DNA of 64,000 nucleotides. Source: Halomonas citrativorans (lineage in GTDB: Bacteria > Pseudomonadota > Gammaproteobacteria > Pseudomonadales > Halomonadaceae). The notes under the pieces are model-generated. The model did not search any database, was not told where the DNA came from, and saw nothing but the letters and a program-made list of their open reading frames with translations. The stretch spans positions 62,001-126,000 of the forward strand of contig NZ_FUKM01000048.1 in NCBI RefSeq assembly GCF_900163645.1, given 5' to 3'. This document shows, piece by piece, positions 1-64,000 of this stretch. The translations under genes were made by a program, and so were the position numbers. Each line of letters begins with the position of its first letter. Positions within the stretch are counted from its first letter, which is position 1.

Positions 1-293
1 TCCAGCCCGGTTTCACCAATGGCAATGGCGCCGTACTGCTCTGCGGCTTCTTGAATATCACTCGCCAATGGCTCTTGAACAGGCGTATGCAGCGGATGAA
101 GGCCCGCCGAAATAGCGACGTCGCTATGCTCACGAGCAATCGCAGCGAGGCCTGGCATATCCTCAAGGGTCACTGAAATCGCCAAAAACTGGCTAACGTT
201 TGCAGCTCTCGCCGCGTTTAGCGTGGCGGCGATATCACCACCGTGTGTGTGCTCCGACAAACGATCCAAATGACAGTGCGAATCAACAAACAT
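1..293 (-). CDS. tatD: TatD-family metal-dependent DNase, N-terminal part
   Basis: The first 97 codons of a gene that runs off the left edge. The protein opens with MFVDSHCHLDRL, the His-x-His metal-binding motif that starts TatD hydrolases, and later shows the GLHP and GETGL segments typical of the family (the Glu of GETGL is a metal ligand). TatD enzymes are cytoplasmic metal-dependent nucleases of the amidohydrolase superfamily. The gene is last in the tmk-holB-pilZ-tatD run, a conserved order in gammaproteobacteria. Only the N-terminal third is visible, so TatD cannot be separated from close paralogues such as YcfH; the holB neighbourhood fits YcfH-type TatD. Confidence 0.88.
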   Translation of the reverse strand, partial: MFVDSHCHLDRLSEHTHGGDIAATLNAARAANVSQFLAISVTLEDMPGLAAIAREHSDVAISAGLHPLHTPVQEPLASDIQEAAEQYGAIAIGETGL

Positions 294-339
294 GAACGTC
301 TCATCAACCAAAAAGAGAAATAAAAAAGGCAGGATAACG

Positions 340-672
340 CTAAAGCGTCAATGAGGGAGCCGTATGGTCATCAGCTTCCAGCAGCATTTCGATGCGCTCG
401 CGCAGAGCGCTATCCTTGAAGCTAAAGTGAACACCAATTCCCGCGACACGCTGACTACTTACCTCGTCAGGCGATATCCATACGACATCACCCGAAACCG
501 TCAGGCGTTCACACTCACCCGGCAACGTGAGCAATAAAGTGACCTGATCACCCAGCGCATAGGGCGTTTTGGTAGGTACAAACAGACCTCCACGCTCCAA
601 AAACGGCATATAAGCTGAAAATAGCGTAGACGTATCAGGTACGGTGAGGGCAAGGGCTTTCTGAACACTCAT
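340..672 (-). CDS. pilZ: PilZ-type type IV pilus assembly protein
   Basis: A 110-residue single-domain PilZ protein. The segments YMPFLERGGLFVPT, YALGDQV and VVWISPD, followed by AGIGVHF, match the atypical PilZ of pseudomonads, which is needed for type IV pilus biogenesis but lacks the N-terminal RxxxR c-di-GMP motif; that motif is absent here too. The ATG at 672 is chosen because it has GAGTGAGG just upstream, whereas an in-frame ATG at 705 has no Shine-Dalgarno sequence. The gene sits between holB and tatD, as in Pseudomonas. Function in pilus assembly is inferred from the family; no pilus genes lie in this window. Confidence 0.85.
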   Translation of the reverse strand: MSVQKALALTVPDTSTLFSAYMPFLERGGLFVPTKTPYALGDQVTLLLTLPGECERLTVSGDVVWISPDEVSSQRVAGIGVHFSFKDSALRERIEMLLEADDHTAPSLTL

Positions 673-762
673 ATCAACCTCACTCGCCGGTAAACCCATG
701 ACCACAGTCGTAAATACATAACTAGAGGTTGATGGTTGAAATCCATAGCCAACGCAATAACG

Positions 763-2402
<1,640 letters not shown>

Positions 2403-2456
2403 TTAATCAACGCTTGCATCGTTGAGATCAACTTCATGAAAAACCAACACTTTGGA

Positions 2457-3461
2457 TCAGCGGTTGCGAATATAGCGATTAACTGCATTATTGTGCTCAC
2501 GCAGCGTACGCGAAAAGTGGTGTGTGCCGTCACCCTTGGATACGAAATAGAGCGTCTCGCCAGGCAGGGGATCGACCGCTGCTTCAAGCGACGCTCGCCC
2601 CGGCATGGCAATCGGCGTAGGCGGCATGCCATCAATCACATAGGTATTGTAAGGCGTGGCTTCACGCAGATCGGCATAGGTAATGCGCCCTTGATACCGG
2701 TCGCCCATACCATAAATCACGGTCGGATCAGTTTGTAGGCGCATGCCCTGCTCCGTCCGGCGCTTAAAGACACCGGCGATCTCACGCCTCTCTTCAGGCG
2801 CGCCTGTTTCACGCTCAATCAGCGATGCCATAATAAGCGCCTCATAAGGCGTCTCAATGGTCAGGTCATCGGAACGTGCGGCCCATACCTTTTCTAAAAT
2901 GTTTTCCATCCGCACCAACGCTTGGCGCAAAATATCGACGTCACTCATACCCAGGTGGTAGCGGTACGTATCGGGGAAAAACCAGCCCTCTGGAAAGGTG
3001 CCTTCTCTATCCAGCAAGGTCATTATTTCTTCATCGCTCAACTCCGCCGTGCGATGCTCCAGCTTGGGCGCGTTATTGAGTAGATCGCGTAGTTGACTGA
3101 ATGAGCGTCCTTCTGGAAGCGTCAACGGATACGTCACCACTCGGTTACTGCCTAACAGCCCCAGCATTTCAAGCCCATTCATACCGGGCGTTAACTCATA
3201 TTCGCCCACACGAAGACGGGGAATACGTTCCGGCTGAACCCGAGCCAATACTTGAAAAGCCCAGGCATCCTCAAGAATCCCTTGCGCCTCCAACTGCGCA
3301 ACCACCTGATTAAAGCCTGCTCCAGCAGGCACCTGATATAAAACAGGGACTTCTAAAGCAAGAGGAGCGTCTAATCGGCTTTGCCAATAAAAATAGCTGC
3401 CTGCGACGCCAACGACGCCCAATACCAGAATAATTCCAACAGCGGCCAGTAACCGTTTCAA
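2457..3461 (-). CDS. mltG: Endolytic murein transglycosylase MltG
   Basis: 334 residues with one N-terminal membrane segment (about residues 4-25) and a periplasmic YceG-like domain. MltG cleaves nascent glycan strands and is thought to terminate polymerisation. The LIERETG segment carries the expected catalytic glutamate. The start is a TTG at 3461, supported by AGGTGA five bases upstream, and no better ATG is near. It lies ten bases after pabC and before tmk, the usual arrangement. The non-ATG start may lower expression (inference). Confidence 0.92.
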   Translation of the reverse strand: MKRLLAAVGIILVLGVVGVAGSYFYWQSRLDAPLALEVPVLYQVPAGAGFNQVVAQLEAQGILEDAWAFQVLARVQPERIPRLRVGEYELTPGMNGLEMLGLLGSNRVVTYPLTLPEGRSFSQLRDLLNNAPKLEHRTAELSDEEIMTLLDREGTFPEGWFFPDTYRYHLGMSDVDILRQALVRMENILEKVWAARSDDLTIETPYEALIMASLIERETGAPEERREIAGVFKRRTEQGMRLQTDPTVIYGMGDRYQGRITYADLREATPYNTYVIDGMPPTPIAMPGRASLEAAVDPLPGETLYFVSKGDGTHHFSRTLREHNNAVNRYIRNR

Positions 3462-3470
3462 CGTATCACC

Positions 3471-4298
3471 TCAACAAAATAGGTCAGGGCTTGCGGTATA
3501 AGTTGACGCATAGCCAAGCAGACGATGCGCCTGTGTTTGGAACTTATCGGGCTGATTAATCGGCCAACGCTGCAGACAATCCGCATCTTCAGACAATAAC
3601 GTCGCCACTGGCCATACCCCCTGTACGGAGTTCGCCACCCAAGCGCGCTCAACGGCGGGTAAGGCTTCAAGGGTTAGATTGGCTTCGCGCACAGCGCCTT
3701 CAGCAATTAACGCGGCACGCAATGTACCGGCCACGCCACATGTATCGAGTGGCGGCGTAAACAGTTCACCGTGTTGCTGCCAAAACAGGTTCATGCTGGT
3801 CGCCTCGATCAACTGCCCTTGAGCGTCCGCCAGCAAACCTTCGGCAATCGACACATCCTGCCACTCTTGTCGTGCCATTACATTTTCGAGGCGGTTCAAA
3901 TGCTTGATACCAGCCAAAGCCGGTTGGTGAGCCAAGCGTATGCGACAGATACGCACCGTCACGCCGCTTTTCCAGCGCTCAACCATAGGGGCGAAAGAAG
4001 TCCGCCGACTTAGTAAACGGGGTGTTGGTGTATCAGGTAATGCATACCCCCTTCCACCACTACCCCGTGTAACAATCAGTTTTAATACTTCAAGCGGTGC
4101 TGTGGCGCTTCCCTGCCAAGTGGCATCTATCGCCTCTTGGCAAGGAACTGGAATGCCGAGCCGCTGACACCCCTTCACCAACCGCGCTACGTGGTATGCC
4201 CACAGCACCGGTTTACCGTTACGCAGCAGTACCGTTTCGAACACGCCGTCCCCATACGCCAGCCCGCGATCATCAAACGGCACCTGAGGTAGGGTCAT
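3471..4298 (-). CDS. pabC: Aminodeoxychorismate lyase
   Basis: 275 residues, fold-type IV PLP enzyme that converts 4-amino-4-deoxychorismate to 4-aminobenzoate and pyruvate in folate synthesis. The PLP lysine is in the GIKHLNRLEN segment; the GVAGTLR phosphate-binding loop and the N-terminal RGLAYGDGVFET motif are intact. It follows fabF by six bases and precedes mltG, the conserved context that separates it from D-amino-acid or branched-chain aminotransferases of the same fold. An unremarkable family member. Confidence 0.92.
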   Translation of the reverse strand: MTLPQVPFDDRGLAYGDGVFETVLLRNGKPVLWAYHVARLVKGCQRLGIPVPCQEAIDATWQGSATAPLEVLKLIVTRGSGGRGYALPDTPTPRLLSRRTSFAPMVERWKSGVTVRICRIRLAHQPALAGIKHLNRLENVMARQEWQDVSIAEGLLADAQGQLIEATSMNLFWQQHGELFTPPLDTCGVAGTLRAALIAEGAVREANLTLEALPAVERAWVANSVQGVWPVATLLSEDADCLQRWPINQPDKFQTQAHRLLGYASTYTASPDLFC

Positions 4299-4304
4299 CT
4301 TGCG

Positions 4305-5543
4305 TTATACCTTTTTAAACAGCAGCGAGCCGTTGGTGCCGCCAAACCCAAACGAGTTGGACAAGGCAACATCAATGCGCATGTTACGCGCCGTGTGCGG
4401 CACATAATCCAGATTGCAGCCTTCCTGAGGGTTATCCAGGTTAATGGTTGGAGGTGCCACCTGATCACGAATGGCCAGGATGCTAAACACCGCTTCAACA
4501 GCGCCAGCAGCTCCTAACAAATGGCCAATCATGGACTTGGTAGAACTTACCGCCACATCCTGAGCGGCACTGCCCATTACCCGTTCAACAGCACGGCTTT
4601 CTGCAAGGTCGCCAGCGGCCGTGGAGGTTCCATGCGCGTTAATATAGTGCACTTCGGAAGGGTCCATTTGAGCATCTTTAATCGCATTGCTCATGGAAAG
4701 CGCAGCCCCGCGACCATCTGCAGGCGGTGCCGTCATGTGATAGGCATCATCACTCATACCAAACCCGACAAGCTCGGCATAGATATTCGCGCCACGTGCT
4801 TTGGCATGCTCGTACTCTTCAAGTACCAGTACACCGGCACCATCCGAGAGAACAAAGCCATCGCGATCTTTATCCCAAGGACGGCTTGCTGCTTCGGGAT
4901 TATCATTACGCGTTGAAAGCGCTCGGGCGGCAGAGAAGCCTCCTAGGCCAAGTGGCGTCGTTGCCATTTCAGCACCACCGCAGATCATGACATCCGCATC
5001 ACCATAGGCAATCGTACGTGCACTATAGCCAATATTGTGCGTACCGCTGGTACATGCGGTGGTAATAGCGATGTTAGGGCCTTGAAAGCCATGTTGAATC
5101 GCCAAATTGCCCGAGATCATATTGATGATGGAGCCCGGCACGAAAAAAGGTGATACGCGACGAGCGCCGCCCTTATTAAGCGCATTGTGGTTATGCTCGA
5201 TCATGGGCAGGCCACCAATGCCTGACCCCATGGCCACCCCGATACGCGGTGCATTCTCTTCTGTACAGGTAATACCAGCATCCTGAATTGCCTGCGCGCC
5301 AGCCGCCATGCCGTACTGAATGAACAGGTCCATTTTGCGGGCTTCTTTGGGATTCAGATAAGAGCTAATATCAAAATTCTTAACCGAACCACCAAAGCGT
5401 GTATTGAAGCTACTTGTATCAAAGTGCTCAATGGGCGCTATGCCGCTCTTACCGGCCGTAATATTCGCCCACGTTTCATCCACGCTATTGCCCACTGGGG
5501 TCACCAGGCCTAACCCAGTTACCACTACCCTTCTTCGCGCCAT
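4305..5543 (-). CDS. fabF: 3-oxoacyl-ACP synthase II (KAS II)
   Basis: 412 residues, condensing enzyme that elongates acyl-ACP with malonyl-ACP, with the KAS II role in cis-vaccenate formation. The Cys-His-His triad is visible: Cys164 in TACTSGTHN, His304 in NAHGTST and His341 in [12 protein letters not shown]. The ATG at 5543 (MARRRVV) is preferred over an in-frame upstream start because GGAGG sits seven bases before it and the length then matches E. coli FabF (413). It is downstream of acpP but separated from it by an intrinsic terminator, so its expression depends on read-through or its own promoter. Confidence 0.96.
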
Positions 5544-5652
5544 TAGCTTTCCTCCAGGCATCCATGGTGACTCGACCCATCCGGGTCATTTTCAGCAGAA
5601 ATTAGGTGCCTAGTATAACGGAGATTGAACGTTATGTTTACGGTGAAGCACA

Positions 5653-5687
5653 AAGCAAAAAAGCCGCCCGTTAAAAGGGCGGCTTTT
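5653..5687 (-). terminator. Intrinsic terminator after acpP
   Basis: An 11-bp perfect stem (5659-5669 with 5677-5687), GC-rich with a 7-base loop, followed on the minus strand by a run of six T. It lies in the acpP-fabF gap and should end most acpP transcripts before fabF. Confidence 0.85.
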
Positions 5688-5734
5688 AAGGGGGGTGCTA
5701 GCACCACACCCTCGTTTGATGCATCAACTTGCCC

Positions 5735-5968
5735 TTACTGGTGGGCGTTTACGTAGTCGATGGCTTCCTGAACTGTCGTAATTTTTTCCGCCTCTTCATC
5801 AGGAATTTCAGTATCGAATTCCTCTTCCAAAGCCATTACCAGCTCAACAGTGTCAAGCGAGTCAGCACCCAAGTCTTCAGTGAAAGAAGAGCTGTTCTGG
5901 ATGTCTTCTTCTTTAACGTTCAGGCGCTCTGCTACAACTTTCTTAACGCGCTCTTCAATAGTACTCAT
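5735..5968 (-). CDS. acpP: Acyl carrier protein
   Basis: 77 residues, strongly acidic, the carrier that holds growing acyl chains on 4'-phosphopantetheine. The attachment serine is Ser37 in the invariant [10 protein letters not shown] motif. The ATG at 5968 (MSTIEERV) is the true start, with TGGAGT upstream and the canonical length. It is flanked by a candidate promoter in the fabG-acpP gap and a strong terminator, consistent with the very high separate expression known for acpP. Confidence 0.98.
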
Positions 5969-6047
5969 TAACGTACTCCAGTCGTTCACATTAGCCGTTT
6001 TGGATAACCAGCTATTTGGAAACCGCAAGCCAAAAGCTGCGGGGTAG

Positions 6048-6074
6048 TTTATAGACGCCCTTAGGCAGACGCAA
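6048..6074 (-). promoter_or_regulatory. Candidate acpP promoter
   Basis: On the minus strand TTGCGT (6069-6074) and TATAAA (6048-6053) are separated by 15 bases, shorter than ideal. The -35 lies inside the 8-bp inverted repeat at 6059-6089. Position between fabG and acpP makes sense; the match alone is moderate. Confidence 0.4.
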
Positions 6075-6089
6075 CCGCTAAGCCTAAGG
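6059..6089. repeat. 8-bp perfect inverted repeat in the fabG-acpP gap
   Basis: CCTTAGGC at 6059-6066 pairs exactly with GCCTAAGG at 6082-6089, leaving a 15-base centre. There is no T run after it, so it is not a normal terminator. It overlaps the candidate acpP -35, so it could be an operator or an mRNA hairpin at the end of fabG transcripts. Confidence 0.55.
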
Positions 6090-6092
6090 CCA

Positions 6093-6836
6093 TCAACGCA
6101 TATTCATGCCGCCATTCACATGCAGCGTCTCACCGGTAATGTAACCTGCAGCATCACTGGTAAGAAAACCGACAGCGGCGGCTATCTCTTCCGGGCCGCC
6201 CAGACGAGCCAACGGAATTTGCTTCAGCAGCATTTCATGCTGTGCTTCCGGCAACGCTTCGGTCATATCGGTGGCAATGAAGCCTGGTGCTACCGCATTA
6301 ACGGTAATTGCACGTGAAGCCACTTCACGTGCCAACGCACGGCTAAAACCCTCCATACCCGCTTTTGCAGCCGCATAGTTAGTCTGGCCAAGGTTACCCA
6401 TGGTCGCCACTACAGAGCTGATGGATACGATACGTCCAAAACGCGCTTTGGTCATGCCTCGCAGGCACGCCTTGCTTACACGATAGACGGACTTGAGATT
6501 GGTATCCATCACCGAATCCCACTCATCCTCTTTCATGCGCATCAATAAATTATCACGCGTAATACCCGCGTTATTAACCAAAATTGTCGGCGCACCAAAG
6601 CGCTCCGCGATGACCTTAAGCACGTCATCAATGCTCGTCTGGTCCGTCACGTTAAGGCAAAGACCAGCACCTTCAATGCCGTTTTGCTGCAAATCGGCAT
6701 CAATTTTTTGTGCACCGGACTCACTGGTCGCGGTTCCGATCACGATACGGCCCTGACGGCCCAGCTCGTGGGCAATCGCTCGACCGATACCACGACTGGC
6801 ACCAGTAACAAGCGCAACTCGGCGTTCTTGCGTCAT
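6093..6836 (-). CDS. fabG: 3-oxoacyl-ACP reductase
   Basis: 247 residues, NADPH-dependent short-chain dehydrogenase that performs the first reduction of each fatty-acid cycle. The cofactor loop TGASRGIG is at residues 11-18, NNAG at 88-91, and the Ser141, Tyr154, Lys158 catalytic set is intact. The C-terminal [12 protein letters not shown] is typical of FabG rather than of other SDR enzymes. It lies between fabD and acpP in the standard order. AAAGG precedes the ATG. Confidence 0.97.
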
Positions 6837-6905
6837 AATTTTTTGCCTTTAACTATTTGCTTTTTAACCACATAAATAAGCAAGGATAGCGAAAATTTCG
6901 GCGAA

Positions 6906-7865
6906 CTAGGCGTCACCAGCCTGCGCTTCACGTGCCAGCTCAAGCGCCGCATCCAGGCTGTCAGGGTCATTGACTGCCAGCCCTTTAGCACCACGGACAA
7001 TACGCTTGTTAAGCCCTGTCAGCACTTTACCTGGACCACACTCAATAAACACATTAACAGACTGAGCAGCCATGGCTTCAACGCATGCTGCCCAACGCAC
7101 CGGTTGATAAAGCTGTTCGATCAACCGCGTACGCAGCGTATCAATGTCGGCATGCGCCTGCGCATCTACGTTTTGAATAACCGTGTAACGTGGCGCTCGA
7201 AATTCGACACTTTCCATAGCGGCGGCCAAACGCTCGGCTGCTGGACGCATCAGTTCACAATGTGAAGGCACCGAAACCGGTAGCGCCATTGCACGCTTGG
7301 CACCCGCCTCCTGACACGCCACAATCGCCCGCTCAACCGCAGCGGCACTTCCAGCAATCACGACCTGGCCCGGTGAATTATAATTAACGGCCGAAACAAT
7401 ATCTCCCTGCGCAGCACTGGCGCAAGCGGCTTCAACCGCATTATCCTCCAAGCCGAGAATAGCCGCCATACCGCCCTCACCGACCGGCACTGCGTCCTGC
7501 ATGGCTTCGCCACGAAGGCGAACCAGTTGAACGCCTTCAGCAAAGCCCATCACGCCCGCACACACCATGGCGCTATATTCACCCAGGCTATGCCCGGCCA
7601 TGACAGTAGGTCGAGGCCCTTCAAGCTCCTGCCACACCCGCCAAATTGCAACACTAGCAGAAAGCAGCGCAGGCTGCGTGCAAGCGGTCGCGTTTAGCGT
7701 GGCCTCGGGGCCTTCCTGGACGACTTTCCACAAGTCGTAACCAAGTGCATCCGAAGCTTCCTCAAATGTTGTTCCCACTACACTATAGCGTTCGGCTAGC
7801 TCACGCAGCATTCCAAGCTGCTGAGAGCCTTGCCCGGGAAAAATGAGGGCAAGGGGTTGAGACAT
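6906..7865 (-). CDS. fabD: Malonyl-CoA:ACP transacylase
   Basis: 319 residues. It transfers malonyl from CoA to ACP. The family opens with IFPGQGSQ (residues 8-15); the nucleophile is Ser93 in GHSLG and the catalytic histidine lies in VPSHCELM. An in-frame GTG nine bases upstream exists, but the ATG at 7865 has AAAGGTGA at a good distance. plsX is 196 bases upstream; the fabH gene usually found between them is missing. Confidence 0.95.
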   Translation of the reverse strand: MSQPLALIFPGQGSQQLGMLRELAERYSVVGTTFEEASDALGYDLWKVVQEGPEATLNATACTQPALLSASVAIWRVWQELEGPRPTVMAGHSLGEYSAMVCAGVMGFAEGVQLVRLRGEAMQDAVPVGEGGMAAILGLEDNAVEAACASAAQGDIVSAVNYNSPGQVVIAGSAAAVERAIVACQEAGAKRAMALPVSVPSHCELMRPAAERLAAAMESVEFRAPRYTVIQNVDAQAHADIDTLRTRLIEQLYQPVRWAACVEAMAAQSVNVFIECGPGKVLTGLNKRIVRGAKGLAVNDPDSLDAALELAREAQAGDA

Positions 7866-8061
7866 GTCGTTCACCTTTGCTCTTTAGGCATTTGCTCATT
7901 TGAGCGATAGGCGTGGCTATGGGTACATCCTGCTGTCACCAATAGCCCGCAAAATAAGTTCTAACCTATTATTATCGAGCACTTTACCTAGTAGCACTCT
8001 GCACCCATACCCTACACCATGGTGCACACATGGGCGCCTTTCTTAATAGCTGAAAATTGTA

Positions 8062-9081
8062 TTAACGGCGCTCCCAACGCCCTGCCATACGCGCGGGCAG
8101 ATTATGCTCCACTTCACGTACAGCGCGCTGGATCGCATAGTAAAAACCCTCTGCCTGGGTACCTCCATGGCTTTTCACCACGATGCCCTTCAAACCAAGC
8201 AGGCTTGCCCCATTGTAGCGCACAGGGTTTAATTCTTGCTTTAGATAGCGCAACACAGGCTTGGCCAGTAGACTTGCCAAACGACCGCTTAGACGCGATT
8301 CAAACGCCATTTGGACACGCTCAACCAGCATACGAGTCAAACCTTCGCTTGCTTTGAGTACGGCATTCCCGACAAAGCCATCACACACAACCACATCAAG
8401 CTTGCCTTCAAAAAGATCACCACCTTCGGCATACCCGTGATAGGCAAAGGCGGACGCATCAGGATATTCGCGCAGAAGCCGGTCTGCTTCGCGCACATTA
8501 GCACTCCCCTTTGTGGCTTCCGCCCCCACATTAAGCAGCGCAACACGGGGCAGGCTTACATTATCGACACACTGTGCCATCGCAGCACCCATGACGGCAA
8601 AATCAACCAACCGGTGCGCGGGTGAATCCACGTTCGCCCCTAAATCCAGTAAGTAGCAGCGGCGACCGTAACGGGCCGGAATCGCAGTACTAATGGCAGG
8701 GCGCGAAATACCTTTAAGCGTTCCCAGTTCACGACGAGCAAGAGCCACCAACGCAGCCGTATTGCCCGCGCTTACTCCAGCAACTGACTCACCCAGCCGA
8801 AGGCTTCGCAGCATACACGCCATACTACTCGCCTGGCCGTGTCTAAGCGCCCAGGCAGCACTTGATGCCTGAGAGATGCTTAAAGGGGCATCACTAACCG
8901 CTAAACGTGACGCTGCCGCAGCCAAAGGCTGCGGCAAGCGTGAAAGCTCAGCAATAATTTGCTGACGCGGACCAAACAGAGTCAATTCAAGACCAGGATG
9001 TTCAATCACTGCTCTTGCAGAGCCTTCGATAACCGCATGGGAGCCTTGATCGCCTCCCATCACATCAATCGCTAGGCGCAT
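8062..9081 (-). CDS. plsX: Phosphate acyltransferase PlsX
   Basis: 339 residues. PlsX makes acyl-phosphate from acyl-ACP, feeding glycerophospholipid synthesis. The N-terminal IDVMGGDQGSHAVI and the later VCDGFVGNAVLKASEG segments are hallmarks. It follows rpmF by 43 bases in the same direction, the widely conserved rpmF-plsX pair. The protein is similar in length to E. coli PlsX, with no sign of damage. Confidence 0.95.
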   Translation of the reverse strand: MRLAIDVMGGDQGSHAVIEGSARAVIEHPGLELTLFGPRQQIIAELSRLPQPLAAAASRLAVSDAPLSISQASSAAWALRHGQASSMACMLRSLRLGESVAGVSAGNTAALVALARRELGTLKGISRPAISTAIPARYGRRCYLLDLGANVDSPAHRLVDFAVMGAAMAQCVDNVSLPRVALLNVGAEATKGSANVREADRLLREYPDASAFAYHGYAEGGDLFEGKLDVVVCDGFVGNAVLKASEGLTRMLVERVQMAFESRLSGRLASLLAKPVLRYLKQELNPVRYNGASLLGLKGIVVKSHGGTQAEGFYYAIQRAVREVEHNLPARMAGRWERR

Positions 9082-9124
9082 GCAGCACCCACTCTACTTG
9101 GCCGCTTAACAAGATAGTTAAGGC

Positions 9125-9295
9125 TTATACCTCAACCACCTTGCGACCACGGTAGAAACCATCTGCAGCGACGTGGTGACGCAGGTGCGTCGTACCGGTT
9201 TCTTTGTCCTGAGACAGCGTCGGCGCGCTCAGCGCGTCGTGGCTACGACGCATACCGCGCTTGGAACGAGTCTTACGGTTCTTTTGAACTGCCAT
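9125..9295 (-). CDS. rpmF: 50S ribosomal protein L32
   Basis: A 56-residue basic protein beginning [20 protein letters not shown] and ending GRKVVEV. This is the standard N-terminus of gammaproteobacterial L32, and the length matches E. coli (57). It has no CxxC zinc ribbon, so it is the zinc-independent form. It sits between yceD and plsX and is probably transcribed from the yceD promoter. Confidence 0.97.
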
Positions 9296-9331
9296 GGGTG
9301 TTTACTCCAGGGTGTGTAGGGTAAATAACGC

Positions 9332-9862
9332 TTACTTTTTGCCCTTTAAGGCATTAAGCACTGCGAAAGGGTTCGTGGCCGGCGTCGCTTCTTCTGACGT
9401 GCCGTCTGTCTTGCTGACCAGCTGCTCCGCCGAGACATGGCATTCGGTCTCATCGTGATAGACCACCTGCGGCAGACTGAGGATAAGCTCATCCTCAACT
9501 ACCGTTAGTAGATCCAGCTGTTCTTTTTCCACCAGCACCGGTTCATGACTGGCAGGCAGCTCGGCGGCCAAGGCCTCGTCACTGATCATTCCAAGCAGGA
9601 AATCACTGGACACGTCTTGGCTCAGCGGCACCAAGCAACGACGACATGGCAATGCCAGTGTCGCTTGCAAATGGCCACGAATTTCACGACGACCTTGGGC
9701 ATCCACACCAAACTCAAGGACAACATGACAGTCGCCTGTTTGGTCACCTGCCTCTTCGGCAAGCCGTGGCAACGAATTCAGTGCCACTACGCCTTCTAGT
9801 CGTTCGCGGCGGGCTGCAAGCTTATAAGGCTCAACCCGGCTGGGGAGTTGTGAGGTCAACAT
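9332..9862 (-). CDS. yceD: YceD/DUF177 23S rRNA accumulation protein
   Basis: 176 residues, DUF177 family, linked in E. coli and plants to accumulation of 23S rRNA. The conserved CRRC pair is at the centre, an ETECH segment follows, and the C-terminus NPFAVLNALKGKK is the family signature. The N-terminal LPSRVEPYKLAARRERLEG aligns well with E. coli YceD, supporting the ATG at 9862. There is no Shine-Dalgarno sequence, and a consensus promoter ends only ten bases upstream, so the transcript may be essentially leaderless. Confidence 0.92.
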   Translation of the reverse strand: MLTSQLPSRVEPYKLAARRERLEGVVALNSLPRLAEEAGDQTGDCHVVLEFGVDAQGRREIRGHLQATLALPCRRCLVPLSQDVSSDFLLGMISDEALAAELPASHEPVLVEKEQLDLLTVVEDELILSLPQVVYHDETECHVSAEQLVSKTDGTSEEATPATNPFAVLNALKGKK

Positions 9863-9871
9863 AGGCGCGCA

Positions 9872-9900
9872 ATGATAGGCACTCCCCCCGCTGGTGTCAA
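9872..9900 (-). promoter_or_regulatory. Near-consensus sigma70 promoter of yceD-rpmF-plsX
   Basis: On the minus strand a perfect TTGACA (9895-9900) and TATCAT (9872-9877) are separated by exactly 17 bases. The predicted start of transcription is about 9864-9866, only a few bases before the yceD ATG at 9860-9862. Confidence 0.75.
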
Positions 9901-10030
9901 AGCTTCAACACAATTCTTCGTGGTTTATCGCACATTTCCCCATGACTTATCGCCCAAACCAGCAAATTAGGCACGCTCGCTGGCTTTCGCTACACTCCCT
10001 TTTTATTCCAAATCGCTTAGGAGAAATGGC

Positions 10031-10630
10031 GTGCCGCTTACTCAAAACGCATCGCTGGTGCTGGGCTCAAGTTCGCGCTGGCGACGAGAGCTGTTGGAAC
10101 GCTTACAGCTTCCCTATCAGTGCTATTCACCCGACATTGACGAAACACCTCGCGCCAATGAGTCCTCCAAGGCGCTTGTGCATCGTTTAGCGCTCAGCAA
10201 AGCCAACGCCGTGGCGCCCCACTTCCCCAATCACTACATCATCGGTTCAGACCAGGTAGCGCTCTTTGAAGGCGACATACTGGGCAAGCCTCACACGCAG
10301 GAACGCGCTTGCGCCAACCTGGCGCGCTTTTCAGGTCAGCGCGTTACCTTTTTAACCGGCTTAGCGCTGCTTGATACCCAAAGGCAACGTCACTATACCC
10401 ATATAGAGCCTTTCGACGTTGTCTTTCGGCCGCTAACCACACGCGAAATTGAGCGCTATGTCGCCCTTGAGCAACCATTGGACAGCGCTGGCAGCTTTCG
10501 AATGGAAGGATTAGGCATCACGCTGTTTGAAGCGTTAGAAGGGCGCGATCCGAATGCACTGATCGGACTTCCGCTTATTGCGCTATGTAGCATGCTGCGT
10601 CAAGTGGGCATGGACCCACTCGACGGTTAA
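10031..10630 (+). CDS. maf: Maf-like nucleotide pyrophosphatase (YceF type)
   Basis: 199 residues, Maf/HAM1 fold. The GSSSRWRRELLERL N-terminus, the GSDQ motif and the SAGSFRMEGLG segment place it in the YceF branch, which hydrolyses m7GTP in E. coli. It starts with GTG at 10031, with TTAGGAG upstream; no in-frame ATG is better. It is divergent from yceD and convergent with sppA, eight bases apart, as in Pseudomonas. Substrate is inferred from the branch. Confidence 0.88.
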   Translation: MPLTQNASLVLGSSSRWRRELLERLQLPYQCYSPDIDETPRANESSKALVHRLALSKANAVAPHFPNHYIIGSDQVALFEGDILGKPHTQERACANLARFSGQRVTFLTGLALLDTQRQRHYTHIEPFDVVFRPLTTREIERYVALEQPLDSAGSFRMEGLGITLFEALEGRDPNALIGLPLIALCSMLRQVGMDPLDG

Positions 10631-10638
10631 CGTCAGGC

Positions 10639-11763
10639 TTATTGTGCTTGGTAGCGTAGCGGCGAGTTAGGCGCCTTAAGGCCAAGCACCTCCGCCGCCA
10701 CTTGAGTAAAGCGTCGCGTCAGCCGATCAAACGGATCAAGGCGCGGCGTGTAATCTTCCCAACTCGCCTCACCCACCTGATCACGCGCCACTTCTTCCAG
10801 ACTTGCCAGTTGGTCCACCAAGCCAAGCTCAAGCGCCTGCTCGCCGCTCCAGATAAGCCCAGAGAATATATCGGGCTGATCGCTTAGCCGATCGCCTCGC
10901 CCAGCACGAACGTCATCCATAAATTGCTGATGTGTTTGCGTTAAAACACTCTGCCAGAATACCTGCGCTTCTTCATCAAGCGGCTGAAACGGATCCAAAA
11001 ATGCCTTATTCTCGCCCGCCGTTAACACACGGCGCTCCACACCTATCTGGCTGATCGCATCCTGAAAGCCAAACCCTGCATAAATAACCCCAATCGAGCC
11101 CACCAGGCTTGCCGGTGAAGCAATAATTTCATCTGCTGCCGAGGCGATATAATACGCCCCACTCGCACCGATATCCTCGATAACCGCCAGAATCGGCTTA
11201 TCACCCTGTTCGCGCAGGCGCATGATTTCCGCATAAATACGCTGCGATTGAACCGGGCTACCACCAGGGCTATCAATGTGCAGCACAACGGCTTCGACAT
11301 TATCGGATTCCCAGGCGCGGTTTAGCCCCTGAATGATACGCTCGGCATTTGCTGGAGCGTCACTGGCGATAACGCCATTAACGTCTACGATGCCTAAGTG
11401 ACGCTGCAGGGTAGACGCATCGCCCGTTGTCGCCCAAAAGGCGTTATATACAACGGTCGCGACGAACGCCAGTATCAAAAAGAGCGTCATGAAACGGAAA
11501 AACAACTTCCAACGCCGTGTACGGCGCTGCTCCGTTAACACGCCACCAATCCAGCGATCCATCATTTCAACCTGAGCCAAGCGCTGCCGCTCACGTAGCG
11601 TTTCAGCATCATCGCCTGCCGCCCCCACCGTAGCAGCCTCATCTTTATAAGCCGCCACGTCCGGGCCCTGTGTCCAGCGATCCTGACTTGAATGATCAGG
11701 CGTAGGGCTGTCCGCAGACTGTTGGTACCCGCGGCTATCACTGCGGCGCCAATCATCACTCAT
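10639..11763 (-). CDS. sppA: Signal peptide peptidase SppA, short (S49) form
   Basis: 374 residues. A hydrophilic cytoplasmic stretch of about 80 residues precedes one membrane segment (about 87-108), then a single S49 domain. The serine nucleophile is Ser201 in GASGAYYIAS and the general base is Lys253 in GENKAFLDPF. This is the half-size form, which assembles as an oligomer, unlike the 67-kDa E. coli SppA. It degrades cleaved signal peptides in the membrane. It follows the HAD phosphatase gene. Confidence 0.93.
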   Translation of the reverse strand: MSDDWRRSDSRGYQQSADSPTPDHSSQDRWTQGPDVAAYKDEAATVGAAGDDAETLRERQRLAQVEMMDRWIGGVLTEQRRTRRWKLFFRFMTLFLILAFVATVVYNAFWATTGDASTLQRHLGIVDVNGVIASDAPANAERIIQGLNRAWESDNVEAVVLHIDSPGGSPVQSQRIYAEIMRLREQGDKPILAVIEDIGASGAYYIASAADEIIASPASLVGSIGVIYAGFGFQDAISQIGVERRVLTAGENKAFLDPFQPLDEEAQVFWQSVLTQTHQQFMDDVRAGRGDRLSDQPDIFSGLIWSGEQALELGLVDQLASLEEVARDQVGEASWEDYTPRLDPFDRLTRRFTQVAAEVLGLKAPNSPLRYQAQ

Positions 11764-11825
11764 ATATCATCCTTCTTGAGTTTAGGGACGCTAGATGATT
11801 GACCATCCACCCAACGTCGCATCCT

Positions 11826-12476
11826 CTATCCATGCAGCCAGCCAAAAAGATCTTCAACGTTATGAGCGACCCACTTGGGCTGGCTTGCCGCTAGCCGCGC
11901 TGGCGTATGAACACCGTAAGTTACTGCCACACGATCCATACCGATGGCCCGCGCCATTTCCAAATCATATTCAGTATCGCCTACCATCACCGCACGCTCC
12001 ACGGGAACGTCAAGCTCTAGAAGCAACTCATTCAGCATTTGTGGGTGTGGCTTTGAACGTGTTTCATCTGCGGTGCGACTAGCATGAAACCAGCTCCCAC
12101 TTCCCGTTTCAGTGAAAACCCGGTCAAGGCCACGACGGCTTTTACCCGTGGCAACGGCCAAACGCTGCTGTTCGCGCTCGCGAAGGCGCGCTACGTGCGC
12201 CTCGACCCCATTAAAAAACGGCATGGGCGTTGTGTTCCCATGCACAAACTGATGTGAATAGCGCTGACGCAAGCGTTCGGCCTGAGCAGGACCGATGCCC
12301 GGGCACAGCTTGGCGATGGCTTCAGGGAGTCCCAGGCCGATAATATCTCTAATTGCCGCGACGTCCAGCTCGCCCCACTCTGCCTCTTGGGCCGCTGCCT
12401 GCATGCAGGCAACAATTTTCGACACCGAATCCATCAGGGTGCCGTCCCAATCAAAAATAATCAGCTCGTAACGCAT
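11826..12476 (-). CDS. HAD-superfamily phosphatase (Gph-like)
   Basis: 216 residues. The N-terminal FDWDGTLMDS provides Asp9 and Asp11 of HAD motif I; VATGK is motif II, KPHP motif III and GDTEYDLEMARA motif IV. It resembles phosphoglycolate phosphatase/beta-phosphoglucomutase subfamily enzymes, but the substrate cannot be assigned. In Pseudomonas an equivalent gene is also found between rluC and sppA, so it is part of a conserved run. Likely cotranscribed with rluC, 32 bases upstream. Confidence 0.85.
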   Translation of the reverse strand: MRYELIIFDWDGTLMDSVSKIVACMQAAAQEAEWGELDVAAIRDIIGLGLPEAIAKLCPGIGPAQAERLRQRYSHQFVHGNTTPMPFFNGVEAHVARLREREQQRLAVATGKSRRGLDRVFTETGSGSWFHASRTADETRSKPHPQMLNELLLELDVPVERAVMVGDTEYDLEMARAIGMDRVAVTYGVHTPARLAASQPKWVAHNVEDLFGWLHG

Positions 12477-12508
12477 TACCGCCCCTTATTACTTCACTGC
12501 CCGTGCAT

Positions 12509-13450
12509 TTATTGCCGAGCACGCTTGAGCACGTCTTCCAGAACTTCTGGCAACGGCGCCTTAACGGTCACTGGGCGGCCGTTGGTAGGTTCCGGAAACG
12601 TTAGCGAGCGGGCATGCAGAAACAGACGGCTAACGCCTAGCTGTTTCGTCAAGTGCGCACTTTCACGTGTCGAGTACTTATCATCCCCAAGCAGCGCATG
12701 CCCCGCATGAGTCGCATGAACGCGAATTTGATGTGTTCGTCCGGTCACCGGCTCGGCTTCAATCAGCGTGGCTTTCTCAAAGGTTTCAACAACAGCAAAA
12801 TGGGTGCGCGATACCTTGCCGTTTGGATCCACCCGCACTCTACGCTCACCGTTGCCTGCGTCGAATCGGTCAAGACGCGCGCTTTCATAGGTTTTACGTG
12901 CAGGCCAGCGACCACTCACAAGCGCCAGATAACGCTTGTCCATGCCATGTTTTTTTAACGACTCGTTAAGTGTCACCAAGGCATCACGAGACTTCGCCAG
13001 CAACAAGCAGCCAGAGGTATCGCGATCAAGCCGATGAACAAGCTCCAAAAAGCTCAAATCATCCCGCACCTGACGCAGTGCTTCAATCAACCCGATTTTA
13101 ACCCCGCTCCCCCCATGCACCGCCAAGCCAGAAGGCTTATTAAGCACCATCCAGTCAGGGCCTTCCATAATGACGCTACCTACTAACACGTCACGCAAAT
13201 TATCGCTGACTTCCTTCACCGCCTCACGCGGCGCCAAACGTAATGGCGGCACCCGAACCAGGTCACCCGCCTGGAGACGATAGTCCACCTTGACGCGCTT
13301 TTTATTAACCCGCACTTCACCTTTACGTACGATGCGGTATATCAATGCTCTAGGAGCACCTTTCAGGCGAGTCATCAAAAAATTGTCAATTCTTTGACCT
13401 GCCTGTTCCGGGGCGATATCCACCCACTGTACTTCACGCCCTTCGGCCAT
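12509..13450 (-). CDS. rluC: 23S rRNA pseudouridine synthase RluC
   Basis: 313 residues. An S4 RNA-binding domain (about 19-70) precedes the RluA-type catalytic domain; the catalytic aspartate is Asp142 in HRLDRDTSG. In E. coli RluC modifies U955, U2504 and U2580 of 23S rRNA. The gene is divergent from rne, the arrangement that distinguishes rluC from rluD. CAGGAG lies upstream of the ATG. Start and length agree with E. coli RluC (319). Confidence 0.94.
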   Translation of the reverse strand: MAEGREVQWVDIAPEQAGQRIDNFLMTRLKGAPRALIYRIVRKGEVRVNKKRVKVDYRLQAGDLVRVPPLRLAPREAVKEVSDNLRDVLVGSVIMEGPDWMVLNKPSGLAVHGGSGVKIGLIEALRQVRDDLSFLELVHRLDRDTSGCLLLAKSRDALVTLNESLKKHGMDKRYLALVSGRWPARKTYESARLDRFDAGNGERRVRVDPNGKVSRTHFAVVETFEKATLIEAEPVTGRTHQIRVHATHAGHALLGDDKYSTRESAHLTKQLGVSRLFLHARSLTFPEPTNGRPVTVKAPLPEVLEDVLKRARQ

Positions 13451-13529
13451 TGCCGCGCACTCCTGCTGTGTCTCTATGATGCCAGGCTAAAAACGGCATT
13501 CTAACGTAGACCCAAGGGCATTGCGTCAA

Positions 13530-13558
13530 TTGCTGGTAGTTGTCTTTACTGTTATATT
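13530..13558 (+). promoter_or_regulatory. Candidate rne promoter
   Basis: TTGCTG (13530-13535) and TATATT (13553-13558) are separated by 17 bases. The -10 matches consensus at five of six bases, the -35 at three. If used, the rne leader would be about 560 bases. Confidence 0.42.
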
Positions 13559-14060
13559 CCAAATCGTTCACTACTAAGCGTGGGCAGCTTGTCGAGTATT
13601 ACTGTTTTCACAAGTGCTACTACCACGTTTAGCTAAAAGCGCCTGCCCGACTAACACGCAGGCCTGAGCACAAGAAGCGGCGCCAGTGTACGCATTGCCC
13701 GAATCTTAACGTATTAAATGCAGTCACTCTGTCGCCCGTATGATGTCGACAGATTTGCTAACGCTTGGCCTAAAACGGCAAGCGAATGCTAAATAAAACG
13801 CCACGCTCAGAACTGCCCCGCCTTTTCGTCACAAGGCGCTGGCCACTTCTGGGCGACAAGTTCAACGCTGTGCCGACGGCCGGCGTTGACGAATCGATGA
13901 ATGCTAGGTGTAGGCGGTGTCAGCAGGGCCGGATGGACGTGACAGCCACCGAAACACGTCCTGCCTCCGCCACGTACTCAACCTGTCAGCCGGGTCGGTT
14001 AAAACCTTCCTGGCTTGCCGCGTCAGCATAACCATGCGCCGAGCACAAGCACGCAGCACC

Positions 14061-14101
14061 CACCGATTCGTCTACGTCACTCCTTAGACGGTCCGTCGGT
14101 G
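14061..14101 (+). promoter_or_regulatory. Stem-loop just upstream of the rne start codon
   Basis: CACCGA (14061-14066) pairs with TCGGTG (14096-14101), and CGTCTA (14069-14074) pairs with TAGACG (14085-14090), giving a 12-bp interrupted stem. It ends 21 bases before the ATG at 14123, where no good Shine-Dalgarno sequence is seen. Confidence 0.6.
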
Positions 14102-14122
14102 CACAACGCTATGCGAGACAAC

Positions 14123-17100
14123 ATGAAACGGATGCTTATCAATGCGACCCAACCCGAAGAGCTTCGGGTCGCGCTGGTTGATGGACAACGCCTGTACGAT
14201 TTGGATATTGAATCAGGTGCACGAGAGCAGAAAAAAGCCAATATTTACCGCGGCAAGATTACCCGCGTGGAACCTTCCCTTGAAGCGGCCTTCGTTGACT
14301 TTGGCGCAGAACGCCATGGCTTTCTACCGCTCAAGGAAATCTCCCGCGAATACTTTATCAAAGATGTATCTGGCCGCCCCAGTATCAAAGAGGTGCTGAA
14401 AGAGGGTCAGGAAGTTATCGTGCAGGTGGACAAGGAAGAGCGCGGCAACAAAGGCGCAGCCTTAACGACCTTCATTAGCTTGGCAGGCCGCTTTTTGGTG
14501 CTTATGCCCAACAACCCTCGTGCAGGCGGTATTTCTCGCCGCATTGAGGGTGAAGAGCGCAGCCAGCTAAAAGACGCCATGGGTCAGCTCACCGTACCTG
14601 ACAAAATGGGTCTCATCGTGCGTACGGCGGGCATTGGTCGTAATCCCGAAGAACTTCAGTGGGACCTGGATTATCTGGCTCAGGTGTGGGAATCAATCAC
14701 CACGGAGGCCGCCAAGCGCCCTGCTCCGTTCCTGATTTACCGCGAATCCAACGTTATTATCCGGGCCATGCGGGATTACCTGCGCCAGGATATCGGCGAA
14801 GTGCTCATTGACAGCCCTGAGATTCATGCTGAAGCGCTAGGCTTTATTCGCCAGGTAATGCCTTCGTATCAGCAAAAAATCAAACTCTATGCGGATGAAG
14901 TGCCGCTTTTCTCACGCTTTCAAATCGAGTCCCAAATCGAAACAGCCTATCAGCGTGAGGTAAAACTCCCGTCTGGCGGCTCGATCGTTATCGACCACAC
15001 CGAAGCACTGGTTTCAATCGATATCAACTCCGCCCGGGCGACCCGCGGCAGCGATATTGAAGAAACCGCCCTTCAGACCAACTCTGAAGCGGCCGATGAA
15101 ATCGCCCGCCAGCTGCGCCTTCGTGACATTGGCGGCCTGGTGGTGATCGACTTTATCGACATGGGTCCGGCACGCAATCAGCGCGAAGTCGAAAACCGCA
15201 TGCGCGATGCCTTGAAGCTTGACCGCGCACGGGTACAGATTGGTCGCATTTCACGCTTTGGCTTGATGGAGATGTCACGCCAGCGCCTGCGTCCTTCACT
15301 AGGCGAAACCAGCGGCGTGGTCTGCCCGCGCTGTATCGGCCAAGGCACCATCCGTGATGTACGCTCGCTTTCACTCTCGATTATGCGCCTTATCGAAGAA
15401 GAGGCCATGAAAGAGCGTAGCGCACAAATCCGTGCGATTCTGCCAGTACCTGTCGCTACCTACCTGCTCAATGAAAAACGTAGCGTACTGGCCGATATTG
15501 AGTCGCGCCAAGGGGTACGCGTTGTACTGCTACCTAACCCGGAAATGCATACGCCTCATTATGACGTGCAGCGTTTACGCGATGATCATATAGATGAAGA
15601 TGACACACAAACACTGTCAAGCTTCGAGCTATCTACCGATACCGAAGTAGGTAAAGAGCCCAACCCCAACTTCGCGCCGCCCACACAGCGCGCTGAAGCG
15701 GCAGTTAAGAGCATTGCTCATAATGCACCCGCACCCGCCTCGCTACAGACGGATGAGCCAGCAGCAGCCAAGGCCACCGCGCCCACAACCAATGATGAGC
15801 AACCCAGCGTTATTGGGCGCTTTATCCGCGGGTTTGCAAAGCTACTGGGCAGCGATGACAACAGCGCAGCCGAAGCCCCTGCTAGCAAGCCAGCAGCGCC
15901 TGCGCCACGTAAACAAGCCGAGCGCAGCCAACAGAAACCGGCCCCATTAGGCAGTGAGACGAAACAGCGTCCTGCCCGTAGCGAGCGCACCGAAAACAGC
16001 AAGGCAGATCAGCGGCAAACCCCGTCGCGCAATGCCAATGCCGATGTCAGCGAAGAAGCCAACGATAAGCGCAGCGGCCCTTCTCGCACTCGCAATCGTC
16101 GCCGAAACCAGCAGCAGGACGATGCTAAAGCGCAGGAAAGTGGCAGCAAAAACAGCCGCCAGAGCCAGAAAGAGGCATCTCCCGCAAAAGACGAAAATCT
16201 TGATACATCGAAGAAAGCGCCTCAGAAAGAGTCGCGTCGAGATGCTCAGCGCGACAATAAACCTGCAAAAGAGGCTTCGCACAACGACGCAGAGCAGCCA
16301 ACTGCCCAGGATGATGGCAAACCGAAACGTACGCGCAACAACCCGCGCAACCGTTCACGCAAGCTGGCGGTTAGCCCCCAGGCGGAAGCCGAGCAGTTAA
16401 AACTGCAGGCCCAAGCAGCCGAAGAGGCAACGCACGCAGGCGCCACGGCCCCAGCAACGGAAACGCCCGAAACTGAAGCACCGAAGCAGGAAGTAGCTCC
16501 CGAAAGCCTTTCTGAAGCCTCTGCGCAGTTGTCTGAAACGCAAGCTGAAGCTTCGCCTGCCAGCAGCATTGCGGATAGCAATCACGCTGACAGCCAATCG
16601 CATCAAGCGACCGCTGAGGAAAACACTCAGGGAACCGTTCAGGAGCTTTCTCAAGCACTATCTCAGGAACCAGCTCAGGAAAGTGCCAAGCCTCAAGACA
16701 CGGAAAACACCGACGTTAGCGCTGCTGACGAAGCGACTCCGGTAGCGGCAGTCGAACCCGCCGAAACACTTAAAGCGGAACAGCCCTCTCCGACAGTCGC
16801 CGAGCATGACGTTGCGCCAGCTGAAGCAACAGCACCGGCCCAACAAGAGACGCCCGTAGCTGCCGAGCCTGAAAGCGCACCGGTCACGGAAGATGAGCCG
16901 AAAACGGCAGATGAACTGAAGAGTGACGATGTCATATCTCTTCCGCACCAGATCGATGAAAAGCTCGAAAGCGACGCAAGTAGCGACGCCGATACTACGC
17001 TCGCGCCATCGCCCACTGAATTGGCCGAAAGCGGCGTTGCCGATGAACCCCAACAGTTGGCACCGGTAAATGAGTTGGCAGACGCTACACCTGTTCAGGA

Positions 17101-17320
17101 ATCCGTAGAAAGCAGAACACCTGCGGATAACGTACCCCAGGCAGATGCACAGACTGACGACACTACCGCTGACGTTGCGCCACACGCCGCTAAATCGGTA
17201 GACGCACCTATCGCCGAAGAAGTGGCTGAAGAAGCACCCAAGCCGCGTCGTCGCCGTACCCGTGCGCATAACGATCCTCGTGAGCTGCGCAAGCAGGCAC
17301 AAGAAGCCAGCAAAGAGTAA
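14123..17320 (+). CDS. rne: Ribonuclease E
   Basis: 1065 residues. The endonuclease core of the RNA degradosome. The start [20 protein letters not shown] is nearly identical to E. coli, which fixes the ATG at 14123. The S1 and 5'-sensor regions follow; catalytic aspartates are in [13 protein letters not shown] and VIDFIDMG, and the zinc-link Cys401-x-x-Cys404 (CPRC) joins the dimer. Residues about 560-577 ([15 protein letters not shown]) look like the amphipathic membrane-binding helix. The remaining ~490 residues are disordered, rich in Ala, Glu, Pro and Gln, with Arg-rich patches ([16 protein letters not shown]) for RNA or partner binding, ending near NDPRE. A transcription terminator follows. 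Confidence 0.97.
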
Positions 17321-17342
17321 TTTGCTGACTGCGCAAAAAACC

Positions 17343-17367
17343 AAACCCCGCCTCGGCGGGGTTTTTT
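17343..17367 (+). terminator. Intrinsic terminator after rne, probably bidirectional
   Basis: ACCCCGC and GCGGGGT flank a CTCG tetraloop, followed by six T. The minus strand is also T-rich beyond the stem, so it can serve murB coming from the other side. Confidence 0.88.
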
Positions 17368-17390
17368 ATGCGTCAGTGCCCACGCATTTA

Positions 17391-18428
17391 TCAGCCTTGA
17401 ACCAAACGTGGCTCTGGCTCCAGCCGTACATTAAAACGAGCATGCACATGGTCGATAATCTTGCCTGCAAAGCGCAGCAATCCCTTACGGTCGCCGCCGC
17501 CCAAATGAACCAACACTAACGCCTGGCGGTCATGCACGCCAAATGCGCCCTCACGCACGCCTTTAAGACCGCACTGATCAATCAACCAACCGGCTGCCAA
17601 CTTGGTCTTTCCTTCGCCTAAAGGGAAATGCGGCATGTCAGGATAGCGGGCCAATAGCGCCTGCCCCTGCTGATCTGAAACAATGGGATTCTTGAAAAAA
17701 CTGCCTGCATTGGCAAGCTGCCTCGGGTCTGGCAATTTTTCCTGGCGAATAGCTGCCACTGTCTCTGCAACATCCAACGGGGTGGGCGCATTCGGCAAGC
17801 GCGAGGCAAGATCGCCATAGTGAACTTTCGGTGCGGGCTGCCTGGAAAGCCGCAATACCAGCCGAGTAATCACGACACGATCACACAGCGCACCCTTGAA
17901 AACGCTATCGCGATAACCAAACGTACACTCAGCATTCTCAAGCCAACGCGTTCTTCCTGTCGCAATTTCCATGATCTGCACGGCCTGAAGGCTATCGGCG
18001 AGCTCAACGCCATAGGCGCCGATGTTTTGCACGGGGGCTGCGCCACAATCACCAGGAATCAGCGCCAGGTTCTCAATTCCCCAGAGCCCTCGGGCCGCCA
18101 TATTGAGCACCAGTGTATGCCAGTTAACGCCAGCCCCCACATGTGCCAGCACATTATTACCCGCCGAGGTCAGCCACCACTGTCGTAGCGCCGGGCGTAT
18201 CGCAATCCCTGTTAAGCGCGGCGGCAAAAGCACGTTGCTCCCTCCGCCCAAAAGCGTTACCGGCCAGCGCTGATGATGGGCGATAGCAAGCGTAGCGCGT
18301 AAGGCGCCTAGCGTGGTGGGTTCAGCGTAATAATCAGCCACGCAGGGCAAACGTAACGTATTGGACGATGAAAGATCCACGTGTTCGTTAATGATACAAG
18401 CCGAGTTTTTAAGGACTGAAGCTGTCAC
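17391..18428 (-). CDS. murB: UDP-N-acetylenolpyruvoylglucosamine reductase
   Basis: 345 residues, type I MurB as in E. coli. An FAD enzyme that reduces UDP-GlcNAc-enolpyruvate to UDP-MurNAc. The NTLRLPCVADYYAEP N-terminus, the LGGGSNVLLP FAD loop, IPGDCGAAPVQNIGAYG and the GSFFKNP segment with its catalytic serine are all present. The start overlaps the upstream phosphatase stop by four bases. It is convergent with rne. The order kdsB-phosphatase-murB is that of Pseudomonas. Confidence 0.95.
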   Translation of the reverse strand: MTASVLKNSACIINEHVDLSSSNTLRLPCVADYYAEPTTLGALRATLAIAHHQRWPVTLLGGGSNVLLPPRLTGIAIRPALRQWWLTSAGNNVLAHVGAGVNWHTLVLNMAARGLWGIENLALIPGDCGAAPVQNIGAYGVELADSLQAVQIMEIATGRTRWLENAECTFGYRDSVFKGALCDRVVITRLVLRLSRQPAPKVHYGDLASRLPNAPTPLDVAETVAAIRQEKLPDPRQLANAGSFFKNPIVSDQQGQALLARYPDMPHFPLGEGKTKLAAGWLIDQCGLKGVREGAFGVHDRQALVLVHLGGGDRKGLLRFAGKIIDHVHARFNVRLEPEPRLVQG

Positions 18429-18895
18429 ACGCGGTCACTTTTCAGGTGCTGGATTAAACCTTGCGACGCCGTTTCGATCATATCAAGCACGTTTTCAAAC
18501 CCCTGTTCACCGCCATAGTAAGGGTCTGGAACCTCTGCTCCCGACGTTCCAGAGAACTCCAGAAAAAGCCCGACATAAGCGTTGCTTTCGGCAGGTTTTA
18601 AGGCACGCATTGCCCGCAGGTTATCGTTATCCATGCCCAGTACATAATCGAATTTCAGAAAATCTTCTGGGGTCAGCTGCCGGGCACATAGCTGGCTCAG
18701 GTCAATACCTCGCTGCTTGGCTGCTGATTGAGCGCGCGAATCGGGTGCTTTCCCGATGTGCCAAGCACCTACTCCGCAAGAGTCAATGCTGACACGTCCA
18801 CTCATACCTGCGTTTTCCAGCGCGCGTTGAAAAATGCCCTCGGCAGTGGGCGAGCGACAAATATTCCCTAAACAGACAAAAAGTACCCGCGTCAC
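18425..18895 (-). CDS. Low-molecular-weight protein-tyrosine phosphatase
   Basis: 156 residues. The CX5R active-site loop is at the N-terminus (Cys8-LGNIC-Arg14) and the general acid is in the VPDPYYGG segment, so the enzyme should be active. In other bacteria such enzymes act on tyrosine kinases of polysaccharide export, but no kinase or capsule gene is nearby. Here it is coupled to kdsB and murB. A cytoplasmic phosphatase of unknown substrate. Confidence 0.9.
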   Translation of the reverse strand: MTRVLFVCLGNICRSPTAEGIFQRALENAGMSGRVSIDSCGVGAWHIGKAPDSRAQSAAKQRGIDLSQLCARQLTPEDFLKFDYVLGMDNDNLRAMRALKPAESNAYVGLFLEFSGTSGAEVPDPYYGGEQGFENVLDMIETASQGLIQHLKSDRV

Positions 18896-18922
18896 AACGC
18901 GCTCCCTGTACGTTGAAAAGTA

Positions 18923-19693
18923 TTAACCAGATGGCGCTAACAGAGCGCAAACACGAGCTAAATCTTCCGCCGTGTCGACACCTGCTGGGTTAACCTCACA
19001 CGCCAACGCCACCTGAATTAAATGGCCATTCTGCAAAGCGCGCAGCTGTTCAAGCTGCTCTAACTGCTCCAGCATTGAGGCTGGCCAGTCCCGATAGGCG
19101 GCTAAAAAGCTCGCGCGGTAGGCATAAATTCCGATATGGCGCAGCCATGCATCCGTTTCAAGCAATGCAGGCTGCTGCTTGAACTGCTCACGATCCCAAG
19201 GGATGGGCGCACGTGAGAAATACAGCGCCCGCCCCTGTAATGAGCGCACTACTTTGACCACATTGGGATTAAAGAGTGACGCTACATCGTTAATAGGCTC
19301 AGCCAGCGTCGCAATGGAGGCTTCTGCGTCATCGGCCAAGCGCAGTGCCACCTGATCGATTAACGCGGGCGGAATGAGCGGCTCGTCACCCTGCACATTC
19401 ACCACTAGCTCGTCTTCACCCAAAGAAAGGATCTGGGCGACTTCGGCAAGCCGATCAGTACCCGAAGCGTGATCATCGCGCGTCATGACGACCTCAGCCC
19501 CATAAGGCAGCATCGCATCACGGATACGTTCATCATCGGTCGCAACAACGACACGAACCGCCTGGCTTTGACAGGCGCGCCGCCACACATGGGCAACCAT
19601 AGGCTCACCAGCAATATCCAGCAGCGGCTTACCTGGCAACCGGGTCGAACCATAGCGAGCAGGCACGACGGCTATAAATGCAGGAAACGCCAT
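18923..19693 (-). CDS. kdsB: 3-deoxy-manno-octulosonate cytidylyltransferase
   Basis: 256 residues. Activates Kdo to CMP-Kdo for lipopolysaccharide inner core. The [16 protein letters not shown] nucleotide-binding start, the VQGDEPLI motif and the VDTAEDL segment are typical. It overlaps the Trm112-like stop by one base (TAATG), so is translationally coupled. With lpxK and msbA it forms a lipid A-Kdo module. Confidence 0.95.
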
Positions 19694-19902
19694 TACAGGT
19701 CTCCCGTGCGACCTGGTGAGGTTGGGAGCTTTTCGTCAGCGTCCATTACCCGGGCTTCCTCAGGCAGCATAACCGGGATACCTTCTTGTATCGGATACGC
19801 TAGCCCGTCATAAAGACAAATCAGTTCCTGCGCTTCGCGGTCGTACTTAAGTTTGCCGTTACATAACGGGCAAACCAGCATTGCTAGCAGTTCCTTATCC
19901 AT
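19693..19902 (-). CDS. Trm112-like zinc-ribbon protein (YcaR family)
   Basis: 69 residues, beginning [18 protein letters not shown] with one CPLC pair and further [25 protein letters not shown]. The family is always found between lpxK and kdsB in this group. Eukaryotic Trm112 activates methyltransferases; the bacterial role is not settled. Only three cysteines are seen, so a classical four-cysteine zinc site is not evident. Confidence 0.9.
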
Positions 19903-19915
19903 TTATGCATCCCCT

Positions 19916-20941
19916 TCAGGACAGGGCTGACAGCTTGGCTGCCAGCCAGTGTTCAAATTCTAATGGAAGCGTTGCCTCCACTTCTAATATCCAGCTATTG
20001 GCTGGCGCAATTCCCATGCATTTCACCGCATCTTTGGCGGTCATGACCACGGGCCGCTGTTTCGCCGGAGTAAATATATCCGCACTAAAACGCTGGTGGT
20101 CTGCCAGCGCCAGCATCTCGCCGCTTACGCCTAAATCACGCAATGTATTAAAAAAGCGCGCAGGGTGCCCGATACCGGCCACGCCAAACACCGGCACGCT
20201 AAAAGGTAACGGTGTCAGCGGAAAGCGCTCGCCATCATTTAGGCGCCGCCAACTTATCGGCATTAGCTGCATGGAAGTGGCGCTCACCGAAAGTGATTGG
20301 CGCATGTCTCCCTTCGCTATTTCACCATTCACTATTTCACCATTAACAACCACCGCATCTACACGCGCTAAACGTTCGGGCGACTCACGCAGTGGCCCTG
20401 CAGGCAGACAGCGACAATTACCCAATCCTCGTGCACCATCAATCACCACGATCTCTATGTCTCGCTCAAGCGCCAGGTGCTGCAGCCCGTCGTCACTCAA
20501 AATAATATCGCAACCGAGATCGACCAACGCTTGAGCGCCACGCGCACGCTTGGGGTCTGCTACCACGGGCAACAAGGTTTGCTGAGCCAACATAACCGGC
20601 TCGTCACCGCTTTGCGCGGGATCCGTCGATGGCGTTACCTGGAGCGGGTAGTGCTCGGCTTTACCGCCATAACCACGCGTGACGATACCCGGCGTCCAAC
20701 CTTGTGCGACCAACCAGCGGCTTAACCAGGCCACTAATGGCGATTTTCCGGTTCCACCCAGGGTGATATTACCCACCACGATGACCGGCACTGGCGCACG
20801 CCATGTGGCCTTTTGGCCATTCATGTACGCAGCTTCTCGACGCGCCATGGCATGCTTATAAAGCGCGCCCAATGGCCTTAGCGGCAATAGCCAAGGGCTA
20901 TTGTGATAGCCCGCTTCAAGCCAGCGCTGAGCCAGCGTCAT
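19916..20941 (-). CDS. lpxK: Tetraacyldisaccharide 4'-kinase
   Basis: 341 residues. Phosphorylates the 4' position of lipid A disaccharide at the inner membrane. An N-terminal membrane-associated stretch precedes the P-loop in GNITLGGTGKSPLV; the RGYGG, SGDEPVMLAQ and ILSDDGLQH motifs follow. It starts directly on the msbA stop (TAATG). A short in-frame duplication at 20315-20344 yields NGEIVNGEIAKG, making the protein slightly longer than the 328 residues of E. coli LpxK. Confidence 0.95.
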   Translation of the reverse strand: MTLAQRWLEAGYHNSPWLLPLRPLGALYKHAMARREAAYMNGQKATWRAPVPVIVVGNITLGGTGKSPLVAWLSRWLVAQGWTPGIVTRGYGGKAEHYPLQVTPSTDPAQSGDEPVMLAQQTLLPVVADPKRARGAQALVDLGCDIILSDDGLQHLALERDIEIVVIDGARGLGNCRCLPAGPLRESPERLARVDAVVVNGEIVNGEIAKGDMRQSLSVSATSMQLMPISWRRLNDGERFPLTPLPFSVPVFGVAGIGHPARFFNTLRDLGVSGEMLALADHQRFSADIFTPAKQRPVVMTAKDAVKCMGIAPANSWILEVEATLPLEFEHWLAAKLSALS

Positions 20942-22674
20942 TATGCTTCCTGAAACTGAAGTTGATACAGCGCAGAGTAGGCACCACCTTTGTCCAGAAG
21001 CTCTCGGTGCGCTCCTTGCTCAATAATACGCCCCTGGTCCATCACCAGAATCCGATCTGCACGCTCAATCGTGGACAGACGATGGGCGATAACGAGTGTC
21101 GTGCGTCCCTGGCAGACGTGTTCCAGCGCTTTTTGAATATAACGCTCAGACTCGGTATCCAGAGCGGAGGTTGCCTCGTCCAAAATCAATATCGGGCTAT
21201 CTTTAAAAATCGCCCGGGCGATCGCCAGGCGCTGACGTTGCCCACCCGATAGCATGACCCCATTTTCACCCACCACCGTTTCATAACCTTGTGGCAGCTT
21301 ATCGATAAATTCGCTGGCATACGCCGCCTTGGCGGCAGCTTCAATTGCCTGACGATCAGGATTCGCCGTGCCATAAGCAATATTATCGGCCACCGTGGCG
21401 TTAAAGAGCGTCACTTGCTGTGTGACCAAGCCAATCTGCTGGCGCAATGGGCCTAACGCATACTCATTAATATCCACACCGTCGATTAAGATGCGCCCTT
21501 CATTAAGGCGATAAAAGCGTGGCAATAGGCTAACGAGGGTTGATTTTCCGCTACCTGAGCGACCCACAATCGCCACCATCTCACCTGGCGAGACGTGCAA
21601 ATTGATGTCATGCAGCACGCTTGGCTGGTCGTCGGCATAGCGAAAGCCAACATTTTCTAGCATTAGCTCGCCCGTTAGACGCTTGGGCACACGCTGACCG
21701 GTGTCTTGTTCCGGTGCTGTATCCATCAACCCAAAGAGTTCTGAAGCGGCGGCAAGTCCTTTTTGAATTTCACTATTAATTTCGGTGAGCTGGCGTACCG
21801 GTTTGATCATCAAGGCAGCCGCGGTAATAAACGCGACAAACTCACCTGGCGTCATATTGGCCATTATCGCCGGCGCCATTGCCAGCCACACCAGCAGCGC
21901 CATGGATATCGCTACCAGCATAAGAATAATCGGAGAGCTTATCGCCCGCGTCATTGCTTCTTTCATGCTCTGTTTACGGTTCTCTTCGCTTACACGTGCA
22001 AACCGCTGCTTTTCATAATCCTCAGCGCCGTAAGTGCGCACAACGCGGTAGCCCGACAAGCCTTCAGAGGCGACATGGGTGACATCGCCCATTGAGCTTT
22101 GTATGCGTTTAGAAATACGCCGAAAGCGCTTGCTGACATAGCTCACTACCACGCCAATAATGGGTGTAACGCCTAAAAACAGTAGGGTTAGCATCCAGTT
22201 CGTCCAGAACAGATAACCCACTAGGCCCACAACAAACAGGCCTTCACGCAAAATAACGGTGACAGCGTTCGTTGCAGCACCCGCCACTTGCTCTACATGG
22301 TAGGTCACGCGCGAAACAAGGTGGCCGCTTGAGTGCTGGTCAAAAAACCGCCCAGGCAGATGCAGCATGTGGGCAAAAACGTCGCAGCGCAGCGTGTGGA
22401 TTACATAGCGTCCTACATACGCCATATAGTAGGTACTTAGAAAAGTGCCTAAACCACGCGAAGCAAACATTAAAATGACAAACAGCGGAAGAAACAGCCG
22501 AAAAGCAGCATCAGGGTTTTGGATGCCGTCGATTAACCGTTTCATCATTTCAGCAAGTGCCGTACTTGATGCGGCATACACCACAAACCCAACAGCGGCC
22601 AAGCCAAATGCTTGCCAGTGTGGTTTTACATAGCTAAGTAGCCGTTTATAAATAACCCAACTTGAATCGGTCAC
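20941..22674 (-). CDS. msbA: Lipid A export ABC transporter MsbA
   Basis: 577 residues, a fused half-transporter: six membrane segments then an ATPase domain with GRSGSGKST, LSGGQRQRLAIARA and LILDEATSALD. It flips lipid A-core across the inner membrane. The GTG at 22674 is preferred to a TTG fifteen bases upstream, because CAGGAG lies at ideal distance. The msbA-lpxK pair is classical in enterics; in Pseudomonas exbB-exbD occupy this place. comEC is upstream in the same direction. Confidence 0.95.
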   Translation of the reverse strand: MTDSSWVIYKRLLSYVKPHWQAFGLAAVGFVVYAASSTALAEMMKRLIDGIQNPDAAFRLFLPLFVILMFASRGLGTFLSTYYMAYVGRYVIHTLRCDVFAHMLHLPGRFFDQHSSGHLVSRVTYHVEQVAGAATNAVTVILREGLFVVGLVGYLFWTNWMLTLLFLGVTPIIGVVVSYVSKRFRRISKRIQSSMGDVTHVASEGLSGYRVVRTYGAEDYEKQRFARVSEENRKQSMKEAMTRAISSPIILMLVAISMALLVWLAMAPAIMANMTPGEFVAFITAAALMIKPVRQLTEINSEIQKGLAAASELFGLMDTAPEQDTGQRVPKRLTGELMLENVGFRYADDQPSVLHDINLHVSPGEMVAIVGRSGSGKSTLVSLLPRFYRLNEGRILIDGVDINEYALGPLRQQIGLVTQQVTLFNATVADNIAYGTANPDRQAIEAAAKAAYASEFIDKLPQGYETVVGENGVMLSGGQRQRLAIARAIFKDSPILILDEATSALDTESERYIQKALEHVCQGRTTLVIAHRLSTIERADRILVMDQGRIIEQGAHRELLDKGGAYSALYQLQFQEA

Positions 22675-22730
22675 ACGCGCTCCTGGCAATAGTGTGCAAT
22701 GCTCTGGATTCTACCTTATGGCGAGGCGCA

Positions 22731-25013
22731 TCAACACCGCTTAACGCCACCATGTTGAACACTGCCGGATGGCCAACGCATTGGTGTAATAGACACAGGA
22801 TGATCTTTTTGAAGCCAAAACCGCAGAGCCCCATCGTGCCCGGTACTCCACAGGCAGCTCTTATAAGCTCGAAAGCGGCGTACCACATCATCTACCGGAT
22901 GCTGGAAAGCATTGTTGCGACCTGCACTGAAAATCACATGCAAAGGCGTCGTATGTTGGACAAACTGAACACCTGAACTCGTGCGGCTACCGTGATGCCC
23001 GGCGACCAATACGCTAAGCGGCACATCAATATCTTTTAGAAAACGCCGCTCTATATCACGACTGACATCCCCGGTAATTAATAATCGATGTTCTCCCGCA
23101 CTGACTTCCAGCACGCAGGAACGGTCATTGGCCGAGTAATCATTGGACCCGGCAGGCGGCCATAAAAATCGATACGTGATTCCATCGCGTTGCCACTGCT
23201 GGCCACGTTCGCATGGGGTGGCCGTAACCGGTAGGGTTTCACCTAAAGGCGCACGCCAGTGCGTGACGGCATGGCTCTCTAGTAGCGCACCTATACCGCC
23301 TGCATGGTCACTGTCGGCATGGCTAACAATCACCTCATCAAAGCGCTGGCCTGGCGACCACAATGTTTGCAAGGGCATAAAGCCTGCCTGAAAACGTGGG
23401 CCAGTATCGTATAAAAGCCGGTACTGCTGGCTACGTAGCTCGATAAGCTGGCCTTGGCCCACATCATGTACCGTTACACGCAACGTACCTTTAGGTATTT
23501 GCTCCAGCGGAAGCCACCAGGCAAGTGATACCACCAGGAACGTAGCCCCCACTTTCAACCAGGACACCACGCCAGGCAGCCCCCAGCATAAGGCCAACAA
23601 AAGAAGAGCGCCGCTTAATGGGTACACTAGCGCATGATCAGGTTCCCACAGTGGCCATCGTTCTGACGTAACGGTCAGGAAAACGTAAAAAACCGACAGC
23701 GCTTGTTCAAACAACCACCACATGCCCGTGCCCAGCCACGCCAGCGGTGAAAATATCCAGCCCAGCAGCGCCAACGGCACCATAATTGAACTTACCCAGG
23801 GCACGGCGATTACATTAATAATGGGCGCGCCCGGCGCCATACGTCCAAATGCGATCAGCACGGCGGCGGCCATGAGTGGGGCCAGTAACAGCTGGGAACG
23901 CAGCAACGCCCAGCACCAGCCTTTAACACCGTTTGGACGCGTGCGCCCTTGCCAAATAATGATCAACCAGGCAACAGCCACAAACGATAGCCAGAGCCCA
24001 GGGCGCCATAAAGAGAGCGGATCAAGCAGCAGAATAATGGCAAGCGCCAGCCACCAGGCCTGCCAAGTGGCTGGGGAGTGTCGACCACTGAGCACCCATA
24101 GCCCTACCAGTGTCATGACCATGGCGCGCATGGCGGGCGGCTCCATACCGGCCAAATAGGCATAACCGATGGTGACCAGCGCGGCCACCCACCAAGGCCA
24201 CACGCACATTCGCCAGTTCAAAGGCATTGTTAGCCGTGCGATGAGCTTTGCCAGCAACAGCGCAAACCCGGCCACCAGCCCCACATGCAAGCCTGAAATA
24301 ACCACCAGATGCGTCGTTCCCGTGGCATTGAGTAATGACCAGTCGTCCTGGGTTAGCTGGCTGCCCTCCCCCAGCGTTAAGGCTGCGAGCCAGCGGCGTG
24401 TTCGTTCACCGAGTGGCTGTCTCTCCAACACATCAAGCGCCAGCTTTCGTACAGAAAACCCAGCCGTGGCCAATTGCGTCGGCGCTGGCTCCTGGCGTAC
24501 ATACCCCGTTGCATGAATGCCTTCACGCCAGAGCCACTGTTCAAAATCAAACGTGCCAGGGTTGGAAAATCCGCCAGGCGGGCGCAGACGCAGCGTCATT
24601 CGCCACTGCTCCCCTGCATAGTAAGCCGGCGCGTTATACGCCGTTACACGGACCTTGTTAAGCGCATCGCAAGCGGGGCGATGCTTAGGCCCTTCACAGG
24701 TTCTTATCGCTAACAGTAGTCGCTGTGCATCACCCAACGGGGTTGCGCTCAGCACTCTTGCTTCTACAACGACATCTTCACCGTTGAGACCTTCGGGCAA
24801 GCGGCTACCCCACTCCTGATGAATACCGACCACCACCCAGCCGCCCAGCAATAGCCAGAAAGCCGCCTTGGCGCGCCAGATAGTCAGTAGCAGTGCGCCC
24901 AACAAACCAATGCCAACAAAGGGGCTCATTACCCCTGTTATACCGCTTAATCCCGCGATTATTGCCCCTAACAGTGCCGCTAGCGCTGCCGGTATCGCTA
25001 TGCCAAACGGCAT
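22731..25013 (-). CDS. comEC: ComEC/Rec2 DNA-uptake channel
   Basis: 760 residues. Hydrophobic N-terminus, a DUF4131-type domain, the multi-pass competence domain (GLHVGLVAGF, GMEPPAMRAMVM), and a C-terminal metallo-beta-lactamase-like domain starting VHDVGQGQ with SHADSDHAGG and AGHHGSRTSS. It brings single-stranded DNA across the inner membrane; the lactamase domain may degrade the other strand. GGAGAG precedes the ATG. Complete, so transformation potential is plausible but unproven. The gene is upstream of msbA. Confidence 0.94.
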   Translation of the reverse strand: MPFGIAIPAALAALLGAIIAGLSGITGVMSPFVGIGLLGALLLTIWRAKAAFWLLLGGWVVVGIHQEWGSRLPEGLNGEDVVVEARVLSATPLGDAQRLLLAIRTCEGPKHRPACDALNKVRVTAYNAPAYYAGEQWRMTLRLRPPGGFSNPGTFDFEQWLWREGIHATGYVRQEPAPTQLATAGFSVRKLALDVLERQPLGERTRRWLAALTLGEGSQLTQDDWSLLNATGTTHLVVISGLHVGLVAGFALLLAKLIARLTMPLNWRMCVWPWWVAALVTIGYAYLAGMEPPAMRAMVMTLVGLWVLSGRHSPATWQAWWLALAIILLLDPLSLWRPGLWLSFVAVAWLIIIWQGRTRPNGVKGWCWALLRSQLLLAPLMAAAVLIAFGRMAPGAPIINVIAVPWVSSIMVPLALLGWIFSPLAWLGTGMWWLFEQALSVFYVFLTVTSERWPLWEPDHALVYPLSGALLLLALCWGLPGVVSWLKVGATFLVVSLAWWLPLEQIPKGTLRVTVHDVGQGQLIELRSQQYRLLYDTGPRFQAGFMPLQTLWSPGQRFDEVIVSHADSDHAGGIGALLESHAVTHWRAPLGETLPVTATPCERGQQWQRDGITYRFLWPPAGSNDYSANDRSCVLEVSAGEHRLLITGDVSRDIERRFLKDIDVPLSVLVAGHHGSRTSSGVQFVQHTTPLHVIFSAGRNNAFQHPVDDVVRRFRAYKSCLWSTGHDGALRFWLQKDHPVSITPMRWPSGSVQHGGVKRC

Positions 25014-25110
25014 ACGACTCTCCTTAGCTTAAGAACTTCACATACTTGGCATAGCCGAAGCGCTACGCGATATGGATAATAGGGTGCACTAATAGGCAAG
25101 AGTACCTGAC

Positions 25111-25662
25111 ATGCCGCGCCGGTTCCTGCAGCGCTACATGCCCAAACCCGACACGCTACGGCGACAGCGGTCGCTACGCTTTATTGCACCGCTAATTGCC
25201 GACCCCGGGCTGTGGCTTTTAACTCGGCGAAGCGTTGCCAACGCCTTTAGCGTTGGCTTGTTTTGCGCCATGCTACCGATTCCATTTCAAATGGTAGTCG
25301 CTGCCGTGGGCGCTCGCCTAAGCCGTTGTAATCTAGCGCTTTCAGTAGGTCTTGTCTGGATTACCAACCCGCTCACCATGCCGCTGATTTTTTATTTTAA
25401 CTATCGAATTGGCACATTTATTCTCGGTGCTCCGGTACGTGAAGCGCCCACGCGTATTTCAACGCGCTGGATTGCCGAACAAATGCACGATATTTTACCG
25501 CCATTGGTTGTTGGCTCATTTATTACGGCCATTGTGCTAGCAGTGGCCGCTAATATCGGCATTCGCCTTATCTGGCGCTGGCACGTCTCTTATAATTGGA
25601 AACGCCGCCGCCTAAATAGGCAGCGGCGTCGGGCATGTATCGAATCCGAGTTCGATGATTAA
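25111..25662 (+). CDS. DUF2062 membrane protein
   Basis: 183 residues. Two or three hydrophobic segments (about 50-68, 88-112 and 130-155), arginine-rich ends, and the family motif SVGLVWITNPLTMPLIFYFNYRIG. Function unknown. The stop overlaps that of lolD by four bases on the opposite strand, so the two are tail to tail with no terminator between. In Pseudomonas an equivalent gene also lies between comEC and the lol genes. Confidence 0.85.
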   Translation: MPRRFLQRYMPKPDTLRRQRSLRFIAPLIADPGLWLLTRRSVANAFSVGLFCAMLPIPFQMVVAAVGARLSRCNLALSVGLVWITNPLTMPLIFYFNYRIGTFILGAPVREAPTRISTRWIAEQMHDILPPLVVGSFITAIVLAVAANIGIRLIWRWHVSYNWKRRRLNRQRRRACIESEFDD

Positions 25663-26435
25663 GGCGTGCGAGGCTGCTCAACCAGCTTGCCCGCATCCAG
25701 TTTAAGCACCCTATCCTGATGTGCGGCTAGCCCCACATCGTGCGTCACGATAACAAACGCACAAGCGCTCTCTTTGGCCAACTCATCCATCAAGGCTAGA
25801 ATCGTGGCTGCCGTCGTTTGATCCAGGTTACCGGTAGGCTCATCCATTAGCACCAGGCTTGGGTCTGTTACCAAGGCACGCGCAATGGCGACCCGCTGGC
25901 GCTCACCACCGGAAAGCTCGCCTGGCTTATGATCAGCCCGCGCCTTCATCCCTACGCGCTCAAGGATCTGCATAGCGCGTTTTTCAGCGGTTTTTTTCGA
26001 CTGACCACGGATAATTAACGGTAACGCTGCATTCTCAACGGCGGTAAATTCTGCCAGCAAATGGTGAAACTGGTAAACAAACCCAATGTAGCGATTACGA
26101 AACGTCCCCAAGGCCGCTTCGTTTAAGTTGGAAAGTGGCTCACCAGCGATCACCACCCGACCATCGCTTGGGCGATCCAGCCCGCCCAGCAAGTTAAGGA
26201 GCGTGGTTTTACCCGACCCAGAACTACCCACAATCGCCACCCGTTCGCCCGCACGAACGGAAAGTTCAAGCTTATCAAGCACGGTCAGGTCTTGTGGCCC
26301 TTCGCTATATACCCGCGTTAAATCCTGGCAATCCAACATAACAGGCGGCTCGTTCGCTCCCCCTGCTGCGGCTGGCGTAGCGTTGGACGGCGTGGAAGTT
26401 GACTGCATAGACGTTAACGGCCCAGTAGTAGACAT
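25659..26435 (-). CDS. lolD: Lipoprotein-releasing ABC transporter ATPase LolD
   Basis: 258 residues. The ATPase that powers lipoprotein extraction from the inner membrane to LolA. Walker A is GSSGSGKTT, the signature LSGGERQRVAIARAL, Walker B LVLMDEPTGNLD. The ATG at 26435 has AAGGA at a good distance, and in-frame ATGs upstream at 26453 have none; the residues before the ABC domain are low-complexity Thr/Ser/Ala/Pro. It follows lolC by ten bases. No lolE follows. Confidence 0.93.
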   Translation of the reverse strand: MSTTGPLTSMQSTSTPSNATPAAAGGANEPPVMLDCQDLTRVYSEGPQDLTVLDKLELSVRAGERVAIVGSSGSGKTTLLNLLGGLDRPSDGRVVIAGEPLSNLNEAALGTFRNRYIGFVYQFHHLLAEFTAVENAALPLIIRGQSKKTAEKRAMQILERVGMKARADHKPGELSGGERQRVAIARALVTDPSLVLMDEPTGNLDQTTAATILALMDELAKESACAFVIVTHDVGLAAHQDRVLKLDAGKLVEQPRTP

Positions 26436-26445
26436 GGAAGCATCC

Positions 26446-27687
26446 TTATTCATAGCGCAGAACATCCGCCGGTTGAACGCGAGCAGCGCGCCAGGCTGGG
26501 TACAGCGTGGACAAAAACGTTAGACCGAAGGCTGCTAACACAATATTGCGCACGTCATCCCACCTAAGCTGGGACGGCAAATCGCTGATAAAGTAAACGC
26601 CTGCATCCAGAAACTTAATCCCAAAGGCCGCTTCAAACCAACCGATCAGATCAGATACTGTCAGCGCCAGCAGTATGCCCACAGCAACGCCAATCGCAAT
26701 ACCAATCAAGCCAATGGCCATCCCTTGTACGATAAAGATGCCCATGATCGAGCGTGGCGTAGCGCCAATGGTACGCAAAATAGCGATATCGGCACGCTTG
26801 TCGGTAACCACCATGACCAGGGTAGAAACAATATTAAACGCCGCAACGGCAATGATCACTGTTAGCAGCAGTGCAATCATGCGCTTTTCCATCTGAATGG
26901 CCTGAAAAAGGTTGCCATGCGAGTACGTCCAATCGGTGCCGCGGTAGCCTGGACCCAGATCGTTTACAATGGCTTGGGTCTCGCTGCCCGCAATAAACAG
27001 ATCATCAAGCTCAAGGCGCAAACCACCTACCGCGTCGCCAAGGCGCGCAAGGGTTTTCATATCTTCGATATTGGCGTAAGCGAGATTGGCGTCCAAATCG
27101 GCGCCCACGCTGAAAATACCGCTAACGGTAAAGCGCTTTAACCGTGGGAATACACCCGCTGGGGTAATAGAAGCTTCCGGCACCAGCAGCGTCACTCGAT
27201 CGCCTACACCTACACCCAGCTGGCGAGCAAGCATAGAGCCAAGCACCACATTCCACTCATCTGGCACTAATTCAGCCAACGTTCCTTGGCGCATATGCTG
27301 ACCAATAATCGAGACTTGGTCTTCCCAATCGGGATCAATACCGTTGACCATGGCTCCCTGGTTACGACCACCCGCGGAAAACATGCCTTGCTGTTCAACA
27401 TAAGGTGCAGCACCAATCACGTGCTCACGCTGAGTCAATCGGTCTGCCAGCGCCTCCCACTCCACCAGGCCCTCGGTTGCTTCAATTTTTGTGTGCGGCA
27501 CCATTCCTAAAATACGAGTACGCAGCTCATGGTCAAAGCCATTCATAACCGATAACACCAGGATGAGTACCGCCACACCCAGCATTAAGCCCAGCATCGA
27601 TGTTAGTGAAATAAAAGAAATAAAGTGGTTCCGGCGTTTGGCGCGCACGTAGCGCAGCCCCACCAGAAAAGGCAAACGATCAAGCAT
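26446..27687 (-). CDS. lolC: Lipoprotein-releasing permease LolC (possibly LolF-type)
   Basis: 413 residues. MacB-like topology: an N-terminal membrane helix (about 22-48), a large periplasmic domain, then three helices. The stretch ITPAGVFPRLKRFTV resembles the LolC hook that captures LolA. It partners LolD. As no second permease gene is in the window, it might work as a homodimer, as LolF does in some bacteria. The ATG at 27687 (MLDRLPF) has AAGGA upstream. Confidence 0.9.
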   Translation of the reverse strand: MLDRLPFLVGLRYVRAKRRNHFISFISLTSMLGLMLGVAVLILVLSVMNGFDHELRTRILGMVPHTKIEATEGLVEWEALADRLTQREHVIGAAPYVEQQGMFSAGGRNQGAMVNGIDPDWEDQVSIIGQHMRQGTLAELVPDEWNVVLGSMLARQLGVGVGDRVTLLVPEASITPAGVFPRLKRFTVSGIFSVGADLDANLAYANIEDMKTLARLGDAVGGLRLELDDLFIAGSETQAIVNDLGPGYRGTDWTYSHGNLFQAIQMEKRMIALLLTVIIAVAAFNIVSTLVMVVTDKRADIAILRTIGATPRSIMGIFIVQGMAIGLIGIAIGVAVGILLALTVSDLIGWFEAAFGIKFLDAGVYFISDLPSQLRWDDVRNIVLAAFGLTFLSTLYPAWRAARVQPADVLRYE

Positions 27688-27909
27688 GGCATCATTCCTT
27701 ATTAATAAGCGCTCATGGTACGGTTTTTTTAGCCACACTGCATGTGCAAACGGGCATTAGAGTAACAGACCCCAGGCCCGTTCCCTGAAACCACGTAACG
27801 CTTGCAAGTTCTTCGACGACGCCCTACATTGCGCCCATTTGCGCTGGCTAAATCGGTGAGCGTTTTACTTCAAATAACGTTACCAAGAGACTTCATAACC
27901 TTGGCCAAT

Positions 27910-28962
27910 ATGACATATCACCTGCTGCCGGAATGGCACCCCCAGGACGGTCTACAGCTGACCTGGCCACGCCCTGATGGCGATTGGGCATCGCTTCTAT
28001 CGCGTATAGAAGCAACGTTTGAGCGCATCGTGCTGGCAACCGTTCGTTACCAGCAGGTAGTGATCAGCATGCCAGATCAAGCCACCTGTGACCGCGTACG
28101 CAAAACGTTCGATGCCTATGGTGTGCCTGCTCACCAGCTGTTGCTGATCGTAGCACCTACCGATGATACCTGGGCGCGTGACCATGGCCCGATTAGCGTT
28201 GTTGATGATGAAGGCCAGCCGCTACTGCTGGATTACACCTTCACCGGCTGGGGCGGAAAATTCCCGGCCAGCAACGATAATCAGCTGACGCAGGCGTTAG
28301 CCGATGCAGGCGTCTGGGCATGCCCAGTGGCTTCACGCGACATGGTATTGGAAGGCGGGGCTATCGAAACCGATGGCGCGGGCACGCTGCTGACGACCGA
28401 AGCCTGCTTGCTCAACCCTAATCGCAACCCGCATTTAACACGCCAGGACGTTGAAGCCTTGCTAGGCGATGATTTCGGCGTCGATCGGGTGCTTTGGTTA
28501 ACCAACGGGCACCTGGAAGGTGATGATACCGACAGCCACGTTGATACATTGGCGCGATTCTGTAACCCATCGACCATTGCTTATGTGCGCTGTGATGACC
28601 CACAAGACCCGCACTACACAGCCTTACAAACCATGGAGCAAGAGTTAAAAGCATTTCGACAACGCAACGGCGAGCCTTACCAGCTTGTACCCCTGCCTTG
28701 GCCACAGGCATGCTTTGACCCTGAAGACGGCCATCGGCTGCCAGCCACTTATGCCAACTTTTTGATTATTAATGAAGCGGTGCTGGTGCCAACCTACGGC
28801 GACCCGGCTGATGCGTTAGCACTGAGTGCGCTGGCCGAAGCGTTTCCAGACCATGCTCTCATTCCCATTGAGTGTTCGAGCGTTATTCGTCAACATGGCA
28901 GCTTACACTGCCTGACCATGCAGTTGCCCAAGGGCACGCTCACCACCTCTTTTAATCAGTAA
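27910..28962 (+). CDS. aguA: Agmatine deiminase
   Basis: 350 residues. Hydrolyses agmatine to N-carbamoylputrescine. The WARDHGPI, EGGAIETDG and HLEGDDTDSHVDT motifs of the guanidine-modifying fold are present, and the nucleophile is Cys334 in GSLHCLTMQLPKG. The ATG at 27910 (MTYHLLPEW) fits homologues; its Shine-Dalgarno sequence is weak. It is nine bases ahead of aguB, giving the two-step route to putrescine. Divergent from lolC. Confidence 0.95.
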   Translation: MTYHLLPEWHPQDGLQLTWPRPDGDWASLLSRIEATFERIVLATVRYQQVVISMPDQATCDRVRKTFDAYGVPAHQLLLIVAPTDDTWARDHGPISVVDDEGQPLLLDYTFTGWGGKFPASNDNQLTQALADAGVWACPVASRDMVLEGGAIETDGAGTLLTTEACLLNPNRNPHLTRQDVEALLGDDFGVDRVLWLTNGHLEGDDTDSHVDTLARFCNPSTIAYVRCDDPQDPHYTALQTMEQELKAFRQRNGEPYQLVPLPWPQACFDPEDGHRLPATYANFLIINEAVLVPTYGDPADALALSALAEAFPDHALIPIECSSVIRQHGSLHCLTMQLPKGTLTTSFNQ

Positions 28963-28971
28963 GGAGCCAGG

Positions 28972-29886
28972 ATGTCTACCAAGGTGACCTCTGACCTAAC
29001 GGTTGGCGTAGTGCAACAGTTTGCTTGGCCCGATAAAGCACAGAGCCTGGCAGCCAGTGAAGTGGGCATTCGTGATGCCGTAAAACGTGGCGCCCAGCTT
29101 GTCATGCTGCAAGAGCTGCATGCTACCCACTACTTCTGCCAGTATGAAGATCCGGCCCTGTTCGACCTGGCCGAACCGCTGGATGGCCCGACCGGACAGC
29201 ACCTGGCCGCACTTGCCCGAGAATTGGATATCGTGCTGGTCGGCTCGCTGTTTGAGCGACGCGCACCAGGGCTTTATCACAATACTGCGGTGGTATACGA
29301 CCGAGATAAAGGCCGGGTGGGTCAGTATCGGAAAATGCACATCCCTGATGATCCAGGCTTTTATGAGAAGTTTTACTTCACCCCTGGTGACCACGATGCG
29401 AGCCGCGCAGAAGGTTTTACACCAATTGACACTTCGCTTGGCCGTTTGGGCGTGCTGGTGTGCTGGGATCAGTGGTACCCGGAAGCGGCTCGCCTGATGG
29501 CCTTGGCCGGAGCAGACTTGCTGCTCTACCCCACGGCGATTGGGTGGGATCCTAACGATGATATTGCGGAACAAACTCGCCAAAAAGATGCCTGGACATT
29601 AATCCAGCGCTCGCATGGCGTCGCCAATGGCTTACCGGTGATTGTTGCCAATCGCGTGGGGTTTGAAACCGATCATTCAGGCGTGGGCGATGGCATTCAG
29701 TTTTGGGGAGGCAGTTTTATTTGTGGGCCTCAGGGCGAGCTACTTGCCCATGCCGGTGAAGATGATGAACAACTGGTTGTGACCATTGATATGGCGCGCT
29801 GCGAAAATACTCGCCGTATCTGGCCTTATCTGCGTGATCGCCGTATCGATGCCTATAGCGATCTAACCCGCCGCTTTCGCGACTAG
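28972..29886 (+). CDS. aguB: N-carbamoylputrescine amidase
   Basis: 304 residues, nitrilase superfamily. Converts N-carbamoylputrescine to putrescine, CO2 and ammonia. The catalytic triad is visible: Glu48 in MLQELHATHYF, Lys121 in YRKMHIPDDPG and Cys164 in VCWDQWYPEAAR. A strong TAAGGAG precedes the ATG. It follows aguA directly and ends at a terminator, so the pair is a two-gene operon. Confidence 0.96.
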   Translation: MSTKVTSDLTVGVVQQFAWPDKAQSLAASEVGIRDAVKRGAQLVMLQELHATHYFCQYEDPALFDLAEPLDGPTGQHLAALARELDIVLVGSLFERRAPGLYHNTAVVYDRDKGRVGQYRKMHIPDDPGFYEKFYFTPGDHDASRAEGFTPIDTSLGRLGVLVCWDQWYPEAARLMALAGADLLLYPTAIGWDPNDDIAEQTRQKDAWTLIQRSHGVANGLPVIVANRVGFETDHSGVGDGIQFWGGSFICGPQGELLAHAGEDDEQLVVTIDMARCENTRRIWPYLRDRRIDAYSDLTRRFRD

Positions 29887-29933
29887 GCGTTATCGCTCTA
29901 TAGACCACTGCTTAACGTAGCGATCTTTTACGG

Positions 29934-29969
29934 AAAACGCCTGCCAAAATCATCTGGCAGGCGTTTTTT
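29934..29969 (+). terminator. Intrinsic terminator after aguB
   Basis: A 13-bp perfect stem (29934-29946 with 29955-29967), an 8-base loop and six T. Four A on the left give weaker function for the convergent Nudix gene. Confidence 0.9.
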
Positions 29970-30035
29970 CTAGTACCTATTTCTGCACGTGCCTCAGCGC
30001 TTACTTATGCCATTACGTCAGTAGTAACAAACCTC

Positions 30036-30992
30036 TTACTTCCAGAAATCGCGAATCGAAGCGATGCCTTGGGCGCCTACGGCACGGGCGTGATTGGCAT
30101 CAAAGCGTGTCATTCCACCCAGCGCAAAGACCGGCATACCGGCACGCTCAACCAGTTGTTGAAAATCATGCCAGCCCATCGGCGCTACTTCCGGATGTGA
30201 AGGCGTAGTGCGAAGCGGTGACAGCGTCACAAAATCACACCCCAGCAGCGCCGCTTTGGAGAGCTGAGTTTGGTCATGTGTCGAGGCAGAGAGCCACTTT
30301 TGCTCGGCAATCGGGCGTCGATCCAGCTGCATCAAACGCTCGCTGGTTAAATGAATACCATCGGCATCCACGTGCTCAAGCAGCGCAGGCTCGCCGTTGA
30401 GTAGAAGCTTGGCGCCATACTCATGGCACATACGCAAGGCGCGTTCGGCGCGCTTAAGATAAGCGGCTTCATCAAGCTGCTTGGCACGCAGCTGCACTAA
30501 GCGAATGTTGTCTTCTTTCAAGGCCCGCTCCAGGAGCGTATCAAAACGCGCCTCGTCAGCCTCTTCTTTTGTAATCAGGTATTCAGTGGGCAGCATCACA
30601 GCACGCAGGATCGGCAGGTTGGCCGCCGGGAACGGATAATTAGCCAACTCCTCCATCGGCACCCAACGCACGGCTTGGCCTTCGCGACCAAAGGGCTCGC
30701 CAGCGAACTCGTGAACCTGCCAAACATCTAACAAAATATGCTTGTCAGGATACTCGTGATGCACACGGATCAAGGGCTGCGCACGTACAATCTCAACACC
30801 AAGCTCTTCGTGCAGCTCGCGCTTAAGGCCCTCAAGTCCTGTTTCATAAGGCGCGAGCTTCCCACCCGGAAACTCCCACAAGCCACCCTGGTCGACATTC
30901 GAGGGCCGACGTGCAATCAGCACTTTCTTCTGATCGGCACTGATGATGGCTGCTGCCGCAACATGAACTCGTCGTTTTACCATTACATTCAT
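30036..30992 (-). CDS. Nudix hydrolase fused to a ThiE/TenI-like domain
   Basis: About 318 residues. The N-terminal half is MutT-like, with a full Nudix box (GGKLAPYETGLEGLKRELHEELG split over residues ~45-68); the C-terminal half (from about 130) looks like thiamine-phosphate synthase/TenI, with DADGIHLTS, DFVTLSPLRTTPSHPE and FALGGM. The fusion is widespread near argJ-secA in Pseudomonas-like genomes. The ThiE lysine/threonine diphosphate motif is degraded, so the second half may be catalytically different. Starts at 30992 or 30983 are both possible. Confidence 0.87.
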   Translation of the reverse strand: MNVMVKRRVHVAAAAIISADQKKVLIARRPSNVDQGGLWEFPGGKLAPYETGLEGLKRELHEELGVEIVRAQPLIRVHHEYPDKHILLDVWQVHEFAGEPFGREGQAVRWVPMEELANYPFPAANLPILRAVMLPTEYLITKEEADEARFDTLLERALKEDNIRLVQLRAKQLDEAAYLKRAERALRMCHEYGAKLLLNGEPALLEHVDADGIHLTSERLMQLDRRPIAEQKWLSASTHDQTQLSKAALLGCDFVTLSPLRTTPSHPEVAPMGWHDFQQLVERAGMPVFALGGMTRFDANHARAVGAQGIASIRDFWK

Positions 30993-31094
30993 TACGTCTT
31001 TATCCACTGTGTGCGCACCGGCGGATCAGTGCCGGTGCTTACTCGCTGCGTGAGCCCTTTTATGACTGCCAAACCCAGCCGGGTGACTGGCTAA

Positions 31095-32324
31095 CTAGCT
31101 ACGATAGTCTGCGTTGATCGACACATAGTCATGGGAAAGATCAGAGGTCCATACAGTGGCACTCTCCTGACCGCGCCCTAAACTGATGCGAATCGTAATC
31201 TCGTCTTGCGCCATTACTGCACTGCCTGCGGCTTCCGTATACCCAGCCGCACGACCACCTTCTTCGACCAGACGAACATCTGCCAGGTCAATGACAATGC
31301 GGTCCACGTCAAAATCAGCCACAGGCGCTCGACCTACTGCGGCCAGAATACGCCCCCAGTTAGCATCAGAGGCGTAAAGCGCTGTTTTCACCAAGGGTGA
31401 GTGGGCGACGGTAAACGCGACATCTAGCGCTTCCTGACGACTTTCTGCGTCATCAACCTGGAGCGTCACAAACTTTGTCGCGCCCTCACCATCACGGATG
31501 ATCGCCTGAGCCAAGCTCGTCATTACCTGCTGCAATGCATCACGGAAGACGGCGATATCCTCGTTGTCTTCAATCGCCGCTCCCGTGCCTGTCGCTGCCA
31601 GCATGCACGCATCATTGGTTGAAGTGTCGCTATCCACGGTAATGCAGTTAAACGAGGCATCCACCGTCTCGCGTAACAAACGATCCAGCAATGACTGTTC
31701 AATAGCGGCATCCGTGACGACAAAGCCCAACATGGTCGCCATGTTGGGTTTAATCATGCCTGAGCCTTTAGTGATGCCATTGATAGTAACTGACCCGTTA
31801 CTAACCTTCGTGGTAACACTGGCGCCTTTGGCCCGAGTGTCGGTGGTTAAAATCCCTTCACCGGCATGTTGCCACGCCTGACTATTGTCAGCACCTGACG
31901 CAAGCGCTGGCGTGATGCCGGCTAAAAGGCGCTCCATGGGAAGTGGTTCACCGATAACCCCCGTTGAGAAAGGCAGCACCTGATGCTCGGCAACGCCAGC
32001 TTGCTCTGCTACCGCTTTACAGCTGGCGTAGGCATCATGAAGCCCCTGTTTGCCGGTGCCCGCATTCGCATTACCGGTATTAATTAGCCAGTAACGCGGC
32101 GCCTGGCCCTGCTCGCGGCAGCGCTCAACATGCGCCTTGGCAACCGACACCGGGGCAGCGCAGAAGGCATTACGCGTGAACACACCAGATACGGTTGCCG
32201 AGGCGGGTAGCTCAATAACTACCATGTCACGACGACCCGGCTTTTTAATACCCGCCATTGCACTTCCCAAGCGCACCCCAGCCAAGGGGGGCATCACCGG
32301 AAAGGGACTATTTCCCACCGCCAT
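31095..32324 (-). CDS. argJ: Bifunctional ornithine acetyltransferase/N-acetylglutamate synthase
   Basis: 409 residues. Transfers acetyl from N-acetylornithine to glutamate, and may also use acetyl-CoA. It self-cleaves before the threonine nucleophile, here Thr197 in KPNMATMLG. The C-terminal RISLGRGQESATVWTSDLSHDYVSINADYRS region is typical. GAGGAG lies just before the ATG. It stands between the Nudix fusion and secA, as in Pseudomonas; no other arg gene is close. Confidence 0.95.
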   Translation of the reverse strand: MAVGNSPFPVMPPLAGVRLGSAMAGIKKPGRRDMVVIELPASATVSGVFTRNAFCAAPVSVAKAHVERCREQGQAPRYWLINTGNANAGTGKQGLHDAYASCKAVAEQAGVAEHQVLPFSTGVIGEPLPMERLLAGITPALASGADNSQAWQHAGEGILTTDTRAKGASVTTKVSNGSVTINGITKGSGMIKPNMATMLGFVVTDAAIEQSLLDRLLRETVDASFNCITVDSDTSTNDACMLAATGTGAAIEDNEDIAVFRDALQQVMTSLAQAIIRDGEGATKFVTLQVDDAESRQEALDVAFTVAHSPLVKTALYASDANWGRILAAVGRAPVADFDVDRIVIDLADVRLVEEGGRAAGYTEAAGSAVMAQDEITIRISLGRGQESATVWTSDLSHDYVSINADYRS

Positions 32325-32360
32325 GATCGTCTCCTCTACCTAAATCCAGACCGCTTCTGA

Positions 32361-35108
32361 TTAGCTTAATTTGCCGCAGCACTGCTTGTACTTCTTACCT
32401 GAACCACACACACACGGATCGTTGCGGCCGACTTTCGGCCCTTCACGACGGACAGGGCGTGCGTCCTGCTCAGTGCTTTCCACATCACTGTTTTCACCGC
32501 TTAATCCGCTTTCACTGGAAGAAGCATTATCGTGACGATTCGCGGCCGCAGCTTTTTCGCGGGCCAACTCTTCACGCCGCTTTTGCTCCAGCGCATCAAC
32601 TTCTTCAGGCTGACGTACCTGAACATGGCTCAGAATACGGGTGACATCCGCTTTAATATTGGTCAGCAGGTGCTGGAACAATTCAAACGATTCACGCTTG
32701 TACTCTTGCTTGGGGTTCTTTTGTGCGTAGCCGCGTAAATGGATACCCCGACGCAGGTGATCCATCGACTGCAAGTGCTCTTTCCAACGCGTATCCAGAA
32801 CCTGAAGCATGACCTGCTTTTCAAAACGACGAATCAGGGTCGCGCCTGCGGCATCCACCTTGGCCGCATAAGCGTCACGGTGCATGTTTTGCAGACGCTC
32901 GCGCAACTTCTCTTCGCTAAATCGCTCATCATCAGCGGCCCACTGGACCACCGGGGCATCCAGGTTGAATTCTGTCTTAAGGTGCATTTCAAGCCCAGCC
33001 AAATCCCACTGCTCGGCTAGACTCTGCGGCGGAACGAAGTCGTTAATGGTGTCTTCCATGACTTCTTCACGAATACCCACGACAGCTTCTGAAATGTCAT
33101 CAGAGGCTAGAACCTCATTGCGCTGCTCGTAAATAACCCGGCGTTGGTCGTTTGCCACGTCATCATATTCAAGCAACTGCTTACGAATATCGAAGTTACG
33201 CCCTTCCACTTTCTTCTGGGCACGCTCAACAGCGTTAGATACCATTTTGTGCTCAATGGCTTCGCCGCGCTCCAGGCCCAATGCCTGCATGAGACGCTTA
33301 ACGCGGTCAGAACCAAATAGCCGCATCAGGCTATCTTCCAACGACAGGAAGAACCGCGTTGAACCTGGATCGCCCTGACGGCCAGAACGCCCACGCAACT
33401 GGTTATCAATGCGCCGAGACTCATGGCGTTCCGAACCAACAACATGCAGGCCACCGGCTTCCAGCACACCATCGTGACGCTGCTTCCACTCGGCTTTTAA
33501 TGCATCAATCTGCGCCTGGCTTGGGTTTTGTAGCTTGGCAACGTCAGCCTCCCAGTTGCCCCCCAGCATAATATCGGTACCTCGACCGGCCATGTTGGTG
33601 GCAATAGTGATCGCGCCAGGACGCCCCGCCTGGGCAATAATTTCCGCCTCACTCTGGTGCTGCTTGGCATTCAGGACATTGAACTTCAGTCCTGCTTCGC
33701 GCATCAAGTGCGCCAGATATTCAGACGTCTCGATGGACGCCGTACCTACCAGCACCGGGCGGCCTGCCTCTGTTTCGACCTGAACGTCTTTAATAATCGC
33801 CTCGTACTTCTCTTCGGCGCTAAGGTAGACCAGGTCGTTAAGGTCTTTACGGGCTAACGGGCGATTGGTGGGGATGACGATAACATCAAGCCCATAGATC
33901 TGACGGAACTCAAAGGCTTCCGTATCGGCAGTACCGGTCATGCCTGCCAGCTTTTCATACAAGCGGAAATAGTTCTGGAAGGTGGTGGATGCCAGTGTCT
34001 GGCTCTCGCGCTGAACGGTAACCCCTTCTTTGGCTTCAACAGCCTGGTGAAGTCCTTCAGACCAACGGCGACCGGGCATCGTCCGTCCAGTATGCTCATC
34101 AACGATGACCACCTGGTCTTCCACTACGATGTAATCAACATCCTTGTTGTAAAGATGGCGTGCCCGCAGCGCAGAATGCATGTGCTGCAGTAAATTCAGG
34201 TTTTGAGCGGCGTAAAGCGATTCACCCTCTTTAAGAAGGCCTTCCGCCTGCATCAACTCTTCAACCCTGTTATGCCCCTGCTCGGTCAGTTCAACCTGCT
34301 TTTGCTTCTCCTCCAGCACAAAATCGCCGGTTGCAGGTTGGTCGTCATCTTCCGAGACCTCACCCTCTTCCAACTGCTGGGCAAGCTGATTAACGACGCT
34401 ATACAGATTGGTATTTTCATCCACCGCGCCAGATATGATCAGCGGCGTACGCGCCTCATCAATCAGGATCGAATCCACCTCATCGACAATGGCATAGTGC
34501 AGGCCACGCTGCACCTTATCCTCCAAAGAGAACGCCATGTTGTCGCGAAGGTAGTCAAAGCCAAATTCGTTATTGGTACCGTAGGTAATATCACACCGAT
34601 AAGCATGGCGTTTCTCCTCCCCGGTTTGACCGGAAAAGATAACCCCAACAGAAAGCCCTAAAAACTCATACAGCGGGCGCATCCACTCGGCATCACGGCG
34701 GGCAAGGTAGTCATTGACGGTGACAACGTGTACGCCCTTTGCAGGTAGCGCATTGAGATAAACGGCCAGCGTTGCTACCAGCGTTTTACCTTCGCCGGTT
34801 TTCATTTCAGCAATACGACCACGGTGCAGGGTCATGCCCCCCACCACCTGTACATCAAAATGCCGCATACCCATGACGCGCTTACTGGCCTCTCGCACAA
34901 TCGCAAACGCAGAAGGCAACAAACTATCCAGTGCCTCGCCGTTTTCCAAGCGCAAACGCAGCTCCGCTGTCTTACCTTGTAATTCAGCGTCGCTTAATCC
35001 TTCAAACTCAGCTTCGAGCGCGTTCACACTACGAACGTTTTTGTGCATGCGCTTTACTTCACGGTCGTTCTTGGAGCCAACAACCTTGCGTAACAAATTA
35101 TTAATCAT
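32361..35108 (-). CDS. secA: Preprotein translocase ATPase SecA
   Basis: 915 residues. Motor of Sec export. Walker A is in [14 protein letters not shown], the DEAD-type box in [16 protein letters not shown]; the preprotein cross-linking, HSD and HWD regions follow, and the C-terminal zinc tail [22 protein letters not shown] binds SecB/lipid. The ATG at 35108 has GGAAA five bases before. Directly upstream lies a 115-residue ORF with SecM features (see 35195-35542), suggesting arrest-based control of secA translation. Confidence 0.97.
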
Positions 35109-35127
35109 GAAATTTCCAAATCATCTT

Positions 35128-35150
35128 GAGCGAACCAATGGGTTTCGCCC
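35128..35150 (-). promoter_or_regulatory. Hairpin in the leader between the SecM-like ORF and secA
   Basis: On the minus strand GGGCGAAACC (35141-35150) can pair with GGTTCGCTC (35128-35136) around a CATT loop, with one bulged A. It ends 19 bases before the secA ATG. The same GGGCG can instead pair with the CCGCCC of the arrest codons. Confidence 0.5.
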
Positions 35151-35194
35151 TGTTCCGTATAAGGCAAGTAAAGTACGTTTTAGCAAACCGTGAG

Positions 35195-35542
35195 TTAAGC
35201 GGGCGGACCGCGCTGGGTAAGCACATCACGTGCGGCTACCCGGCGCTTTATAAAGACATAAACAGGTAAAAAGTGGCGCTGCACCGCGATACGTTTAAAT
35301 CGCTGCCGCCAACCGCGCAATGCACGCCGCCTTTTGGCGATCCAATGCGATTGAGCACGTAAAATAGCCGGCACCCACAAACACACGCAGACGTGACGCT
35401 CAGCGCCCCGCATGGCATCAAAAGGCACTAAACTATTGGGCAGCAAGCAGCTTACCAGGAGCCCCGCCAGCCACCAACGCGCCAAGCCATAGCGACGGTT
35501 ACGTCGCGGCAAAGCAGAAAAGGTGTTAAGCGTGGAAGACAT
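35195..35542 (-). CDS. SecM-like secretion monitor/arrest peptide candidate
   Basis: 115 residues, no database family recognised. It starts with a positively charged stretch (RRNRR), then a hydrophobic segment about residues 24-38 (WWLAGLLVSCLLPN) that looks like a signal sequence, then a basic region, and ends QRGPPA-stop: Arg111-Gly112-Pro113-Pro114-Ala115. E. coli SecM, encoded directly upstream of secA, has a signal sequence and arrests at Arg-Ala-Gly-Pro; RAPP-type arrest peptides end in Arg-Ala-Pro-Pro. An upstream AGGAG is twelve bases from the ATG. Divergent from dciA. Function is inference. Confidence 0.7.
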   Translation of the reverse strand: MSSTLNTFSALPRRNRRYGLARWWLAGLLVSCLLPNSLVPFDAMRGAERHVCVCLWVPAILRAQSHWIAKRRRALRGWRQRFKRIAVQRHFLPVYVFIKRRVAARDVLTQRGPPA

Positions 35543-35588
35543 GCTGTGGATTGGCTCCTGAGCGTGTTAGGCTCTGCAAATAAGTAAT

Positions 35589-35604
35589 GCATCCGCGCGG
35601 ATGC
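35589..35604. repeat. 16-bp perfect palindrome between the SecM-like ORF and dciA
   Basis: GCATCCGCGCGGATGC reads the same on both strands. It lies in the 107-base divergent promoter region. It could be an operator or, if transcribed, a 6-bp stem with a GCGC loop in the secM-like leader. Confidence 0.6.
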
Positions 35605-35649
35605 CGCTACTTGGCTATATATTGAGGGGTTATCCCAGGATTCAAGCGT

Positions 35650-36105
35650 ATGAGTATAAAGGTTAAGCGTTCTCGCGCACAGCCCATCGCCCGTCTGCTA
35701 AACAAGTCAGGGGATATTGGCCAATTAATGCGTCAGTCTCGCTTGATAGATCAAGCCCAGTGTCATGTAAGAGCCCACCTGCCAGAAGAGATGCGCCCAC
35801 ATATCTTTGTCGGCGGCTTTCGCGATGGGCGCTTAACCCTGATCAGTGGACAGGCAAGCTGGCTGACATGGCTGCGCTTTGAACAGCGGCGGCTGTTGAC
35901 GCTGTTACATCAACTGCCCGGCTTTGAGGCTGTGAATGGCTTTACCTTTAAAGTGCGCCCCGTCCGCCCAGTTGAAGCACCTTTGCGTAATACCCGACAC
36001 TTGTCCGCCAGCGCGGGAAAAACGCTCAGCGAGTGCGCAAGCGACACGCACAATCCTGCGCTGCGTAAAGCGCTAGAGCGCCTTGCATCTCACGCACCAA
36101 AATAA
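35650..36105 (+). CDS. dciA: DciA-type replicative helicase loader (DUF721)
   Basis: 151 residues. The N-terminal half has the DUF721 pattern (LMRQSRLIDQAQCHVRAHLPEE, TLISGQASWLTWLRFEQRRLL). DciA is the ancestral loader of DnaB helicase in bacteria without DnaC/DnaI. The gene lies between lpxC and secA, as in Pseudomonas and Vibrio relatives. The C-terminal half looks disordered. A terminator follows. Confidence 0.88.
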   Translation: MSIKVKRSRAQPIARLLNKSGDIGQLMRQSRLIDQAQCHVRAHLPEEMRPHIFVGGFRDGRLTLISGQASWLTWLRFEQRRLLTLLHQLPGFEAVNGFTFKVRPVRPVEAPLRNTRHLSASAGKTLSECASDTHNPALRKALERLASHAPK

Positions 36106-36147
36106 GCGTGCCGCGCACATTGCGCACTTCTCAAATGCCAGAAACGC

Positions 36148-36175
36148 AAAAGCACCGCCTGGGCGGTGCTTTTTT
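36148..36175 (+). terminator. Intrinsic terminator after dciA
   Basis: A 12-bp stem AAAAGCACCGCC/GGCGGTGCTTTT with T run. lpxC ends on the other side, with only four T in that direction. Confidence 0.85.
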
Positions 36176-36264
36176 CATCAAGGCCAGTTATCGAGCTTGA
36201 GCACTACCAAAGGTGGAACCTGGATAGCGCGTCATAGCTAATATCTGACGCTCCTGCTTGGCAA

Positions 36265-37176
36265 TCAGGCCATTGCAGGCGCTGCGTACGAAATAGGCGC
36301 AACGGCTTTTTCATCTTCAAACGTCACGATTTCATAAGCATCAGGCTGTGCCATCAATTCACGGCAAAGCTGATTGTTCAGAGCATGTCCGGATTTTGTA
36401 CCGTGAAACTCACCAATCAGGCTGTAGCCTAACTGATACAAATCGCCGATAGCATCCAGCACCTTGTGTTTGACGAACTCATCTTCGTAACGCAAACCGC
36501 CTTCATTGACGATGCGATAATCATCAACCACGATCGCATTATCCAGGCTTCCCCCCAGGGCCAGGTTATTAGAGCGCAAAAACTCCAAATCCTTCATAAA
36601 CCCAAAGGTGCGCGCCCGAGAAACCTCTTTCACAAAAGAGGTCGTCGAAAAATCGATAAGCGCAGTTTGTTTCTGCTGTTCGAAAACCGGGTGGTCGAAG
36701 TCAATGGAGAACGAGACTTTGAACCCCTGGTGCGGAAGGAAAACGGCCTCTTTATCGCCATCTTTAACCGCGACGCGATGTTTGATGCGTATAAATTTCT
36801 TTGCTGCATCCTGCTCAAGAATACCCGCCGATTGAATTAAAAACACAAACGGGCTGGCACTACCGTCCATAATCGGTACTTCGGGAGCACTTAGGTCAAC
36901 ATAAGCATTATCGATGCCTAGTCCTGCAAACGCTGACATCAAATGCTCAACCGTTGCCACTTTCACACCTTCGTGTGAAAGTGCGGTGCAAAGTGTTGTG
37001 TCTTCCACTAACTCTGCGCGTGCGGGTATATGTACCACAGGCTCCAGATCGGTTCTAACAAACACAATCCCGGTGTTTGTCGGCGCCGGACGCAAAGCCA
37101 TGTGGACTTTTTTGCCGGAGTGCAGACCCACTCCAGTGGCGCGGATGACGTTTTGTAGGGTGCGTTGTCTGATCAT
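36265..37176 (-). CDS. lpxC: UDP-3-O-acyl-N-acetylglucosamine deacetylase
   Basis: 303 residues, zinc-dependent committed step of lipid A synthesis. Zinc ligands His78 (TVEHLMSAF), His237 and Asp241 (HKVLDAIGD), and the catalytic His264 ([11 protein letters not shown]) are present. E. coli LpxC is 305 residues; the C-terminus [12 protein letters not shown] is a short hydrophobic tail like the FtsH degradation signal of E. coli. It follows ftsZ; a large hairpin lies between them. Confidence 0.96.
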
Positions 37177-37247
37177 GGGCAGTGGTCGAACTCTAATGAC
37201 GGTAGTACCGTAGGGGAAGGAAAGTTATCAAACAGTGTTCACTTTAA

Positions 37248-37288
37248 CAGCAAACGAGCGTTTTAACCAATAAAACACTCGTTTGCTG
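37248..37288 (-). promoter_or_regulatory. 17-bp interrupted stem-loop between ftsZ and lpxC
   Basis: CAGCAAACGAG (37248-37258) pairs with CTCGTTTGCTG (37278-37288), and GTTTTA (37260-37265) with TAAAAC (37271-37276); one mismatch, five-base loop. No T run follows on the minus strand, so it is not a standard terminator. Confidence 0.75.
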
Positions 37289-37311
37289 GCCCAGTAAACC
37301 TATTGAAACAA

Positions 37312-38490
37312 TCAATCGGCCTGACGGCGCAAGAAAGCAGGTATGTCCAGATAGTCATCAGCATCGGCTGAGCGACTCTTTTCTGGACGCGGTTTGGGCG
37401 CGTGTTCCGGCGCCTCTGCACGGGCAGTTGCTTGCTGACGCATTACGGTAGGCTGCTGTAGCTTACGGTAATCAGAAGAGTCAGCAGAAGAGCGACGTGC
37501 AGGTTCGCGTGTTGTCGCTTTGGCAGTTTTCGCGCCATCTAACCCAGCAGCAACAACAGTAACACGCAACTCATCCGACATTTCCATATCGATGGAAGTT
37601 CCCACGACAATGGTCGCTTCTTGTGAAGCAAACTCTTGCACGGTGGCACCTACATCATTGAACTCGCCAATCGACAGATCCGGCCCTGCCGTAATATTGA
37701 CCAGAATGCCTCGCGCGCCATGCAGATCGATATCTTCCAGAAGCGGGCTACGGATAGCTTTTTCTGCTGCTTCGCGGGCGCGGTTCTCGCCTGTAGCACC
37801 GCCCGTACCCATCATCGCCATGCCCATTTCAGACATAACAGTACGCACATCAGCAAAGTCGACGTTGATAATACCAGGGCTTGTGATCAGCTCGGCAATA
37901 CCTTGAACAGCGCCAAGCAATACATCGTTGGCAGCGCTAAACGCAGTTAACAGCGTCGCGCTTTTACCCAGTACGGATAAAAGCTTTTCGTTGGGTATGG
38001 TGATCAGCGAATCAACATGCTGAGAGAGCTCTTTCATTCCCTCTTCGGCAGCGCGCATACGCTTGGGGCCTTCAAACGGGAAAGGCCGCGTAACGACAGC
38101 TACCGTTAAAATACCCAGTTCTTTGGCAACTTGCGCAACCACTGGCGCGCCGCCGGTGCCTGTACCACCGCCCATACCAGCGGTAATAAAGACCATATCG
38201 GCGCCTTCAAGTAGCTCAGCGATTCGGTCACGATCTTCCATCGCGGCCTGACGGCCTACTTCAGGGTTGGCGCCAGCACCGAGCCCCTTGGTGATTTCAC
38301 CACCTAGCTGTAATACTGTTTTTGCGGATACGCGTTTAAGTGCCTGGGCATCGGTATTGGCGCAAATAAATTCAACGCCTTCAATGTTACTTTCAACCAT
38401 GTGATTGACGGCATTGCCGCCACCACCACCAACACCGACTACTTTTATGACCGCACTACTTGAGGGTGCGTTATCTATCAATTCAAACAT
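37312..38490 (-). CDS. ftsZ: Cell division protein FtsZ
   Basis: 392 residues. Tubulin-like GTPase of the division ring. GGGTGTG is at residues 107-113, the T7-loop NVDFADVRT is in place, and the C-terminal peptide [15 protein letters not shown] binds FtsA/ZipA. The ATG at 38490 ([10 protein letters not shown]) is chosen over in-frame upstream ones because length and start match homologues; AGGAG is upstream. It follows ftsA by 34 bases. Confidence 0.97.
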
Positions 38491-38524
38491 AAGCCCCGTC
38501 TCCTGAACCGCGCTTGCGGCCCTG

Positions 38525-39814
38525 TCAGAAATTTCCTTTGAACCAGCCCTTAATTCTGGCCAGCGCCGAATGGTCTTCCTTGATATCACGCCGAGAGAGC
38601 TCGTTGCGACCTTTGTGAGGCGCAATGACTCCCCCGTGGCTTTCTAGACCCTGCCCATGCCGCGCTGCTTGCAACGCATAGTGCAATAAGCCGACACCTG
38701 TCGCATAAATGGGATTTCGCACGACATCCGCTAAACCTTTAACGTTTTGCGGACAAGCAATACGAACCGGCATGTGGAATATCTCTTCTGCCAATTCGCC
38801 GACCCCTTCCATACGTGAGGTGCCACCAGTGAGCACAACACCAGCGGCAACCATGTCTTCATAGCCACTGCGACGTAATTCGTCTCTAACCAGTGTAAAT
38901 AGTTCTTCATAGCGTGGTTCGACCACTTCAGCGAGCGCCTGACGCGACAAGTCGCGTGACGGACGATCACCCACACTAGGAACCTTAATCATTTCATCGC
39001 TTGCGGCCAATTGCGTTAAGGCACAAGCGTATTTAACCTTGATCTCTTCTGCGTGCTGCGTCGGTGTACGTAGCGCCATGGCAATATCGTTGGTGACCTG
39101 ATCACCAGCAATCGGTATAACGGCCGTGTGCCGAATGGCACCTTCAGTAAAGATGGCCATATCAGTGGTTCCACCGCCGATATCCACCATGCAAACGCCT
39201 AATTCACGTTCGTCTTCGGTCAACACTGCCATGCTGGATGCCAGCTGTTCCAGGATAATTGCGTCGACGTCCAAACCACAGCGTCGAACACATTTCTCAA
39301 TATTCTGTACCGCGTTGAGTGCTGCCGTTACCAAATGAACTTGCGCTTCTAAACGTACACCGGACATGCCCAAGGGCTCGCGAATACCGCCTTGTGCATC
39401 AATTGCAAATTCCTGGGGCAGTACATGTAAAACGCGCTGACCTTCTGAAACCGCCCTTGCCCTCGCTGAATCAATAACGCGATCAATATCAGAAGGAGTA
39501 ACTTCACGCTCTTTAATAGCTACCACACCATCTGAGTTCATCGAGCTAATATGACTACCCGCAATGCCCACATATACCGAGTGAATATCGCAGCCAGCCA
39601 TAAGCTCGGCTTCTTCCACAGCGCGCTGAATAGATTGAACGGTTGATTCAATATTAATGACAACGCCTCGCTTCATACCCCGTGACGGGTGCGAGCCGAT
39701 ACCAGCAATTTCAATGCCGCCATCATCGGTAGGTTGACCGACAATTGCGACGACCTTGGACGTTCCAATGTCCAGCCCGACCACCATATTCGATGCATTG
39801 GGTGAGCCTGCCAT
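38525..39814 (-). CDS. ftsA: Cell division protein FtsA
   Basis: 429 residues, actin-like membrane anchor of FtsZ. Phosphate loops are [10 protein letters not shown] and [13 protein letters not shown]; the C-terminal [12 protein letters not shown] forms the amphipathic membrane-targeting helix. The ATG at 39814 has AGGAGAA upstream. Unlike the usual tight ftsQ-ftsA spacing, 296 bases lie upstream of it. Confidence 0.96.
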
Positions 39815-40006
39815 GAGTCGGGAATTCTCCTTGTAAACTTTTTAAAATTAAAATAAATAGGGATACTTAAACCAACTTATTCTTTGCCTATTATAACTTG
39901 GCACCTGGTAAGCGCTGATAGCTCAGTAGCGCTGATGAGAAGTTTAAATCTACAAAATCACCGGTTGCCCATAGTATAGAAACAATTGGCATAATACGAC
40001 CAGCCC

Positions 40007-40026
40007 AAGCCCACAATAATGGGCTT
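40007..40026 (-). repeat. Small stem-loop in the ftsQ-ftsA gap
   Basis: AAGCCCA (40007-40013) pairs with TGGGCTT (40020-40026). The gap 39815-40110 is AT-rich and holds no ORF; this is the only clear structure. Possible mRNA processing site or weak terminator after ftsQ. Confidence 0.4.
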
Positions 40027-40110
40027 GAAGTGTAATTTAAACCCCATTAATGCGTTTTTACGCGCTGGCGGCGACTTATCATGGCTAAAGCGCGTTAATT
40101 AAAACTTGAG

Positions 40111-40824
40111 TTAGTCTTCAGATGCCTCAAAATCACTCTGACCATGCCAGGCAACAGCGACACCGTTAGGATAGCGTAGATCAATATAACGAATATGCTC
40201 ACTATACCTTGATAATTCGCGCTGCCAGGACGCCGCTAACCGTGCCAAACGCACTTCATGCTCGCGCCGGCCCAGCATAATCCAGGCACCGTTACTTAGC
40301 TGTACACGCCATGCACCGCGCGGTTCTAATCGAAACTGAGTAAGTGCCAGCGACAAGTTTGCGAAATAAGGTGTTAGGCGATGATAGTAACTTAGCACCT
40401 CCTCACTGCTTCCGTTAGGGCCCGCAAGATCAGGAAGACCTGAAGGCACCGCCAGAGGTGCAAAAGCAAAGGGCTCGCCTTTAGGGTTAAGCAGAAAGTC
40501 ATCATTCCAGCGCGCGACGGGCACTTGTTCCACCAGTTCAAACACCAGCGCATTAGGCCACTCACGAGAAATACGCACTTCTTTAAGCCAGCCTATCTCC
40601 AGAGCCCGATTACGCAGCACGCCTAAATCAGCCGATAACCAAGTGGTACCTTGAACCAAAGGGGCAAGCTGAGTACGTAGGTAATCTGCACTTACGTAAT
40701 CCCACTCCCCACGGATGGAAACACGCTCGATGGGACGATCAAGCCATAGCCATAGCGCGCGCCCTCCTGCCACTAACAGTAACGCCAGAAGCAGGATGCC
40801 AAACCAGGCATTACGCCTTTTCAT
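40111..40824 (-). CDS. ftsQ: Cell division protein FtsQ
   Basis: 237 residues. Bitopic: a short cytoplasmic tail, membrane helix about residues 8-27, then a periplasmic POTRA domain starting IERVSIRGEWDYVSADYLR and a C-terminal FtsQ domain (YIDLRYPNGVAVAW). It forms the FtsQLB complex. ftsL is present in this window but ftsB is not, as expected. It follows ddlB by nine bases. Confidence 0.94.
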   Translation of the reverse strand: MKRRNAWFGILLLALLLVAGGRALWLWLDRPIERVSIRGEWDYVSADYLRTQLAPLVQGTTWLSADLGVLRNRALEIGWLKEVRISREWPNALVFELVEQVPVARWNDDFLLNPKGEPFAFAPLAVPSGLPDLAGPNGSSEEVLSYYHRLTPYFANLSLALTQFRLEPRGAWRVQLSNGAWIMLGRREHEVRLARLAASWQRELSRYSEHIRYIDLRYPNGVAVAWHGQSDFEASED

Positions 40825-40833
40825 AAGGCCTCA

Positions 40834-41772
40834 TCATGATGCGTTCTGCTTTCCGGCAGAGTGGAGTATCTGCACCACCAGGTCATCAAATTCGATGCCC
40901 GCATAGGCAGCGGCCTGAGGCACCAAACTGTGATCGGTCATGCCAGGCACGGTATTAACTTCCAATAGCCAGAACTGGCCATTGGCATCCCGCATCACGT
41001 CCACACGCCCCCAGCCTTCACACCCAATGGCCGCAAACGCGTGCTGGCACAGCGTTGCCAGCTGTGCTTCCTCTTCGGCGGTAAGCCCACAAGGAAGATG
41101 GTACTGGGTCGTATTGGAAACGTATTTGGCTTCATAGTCGTAGAATCCGCCAGGCACTTCGACCCGAATAGCGGGCAATACACGCTCATCCAACAGCGCC
41201 ACCGTATACTCTTCACCGACCACAAAGCGCTCGGCCATCACTCGGGCATCAAATTGTGCCGCTTCGCGATAGGCAGCCTCAAGCGCTTCCTGGCTTTTAA
41301 CTATACTGATCCCAAGCGTGGAGCCTTCATGTACTGGCTTAACCATCATCGGCAACCCAAGCGTGGCGACCACTCCGGCCCAGTCTGCATCAGCCGTCAG
41401 CATAATGCTTTCCGGTGTGGGCAGCCCAATGGCTTGCCAAACCTGCTTGGTGCGCTGCTTATCCATTCCCAGTGCTGACGCCATAACGCCACTACCGGTA
41501 TAGGGAATCCCCAAGAGTTCAAGCGCGCCCTGCAGCGTACCGTCTTCACCACCACGACCATGCAGAGCGACAAATATCGCCGATGGTGCCAGCGCCTCAA
41601 GTCCGACTAACCCCTTATCGCGTAAGTCATAACCTTCTGCGTTAATCTTTTGGCGTTTTAGCGCCTCGAGTACAGCGGCACCACTTTTAAGGGAAACCTC
41701 ACGCTCAGCAGAAGAGCCGCCGTAAACCACCACCACACGTGAGCAATCAATATTGACGTCCTTCAGGCTCAC
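40834..41772 (-). CDS. ddlB: D-alanine-D-alanine ligase B
   Basis: 312 residues, ATP-grasp enzyme. [17 protein letters not shown] at the N-terminus, [14 protein letters not shown], and [10 protein letters not shown] and [17 protein letters not shown] near the C-terminus are the conserved motifs. The start overlaps the murC stop by four bases. Makes the D-Ala-D-Ala dipeptide used by MurF, encoded in the same cluster. Confidence 0.96.
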
Positions 41773-43238
41773 AGTTCCACCTCACTCATTTGCAGCTTCG
41801 CCTTGGCTAAGCTGAGCGAGATACCACCTACGTCGCCCGCCCCCTGGGTAATTAGAATGTCGTCGGGTCTCAGTACATTCGCCAATAGCGCTGGCAGCTC
41901 CTGCTTATGTTCAACAAAAAGCGGGTCTACCTCACCGCGCTGACGAATCGAACCTGCAAGCGTGCGCCCTTCAGCGCCTGGGATAACCGCCTCGCCCGCG
42001 CTGTATACGTCTAAAAGTACCAGCGTATCTACCTGGGAGAGTACTCGAACGAAATCTTCATAGAGATCCCGGGTCCGGCTGTAGCGGTGGGGCTGATAAA
42101 GCATCACTAAACGACGCTCAGGCCAGCCAGCGCGGACTGCTCTGATGACCATATCCACTTCGCGTGGATGATGACCATAATCATCCACTAACATAATCTT
42201 GCCGGGCGCTTTAGGCGCAGGGAAATGGCCATGCACTTGAAAGCGCCGCCCTACCCCAGCAAACCCCGCCAGACCGCGCAGAATAGCCTCGTCACTCACG
42301 CCTGCATCCGTAGCAACAACAATCGCTGCCATCGCATTAAGCGCATTGTGCTGACCAGGCATGGCAAGGCGCACGTTTAAGGGCGCGGCCTTACCAGGCC
42401 GCAAAGCCGTAAAGGAAACTTCACCACTTTGCTGCACAAAATCGGTAATCCGATAATCGGCATCTTCTTCAAAACCGTAGGTAACGAACTGGCGCTTGAT
42501 CTGAGTTCGCAGTGCCCGCACATGCGGGTCATCGATACACAATATAGCCAACCCGTAGAACGGCAGGTTGTGTAGAAATTCGATAAAGGTATCTTTTAAT
42601 CGTTCGAAATCACCACCATAGGTGCTCATATGGTCAGCATCAATATTGGTAACTATCGACACCATTGGCTGCAAATGCAGGAATGAAGCGTCAGACTCAT
42701 CAGCCTCTGCAACCAGATAATCCCCTTCACCCAAGCGCGCATTGGTACCGGCACTGGTCAACTTCCCGCCGATGACAAAGGTCGGGTCCAGGCCGCCTTC
42801 GGCTAACAACGTCGCCGTTAAGCTGGTCGTGGTTGTTTTTCCATGGGTACCGGCAACCGCAATGCCGTGACGAAATCGCATTAACTCTGCCAGCATCTCG
42901 GCACGACGCACCACGGGGACACGGTGCTCATGTGCCCAGCGAATTTCAGGATTGGTCGTATCAACGGCGCTTGAGACAACCACAACGTCGGCCCCTTCGA
43001 CATTCTCCTCGGCATGGCCAATCTCAACCCGAATACCACACGCGCGAAGCCGCTCAATAACCGAAGAGGCTTTCATATCGCTGCCACTGACGCTGTAACC
43101 TTGATTGGCCAATACTTCGGCAATACCACACATGCCCGCGCCGCCGATACCGACGAAATGAATATGCTGAATACGGCGCATGCCCGGGCCGCTTGAGCTT
43201 ATGCGTTGCAGCGACGATTGGGTTACTGAGTCGGTCAC
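41769..43238 (-). CDS. murC: UDP-N-acetylmuramate-L-alanine ligase
   Basis: 489 residues. First amino-acid ligase of the peptidoglycan stem. [17 protein letters not shown] begins the N-terminal domain; ATP loop is [12 protein letters not shown]. The GTG at 43238 is chosen over an ATG at 43271 because AAAGGAG lies seven bases before it and because GTGA overlaps the murG stop, as other genes in the cluster overlap. Confidence 0.95.
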
Positions 43239-44332
43239 ACGTTTTCTCCTTTGTGTAGTATCGCCAGGCATCCTTCGGCTAATCGCTCTGTGGCATCCAG
43301 GTGCGCTGCCTGGCGTGCACGGGAAGCCATCAGCGCCAGCGTAGCGGGCTCTAACAGATCATTTAAATAGTGCGTTAAACGCTCAGGCGTCAGCGCGGAC
43401 TGCACAACGCATAGCGCAGCACCCGCATTAACCAGTACATTGGCATTGACTCGCTGGTGATCATCGACCGCAAAAGGAAACGGAACAAGAAGCGATGGCT
43501 TTGCCGCAGCCGCCAACTCTGCAATCGTTAACGCCCCGGCTCGACAAACCACCAAATCAGCCCAATCATACGCCGCGGCCATATCATCAATAAACGGGGA
43601 AACATCGGCCTGTATGCCATGTTCGGCGTACCCTTGTGCCGTTTGAGCTTCCCGCGACTTCCCGGCCTGGTGGCGTATTTCCGGGCGCTTACCAGGTGGT
43701 AGCGCAGCAATCGCTTGGGGCAAGCGTTCATTTAATGCCACAGCACCTAATGACCCCCCCACCACTAACAAGCGCAGCGGACGCCCTTGTAATGCCTCAA
43801 CCGTACGCGGCACTTGGCCAAGTGTCGCTATATCTTCACGCACGGGGTTGCCAATGACCTCTGCCCGCGTGCCGAACGCTTCAGAAAAGGCTGCATAGCT
43901 GCGCGTCGCCAGGCGGGAAAGCACTCGGTTAGTTAAACCGGCAACTGCATTTTGCTCATGAACGACCAGCGGAATACCCGATAGCCACGCAGCAAGCCCG
44001 CCCGGACCACTGGCAAAACCACCGAGGCCAACCACCAACTGCGGCTTAAAGCTTTTTATGACGTCACGTGCTTGCCAAATAGCTCGGCTAAGGTTCACAG
44101 GCGCTTTAAGCCAGCCGGTCACACCATTACCGCGCAACCCACTCACGGCAATGGTATGCAGCTTAATACCGGCCTCGGGCACCAGCCGATTTTCAATACC
44201 TCTGGGGCTACCCAACCACTCAACGTCAATGTTTTGCGCCATAAGCGCACGCGCAAGGGAAAGCGCGGGGATCACATGCCCGCCCGTTCCTCCTGCCATG
44301 ATTAAAACACGCCGATGTGCGTTCACCGTCAC
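43235..44332 (-). CDS. murG: Lipid II synthase MurG
   Basis: 365 residues, GT-B glycosyltransferase that adds GlcNAc to lipid I on the cytoplasmic face of the membrane. The N-terminal [15 protein letters not shown], central [14 protein letters not shown] and the [13 protein letters not shown] motif are all present. It overlaps murC at the GTGA junction and follows ftsW by 17 bases. Confidence 0.96.
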
Positions 44333-44349
44333 AAACGACTCCTTGAAAA

Positions 44350-45534
44350 TTATTTCGATAACCGCGGTTCATGGCGCGGTTTATAGGGGGTTGGCGCACG
44401 GCTCGGCCGCTGTCGTGTTTCTGCATCAACCCGCAAAAGCAGACCAATCATCATGCCAATAACCAATAAGCTCGAACCACCATAACTTATCAGCGGCAAG
44501 GTCAGCCCCTTGGTGGGCAGTAGCCCCGAGCTTACCGCCATATTGATAAATGCCTGGGAGGCAATAACAAAACAGATACCGTAACTTACGTAAGCACCAA
44601 AAAGATGGCCCGCAAGTTCAGCCTTCCGGCCAATCCACATGGCGCGACTAATCAATAGGGTAAACAGCAGGATAATCGCAATAGCGCCAATCATGCCTAG
44701 CTCTTCGGCAATAACGGCAAAGATAAAGTCGGTATGCGCCTCGGGTAAATAGTGCAGTTTCTGGACACTATTTCCTAACCCGGTGCCCGTAACATGTCCA
44801 CGACCAAAGGCAATCAGCGCTTGGGTCAACTGATAGCCGGTTGCGAACTGGTCTGCCCACGGATCCAAAAAACTGGTCCAACGCGCCAGACGATAAGGCT
44901 CCAATGCCACCATCATGACCGCACCAGATCCCAAAACAGCACCGCTGCCAATAAGTAAAACGAGCGATGCACCACTCATCATTAACATGCCAATGACACA
45001 CGTGGTGTAGACCACCATGCCACCAAAGTCGGGCGCTAAAAACAGCAGTCCTGCTGGTAGCGCCAACACCGCAATGGGGCGCCACATGGTAAAAACACGG
45101 CGGCGTAAATCATAGGTAAAACGCGACATAAACATCGCCATGTAAAAGATAAGGCCTATTTTACCAAGCTCAGATACTTGAAGACTAGGCAGCGGGCCCG
45201 GCAACGCTATCCAGCGCTTACTGCCGTTAATTTCCTGACCAAACAGCAACACGCCTACCAACAATGCTATGCTTATTAAAAAAATCAGTGCCGCATTCTG
45301 GCGCCATACTTCAAGGGGTACGCTAAGCATAAACAGGCAGCCTAACGTTGAAATGAGTAAGAAAATCCCATGCTGACGGAAATAGTAGAAGCTATTCTCC
45401 AGCAGCCCTATTGAAGCCGAGCTGACCATCACCCAGCCAATGCCTGCAAGCGCCACAGCGGCTGCAATGAGCCAGATATCACAGGGGGAGTTTCGCGTCG
45501 TTAATACAGTATGCAAGCGCTTTAATCGGCTCAT
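44350..45534 (-). CDS. ftsW: Peptidoglycan polymerase FtsW
   Basis: 394 residues, SEDS family glycosyltransferase with ten predicted membrane segments. The motif GNSVQKLHYLPEAHTDFIFAVIAEELG is characteristic and separates FtsW/RodA; the dcw context identifies FtsW. It works with FtsI, encoded upstream. It overlaps the murD stop by four bases. Confidence 0.95.
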   Translation of the reverse strand: MSRLKRLHTVLTTRNSPCDIWLIAAAVALAGIGWVMVSSASIGLLENSFYYFRQHGIFLLISTLGCLFMLSVPLEVWRQNAALIFLISIALLVGVLLFGQEINGSKRWIALPGPLPSLQVSELGKIGLIFYMAMFMSRFTYDLRRRVFTMWRPIAVLALPAGLLFLAPDFGGMVVYTTCVIGMLMMSGASLVLLIGSGAVLGSGAVMMVALEPYRLARWTSFLDPWADQFATGYQLTQALIAFGRGHVTGTGLGNSVQKLHYLPEAHTDFIFAVIAEELGMIGAIAIILLFTLLISRAMWIGRKAELAGHLFGAYVSYGICFVIASQAFINMAVSSGLLPTKGLTLPLISYGGSSLLVIGMMIGLLLRVDAETRQRPSRAPTPYKPRHEPRLSK

Positions 45535-46910
45535 AAGGATACTCCCGCCGCACTGCTTTCCACCCAGCGACGAAAAGCATCACCTCGAACCTGGTAGTTG
45601 GGAAACTGGTCCAGGCTTGCACAGGCAGGCGACAGCAACACACAGTCGCCAGGCTCTGCCTGGCTAAATGCGGCCTCCATTGCCTGCGTTAAGTCGTTTA
45701 CCTGCTGGACCGGCACATGCGCCGCTACCGCGTCTGAAATTCGATCACTATCAGCACCAAATAGCAGTGCCAGCCGCGCACAGCGCGCCAACGGCACCGC
45801 TAACGGCGAAAAGTCAGCGCCTTTACCTACACCACCCGCCAACCAAATCAAGCGGCCTGTTAACGTAGCGCCAACCCCTTCAATAGCGGCTAATGTTGCC
45901 CCAACATTGGTGCCTTTCGAGTCGTTTATCCATGTCACCCCATTAATACAGGCCACTGTTTCGCTCCGGTGAGGCAACCCCATAAAGGCTTTCAAGGCTT
46001 CTACCATGGTAAATGCATCAAGCGCCAACGCCTGCCCCATTGCCAGCGCTGCTAATGCATTCGTATAGTTGTGCTGGCCAGCCATCTTCAATTCACTCGC
46101 CGAAACCCATGACGTCTGCCCCTGCATGAGCATAAGCTCGGCCCCTTGCCATACCAGCCCCCAGTTGCTGTCTGTGGGCGGGTTCGCTGAAAAACTGACA
46201 ATGCCTGGCCCTGCTTGAAAAGGCCAGGTCAGGGGGTCGTCCTGATTGACAACCGCATACTGCGCGCCGTTAAAAATACGTTGTTTTGCCAAACGATAGG
46301 CCGACATATCACCATGCCTATCCAAATGATCTTCGCTAAGATTCAAGAAAGCCGCGACTTTCGCACCCAAGGCAGGCGTGGTTTCAAGCTGAAAACTGGA
46401 AAGCTCAAGAACGTACAACTCTGCATCCGGTTGCTCGGCCAATAAATCCAGCGCGGGCGTCCCCAGGTTGCCACCAACCGCCGCTCGCACACCAGCCGCC
46501 TTGGCCATCTCACCCAGTAGCGTGGTAACCGTGGATTTCGCGTTTGAACCCGTGATAGCCGCAATGGGAGCCTGGGTCGCGCGAACAAATAGCGCCATTT
46601 CACCAATCAAAACAGGCTCGCCAGTATGCGGGTTAACGCGCCCAGCTAGGCTTTCAAGACCCGGCGAATCGGGGCCAACGCCTGGGCTAAGCACTACTTC
46701 ATAAGCGTCCGTAAAATCGAGCGTCGTCAGAGGGCCACATATGACGTCAACGTTTGGATGGGCTGCATAAAAAGCGTCAAGCCCCGGCGGCTCGCTGCGT
46801 GTATCGACGACCATAAACGGCGTATGCGTGCGTGCCAGGTGGCGGCATATTGCTCGGCCTGAAAGGCCTAAGCCAACGACCACCGTGACACCCTTGGGTA
46901 CTCGCACCAT
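45531..46910 (-). CDS. murD: UDP-N-acetylmuramoylalanine-D-glutamate ligase
   Basis: 459 residues. Adds D-Glu to UDP-MurNAc-L-Ala. Begins with the VVGLGLSGRAICRHL fold, the ATP loop is ITGSNAKSTVTT (Ala for the more usual Gly), then NLSEDHLDRHG, and WINDSKGTNVGAT. Overlaps ftsW by four bases and follows mraY by 57. Confidence 0.95.
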   Translation of the reverse strand: MVRVPKGVTVVVGLGLSGRAICRHLARTHTPFMVVDTRSEPPGLDAFYAAHPNVDVICGPLTTLDFTDAYEVVLSPGVGPDSPGLESLAGRVNPHTGEPVLIGEMALFVRATQAPIAAITGSNAKSTVTTLLGEMAKAAGVRAAVGGNLGTPALDLLAEQPDAELYVLELSSFQLETTPALGAKVAAFLNLSEDHLDRHGDMSAYRLAKQRIFNGAQYAVVNQDDPLTWPFQAGPGIVSFSANPPTDSNWGLVWQGAELMLMQGQTSWVSASELKMAGQHNYTNALAALAMGQALALDAFTMVEALKAFMGLPHRSETVACINGVTWINDSKGTNVGATLAAIEGVGATLTGRLIWLAGGVGKGADFSPLAVPLARCARLALLFGADSDRISDAVAAHVPVQQVNDLTQAMEAAFSQAEPGDCVLLSPACASLDQFPNYQVRGDAFRRWVESSAAGVSL

Positions 46911-46967
46911 CTCTGGCTCCTTTGCGTTTTACGCTTAAGGCTATAACGCTCAGCGTCACCGCACCGA

Positions 46968-48050
46968 TTAACGAACCTTGAGCGTCGCGAGGCCCAACAG
47001 CACCAGCACAACGGTAATGATCCAGAAGCGCACAATAACGCGCGGCTCAGGCCAACCTTTTAACTCGAAGTGGTGATGCAGCGGCGCCATACGGAAAATA
47101 CGCCGCCCCGTCAATTTGTAAGACCCGACTTGCAGGATCACCGACAACGTCTCCACCACGAAGATACCACCCATAATAAACAGGACGATCTCCTGGCGAA
47201 CGATAACCGCCACAACCCCCAACGCAGCCCCTAAAGCAAGCGCACCTACATCTCCCATAAACACCTGGGCGGGGTAAGTGTTAAACCATAAAAAGCCGAG
47301 ACCCGCACCCGCAATCGTGGCGCAGAAAATAGCCAGTTCACCGGTGCCGTTTATAAACGGGATATGCAGATAGTTGGCGAAGACTGCATTACCGCTAGCG
47401 TAGGCAAATACAGACAATCCCATCGCCACCAGCACGGTCGGCATAATGGCCAAGCCATCCAGGCCGTCGGTTAAATTCACGGCGTTAGAACTACCCACAA
47501 TCACCAGGTAGGTTAATACGATATAGAACACGCCAAGCGGCAGTGCGACGTCTTTAAATAACGGAACCAACAAGCTGGTTTCAACGGGCGTGGTTGCGGT
47601 GAAAAACAGCACTAACGCAGCGCCAAGGCCTACCACCGACTGCCAAAAGTATTTCCAGCGTGCAGGCAGACCACGCGGGTTCTTTTCTACCACTTTCCGG
47701 TAATCATCGACCCAGCCTATCGCGCCGAAGCCCAGCGTAACGGCCAATACCACCCATACGTAGCGGTTGGTTAAATCACCCCATATGATGGTGCTGATGC
47801 CGATGGCCAGCAGGATCATCACCCCTCCCATAGTGGGGGTGCCCGCTTTTGAAAGATGTGACTGCGGGCCATCATCACGCACAGCCTGGCCTATCTGGCC
47901 TTCCACGAGTCGTCGAATGACCCACGGCCCTAGCCAAAGGCAAAGCATTAGTGACGTTAACGCGGCAAGAATGACACGCAGGGTGAGATAGTTAAAAACC
48001 TGGAAGCCCGTATAGTATTGAGCTAAAAAATTTGCCAAGTAAAGTAACAT
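46968..48050 (-). CDS. mraY: Phospho-MurNAc-pentapeptide transferase MraY
   Basis: 360 residues, exactly the E. coli length, ten membrane segments. Makes lipid I from UDP-MurNAc-pentapeptide and undecaprenyl phosphate. The DDYRKV pair of aspartates, [23 protein letters not shown] and [15 protein letters not shown] are all intact. It lies nine bases after murF. Confidence 0.97.
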
Positions 48051-48059
48051 GAACGACGT

Positions 48060-49418
48060 TTACCTTATTTCATCCGAGCGCAGCGCAGTAATGATCTTTT
48101 CCATACCAGCGCTACGCGACCCTTTAACCAACAACGTGGCATTGGGCGGCAAAGTATTAATGACATGACGCACTAGCGTCTCGTGGTCGTCAAAATGCTG
48201 CCCGCGACCAAAGGCGTCACAAGCTGGACGCGCGTTATCACCCAACGTCAACAGCCCGTCGATGCCAAGCTCAGCCGCGTAACGGCCTACTTCAGCGTGC
48301 AGTTTTTCCGTTTCGTCTCCCAGCTCACCCATGGCGCCCAGTGCGCACCAACGTGGCGCGGGGAAACGCATTAACGTCTCCATAGCGGCGTTGACCGCCC
48401 CAGGGTTGGCATTATACGTATCGTCTAACAGCGTGGCACCGTTAAGCCCCGAAACGATACTTAGCCTTCCTTTCAACGCGCGCAGGGTCTGCAGACCTTC
48501 AATCACATCCGTGGGCGTTACGCCTATCGCTAATGCGGCCGCAGCCGCGGCCAGCGCATTGCTAACGTTGTGCTTACCTGGCATGGCAAGCTGCACATCA
48601 CCCAACGGTTTGCCATGTTGAACAAGCGTGAAAGCATACCGCCCCTGAGAGTCACAGGAAAGCGCCGAGGCATGAACATCCGCGGTACTATCAAACCCAA
48701 AACTGATCACACGGCGCGGCGACGCACAGGCAGCCCAAAAGGGGTAGTAACGATCTTCACGATTGAGCACCGCGATGCCCTGTTCGCTTAGGCCATTCAG
48801 CAGCTCGCTTTTGGCTTGGGCAATATGACCCATGCCTCCAAATTCGCCAACATGTGCGCCCGTTACGTTGGTAATCACCGCCACATCCGGTACGGTTAAT
48901 CGACTGGACCAGGCGATTTCGCCCAAGTGATTTGCGCCTAACTCAATCACGCCTGCTTGATGCTCGGGCGCTAAGCGTAAAAGCGTGAGGGGTACACCAA
49001 TATCGTTATTAAGATTGGCTTCCGTGGCCAACACGTTACCCAGCGGCGATAACAGCGCAGCCGTCATCTCCTTAACCGTCGTTTTGCCACTATTCCCCGT
49101 GATACCGACTAACGGGATAGCGCACTGACGACGCCACGCCCCAGCTAAAAGCCCAAGCCCAAGGCGCGTATCAGGGCATGCCAGCTGAGTCAGTGCACTT
49201 TCAACCGTAGCCTCAACCAGTGCTGCCGCCGCGCCTTTTTCGCGGGCCTGTTCGATAAAATCATGACCATCGAACCGCGGCCCTTTGAGCGCGATGAATA
49301 AGCAACCAGGAACAATCTGCCGAGTGTCCGTCACAATGGACGTAAATGCGCGCGATGCATCGCCGGCTGGCACTGTAACTCCCAGCACTCTGGCGGCATC
49401 GGCCAGTGTCCAGTTCAT
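48060..49418 (-). CDS. murF: UDP-MurNAc-tripeptide D-alanyl-D-alanine ligase
   Basis: 452 residues. Adds D-Ala-D-Ala to complete the pentapeptide. The ATP loop is GITGNSGKTTVKE, with LNNDIGVPLTLLRL and DDTYNANPGAVNAAM. It begins in the ATGA overlap with murE and runs into mraY. The usual size of the family. Confidence 0.96.
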   Translation of the reverse strand: MNWTLADAARVLGVTVPAGDASRAFTSIVTDTRQIVPGCLFIALKGPRFDGHDFIEQAREKGAAAALVEATVESALTQLACPDTRLGLGLLAGAWRRQCAIPLVGITGNSGKTTVKEMTAALLSPLGNVLATEANLNNDIGVPLTLLRLAPEHQAGVIELGANHLGEIAWSSRLTVPDVAVITNVTGAHVGEFGGMGHIAQAKSELLNGLSEQGIAVLNREDRYYPFWAACASPRRVISFGFDSTADVHASALSCDSQGRYAFTLVQHGKPLGDVQLAMPGKHNVSNALAAAAAALAIGVTPTDVIEGLQTLRALKGRLSIVSGLNGATLLDDTYNANPGAVNAAMETLMRFPAPRWCALGAMGELGDETEKLHAEVGRYAAELGIDGLLTLGDNARPACDAFGRGQHFDDHETLVRHVINTLPPNATLLVKGSRSAGMEKIITALRSDEIR

Positions 49419-50911
49419 TGTGCACTACCCCGCAATGCAAACGCCTTCATGACTTCATCTTCATCGTTATAAGCGTGGCGAACGCCGTTGATCTCCTGAT
49501 AGGCCTCGTGGCCTTTCCCAGCAACCAGAATCACATCGTTTTGAGCTGCCTGTTGAATCACCTGGCTAATCGCGTGGCGACGGTCCGCTATTTCGAGCAG
49601 TGTTGCCGTTGAGGCGAGACCGGCGATAATGTGCTGACGAATCTGCTCTGCTGACTCCCCCCGTGGATTATCGTCGGTCACTACTACCACATCAGCCAGC
49701 GCCTCAGCCGCTTTTGCCATTTCTGCGCGCTTGCCTGTGTCGCGCTCACCGCCACAGCCAAACACACACCACAGCTTGCCCGCCTTACTTAAATGGGCGC
49801 GCAGCGCTGTGAGCGCATTGTGTAATGCATCGGGAGTGTGGGCATAGTCAATCACCACGCCCGGCATGCCTTTTGCGTGATAAAGCGCCATACGGCCAGG
49901 CACCGGGGCAAGTGCAGCGGCAGCCTCAAAAAGTGAGTTAATCGAATGGCCCCATCCATAAAGCGTCGCCATGGCCAACAACACATTATCCAGGTTGAAG
50001 CGCCCGACCAGACCCAGCACTAACATGCGTTCGCCTTCGGGCGTGGCAATAAGCGCTTGCTGGCCTGTTTCGCTTGTCTGAACGTCCATCACCCGTAGCG
50101 TTACGGCCTCACCCTGACCGACCGCCAATACGCGCACGCTTTGATCACAACCAGCCAGCATCAATCGCGCCAGAGGATCATCGGCATTAACCACTGCAAG
50201 CTCAAGCTCGCTACGTCTGAATAGCTTCGCCTTGGCCGCTGCATAAGCCGCCATGCTGCCATGATAATCAAGATGATCTCGCGTTAGGTTGGTAAACACG
50301 CCCACCTTTATGTTGGCAGCATTTAAACGATGTTGATCAAGGGCATGGGAGGAAACCTCAAGCGCTACTCGCTTAATGCCCTGAAGCGCCAGCTCTCCAA
50401 ACGCCGCCTGCAAGGCTAATGGCCCCGGCGTGGTGAGCCCGGTATCCACTAGCTGGCCTGGGCGGCCTACACCCAGCGTTCCTACAACACCCGCCGGAAT
50501 ACCCAGCGCTTCGCTAAGTTCTGCAATGTAATGAGTAACAGAGCTTTTACCATTGGTACCGGTGACGCCAATAACCTCAAGGTCATCCGGAACATTAAAA
50601 AGTTGCTTACCCAACTCTCCCAAGCGGACAGCCAGGTGTGGCAAGTAGAGCACACGCCCATCCCAGGTAGCATGGCGCTCCTTGGTATGCGCCAGCACCA
50701 GCGAAGCGCCCTGCTCAAGCACTACGGTAATAAAATCGCGCCCGTCACGCTGACTACCTGGAACAGCTACAAATATATCGCCGACTTCCAGCGCGCGTGA
50801 ATCGGTGGTCAGACATAAAGACGCGGGTAGTTCGGGTAGCGGCTGCTCAAACGAAGCACCCGGCCATACTTTGCTCAGCGCGCTCCATACATCGGTGGGA
50901 GCCAACGTCAT
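49415..50911 (-). CDS. murE: UDP-MurNAc-L-Ala-D-Glu:meso-DAP ligase
   Basis: 498 residues. Contains GVTGTNGKSSVTHY as ATP loop and DDNPRGESAEQI, where DNPR is the signature for meso-diaminopimelate rather than lysine. Thus the wall is of DAP type, normal for Gram-negatives. Overlaps murF by four bases, and follows ftsI by 19. Confidence 0.96.
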   Translation of the reverse strand: MTLAPTDVWSALSKVWPGASFEQPLPELPASLCLTTDSRALEVGDIFVAVPGSQRDGRDFITVVLEQGASLVLAHTKERHATWDGRVLYLPHLAVRLGELGKQLFNVPDDLEVIGVTGTNGKSSVTHYIAELSEALGIPAGVVGTLGVGRPGQLVDTGLTTPGPLALQAAFGELALQGIKRVALEVSSHALDQHRLNAANIKVGVFTNLTRDHLDYHGSMAAYAAAKAKLFRRSELELAVVNADDPLARLMLAGCDQSVRVLAVGQGEAVTLRVMDVQTSETGQQALIATPEGERMLVLGLVGRFNLDNVLLAMATLYGWGHSINSLFEAAAALAPVPGRMALYHAKGMPGVVIDYAHTPDALHNALTALRAHLSKAGKLWCVFGCGGERDTGKRAEMAKAAEALADVVVVTDDNPRGESAEQIRQHIIAGLASTATLLEIADRRHAISQVIQQAAQNDVILVAGKGHEAYQEINGVRHAYNDEDEVMKAFALRGSAQ

Positions 50912-50930
50912 GCCATCTCCTTAGCCATTC

Positions 50931-52640
50931 TTACTCGTCAACTTCATGGTCTGGCGGTACGTCCAACAAGCGCAATGCGTTGCCTGTCACGCTTGAAAAG
51001 ACCGGAGCGGCCACTGCACCGCCATAAAACTCACCCGCTTTAGGGTGATCAATCATCACCACGGTTACAATACGCGGGTCGGAAATAGGCGCAATGCCTG
51101 CAAATACGCTGCGATAAGCATCCGTGGTATAACCGCCCTGCCCGGACTTACGCACGGTACCGGTTTTGCCTCCCACACGATAACCTTCAACGCGTGCGCG
51201 CCGACCACCGGTATAGGCGGCAACGGATGTCTCCAGAATATTCAGCAAATCATTGGCAACGGCGGGCTCAATGGCAGGCAGCCCTTGGGGCGGTTCAGAA
51301 AGGCGTAATAATGAAGGCGGTAAGCGCATGCCACCATTAGCCAGTGCGGTAAAAGCACTGGCTAATTGAACAGCCGAGACAGACAGGCCATAGCCGTAAG
51401 AGAGCGCTGCCCGCTCACTACGCGACCAGCGCACCGGGGCCGGAAGACTACCGGTTGTCTCCCCTGGAAAGCCCGTCCCAGGCGATTGACCCAGCCCTAA
51501 TTGGTTATATTTTTCCCAGATAGCCGTATCGCTTAACTGCAGCGCTAAACGAGACATGCCCACGTTGGATGAGTGCTCCAAAATACCTGCAAGCGTTAAC
51601 TCGCCATAATCGCGAAAGTCACGGATGGTAAATTGATCGAGACGCATCCAGCCAGGCGATGTATTCACAACGGCATCGCGATCAACAATGCCGCTTTCAA
51701 GAATGGCAGCCATGGCCAGTGGTTTCATAACAGAGCCTGGCTCAAACACATCAACCAGCGCCTGGTTGCGCAACCCACGTGGATCAAGCCCGGTACGATT
51801 ATTAGGGTTATAAGAAGGCAGGTTAGCCATCGCCAACACCTCGCCGGTGCGGGCATCCATCATTACAAGCACGCCACCATCGGCTTCATGCTTAGCCACC
51901 GCCGCTCGAAGCTCCCGGTACGCCATATATTGAATACGCTGATCAATTGAAAGCACCAAGTCACCGCCTGGCTGCGCTTCACGTATGACGCCTAACTCGC
52001 GCACCAAACGCCCACGGCGATCTTTAATCACGCGGCGCTGGCCAGGATGACCGGCCAGGAAAGGTTGATAAGAGAGCTCCAACCCCTCCTGCCCCATATC
52101 ATCTACATTGGTCACGCCAAGTATCTGTGCGGCGACCTCGCCAGCAGGGTAGTAACGCTTGTACTCGCGCTGGGGATACACGCCGGGCGTGCGTAAATCC
52201 AGAATCCGCTGGGCCGCTTGTGGCGTCATCTGGCGGCGAAGATACATAAACTCACGGCTGCTATAAAGCTCGACCCGTGCCTCAAAGTCATCCGGCGACA
52301 TGCCTAGCGCCTGCGCCAGCATTACGCGCTGAATACCATCTTCGGGTAGCTCTTGAGGATTGGCCCACAGCGTAACAACCGGTGTTGAGATCGCAAGTGG
52401 CTCACCGTTTCGATCCGTGATCATGCCGCGGTGCGCAGGGATGGCTTCATGGCGAAGTGTTCGCGCATCTCCCTGGCTCTGTAGAAAGGGTCGGTCAATC
52501 ACCTGTAGCAGTGTGATGCGCCCAATAAGGATGCATGCCACTACACAAAATACGATCAATATAAAGTAAAAACGACCGTTACCTAACGGGGGGGCAACAG
52601 GTAGATGACGGGGCATCCCTCCCCGACGTTCGCCTCTCAT
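50931..52640 (-). CDS. ftsI: Septal transpeptidase FtsI (PBP3)
   Basis: 569 residues. Cytoplasmic tail, membrane helix about residues 23-43, pedestal domain, then the class B penicillin-binding domain. Active-site motifs are SVMK (nucleophile serine), SSN, and KTGT in GGKTGTVRKS. Partner of FtsW and FtsQLB. Overlaps ftsL by four bases. The protein's length is typical (E. coli 588). Confidence 0.96.
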   Translation of the reverse strand: MRGERRGGMPRHLPVAPPLGNGRFYFILIVFCVVACILIGRITLLQVIDRPFLQSQGDARTLRHEAIPAHRGMITDRNGEPLAISTPVVTLWANPQELPEDGIQRVMLAQALGMSPDDFEARVELYSSREFMYLRRQMTPQAAQRILDLRTPGVYPQREYKRYYPAGEVAAQILGVTNVDDMGQEGLELSYQPFLAGHPGQRRVIKDRRGRLVRELGVIREAQPGGDLVLSIDQRIQYMAYRELRAAVAKHEADGGVLVMMDARTGEVLAMANLPSYNPNNRTGLDPRGLRNQALVDVFEPGSVMKPLAMAAILESGIVDRDAVVNTSPGWMRLDQFTIRDFRDYGELTLAGILEHSSNVGMSRLALQLSDTAIWEKYNQLGLGQSPGTGFPGETTGSLPAPVRWSRSERAALSYGYGLSVSAVQLASAFTALANGGMRLPPSLLRLSEPPQGLPAIEPAVANDLLNILETSVAAYTGGRRARVEGYRVGGKTGTVRKSGQGGYTTDAYRSVFAGIAPISDPRIVTVVMIDHPKAGEFYGGAVAAPVFSSVTGNALRLLDVPPDHEVDE

Positions 52641-52972
52641 GGTCGTATCACCTCAACATCGTGCACATCAGGAATACGCATATCCAAGCGCTCCGTCGAA
52701 ATTTGCTCAATACGAGCGGGTGTCGACCAAGCGCCCTCTTCCAAAAGCAACTGCCCCCATTCGGTCTGCAGCTGATTTTTCTCCTGCTCAAGCTGTTGCA
52801 GCTGAGCATACTGAACGCGCGTTAAATGAGTAACAACAACGGTGGCTAACCCACTAACAATGCAGGCAAAAAAAAGCAGGCAAATGACCAGCGGCCACGT
52901 GCGAAAACGTAGTTTAAAGGGCCATTCGGTGCGTAGCGTTGAGCTCCAACGCTCAATCCGATCCATGCTCAT
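52637..52972 (-). CDS. ftsL: Cell division protein FtsL
   Basis: 111 residues, bitopic: membrane helix about 27-49, then a leucine-zipper-like coiled coil (about 50-80, QYAQLQQLEQEKNQLQTEW). Part of FtsQLB. Start is two bases after the rsmH stop and its stop overlaps the ftsI start. Sequence identity in this family is always low; position and topology carry the call. Confidence 0.92.
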   Translation of the reverse strand: MSMDRIERWSSTLRTEWPFKLRFRTWPLVICLLFFACIVSGLATVVVTHLTRVQYAQLQQLEQEKNQLQTEWGQLLLEEGAWSTPARIEQISTERLDMRIPDVHDVEVIRP

Positions 52973-52974
52973 GG

Positions 52975-53931
52975 TTATACTCGTTTTCGGGCAGCCCGCA
53001 TAACGGCGCTGCGCGCACGTGGATTGCCGACTACCTCTTCATCACTAGGACGTACGCCTTTGCCCAACGCTTCAAGACGGCGGTTTAACTGATCATCACG
53101 GATAGGCATACCACGCGGTAGATGCGAATCGCCACGGACATAATGACGTATAAAGCGTTTTACACGGCGGTCTTCTAGCGAGTGGAAACTGATAACCACA
53201 AGATGACCACCGGGCGCCAGCGCTTCAAGGGCTGCGTCTAAGGCAGCATCAAGTTGATCTAGTTCACCATTTAGATAAATTCGTAACCCTTGAAATGCTT
53301 TGGTCGCAGGATGCCGCCCCTTTTCCCAAGCAGGATGGGCTTTTTTCAACACCTCGGCCAGGTCGACCGTATGCGTAAACGGCGTTTCAACACGCCGCTC
53401 GACCACTGCACGGGCCAAGCGCTTTGCATAGCGCTCTTCACCGTAGGCTTTAAACACGTGAGCGATATCCGCCTCTTTAGCACGAGCTAAAAATGTGGCT
53501 GCACTTTCGCCTTGCGTCGGGTCCATACGCATATCCAGCGGACCATTGCGCATAAAGCTAAACCCACGCTCGGGGTCATCCAACTGCGGCGAAGAAACAC
53601 CTATATCCAACAACACGCCAGACAGCTTGCCAAACACACCCTGCTCACGCGCATAGTCGGCCAAGTGAGCAAATTCACGCTGGGTAATTTGAAAACGCGA
53701 ATCATCGATTTCAGCGGCGGCGGCAATGGCCTGAGGATCGCGGTCCATGGCCATCAGGCGCCCTTGGTCGCCAAGGCGAGACAGGATTAACCGTGAATGA
53801 CCGCCACGACCAAAGGTGCCGTCTAAATAAATACCGTCAGGAGTATGTACAAGGGTATCAACCGCCCCTTCCAGTAATACGCTGGTATGGCGAAACGGTG
53901 AAACGACCTGGTCAGCGTCAGGAGAAGGCAT
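52975..53931 (-). CDS. rsmH: 16S rRNA m4C1402 methyltransferase RsmH
   Basis: 318 residues. N4-methylates C1402 with [19 protein letters not shown] is the SAM motif, followed by [20 protein letters not shown], and [15 protein letters not shown]. Start taken at the ATG 53931; a TTG five codons upstream is less likely. It is the first gene of the cluster here: the mraZ gene that normally precedes it is missing, and the rnpB terminator ends only 13 bases before the ATG. Confidence 0.95.
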
Positions 53932-53943
53932 GTTACTCTCACA

Positions 53944-53979
53944 CAAAAAATTAAAGGGGCTCGCTACTGCGGGCCCCTT
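53944..53979 (-). terminator. Intrinsic terminator of rnpB
   Basis: AAGGGGC (53973-53979) and GCCCCTT (53954-53960), minus strand, followed by TTAATTTTTT. It directly precedes rsmH. Confidence 0.85.
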
Positions 53980-53985
53980 ATGGAA

Positions 53986-54360
<375 letters not shown>

Positions 54361-54366
54361 GCGGCA

Positions 54367-54395
54367 AGCATACCAGCGCCCTCGCTTCGCCTCAA
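54367..54395 (-). promoter_or_regulatory. rnpB promoter overlapping the rsmI stop codon
   Basis: TTGAGG (54390-54395) and TATGCT (54367-54372) are 17 bases apart on the minus strand. Predicted start about 54360 agrees with the RNA's 5' end deduced from P1 pairing. The -35 contains the rsmI TGA stop. Confidence 0.65.
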
Positions 54396-55249
54396 TGCTC
54401 GGTTTTAATTGCCTGTAATCTTGCATACCACTCTTGCTTGCGACCGCCCAGTATTCGAGCCACTATCGCTGCTCCTTGCTTGACACCTACGCCCTCATCC
54501 AGCAGCACTTTCATCAACGCATCTGCACCAATATTCTGATGCTCGCTTTGAGTGACGGGCGGGGCACCTGCCACCATCACCACAAACTCGCCTCTTGCCT
54601 GGTTGGGGTCTTCTGTTAGTTGAACCAGTAGTGCTTCCGGCGTGCCCTGAAGAAAGGTCTCAAACGTTTTAGTCAACTCCCTGGCCAATACCACGCTACG
54701 CTCGGGCATTTGGTCGCGCAGCGCCTCCAGGGTATGCACAATGCGGTGTGGGGATTCGTAAAATACCAGCGTTTCTTCCCGAGTTTGCCACTGCTCCAGC
54801 GCTTGGCGGCGCGGGCCTGGCTTGGCGGGTAAAAAACCGCAAAACGTAAAGCGGTCAGTCGGCAGACCCGCCCCAGAAAGCGCCGTCACAAAGGCACAAG
54901 GCCCGGGCAACGCCACCACATGGCGGCCACGCACGCGCAGCTCTCTCACCAGCACAAACCCTGGGTCACAAATAAGCGGCGTTCCAGCATCGCTAATCAA
55001 TGCAATACTTTCGCCCGCTTCCAAATAAGCATCCAGGGTATCCACTCTGCGCGCTTCATTATGTTCATGAAGCGACAGCATGGGTGTACTAACCCCCAAA
55101 TGCGCCAATAAGCGGGCGCTATGACGCGTATCCTCTGCCGCGATGCGCGATACTTCCGCTAATACCCGAGCTGCACGCGGCGATAGATCGTCCAAATTCC
55201 CAATTGGGGTGGCAACCACGTACAATGTGCCCGGATTGTGGTGTGTCAT
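54392..55249 (-). CDS. rsmI: 16S rRNA 2'-O-methyltransferase RsmI
   Basis: 285 residues, SAM-dependent enzyme that 2'-O-methylates C1402, the same nucleotide RsmH modifies. LYVVATPIGNLDDLSPRA begins the SAM fold; AEDTRHSARLL and SDAGTPLICDPG follow. Divergent from lpoA, 111 bases away, as in E. coli. Finding both C1402 enzymes flanking rnpB is typical of Pseudomonas-type order. Confidence 0.95.
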   Translation of the reverse strand: MTHHNPGTLYVVATPIGNLDDLSPRAARVLAEVSRIAAEDTRHSARLLAHLGVSTPMLSLHEHNEARRVDTLDAYLEAGESIALISDAGTPLICDPGFVLVRELRVRGRHVVALPGPCAFVTALSGAGLPTDRFTFCGFLPAKPGPRRQALEQWQTREETLVFYESPHRIVHTLEALRDQMPERSVVLARELTKTFETFLQGTPEALLVQLTEDPNQARGEFVVMVAGAPPVTQSEHQNIGADALMKVLLDEGVGVKQGAAIVARILGGRKQEWYARLQAIKTEH

Positions 55250-55360
55250 CGTGACTCCCGATTTGTTAATGGCTTGCTCTGACGGTGCGCTATGCTTGTG
55301 CTATGCCAACTTACTTACTGACATGCGGCGACAGCGCAAATGAAAACTAAGGAAGGATAC

Positions 55361-56851
55361 ATGAAACAGTCTCTGCGTGGCGTACTCGCCACAGGCCTCT
55401 TGGCACTTCTTATGACCGGCTGTGCGATGCAATTGCCCAGCGTGGTCGACCGCGCGGACGATCAGGAAGCGGGCCGTTTGCTCAATCAGGCAGAACAGCA
55501 GGCCCCGGATCAAGCGGCTAAAACTCGTCTCGAAGCAGCTACCATTTTTGCCCAACAAGGGCAGCGGCAACGTGCTTTTGAGACAGCCGATACGATTGAT
55601 GAAGTCAGGCTTTCAGACACGGATCGCGTTCGCTGGGCACTGCTTTTCTCTGAATTAGCGCGTGGCATGGATGATCCACGCGCCGTGCTGCGTGCCACGC
55701 AAGTGCTCAACGACGACTTGCCCATTCAGGATGATCAACGCGAAACGCTGACAGAGCGCCAGCGCTGGGCTCGTACCGCGCTTGATGAACCCGACATGGA
55801 ACAACTGACACTACCAAGCCTTGAAGGTCAGGACATAAGCCGCATCATTGTGGCCCTGCCCGAATCAGGCCCGCTTAGCAGCGTCGCCAATACTTTATCG
55901 ACCGCCATGCGTCGCCATCACGAGATTCGCGGCGACAATGTACAGCTCAGCTTCATCGACGCGTCACAATATTCGATGGATGAAATTTATAGCCGTGCAG
56001 AGCAGATGAACGCACAACTGATTATCGGCCCGCTTGCCAAAGACGAGGTTAGTCAACTCGAGCAACGCAATAGCGTGCCGCTCCCCACCCTTGCGCTGAA
56101 CTATGGAAGCGGCGAACAGAACCGTGCTGCGGGTCTTTTCCAGTACGGCCTTTCCGCTGAAGATGAGGCACGCCAGGCAGCACGCCGCGCATACCAGGAC
56201 GGGCATCGCCAGATGTCGGTAATGGTGCCGGATAATGATTGGGGACGCCGAGTAGGCGAAGCATTCTGGAATGAGTTTCACGGCCAGGGTGGCGAAGTGA
56301 CGACGGCGGTACGCTATAACCCCGATAACGCGGTCACCAATGCCGTGCAGACAGCCTTAAACGTGAGTGGCGAACGTGCTCAACTGGGCAATATTGATGC
56401 CTTGTTCCTATTGGCCCTGCCTGATTACGCTCGCCAAGTCCCGCCCACCATGGATTACTACTACGCGCCCAACCTGCCTATTTATGCCACTTCCCACCTG
56501 CATGAAGGGCATCTACAAGCGCGTCGTGACCAGGATCTTGACGACGTCATGTTTATGGATATTCCATGGCAAATTCCTGACGCCGCCGTCGGTGGTGAAG
56601 AAGTGCTCCCGTTCTACGCTACTTACCAGCGCTTGAGCGAAGAGTCTGACGCCTCCATGTTCCGCCTAATGGCCATGGGCGTAGATGCCTATGAAATTGC
56701 GACCGAGCTTTCAGATATTTCAGCGCTAAATGGCTTACGCGGCAGCACAGGAACGCTCTACCTGACGGGTGACGGCCGCATATATCGCGAACTCCCCTGG
56801 GCGAAGTTTCAAAACGGTGTTCCGGCGCCCATTTTAATCCCCGGTCAATAA
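55361..56851 (+). CDS. lpoA: Penicillin-binding protein activator LpoA
   Basis: 496 residues, outer-membrane lipoprotein that activates PBP1a. Signal peptide ends in the lipobox LMTGC with Cys21. An N-terminal TPR-like region is followed by a periplasmic-binding-protein-like domain (from about residue 165, SRIIVALPESGPLSSVANTL). The ATG at 55361 has GGAAGGA at a good distance; an upstream in-frame ATG at 55340 is less apt. Its stop overlaps yraN. Same order as E. coli. Confidence 0.92.
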   Translation: MKQSLRGVLATGLLALLMTGCAMQLPSVVDRADDQEAGRLLNQAEQQAPDQAAKTRLEAATIFAQQGQRQRAFETADTIDEVRLSDTDRVRWALLFSELARGMDDPRAVLRATQVLNDDLPIQDDQRETLTERQRWARTALDEPDMEQLTLPSLEGQDISRIIVALPESGPLSSVANTLSTAMRRHHEIRGDNVQLSFIDASQYSMDEIYSRAEQMNAQLIIGPLAKDEVSQLEQRNSVPLPTLALNYGSGEQNRAAGLFQYGLSAEDEARQAARRAYQDGHRQMSVMVPDNDWGRRVGEAFWNEFHGQGGEVTTAVRYNPDNAVTNAVQTALNVSGERAQLGNIDALFLLALPDYARQVPPTMDYYYAPNLPIYATSHLHEGHLQARRDQDLDDVMFMDIPWQIPDAAVGGEEVLPFYATYQRLSEESDASMFRLMAMGVDAYEIATELSDISALNGLRGSTGTLYLTGDGRIYRELPWAKFQNGVPAPILIPGQ

Positions 56852-57222
56852 TGGCAAATAACGCCCAAACCGCCCGTAAACGCGGCGCAGCCATTGAGCA
56901 GTTAGCTGCTCAATGGTTACAGCAAAGGGGTCTTACGCTCGTTACCCAAAATCATCACGTAAAGGGTGGCGAGCTTGATCTGGTGATGCGCGACGGTGAC
57001 ACACTGGTGTTTGTTGAAGTCAAGCATCGGGTGACTACGCGATACGGACACCCCCTGGAAACCATCACGCCGACAAAAAGAAAGCGCCTAATTCGGGCCG
57101 CTCAGCTATATCTTGGCAATTTCGGCCTTACATCGCCTTGCCGCTTTGATATTCTTGCCATTACGGGCGCTCCGCCCACTCTCGAGTTCCACTGGGAGAA
57201 AGCGGCTTTTGATGCCTATTAA
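56851..57222 (+). CDS. yraN: UPF0102/YraN nuclease-fold protein
   Basis: 123 residues, PD-(D/E)XK fold: GGELDLVMRDGDTLVFVEVKHR carries the Asp and Glu-x-Lys of the site. Function is not established. It starts in the TAATG overlap with lpoA. The conserved place between lpoA and diaA supports the identity. Confidence 0.92.
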   Translation: MANNAQTARKRGAAIEQLAAQWLQQRGLTLVTQNHHVKGGELDLVMRDGDTLVFVEVKHRVTTRYGHPLETITPTKRKRLIRAAQLYLGNFGLTSPCRFDILAITGAPPTLEFHWEKAAFDAY

Positions 57223-57840
<618 letters not shown>

Positions 57841-57893
57841 CGGGGCAGTACCTAACCTCTCATTATTTTCATTAAAATAAGGAGTCATCCAAC

Positions 57894-58466
57894 ATGGCCC
57901 TGCGCTTTCTCTCTCGTCCGTTATTAGTTGCGACACTAGTAGCCGCTGCCCTGATCAGCGGCTGCGCCACGAACAGTGCTTCCAACCCCTCTAACTATGG
58001 GCAGCTCAGCAAGGACGTTAAAGCGGTTGATGCGACCATTGAGCGCGAATCCAAGCGCGCGCTGGACCAAGCCGATGCTCGACTGGCCGACGCCCGCATT
58101 CGTACGCACAGCTATAACGGTGCATTATTATTGGTAGGTCAGGTCCCCAGCGAAGAACTACGCACGAAAGCGGGCAATGTTGTGCAAAATCTTCGTGGTG
58201 TTAATCAGGTGCACAACGAGCTCACCATTGCGGGCAATCTGCCCACCACCCAGCGCTTAACCGACACATGGATAACAACCAACGTTGTAAGCACACTCGC
58301 CACCAACGATCGCATCGACTCCTCCAAGATCAAAGTGACCACTGAAAATGCCAATGTTTACTTGATGGGCTCGGTCTCTCACGAAGAGTCTGATCGAATC
58401 GTTGCTGCAACCTCCTCCGTTGGCGGTATTCAGCGCATTGTCAAAGTATTCGAATACATCGATTAA
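57894..58466 (+). CDS. dolP: BON-domain outer-membrane lipoprotein DolP (YraP)
   Basis: 190 residues. Signal peptide with lipobox LISGC (Cys at about residue 25), then two BON domains (about 48-115 and 125-190). In E. coli DolP supports outer-membrane integrity and BamA. A strong AAGGAG precedes the ATG. A bidirectional terminator follows. Confidence 0.92.
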   Translation: MALRFLSRPLLVATLVAAALISGCATNSASNPSNYGQLSKDVKAVDATIERESKRALDQADARLADARIRTHSYNGALLLVGQVPSEELRTKAGNVVQNLRGVNQVHNELTIAGNLPTTQRLTDTWITTNVVSTLATNDRIDSSKIKVTTENANVYLMGSVSHEESDRIVAATSSVGGIQRIVKVFEYID

Positions 58467-58484
58467 CTGGCTCTTTGCCCTATA

Positions 58485-58519
58485 AAAAAACCTCGCATAG
58501 TCACTATGCGAGGTTTTTT
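58485..58519. terminator. Bidirectional intrinsic terminator between dolP and sspB
   Basis: CCTCGCATAG (58491-58500) and CTATGCGAGG (58504-58513), flanked by seven A on the left and six T on the right. Confidence 0.9.
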
Positions 58520-58559
58520 ATGACCTGACCTTTTATAGTCCGACCAGAGAGCACTGGCG

Positions 58560-59036
58560 CTATTTTACGACGCGCAGCGTTGGCTTTTTCTTGGACTTCG
58601 AAGACGCTTCAGAAGCATCTTCAAGGCTGCCGCCAGAAACAGGCTCTGTCACCGTCAACTCAGGCTTGGAAGGTGAATCAGGCGCCTCATCAAACTGCTC
58701 CTCTTCATCTCCCTCTTCAGCAAGCTCAGGCTCGTGACCAAACACCATGCCCACACCATTTTCACGGGCATAAATAGCAATCAACGCAGGAATGGGCACC
58801 ATCACCTGCATGGGCTGACCGCCAAAACGTGCGTTAAAGCCAATCGCCTGATTCTCCATAAACAAATCACGCACGGCTGTTGGCGCCACGTTCAACACAA
58901 TCTGGCCATTTTGTACAAACTGGCGCGGTACTTCGACCCCGGCCTGCGTCGCATCAACGACCAGGTAAGGGGTTAGTTCATTATCCAGCAACCACTCATA
59001 GAGCGCTCGGGCGAGATAGGGGCGACTCGACTTCAT
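58560..59036 (-). CDS. sspB: ClpXP specificity factor SspB
   Basis: 158 residues. Binds SsrA tags and delivers substrates to ClpXP. The folded domain begins MKSSRPYLARALYEW; a long acidic linker (EEGDEEEQFDEAPD) leads to the ClpX-binding tail KPTLRVVK, matching the E. coli XB motif. The ATG at 59036 has GGAGGGAG upstream. It follows sspA in one operon. Confidence 0.94.
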   Translation of the reverse strand: MKSSRPYLARALYEWLLDNELTPYLVVDATQAGVEVPRQFVQNGQIVLNVAPTAVRDLFMENQAIGFNARFGGQPMQVMVPIPALIAIYARENGVGMVFGHEPELAEEGDEEEQFDEAPDSPSKPELTVTEPVSGGSLEDASEASSKSKKKPTLRVVK

Positions 59037-59098
59037 AAGACTCCCTCCTCCTGACAAGTAAGACCCCAACCCTTATAGGGCGATGGGGTCATGTAAAT

Positions 59099-59725
59099 TC
59101 AAGTACGCATCTCTTTTTCGCGCTCACTCAAAGATGCTTTGAACGCTTCCCGCTCAAACACTCGCGACATATAGCTTAAAAGTGGCTTAACCTGCTTTTC
59201 AGGCAGCTCAATATTAAGATCTGGCAAACGCCACAAGATCGGCGCGAGACAGCAGTCCACCAGAGTGAACTCTTCGCTCATAAAGAAAGGCATATCTTCA
59301 AAGATCGGTGAAATACCAATCAGGCTTTCACGCAGCTCTTTACGCGCCTTGTCCGCCTCTTTCTTCCCACCGCTACGGATCTGGTCGACCATGGGGCACC
59401 ACTCTCGCTCAATGCGGTGCATCCAAAGACGGCTTTGCGCACGGGCCACAGGGTAAACAGGGAGTAACGGTGGATGCGGGAAACGCTCATCCAAATACTC
59501 CATCATGACTTTTGACTCATAGAGTACTAAATCACGATCCAACAACGTGGGCACACTGTTGTACGGGTTGAGGTCTGCTAAATCTTCGGGCGGCTGCTCT
59601 TCGTTAACATCAACAACATCAACAGCCACCCCCTTCTCAGCCAGAACAATGCGCACACGATGACTAAAATGATCATCACTACCTGAGTAAAAAATCATCG
59701 ACGACCGCTTGGCCACAACACCCAT
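59099..59725 (-). CDS. sspA: Stringent starvation protein A
   Basis: 208 residues, GST-like fold without GST activity. SspA binds RNA polymerase to promote sigma70 regulation in stress. The surface [16 protein letters not shown] motif, containing the functionally essential PHP, is intact. GAGG precedes the ATG. Upstream of sspB, downstream of the petABC set. Confidence 0.94.
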
Positions 59726-59755
59726 GAAAGCATCCTCGCATTAAAACAATTATGG

Positions 59756-59761
59756 ATAATA
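59756..59761 (-). promoter_or_regulatory. Extended -10 element upstream of sspA
   Basis: On the minus strand TGTTATTAT forms TGn plus TATTAT. No good -35 is seen. It would give a leader of about 25 bases. Confidence 0.35.
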
Positions 59762-59873
59762 ACACGCCAGAGCCACCTTATGGTAAGGCAGCCTGTTTTG
59801 GGTTACCGCTTAACATCAACGCAACCGCCATGTGATTTACACGATGGCTCAACTCTGTTTTTAGCATCCGACG

Positions 59874-60617
59874 CTAACGGACATCTTTCCAATATTCACG
59901 CTTAAGCAAGTAAGCAAATACGCTAAAAACAAATATAAAAAACAAAACTTTAGGCCCAATATTCTGCGCCTTCAGCCTAGAAGGCTCGCCAACATAGGCT
60001 AAAAAATTGGTAATATCGTATACGGCTTTTTCAAACGCGTCGGGCGATAGCTCTCCAGGCGCTGTCACGCTTAATTGCTGACATCGCCCTCCTCCGCCAA
60101 GTGCTAAAGGCCGAGCCTGACGACAGTCGAGCTCTTGCACACCTTGAAGAGGCTCAAGCACATTCGGCATTGCCACCGACTCATAGACTGTATTATTGAC
60201 GCCTGTAGGGCGCGCGGGATCTCTGTAGAACCCCAACAGAAAGCTGTACACCCAATCGACCCCACGCAAACGTGTCGTTAGGGATAAATCTGGCGGTGCA
60301 GCACCCCACCATTGCGCGGCATCGCCGTCGCTTAGCGCATTATGCATAGCATCGTTAAACGAAAGGCTTGATGAGAACATAACACTATCCTTCATCAACG
60401 CCTCAGGAATACCCAAGTCGTCCGCAGTGCGCGAAAATCGCTGATAACTCAGCGTATGACACCCAAGACAGTAGTTAACATAAAGCTTGAGACCATTTTG
60501 AAGAGACGCACTATCTTGCAAATCGGGCGACATTGACGTCACGTTACGTGCTTCTTCTTGCGCCATAGCGGTCATCGGCAATAGCCATAAAAACAGAGCC
60601 ATTACATATTGTTTCAT
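59874..60617 (-). CDS. petC: Cytochrome c1 of the bc1 complex
   Basis: 247 residues. Signal peptide (cleavage near TAMAQ), heme motif Cys50-LG-Cys53-His54, a methionine ligand in VAMPNVL, and a C-terminal membrane anchor ending LLKREYWKDVR. Transfers electrons from the Rieske protein to cytochrome c. Its start touches the petB stop. Confidence 0.95.
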   Translation of the reverse strand: MKQYVMALFLWLLPMTAMAQEEARNVTSMSPDLQDSASLQNGLKLYVNYCLGCHTLSYQRFSRTADDLGIPEALMKDSVMFSSSLSFNDAMHNALSDGDAAQWWGAAPPDLSLTTRLRGVDWVYSFLLGFYRDPARPTGVNNTVYESVAMPNVLEPLQGVQELDCRQARPLALGGGGRCQQLSVTAPGELSPDAFEKAVYDITNFLAYVGEPSRLKAQNIGPKVLFFIFVFSVFAYLLKREYWKDVR

Positions 60618-61870
60618 TAGCCAGTCACCCTTTTCGGCACGGGCCTGTTTTTTTCCAACCGGGTGTAGAGCGGCATCAATAAAAAATACGCAAAGTACAA
60701 CACGGTAAATAGTTGCGCCAATCGTGTCCGAACAGGGGTAGGCGGCAACACACCCAACACGCCCAACGCGACAAAGCTTGCAATAAATACGGCCAGCATC
60801 AGCTTCGACATCCAGCCTTTATAGCGCATGGATCGCACCGGGCTACGGTCCAACCACGGCAAAACGAACAACACTGCAATAGCGCCACCCATAAAAACAA
60901 CGCCTAAAAAACGAGCATCCAGACCCAACAGCGAGAAATTCACTCCCCGTAAAATGGCATAGAAAGGCGTGAAGTACCAAACAGGCGCAATATGGTCGGG
61001 CGTATTAAGCGGATCAGCCGGCGCAAAGTTCGGCTGCTCAATAAAAAAACCGCCGCCTTCCGGGAAGTAAAACACAACGCCACAAAAAACGAAGAGAAAG
61101 ATGGCCACGCCAACCAGATCTTTAACGGTATAGTAGGGATGAAAGGGAATACCATCTACCGGCTTGCCTGCATCATCCTTCAACGCGTTAATTTCAATAC
61201 CATCAGGGTTATTCGACCCCACCTCATGCAGCGCTACAATATGCAGCACCACCAGCCCAAGAATCACCAGCGGCAGTGCAATGACATGCAGCGCGAAAAA
61301 ACGATTCAAGGTAGCCCCTGACACCACATAATCGCCGCGCACCCACTCGGCAAGCCCGGGGCCGATACTTGGAACAGCTGAAAAAAATGAAGTAATTACC
61401 TGCGCCCCCCAATAGGACATTTGCCCCCACGGCAGCAAATATCCCATAAACGCTTCGGCCATCAGAATCAAATACAGCGCCATACCGAACACCCACACAA
61501 GCTCACGCGGCGCTTTATAAGAACCGTACAAAAGCCCCCTAAACATGTGTAGATAAACAACAATAAACAGAGCGGATGCGCCCGTTGTATGGAGATAACG
61601 GATCAACCAGCCCCACTCAACGTCGCGCATTATATACTCGATGGACGCAAACGCCTCTTCAGGAGAAGGACGATAGCTCATGGTTAACCAGATGCCGGTC
61701 AACAGCTGGTTGACCAGCACCAGTAGCGCAAGCGATCCAAAGATGTACCAGATATTAAGGTTTTTAGGTACGTAGTAGTTGGCCAGGTGGTCGCGCCATA
61801 GCCTGCTTACTGGAAACCGGGCATCCAGCCAGCCCAGCAAACCGCCTGGCTTCTCGGGCGCCGCCATCAA
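60617..61870 (-). CDS. petB: Cytochrome b of the bc1 complex
   Basis: 417 residues with eight membrane segments. Heme-ligating histidines are in YLHTTGASALF and YLHMFRGL (helix B) and in FFALHVIALP and VLHIVALHEVG (helix D); the PEW-like Qo loop is seen in the family as PEGG here. Quinol oxidation core. Overlaps petA by four bases. Confidence 0.95.
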   Translation of the reverse strand: MMAAPEKPGGLLGWLDARFPVSRLWRDHLANYYVPKNLNIWYIFGSLALLVLVNQLLTGIWLTMSYRPSPEEAFASIEYIMRDVEWGWLIRYLHTTGASALFIVVYLHMFRGLLYGSYKAPRELVWVFGMALYLILMAEAFMGYLLPWGQMSYWGAQVITSFFSAVPSIGPGLAEWVRGDYVVSGATLNRFFALHVIALPLVILGLVVLHIVALHEVGSNNPDGIEINALKDDAGKPVDGIPFHPYYTVKDLVGVAIFLFVFCGVVFYFPEGGGFFIEQPNFAPADPLNTPDHIAPVWYFTPFYAILRGVNFSLLGLDARFLGVVFMGGAIAVLFVLPWLDRSPVRSMRYKGWMSKLMLAVFIASFVALGVLGVLPPTPVRTRLAQLFTVLYFAYFLLMPLYTRLEKNRPVPKRVTG

Positions 61871-62466
61871 ACAGCCTCCTTATCTTCGCCCACCACGATA
61901 ATAGTATCGTTAAGATAATGATAAGGGGGCACTTCTAGATTCGTCGGTGCAGGCATACCGGTATATACGCGCCCCGCCAAATCAAAACGCGAACCATGGC
62001 ACGGGCAAAAAAAACCACCTGACCAGTCATCATTACTATCCGCCTGCGCGTCTGGCTCAGGCCGATACAGTGGCGAACAGCCAAAATGCGTGCAGAGGCC
62101 AATCAACACCCCCACTTCTGGCTTAATCGAGCGAAGCGCTCCTTGTACATAGGCAGGTTGCTGAGGGTGATTTGAATCAGGGTCTGCCAAGCGCTCTGTC
62201 GCCACGGTTTCAGTGCGCGCTATCATTTCAGGCGTTCGTCGAATAATCCATACGGGTCTACCCCGCCACTCAACGGTCATACGCTGACCAGGATGCAGCT
62301 TGGATATATCAGCTTGAACCGGCGCCGCCGCCGCTCGCGCCCTTGCACTGGGTTGCCACGAGGCCACAAAGGGGACGGCCACGCCGACCATGCCAACCGC
62401 TCCTATAACGGAGGTAGCGCCAACAAGGAAACGTCGTCGACCTTTATTGATGCCGCGCTCTGTCAT
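61867..62466 (-). CDS. petA: Rieske iron-sulfur protein of the bc1 complex
   Basis: 199 residues. N-terminal Tat-type signal anchor (RRRFLVGATS), then the 2Fe-2S domain with Cys125-THFG-Cys130 box (His127) and CPCHGSRFD (Cys154, Cys156, His157). The order petA-petB-petC is canonical. GGGAGAGG precedes the ATG. The 165 bases upstream presumably hold the operon promoter, but no good match was found. Confidence 0.96.
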   Translation of the reverse strand: MTERGINKGRRRFLVGATSVIGAVGMVGVAVPFVASWQPSARARAAAAPVQADISKLHPGQRMTVEWRGRPVWIIRRTPEMIARTETVATERLADPDSNHPQQPAYVQGALRSIKPEVGVLIGLCTHFGCSPLYRPEPDAQADSNDDWSGGFFCPCHGSRFDLAGRVYTGMPAPTNLEVPPYHYLNDTIIVVGEDKEAV

Positions 62467-62631
62467 GCAAGGCCTCTCCCATTAGCGTGATGTGTGGTCA
62501 CCCGATGTGCACAAGAACGAATCTACGAATGCTATACGATAAATAGTCGGATATCTTTGATAGCCGTCATGCTGTTCCAGGACCGCCAAACTAACATGGT
62601 GTTAATGCATTACGCTTTTTGATTTTACAAT

Positions 62632-62664
62632 AAAAAACGCCCAGGCCGATGGCCTGGGCGTTTT
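62632..62664 (-). terminator. Intrinsic terminator after rpsI
   Basis: A 14-bp perfect stem (62634-62647 with 62651-62664), GC-rich, followed on the minus strand by six T. Confidence 0.9.
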
Positions 62665-62683
62665 GCCGCATAAGCGTTGAAAA

Positions 62684-63073
62684 TTAACGCTTGGAGAACT
62701 GCGGACGACGACGTGCTTTGCGCAGGCCGACTTTCTTACGCTCAACTTGACGCGCGTCACGCGTTACGTAGCCAGCGGCACGCAGCGTAGGACGCAGGTC
62801 TTCGTTGTAGTTCATCAGGGCACGAGTAATGCCGTGACGGATAGCGCCAGCCTGAGAAGAACCACCGCCACCAGCGACAGTTACAAAAATATCGAACTGG
62901 CTCAGGGTTTCAGTCAATTCAAGCGGCTGACGAACTACCATACGACCAGTAACGCGACCGAAATACAGGTCGAGATCTTGGTTGTTAACGGTAATTTTGC
63001 CAGAGCCCGGCTTCATAAACACGCGAGCGGTGGAAGTCTTGCGGCGCCCGGTACCGTAATACTGCTGTGTCAT
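62684..63073 (-). CDS. rpsI: 30S ribosomal protein S9
   Basis: 129 residues. Begins [17 protein letters not shown] and ends in the conserved basic tail [17 protein letters not shown] that reaches the P-site. Follows rplM by 13 bases, as in most bacteria. Confidence 0.98.
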
Positions 63074-63086
63074 GGCGAAGATTTCC

Positions 63087-63515
63087 TCAGAGGTTCAGTT
63101 CAAGCGGCTGTTGGGCAGCATGCGGATGCTCGGCACCGGCGTACACTTTTAACTTGGTATACATGGCACGACCCAACGGACCTTTCGGCAACATGCCTTT
63201 AACGGCAAACTCAATGATGCGCTCGGGCGCATGATCAAGCATTTTGTCGAATGTCATGGTACGCAGGCCGCCCGGGTAACCGGTGTGGCGATAATAGGTT
63301 TTAGCCTTCGCCTTGTTGCCAGTCACTTGGACTTTTTCAGCGTTGATGACAACGATGTAGTCGCCAGTATCAACGTGAGGAGTAAATTCGGGCTTATGCT
63401 TGCCACGCAGGCGGCGAGCAATCTCGGTTGCCAGACGACCGAGCGTTTTGTCCGTAGCGTCGACAACATACCAGTCGCGCTGGACGGACTGCGGCTTAGC
63501 ACTGAACGTCTTCAT
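63087..63515 (-). CDS. rplM: 50S ribosomal protein L13
   Basis: 142 residues, exactly the E. coli length from MKTFSAKP, which fixes the ATG at 63515 over an in-frame GTG at 63527. [16 protein letters not shown] and [11 protein letters not shown] are signature stretches. Leads the rplM-rpsI operon with its own promoter and ~110-base leader. Confidence 0.98.
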
Positions 63516-63628
63516 GGATGAAATCACCAGATTAAGTGTGTTGGGTGGCTAACACCGTCAAGCAGTGAAGCACCTTCCCTATTTTTTTTGGTTGCCAAGC
63601 TTAGCCTGACAACATGTAGCGAGGCGGC

Positions 63629-63657
63629 ATTCTACAGTATGGCGCTGGACAAGTTAA
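63629..63657 (-). promoter_or_regulatory. Promoter of rplM-rpsI
   Basis: TTAACT (63652-63657) and TAGAAT (63629-63634) are 17 bases apart on the minus strand. The -10 matches at five of six bases, the -35 at four. Confidence 0.62.
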
Positions 63658-63700
63658 GCCCTAATCGTGGCTTTTCTTACCGACCGGGCCATAAACCTCA

Positions 63701-64000
63701 TCACGGCTTATGGGGCAGCGCCAAATATTCGCGCGACTGCATTTCCTGAAGGCGCGACAGCGTACGCTGAAACTCAAAGGTTAGCTTACCGTCACTATAA
63801 AGCTCTTCTACCGGCACCTCTGCTGACATTAATAGCTTTACCCCGCGATCATAAAACTCATCGACCATATTGATAAAGCGGCGCGCCTGATCGTCATGCT
63901 TGGCTTCCATCCGCTTCACATTCGACACAAGCACCGTATTGAAGCTACGCGCTAATTCAATATAGTCATTCTGGCTACGCGGCCCATCGCAGAGCTCCAG
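63701..64000 (-). CDS. zapE: ZapE/AFG1-like division ATPase, C-terminal part
   Basis: The last 99 codons of a gene that begins beyond the right edge. The segments ELARSFNTVLVSNVKRM, RRFINMVDEFYDRGVKL and FEFQRTLSRLQEMQS match the C-terminus of ZapE, an AAA+ ATPase that in E. coli destabilises FtsZ. zapE upstream of rplM is the conserved place. No ATP motif is in view, so activity is inferred from the family. Confidence 0.93.
   Translation of the reverse strand: MELCDGPRSQNDYIELARSFNTVLVSNVKRMEAKHDDQARRFINMVDEFYDRGVKLLMSAEVPVEELYSDGKLTFEFQRTLSRLQEMQSREYLALPHKP

Follow-up and report, generated by a model that had tools for sequence, protein, structure and literature searches.

The window, by which we mean the whole 64-kb stretch of DNA analysed, carries a small open reading frame (ORF) directly upstream of secA and on the same strand. 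The features referred to below are the following.

35195..35542, minus strand: leader ORF, a predicted arrest peptide of 115 aa (ORF calling, homologues, Ka/Ks)
35429..35479, minus strand: hydrophobic export signal RWWLAGLLVSCLLPNSL, residues 22–38, with the invariant Cys32 at 35447-35449 (alignment)
35324..35371, minus strand: second conserved basic block, residues 58–73, consensus P..IRA.SRR.A.RR (alignment)
35201..35236, minus strand: putative arrest segment AARDVLTQRGPP, residues 103–114 (alignment)
35201-35212, minus strand: RGPP core, with the expected P-site codon, Pro113, at 35204-35206 (placement taken from the available text of PMC10987492)
35128..35150, minus strand: local hairpin in the gap from leader to secA, kept in some members of the window's genus; an alignment of 16 genomes from that genus has two-sided changes at 3 of the 14 predicted pairs
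35109..35127, minus strand: secA ribosome-binding region with a weak GGA at 35115-35117, invariant in 16 aligned genomes
32361..35108, minus strand: secA, the presumed regulated gene (Pfam match SecA)

The leader begins with ATG and ends in ...VLTQRGPPA-stop. Its N-terminus is basic and is followed by a hydrophobic segment (WWLAGLLVSCLLP), and 86 nt separate its stop from the secA ATG (35108). An initial annotation had described a 115-residue ORF with this N-terminus, hydrophobic segment, ending and distance to secA, and the sequence bears out every part of that description. On the 5' side lie the divergent dciA (35650-36105) and then lpxC. The 64-kb window has 239 six-frame ORFs of at least 60 aa, and among these R[GA]PP falls within the 20 C-terminal residues of the leader alone. 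No known RNA family was found at the leader locus.

The leader evolves as a protein. Among the 12 closest relatives of equal length that were listed, Ks is finite in 7, for which Ka/Ks is 0.11–0.19 (the other 5 have saturated Ks and were left out), and invariant residues are encoded by several synonymous codons, Cys32 for example by TGC in 90 cases and TGT in 63. Both observations contradict the idea that the ORF is spurious, or that constraint acts on a DNA or RNA element, an idea to which the shortness of the ORF and the absence of a family match had lent some appeal; we regard it as refuted, with practically no probability left to it.

Genera and families are denoted here by arbitrary numbers assigned in this analysis (g1, f1, g29 and so on), the window's genus being g1. 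The family search, in which Halomonadaceae were recognized by record titles, returned a leader homologue in 253 of 275 family genomes and in 18 of 24 genera. Four of the 22 genomes without a match carry the leader on inspection (G062 in g25; G186–G188 in g32), two, both of the window's genus, are incomplete genomes (80 and 66%) that lack a SecA match as well, and the remainder belong to g35, g37, g41, and g44. A scan of species genomes gave 151 relatives; the 80 of these 151 that were listed all bear the titles Halomonas, Vreelandella, Billgrantia, Chromohalobacter, Litchfieldella, or Halovibrio. The host, a salt-loving bacterium, falls in the Halomonas/Vreelandella group of Halomonadaceae: its closest relatives with a name come from Halomonas and Vreelandella, with identities of up to 79%.

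Regions upstream of secA were inspected at 172 loci in the family (130 distinct regions, 40 of g29, and 2 in which the pattern had missed the secA start). The leader occupies 158 of them, a gene for an M23 peptidase 13, and a broken frame one (L080); these are counts rather than rates, since most regions were chosen from matches of the family search. The M23-type loci come from five of eight g35 genomes, all six of g37, one of g41, and one of g44 (L053, L065, L067, L069, L174, L177, L191, L198, L202, L211, L212, L218, L219). No genuine leader was found among 85 loci from 40 other families of the order, where the gene upstream of secA is M23 in 61 cases, lpxC in 7, and neither of these in 17. 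Two ORFs at these 85 loci have R[GA]PP without a hydrophobic segment, and a wider pattern applied to the 70 outside loci with a recognized secA start gave one chance match of 45 aa (L133).

Among 157 family homologues the core reads RGPP in 149 and RAPP in 8, with the Arg and both Pro residues invariant. The initial annotation had named, as evidence that would count against it, homologues with neither the hydrophobic segment nor an R-x-P-P end, and on this test it stands. Because the motif served to find the ORFs, a fair test lies in the 14 motif-less family regions, and these proved to be 13 M23 peptidase genes and the single broken frame of L080.

Individual loci showed further peculiarities. 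At L038 (G009), 44 residues follow RGPP and there is a 4-nt overlap between the leader stop and the secA start, which suggests translational coupling of leader and secA. Both the leader and the secA frames are broken at L080 and L082 (G265; compare L301), in a one-contig genome with an estimated completeness of 86%, and these breaks are probably assembly errors. In one of five g28 genomes (G081, locus L077), the leader frame runs into secA without a stop. We considered and rejected an in-frame leader–SecA fusion: the other four g28 genomes have the stop, and a sequence error or decay is probable at L077 because its own secA frame breaks at codon 754.

Three blocks are conserved in the alignment of 153 leader proteins: the signal, a block at residues 58–67, and the arrest segment. 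The alignment leaves out L192 (wrong N-terminus), L234, L246, and L057, all four of which have the Cys when read; ORFs had been selected by R[GA]PP and a hydrophobic stretch, and the Cys played no role. Ordinary export signals conserve hydrophobicity, not sequence. The signal of the 153 aligned leaders has the consensus R-W-W-L-A-G-L-L-V-[GS]-C-L-L-P, in which Leu29, Cys32, Leu33, and Pro35 are each present in 153 of 153. A lipobox follows the pattern [LVI][ASTVI][GAS]C after a basic n-region and a short hydrophobic stretch, and a strict one surrounds Cys32 in 143 of the 153. The leader thus has a lipobox-like signal resembling that of a bacterial lipoprotein (type II signal peptide), with hydrophobicity that extends, unusually, beyond the Cys.

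The arrest segment has the consensus A-x-D-V-L-[TS]-[RQ]-R-G-P-P. In same-length genomes of the window's genus, mean Ka is 0.045 for this segment and 0.058 for the signal, as against 0.56 for residues 76–101, which would lie largely inside the exit tunnel if the ribosome stalls. From the end of the signal to the P-site residue there are 69–78 residues in 155 of 157 homologues, the two outliers having 51 and, at L192, for which a different segment had been chosen, 23. A nascent chain under pull would require just this, a constant reach with an unconstrained sequence.

The initial annotation had compared the ORF with SecM of E. coli and proposed a distinct class. Leader and SecM share their place before secA, an export signal, an Arg-x-x-Pro core, and an expected stall at the third core residue, as well as, in some genera of the leader's family, a likely RNA switch at the secA binding site. 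They differ in that no such switch is seen in the window's genus, and in that the context preceding RAGP in SecM, FxxxxWIxxxxGI, occurs neither in the leader nor in the alignment; the annotation was right that SecM's spaced Trp-Ile pattern is missing before the core. Homology with SecM was tried and rejected (BLASTP E 0.27, hhalign probability 0.1, no Pfam SecM match), and NCBIfam gave only a weak MobA match, far below cut-off. As judged from sequence, the proposed SecM-like placement and layout hold, and the leader would work like SecM without being homologous to it.

GTDB places Halomonadaceae in Pseudomonadales. The leader very probably belongs to a group already published, uA_RQH_Pseudomonadales (Fujiwara et al., 2024; PMC10987492), as that group is characterized in the available parts of the paper: a small same-strand ORF directly upstream of secA with an export signal and RGPP near the C-terminus. 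The homologues have the N-terminal hydrophobic localization segment (153 aligned), the conserved RAPP-like C-terminal motif, and a signal-to-arrest distance above 30 residues (69–78 in 155 of 157). The class is therefore distinct from SecM, as proposed, but it is not new, since the leader fits the published RQH family. The published representative has R109GPP, and Arg stands at position 109 in nine homologues here; Halomonadaceae are the likely source of the published group, given the absence of genuine cases from the 85 loci of 40 other families. The available text of PMC10987492 groups peptides by motif and order and describes no overall similarity among members, whereas here we are dealing with one homologous family with further conserved blocks. 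ApdA and ApdP, the leaders of secDF, share the R-A/G-P-P core, the expected P-site residue, and an export signal, and are set beside our leader by these features, as given in the available parts of PMC10951233 and PMC12992588; their downstream gene is secDF, that of our leader secA. A literature search found no published link of Halomonas with SecM or arrest peptides.

Taken as a whole, the sequence evidence makes it very likely that the leader is an intrinsic translation-arrest peptide serving as a monitor of protein export ahead of secA. The hydrophobic signal would bring the nascent chain to the Sec machinery, and the ribosome would stall with Pro113 in the P site and Pro114 in the A site. 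When export is working, pull on the chain would end the stall; when export is slow, the parked ribosome would alter secA expression, presumably inducing secA in this organism. The stall position, which the initial annotation had put at the same two prolines, agrees with the published RQH toeprints, in which members stall at the third motif residue (PMC10987492, available text), and with structural work on RAPP peptides, in which the A-site Pro is held so that attack is impossible (PMC10951233, available text). According to the same parts of PMC10987492, the R109GPP peptide of uA_RQH_Pseudomonadales stalls both E. coli and B. subtilis ribosomes, with an arrested fraction above 0.9.

The conserved core can also be read as incidental. 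The leader has no known family, and its two conserved N-terminal blocks are not obviously needed by an arrest peptide, so one may ask whether it is a small exported protein with some other function, in which RGPP does no more than cause a common polyproline pause that EF-P resolves. We think this quite improbable: a Pro-Pro pause alone would not require an invariant Arg and two invariant Pro, the spacing from signal to stall site is fixed, and in the available text of PMC12992588 RGPP is the most robust core and arrest by RAPP peptides resists EF-P. Still less probable is a stall at the stop codon itself, of the kind published for NAP-stop and NSP-stop peptides (PMC10987492, available text). 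The window genome, with its stop one residue after the motif, would suit such a mechanism, and to this extent the RGPPA-then-stop ending of the initial annotation stands. Across the family, however, the stretch from motif to stop is 1 to 16 residues long in 155 of 157 homologues; because this distance varies, the stop is not a conserved element, and we reject stop-codon stalling as the mechanism of the family.

For the intrinsic arrest peptide that we prefer, coupling to secA was assessed at the RNA level through the opening gain, i.e., how much less it costs to open the secA binding site when a ribosome sits on the stall codon than in the free leader. In the E. coli control, the opening cost falls from 7.8 to 2.8 kcal/mol (a gain of 5.0). 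Outside the window's genus (66 genomes), the gain averages 2.79 kcal/mol, vs. 0.56 with shuffled stall-site RNA, and it exceeds 2 in 32 genomes, vs. 8 for the shuffled control. For 51 genomes of the window's genus, gain and control are equal (0.35 vs. 0.23; above 2 in 3 vs. 1), and in the window itself the gain is negative (-0.34), as it is in a second calculation.

Co-evolution was examined by permuting stall-site RNAs within each genus. Native pairs win at the Shine-Dalgarno sequence (centre -12) in g29 (43 genomes; none of 2000 permutations did as well) and in g36 (14 genomes; family-wise p 0.004). The permutation ignores kinship, but the optima reach -2.6 and -3.6 kcal/mol in g29 and g36, respectively, and other positions only -1.0 to +0.8, a contrast that speaks against relatedness being all that lies behind the signal. 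The test was null in g42 (10 genomes), and in g31 (8 genomes) the native stall-site RNA pairs worse than swapped ones (+2.1 kcal/mol at -12). Pairing of GTCCTGA with TCAGGA explains only part of the RNA signal: among 106 genomes outside the window's genus, both hexamers occur in 9, only the first in 31, and only the second in 3 (Fisher p 0.009, uncorrected for relatedness). Consensus folding of the g36 alignment returned no pairs. In two g36 genomes with RAPP (L176, L184), the usual Shine-Dalgarno pairing is missing and another pairing, TCATTGTG with CACAATGA, was seen by eye.

A SecM-type switch is thus likely in part of the family. The proposal that stalling raises secA translation gains support from RNA co-variation in two other genera, g29 and g36; neither the window's genus nor the window itself provides such support at the RNA level. 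Since the binding-site switch is not seen there, we only infer secA coupling in the window's genus. One variant of our preferred explanation, which does not contradict it, is that the arrest peptide acts on secA in this genus otherwise than by uncovering the Shine-Dalgarno sequence, by protecting the mRNA, influencing transcription, or altering the fold just ahead of the site (-36 to -24). Besides the absent opening gain at the binding site, this variant is favored by the co-variation optimum in the window's genus (50 genomes), which lies at -24 to -36 (p 0.002), by the local hairpin situated in that region, and by a gain of 1.32 vs. 0.59 for opening -36 to -14 (50 genomes). The window itself shows no such gain at -36 to -14 (8.29 to 10.42), however, and scans of the locus for promoter-like and terminator-like sites (0 and 1 found, respectively) did not rise above shuffled sequences. 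We give the variant a serious chance, somewhat short of even.

As to origin, a SecA tree of 57 rows (quick method, SH-aLRT only) separates the 33 arrest-peptide genomes from all the others by a branch with support of 100. The M23 gene was searched for in nine genomes: the four of M23 type within the family and the single one from outside it each contain a full-length counterpart (44–54% identity, or the query itself), and the four with the arrest peptide yield only weaker matches, mostly to the C-terminal domain. A single gain of the leader inside the family, with loss of the M23 gene from the slot, would fit these sequence data best.

That the signal is conserved like the stall core, and unlike ordinary export signals, raises the idea that the sensor follows a particular export route. 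If the signal is of lipoprotein type or otherwise dedicated, the leader may report a particular route or step, e.g., lipoprotein processing, rather than bulk Sec export, and set SecA by that cue, as a monitor that arose once, within a single family, where an M23 peptidase gene had been lost. This is a tentative suggestion, and we think it unlikely to be right. The word "lipoprotein" is absent from those Chiba-group main texts that were searched, and among the literature retrieved on lipoprotein signals and arrest peptides only a review turned up. The single origin and the unusually conserved export signal look new; also new are the near-fixed spacing from signal to stall, the invariant lipobox-like Cys, and the co-variation of stall-site mRNA with the secA ribosome-binding site in two genera.

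As an arrest peptide the leader is ordinary in its class, its family can now be defined much more fully, and its signal is unusually conserved. If the reading is true, secA would be expected to respond to export capacity in most of one bacterial family, by way of a peptide that is no relative of SecM, and this same peptide would be SecM-like at the RNA level in some genera and not in the window's genus. Its diverged homologues allow stall core, signal, and mRNA switch to be separated, and the signal with its invariant Cys offers a direct way to ask whether a single export branch can be watched by an arrest peptide.
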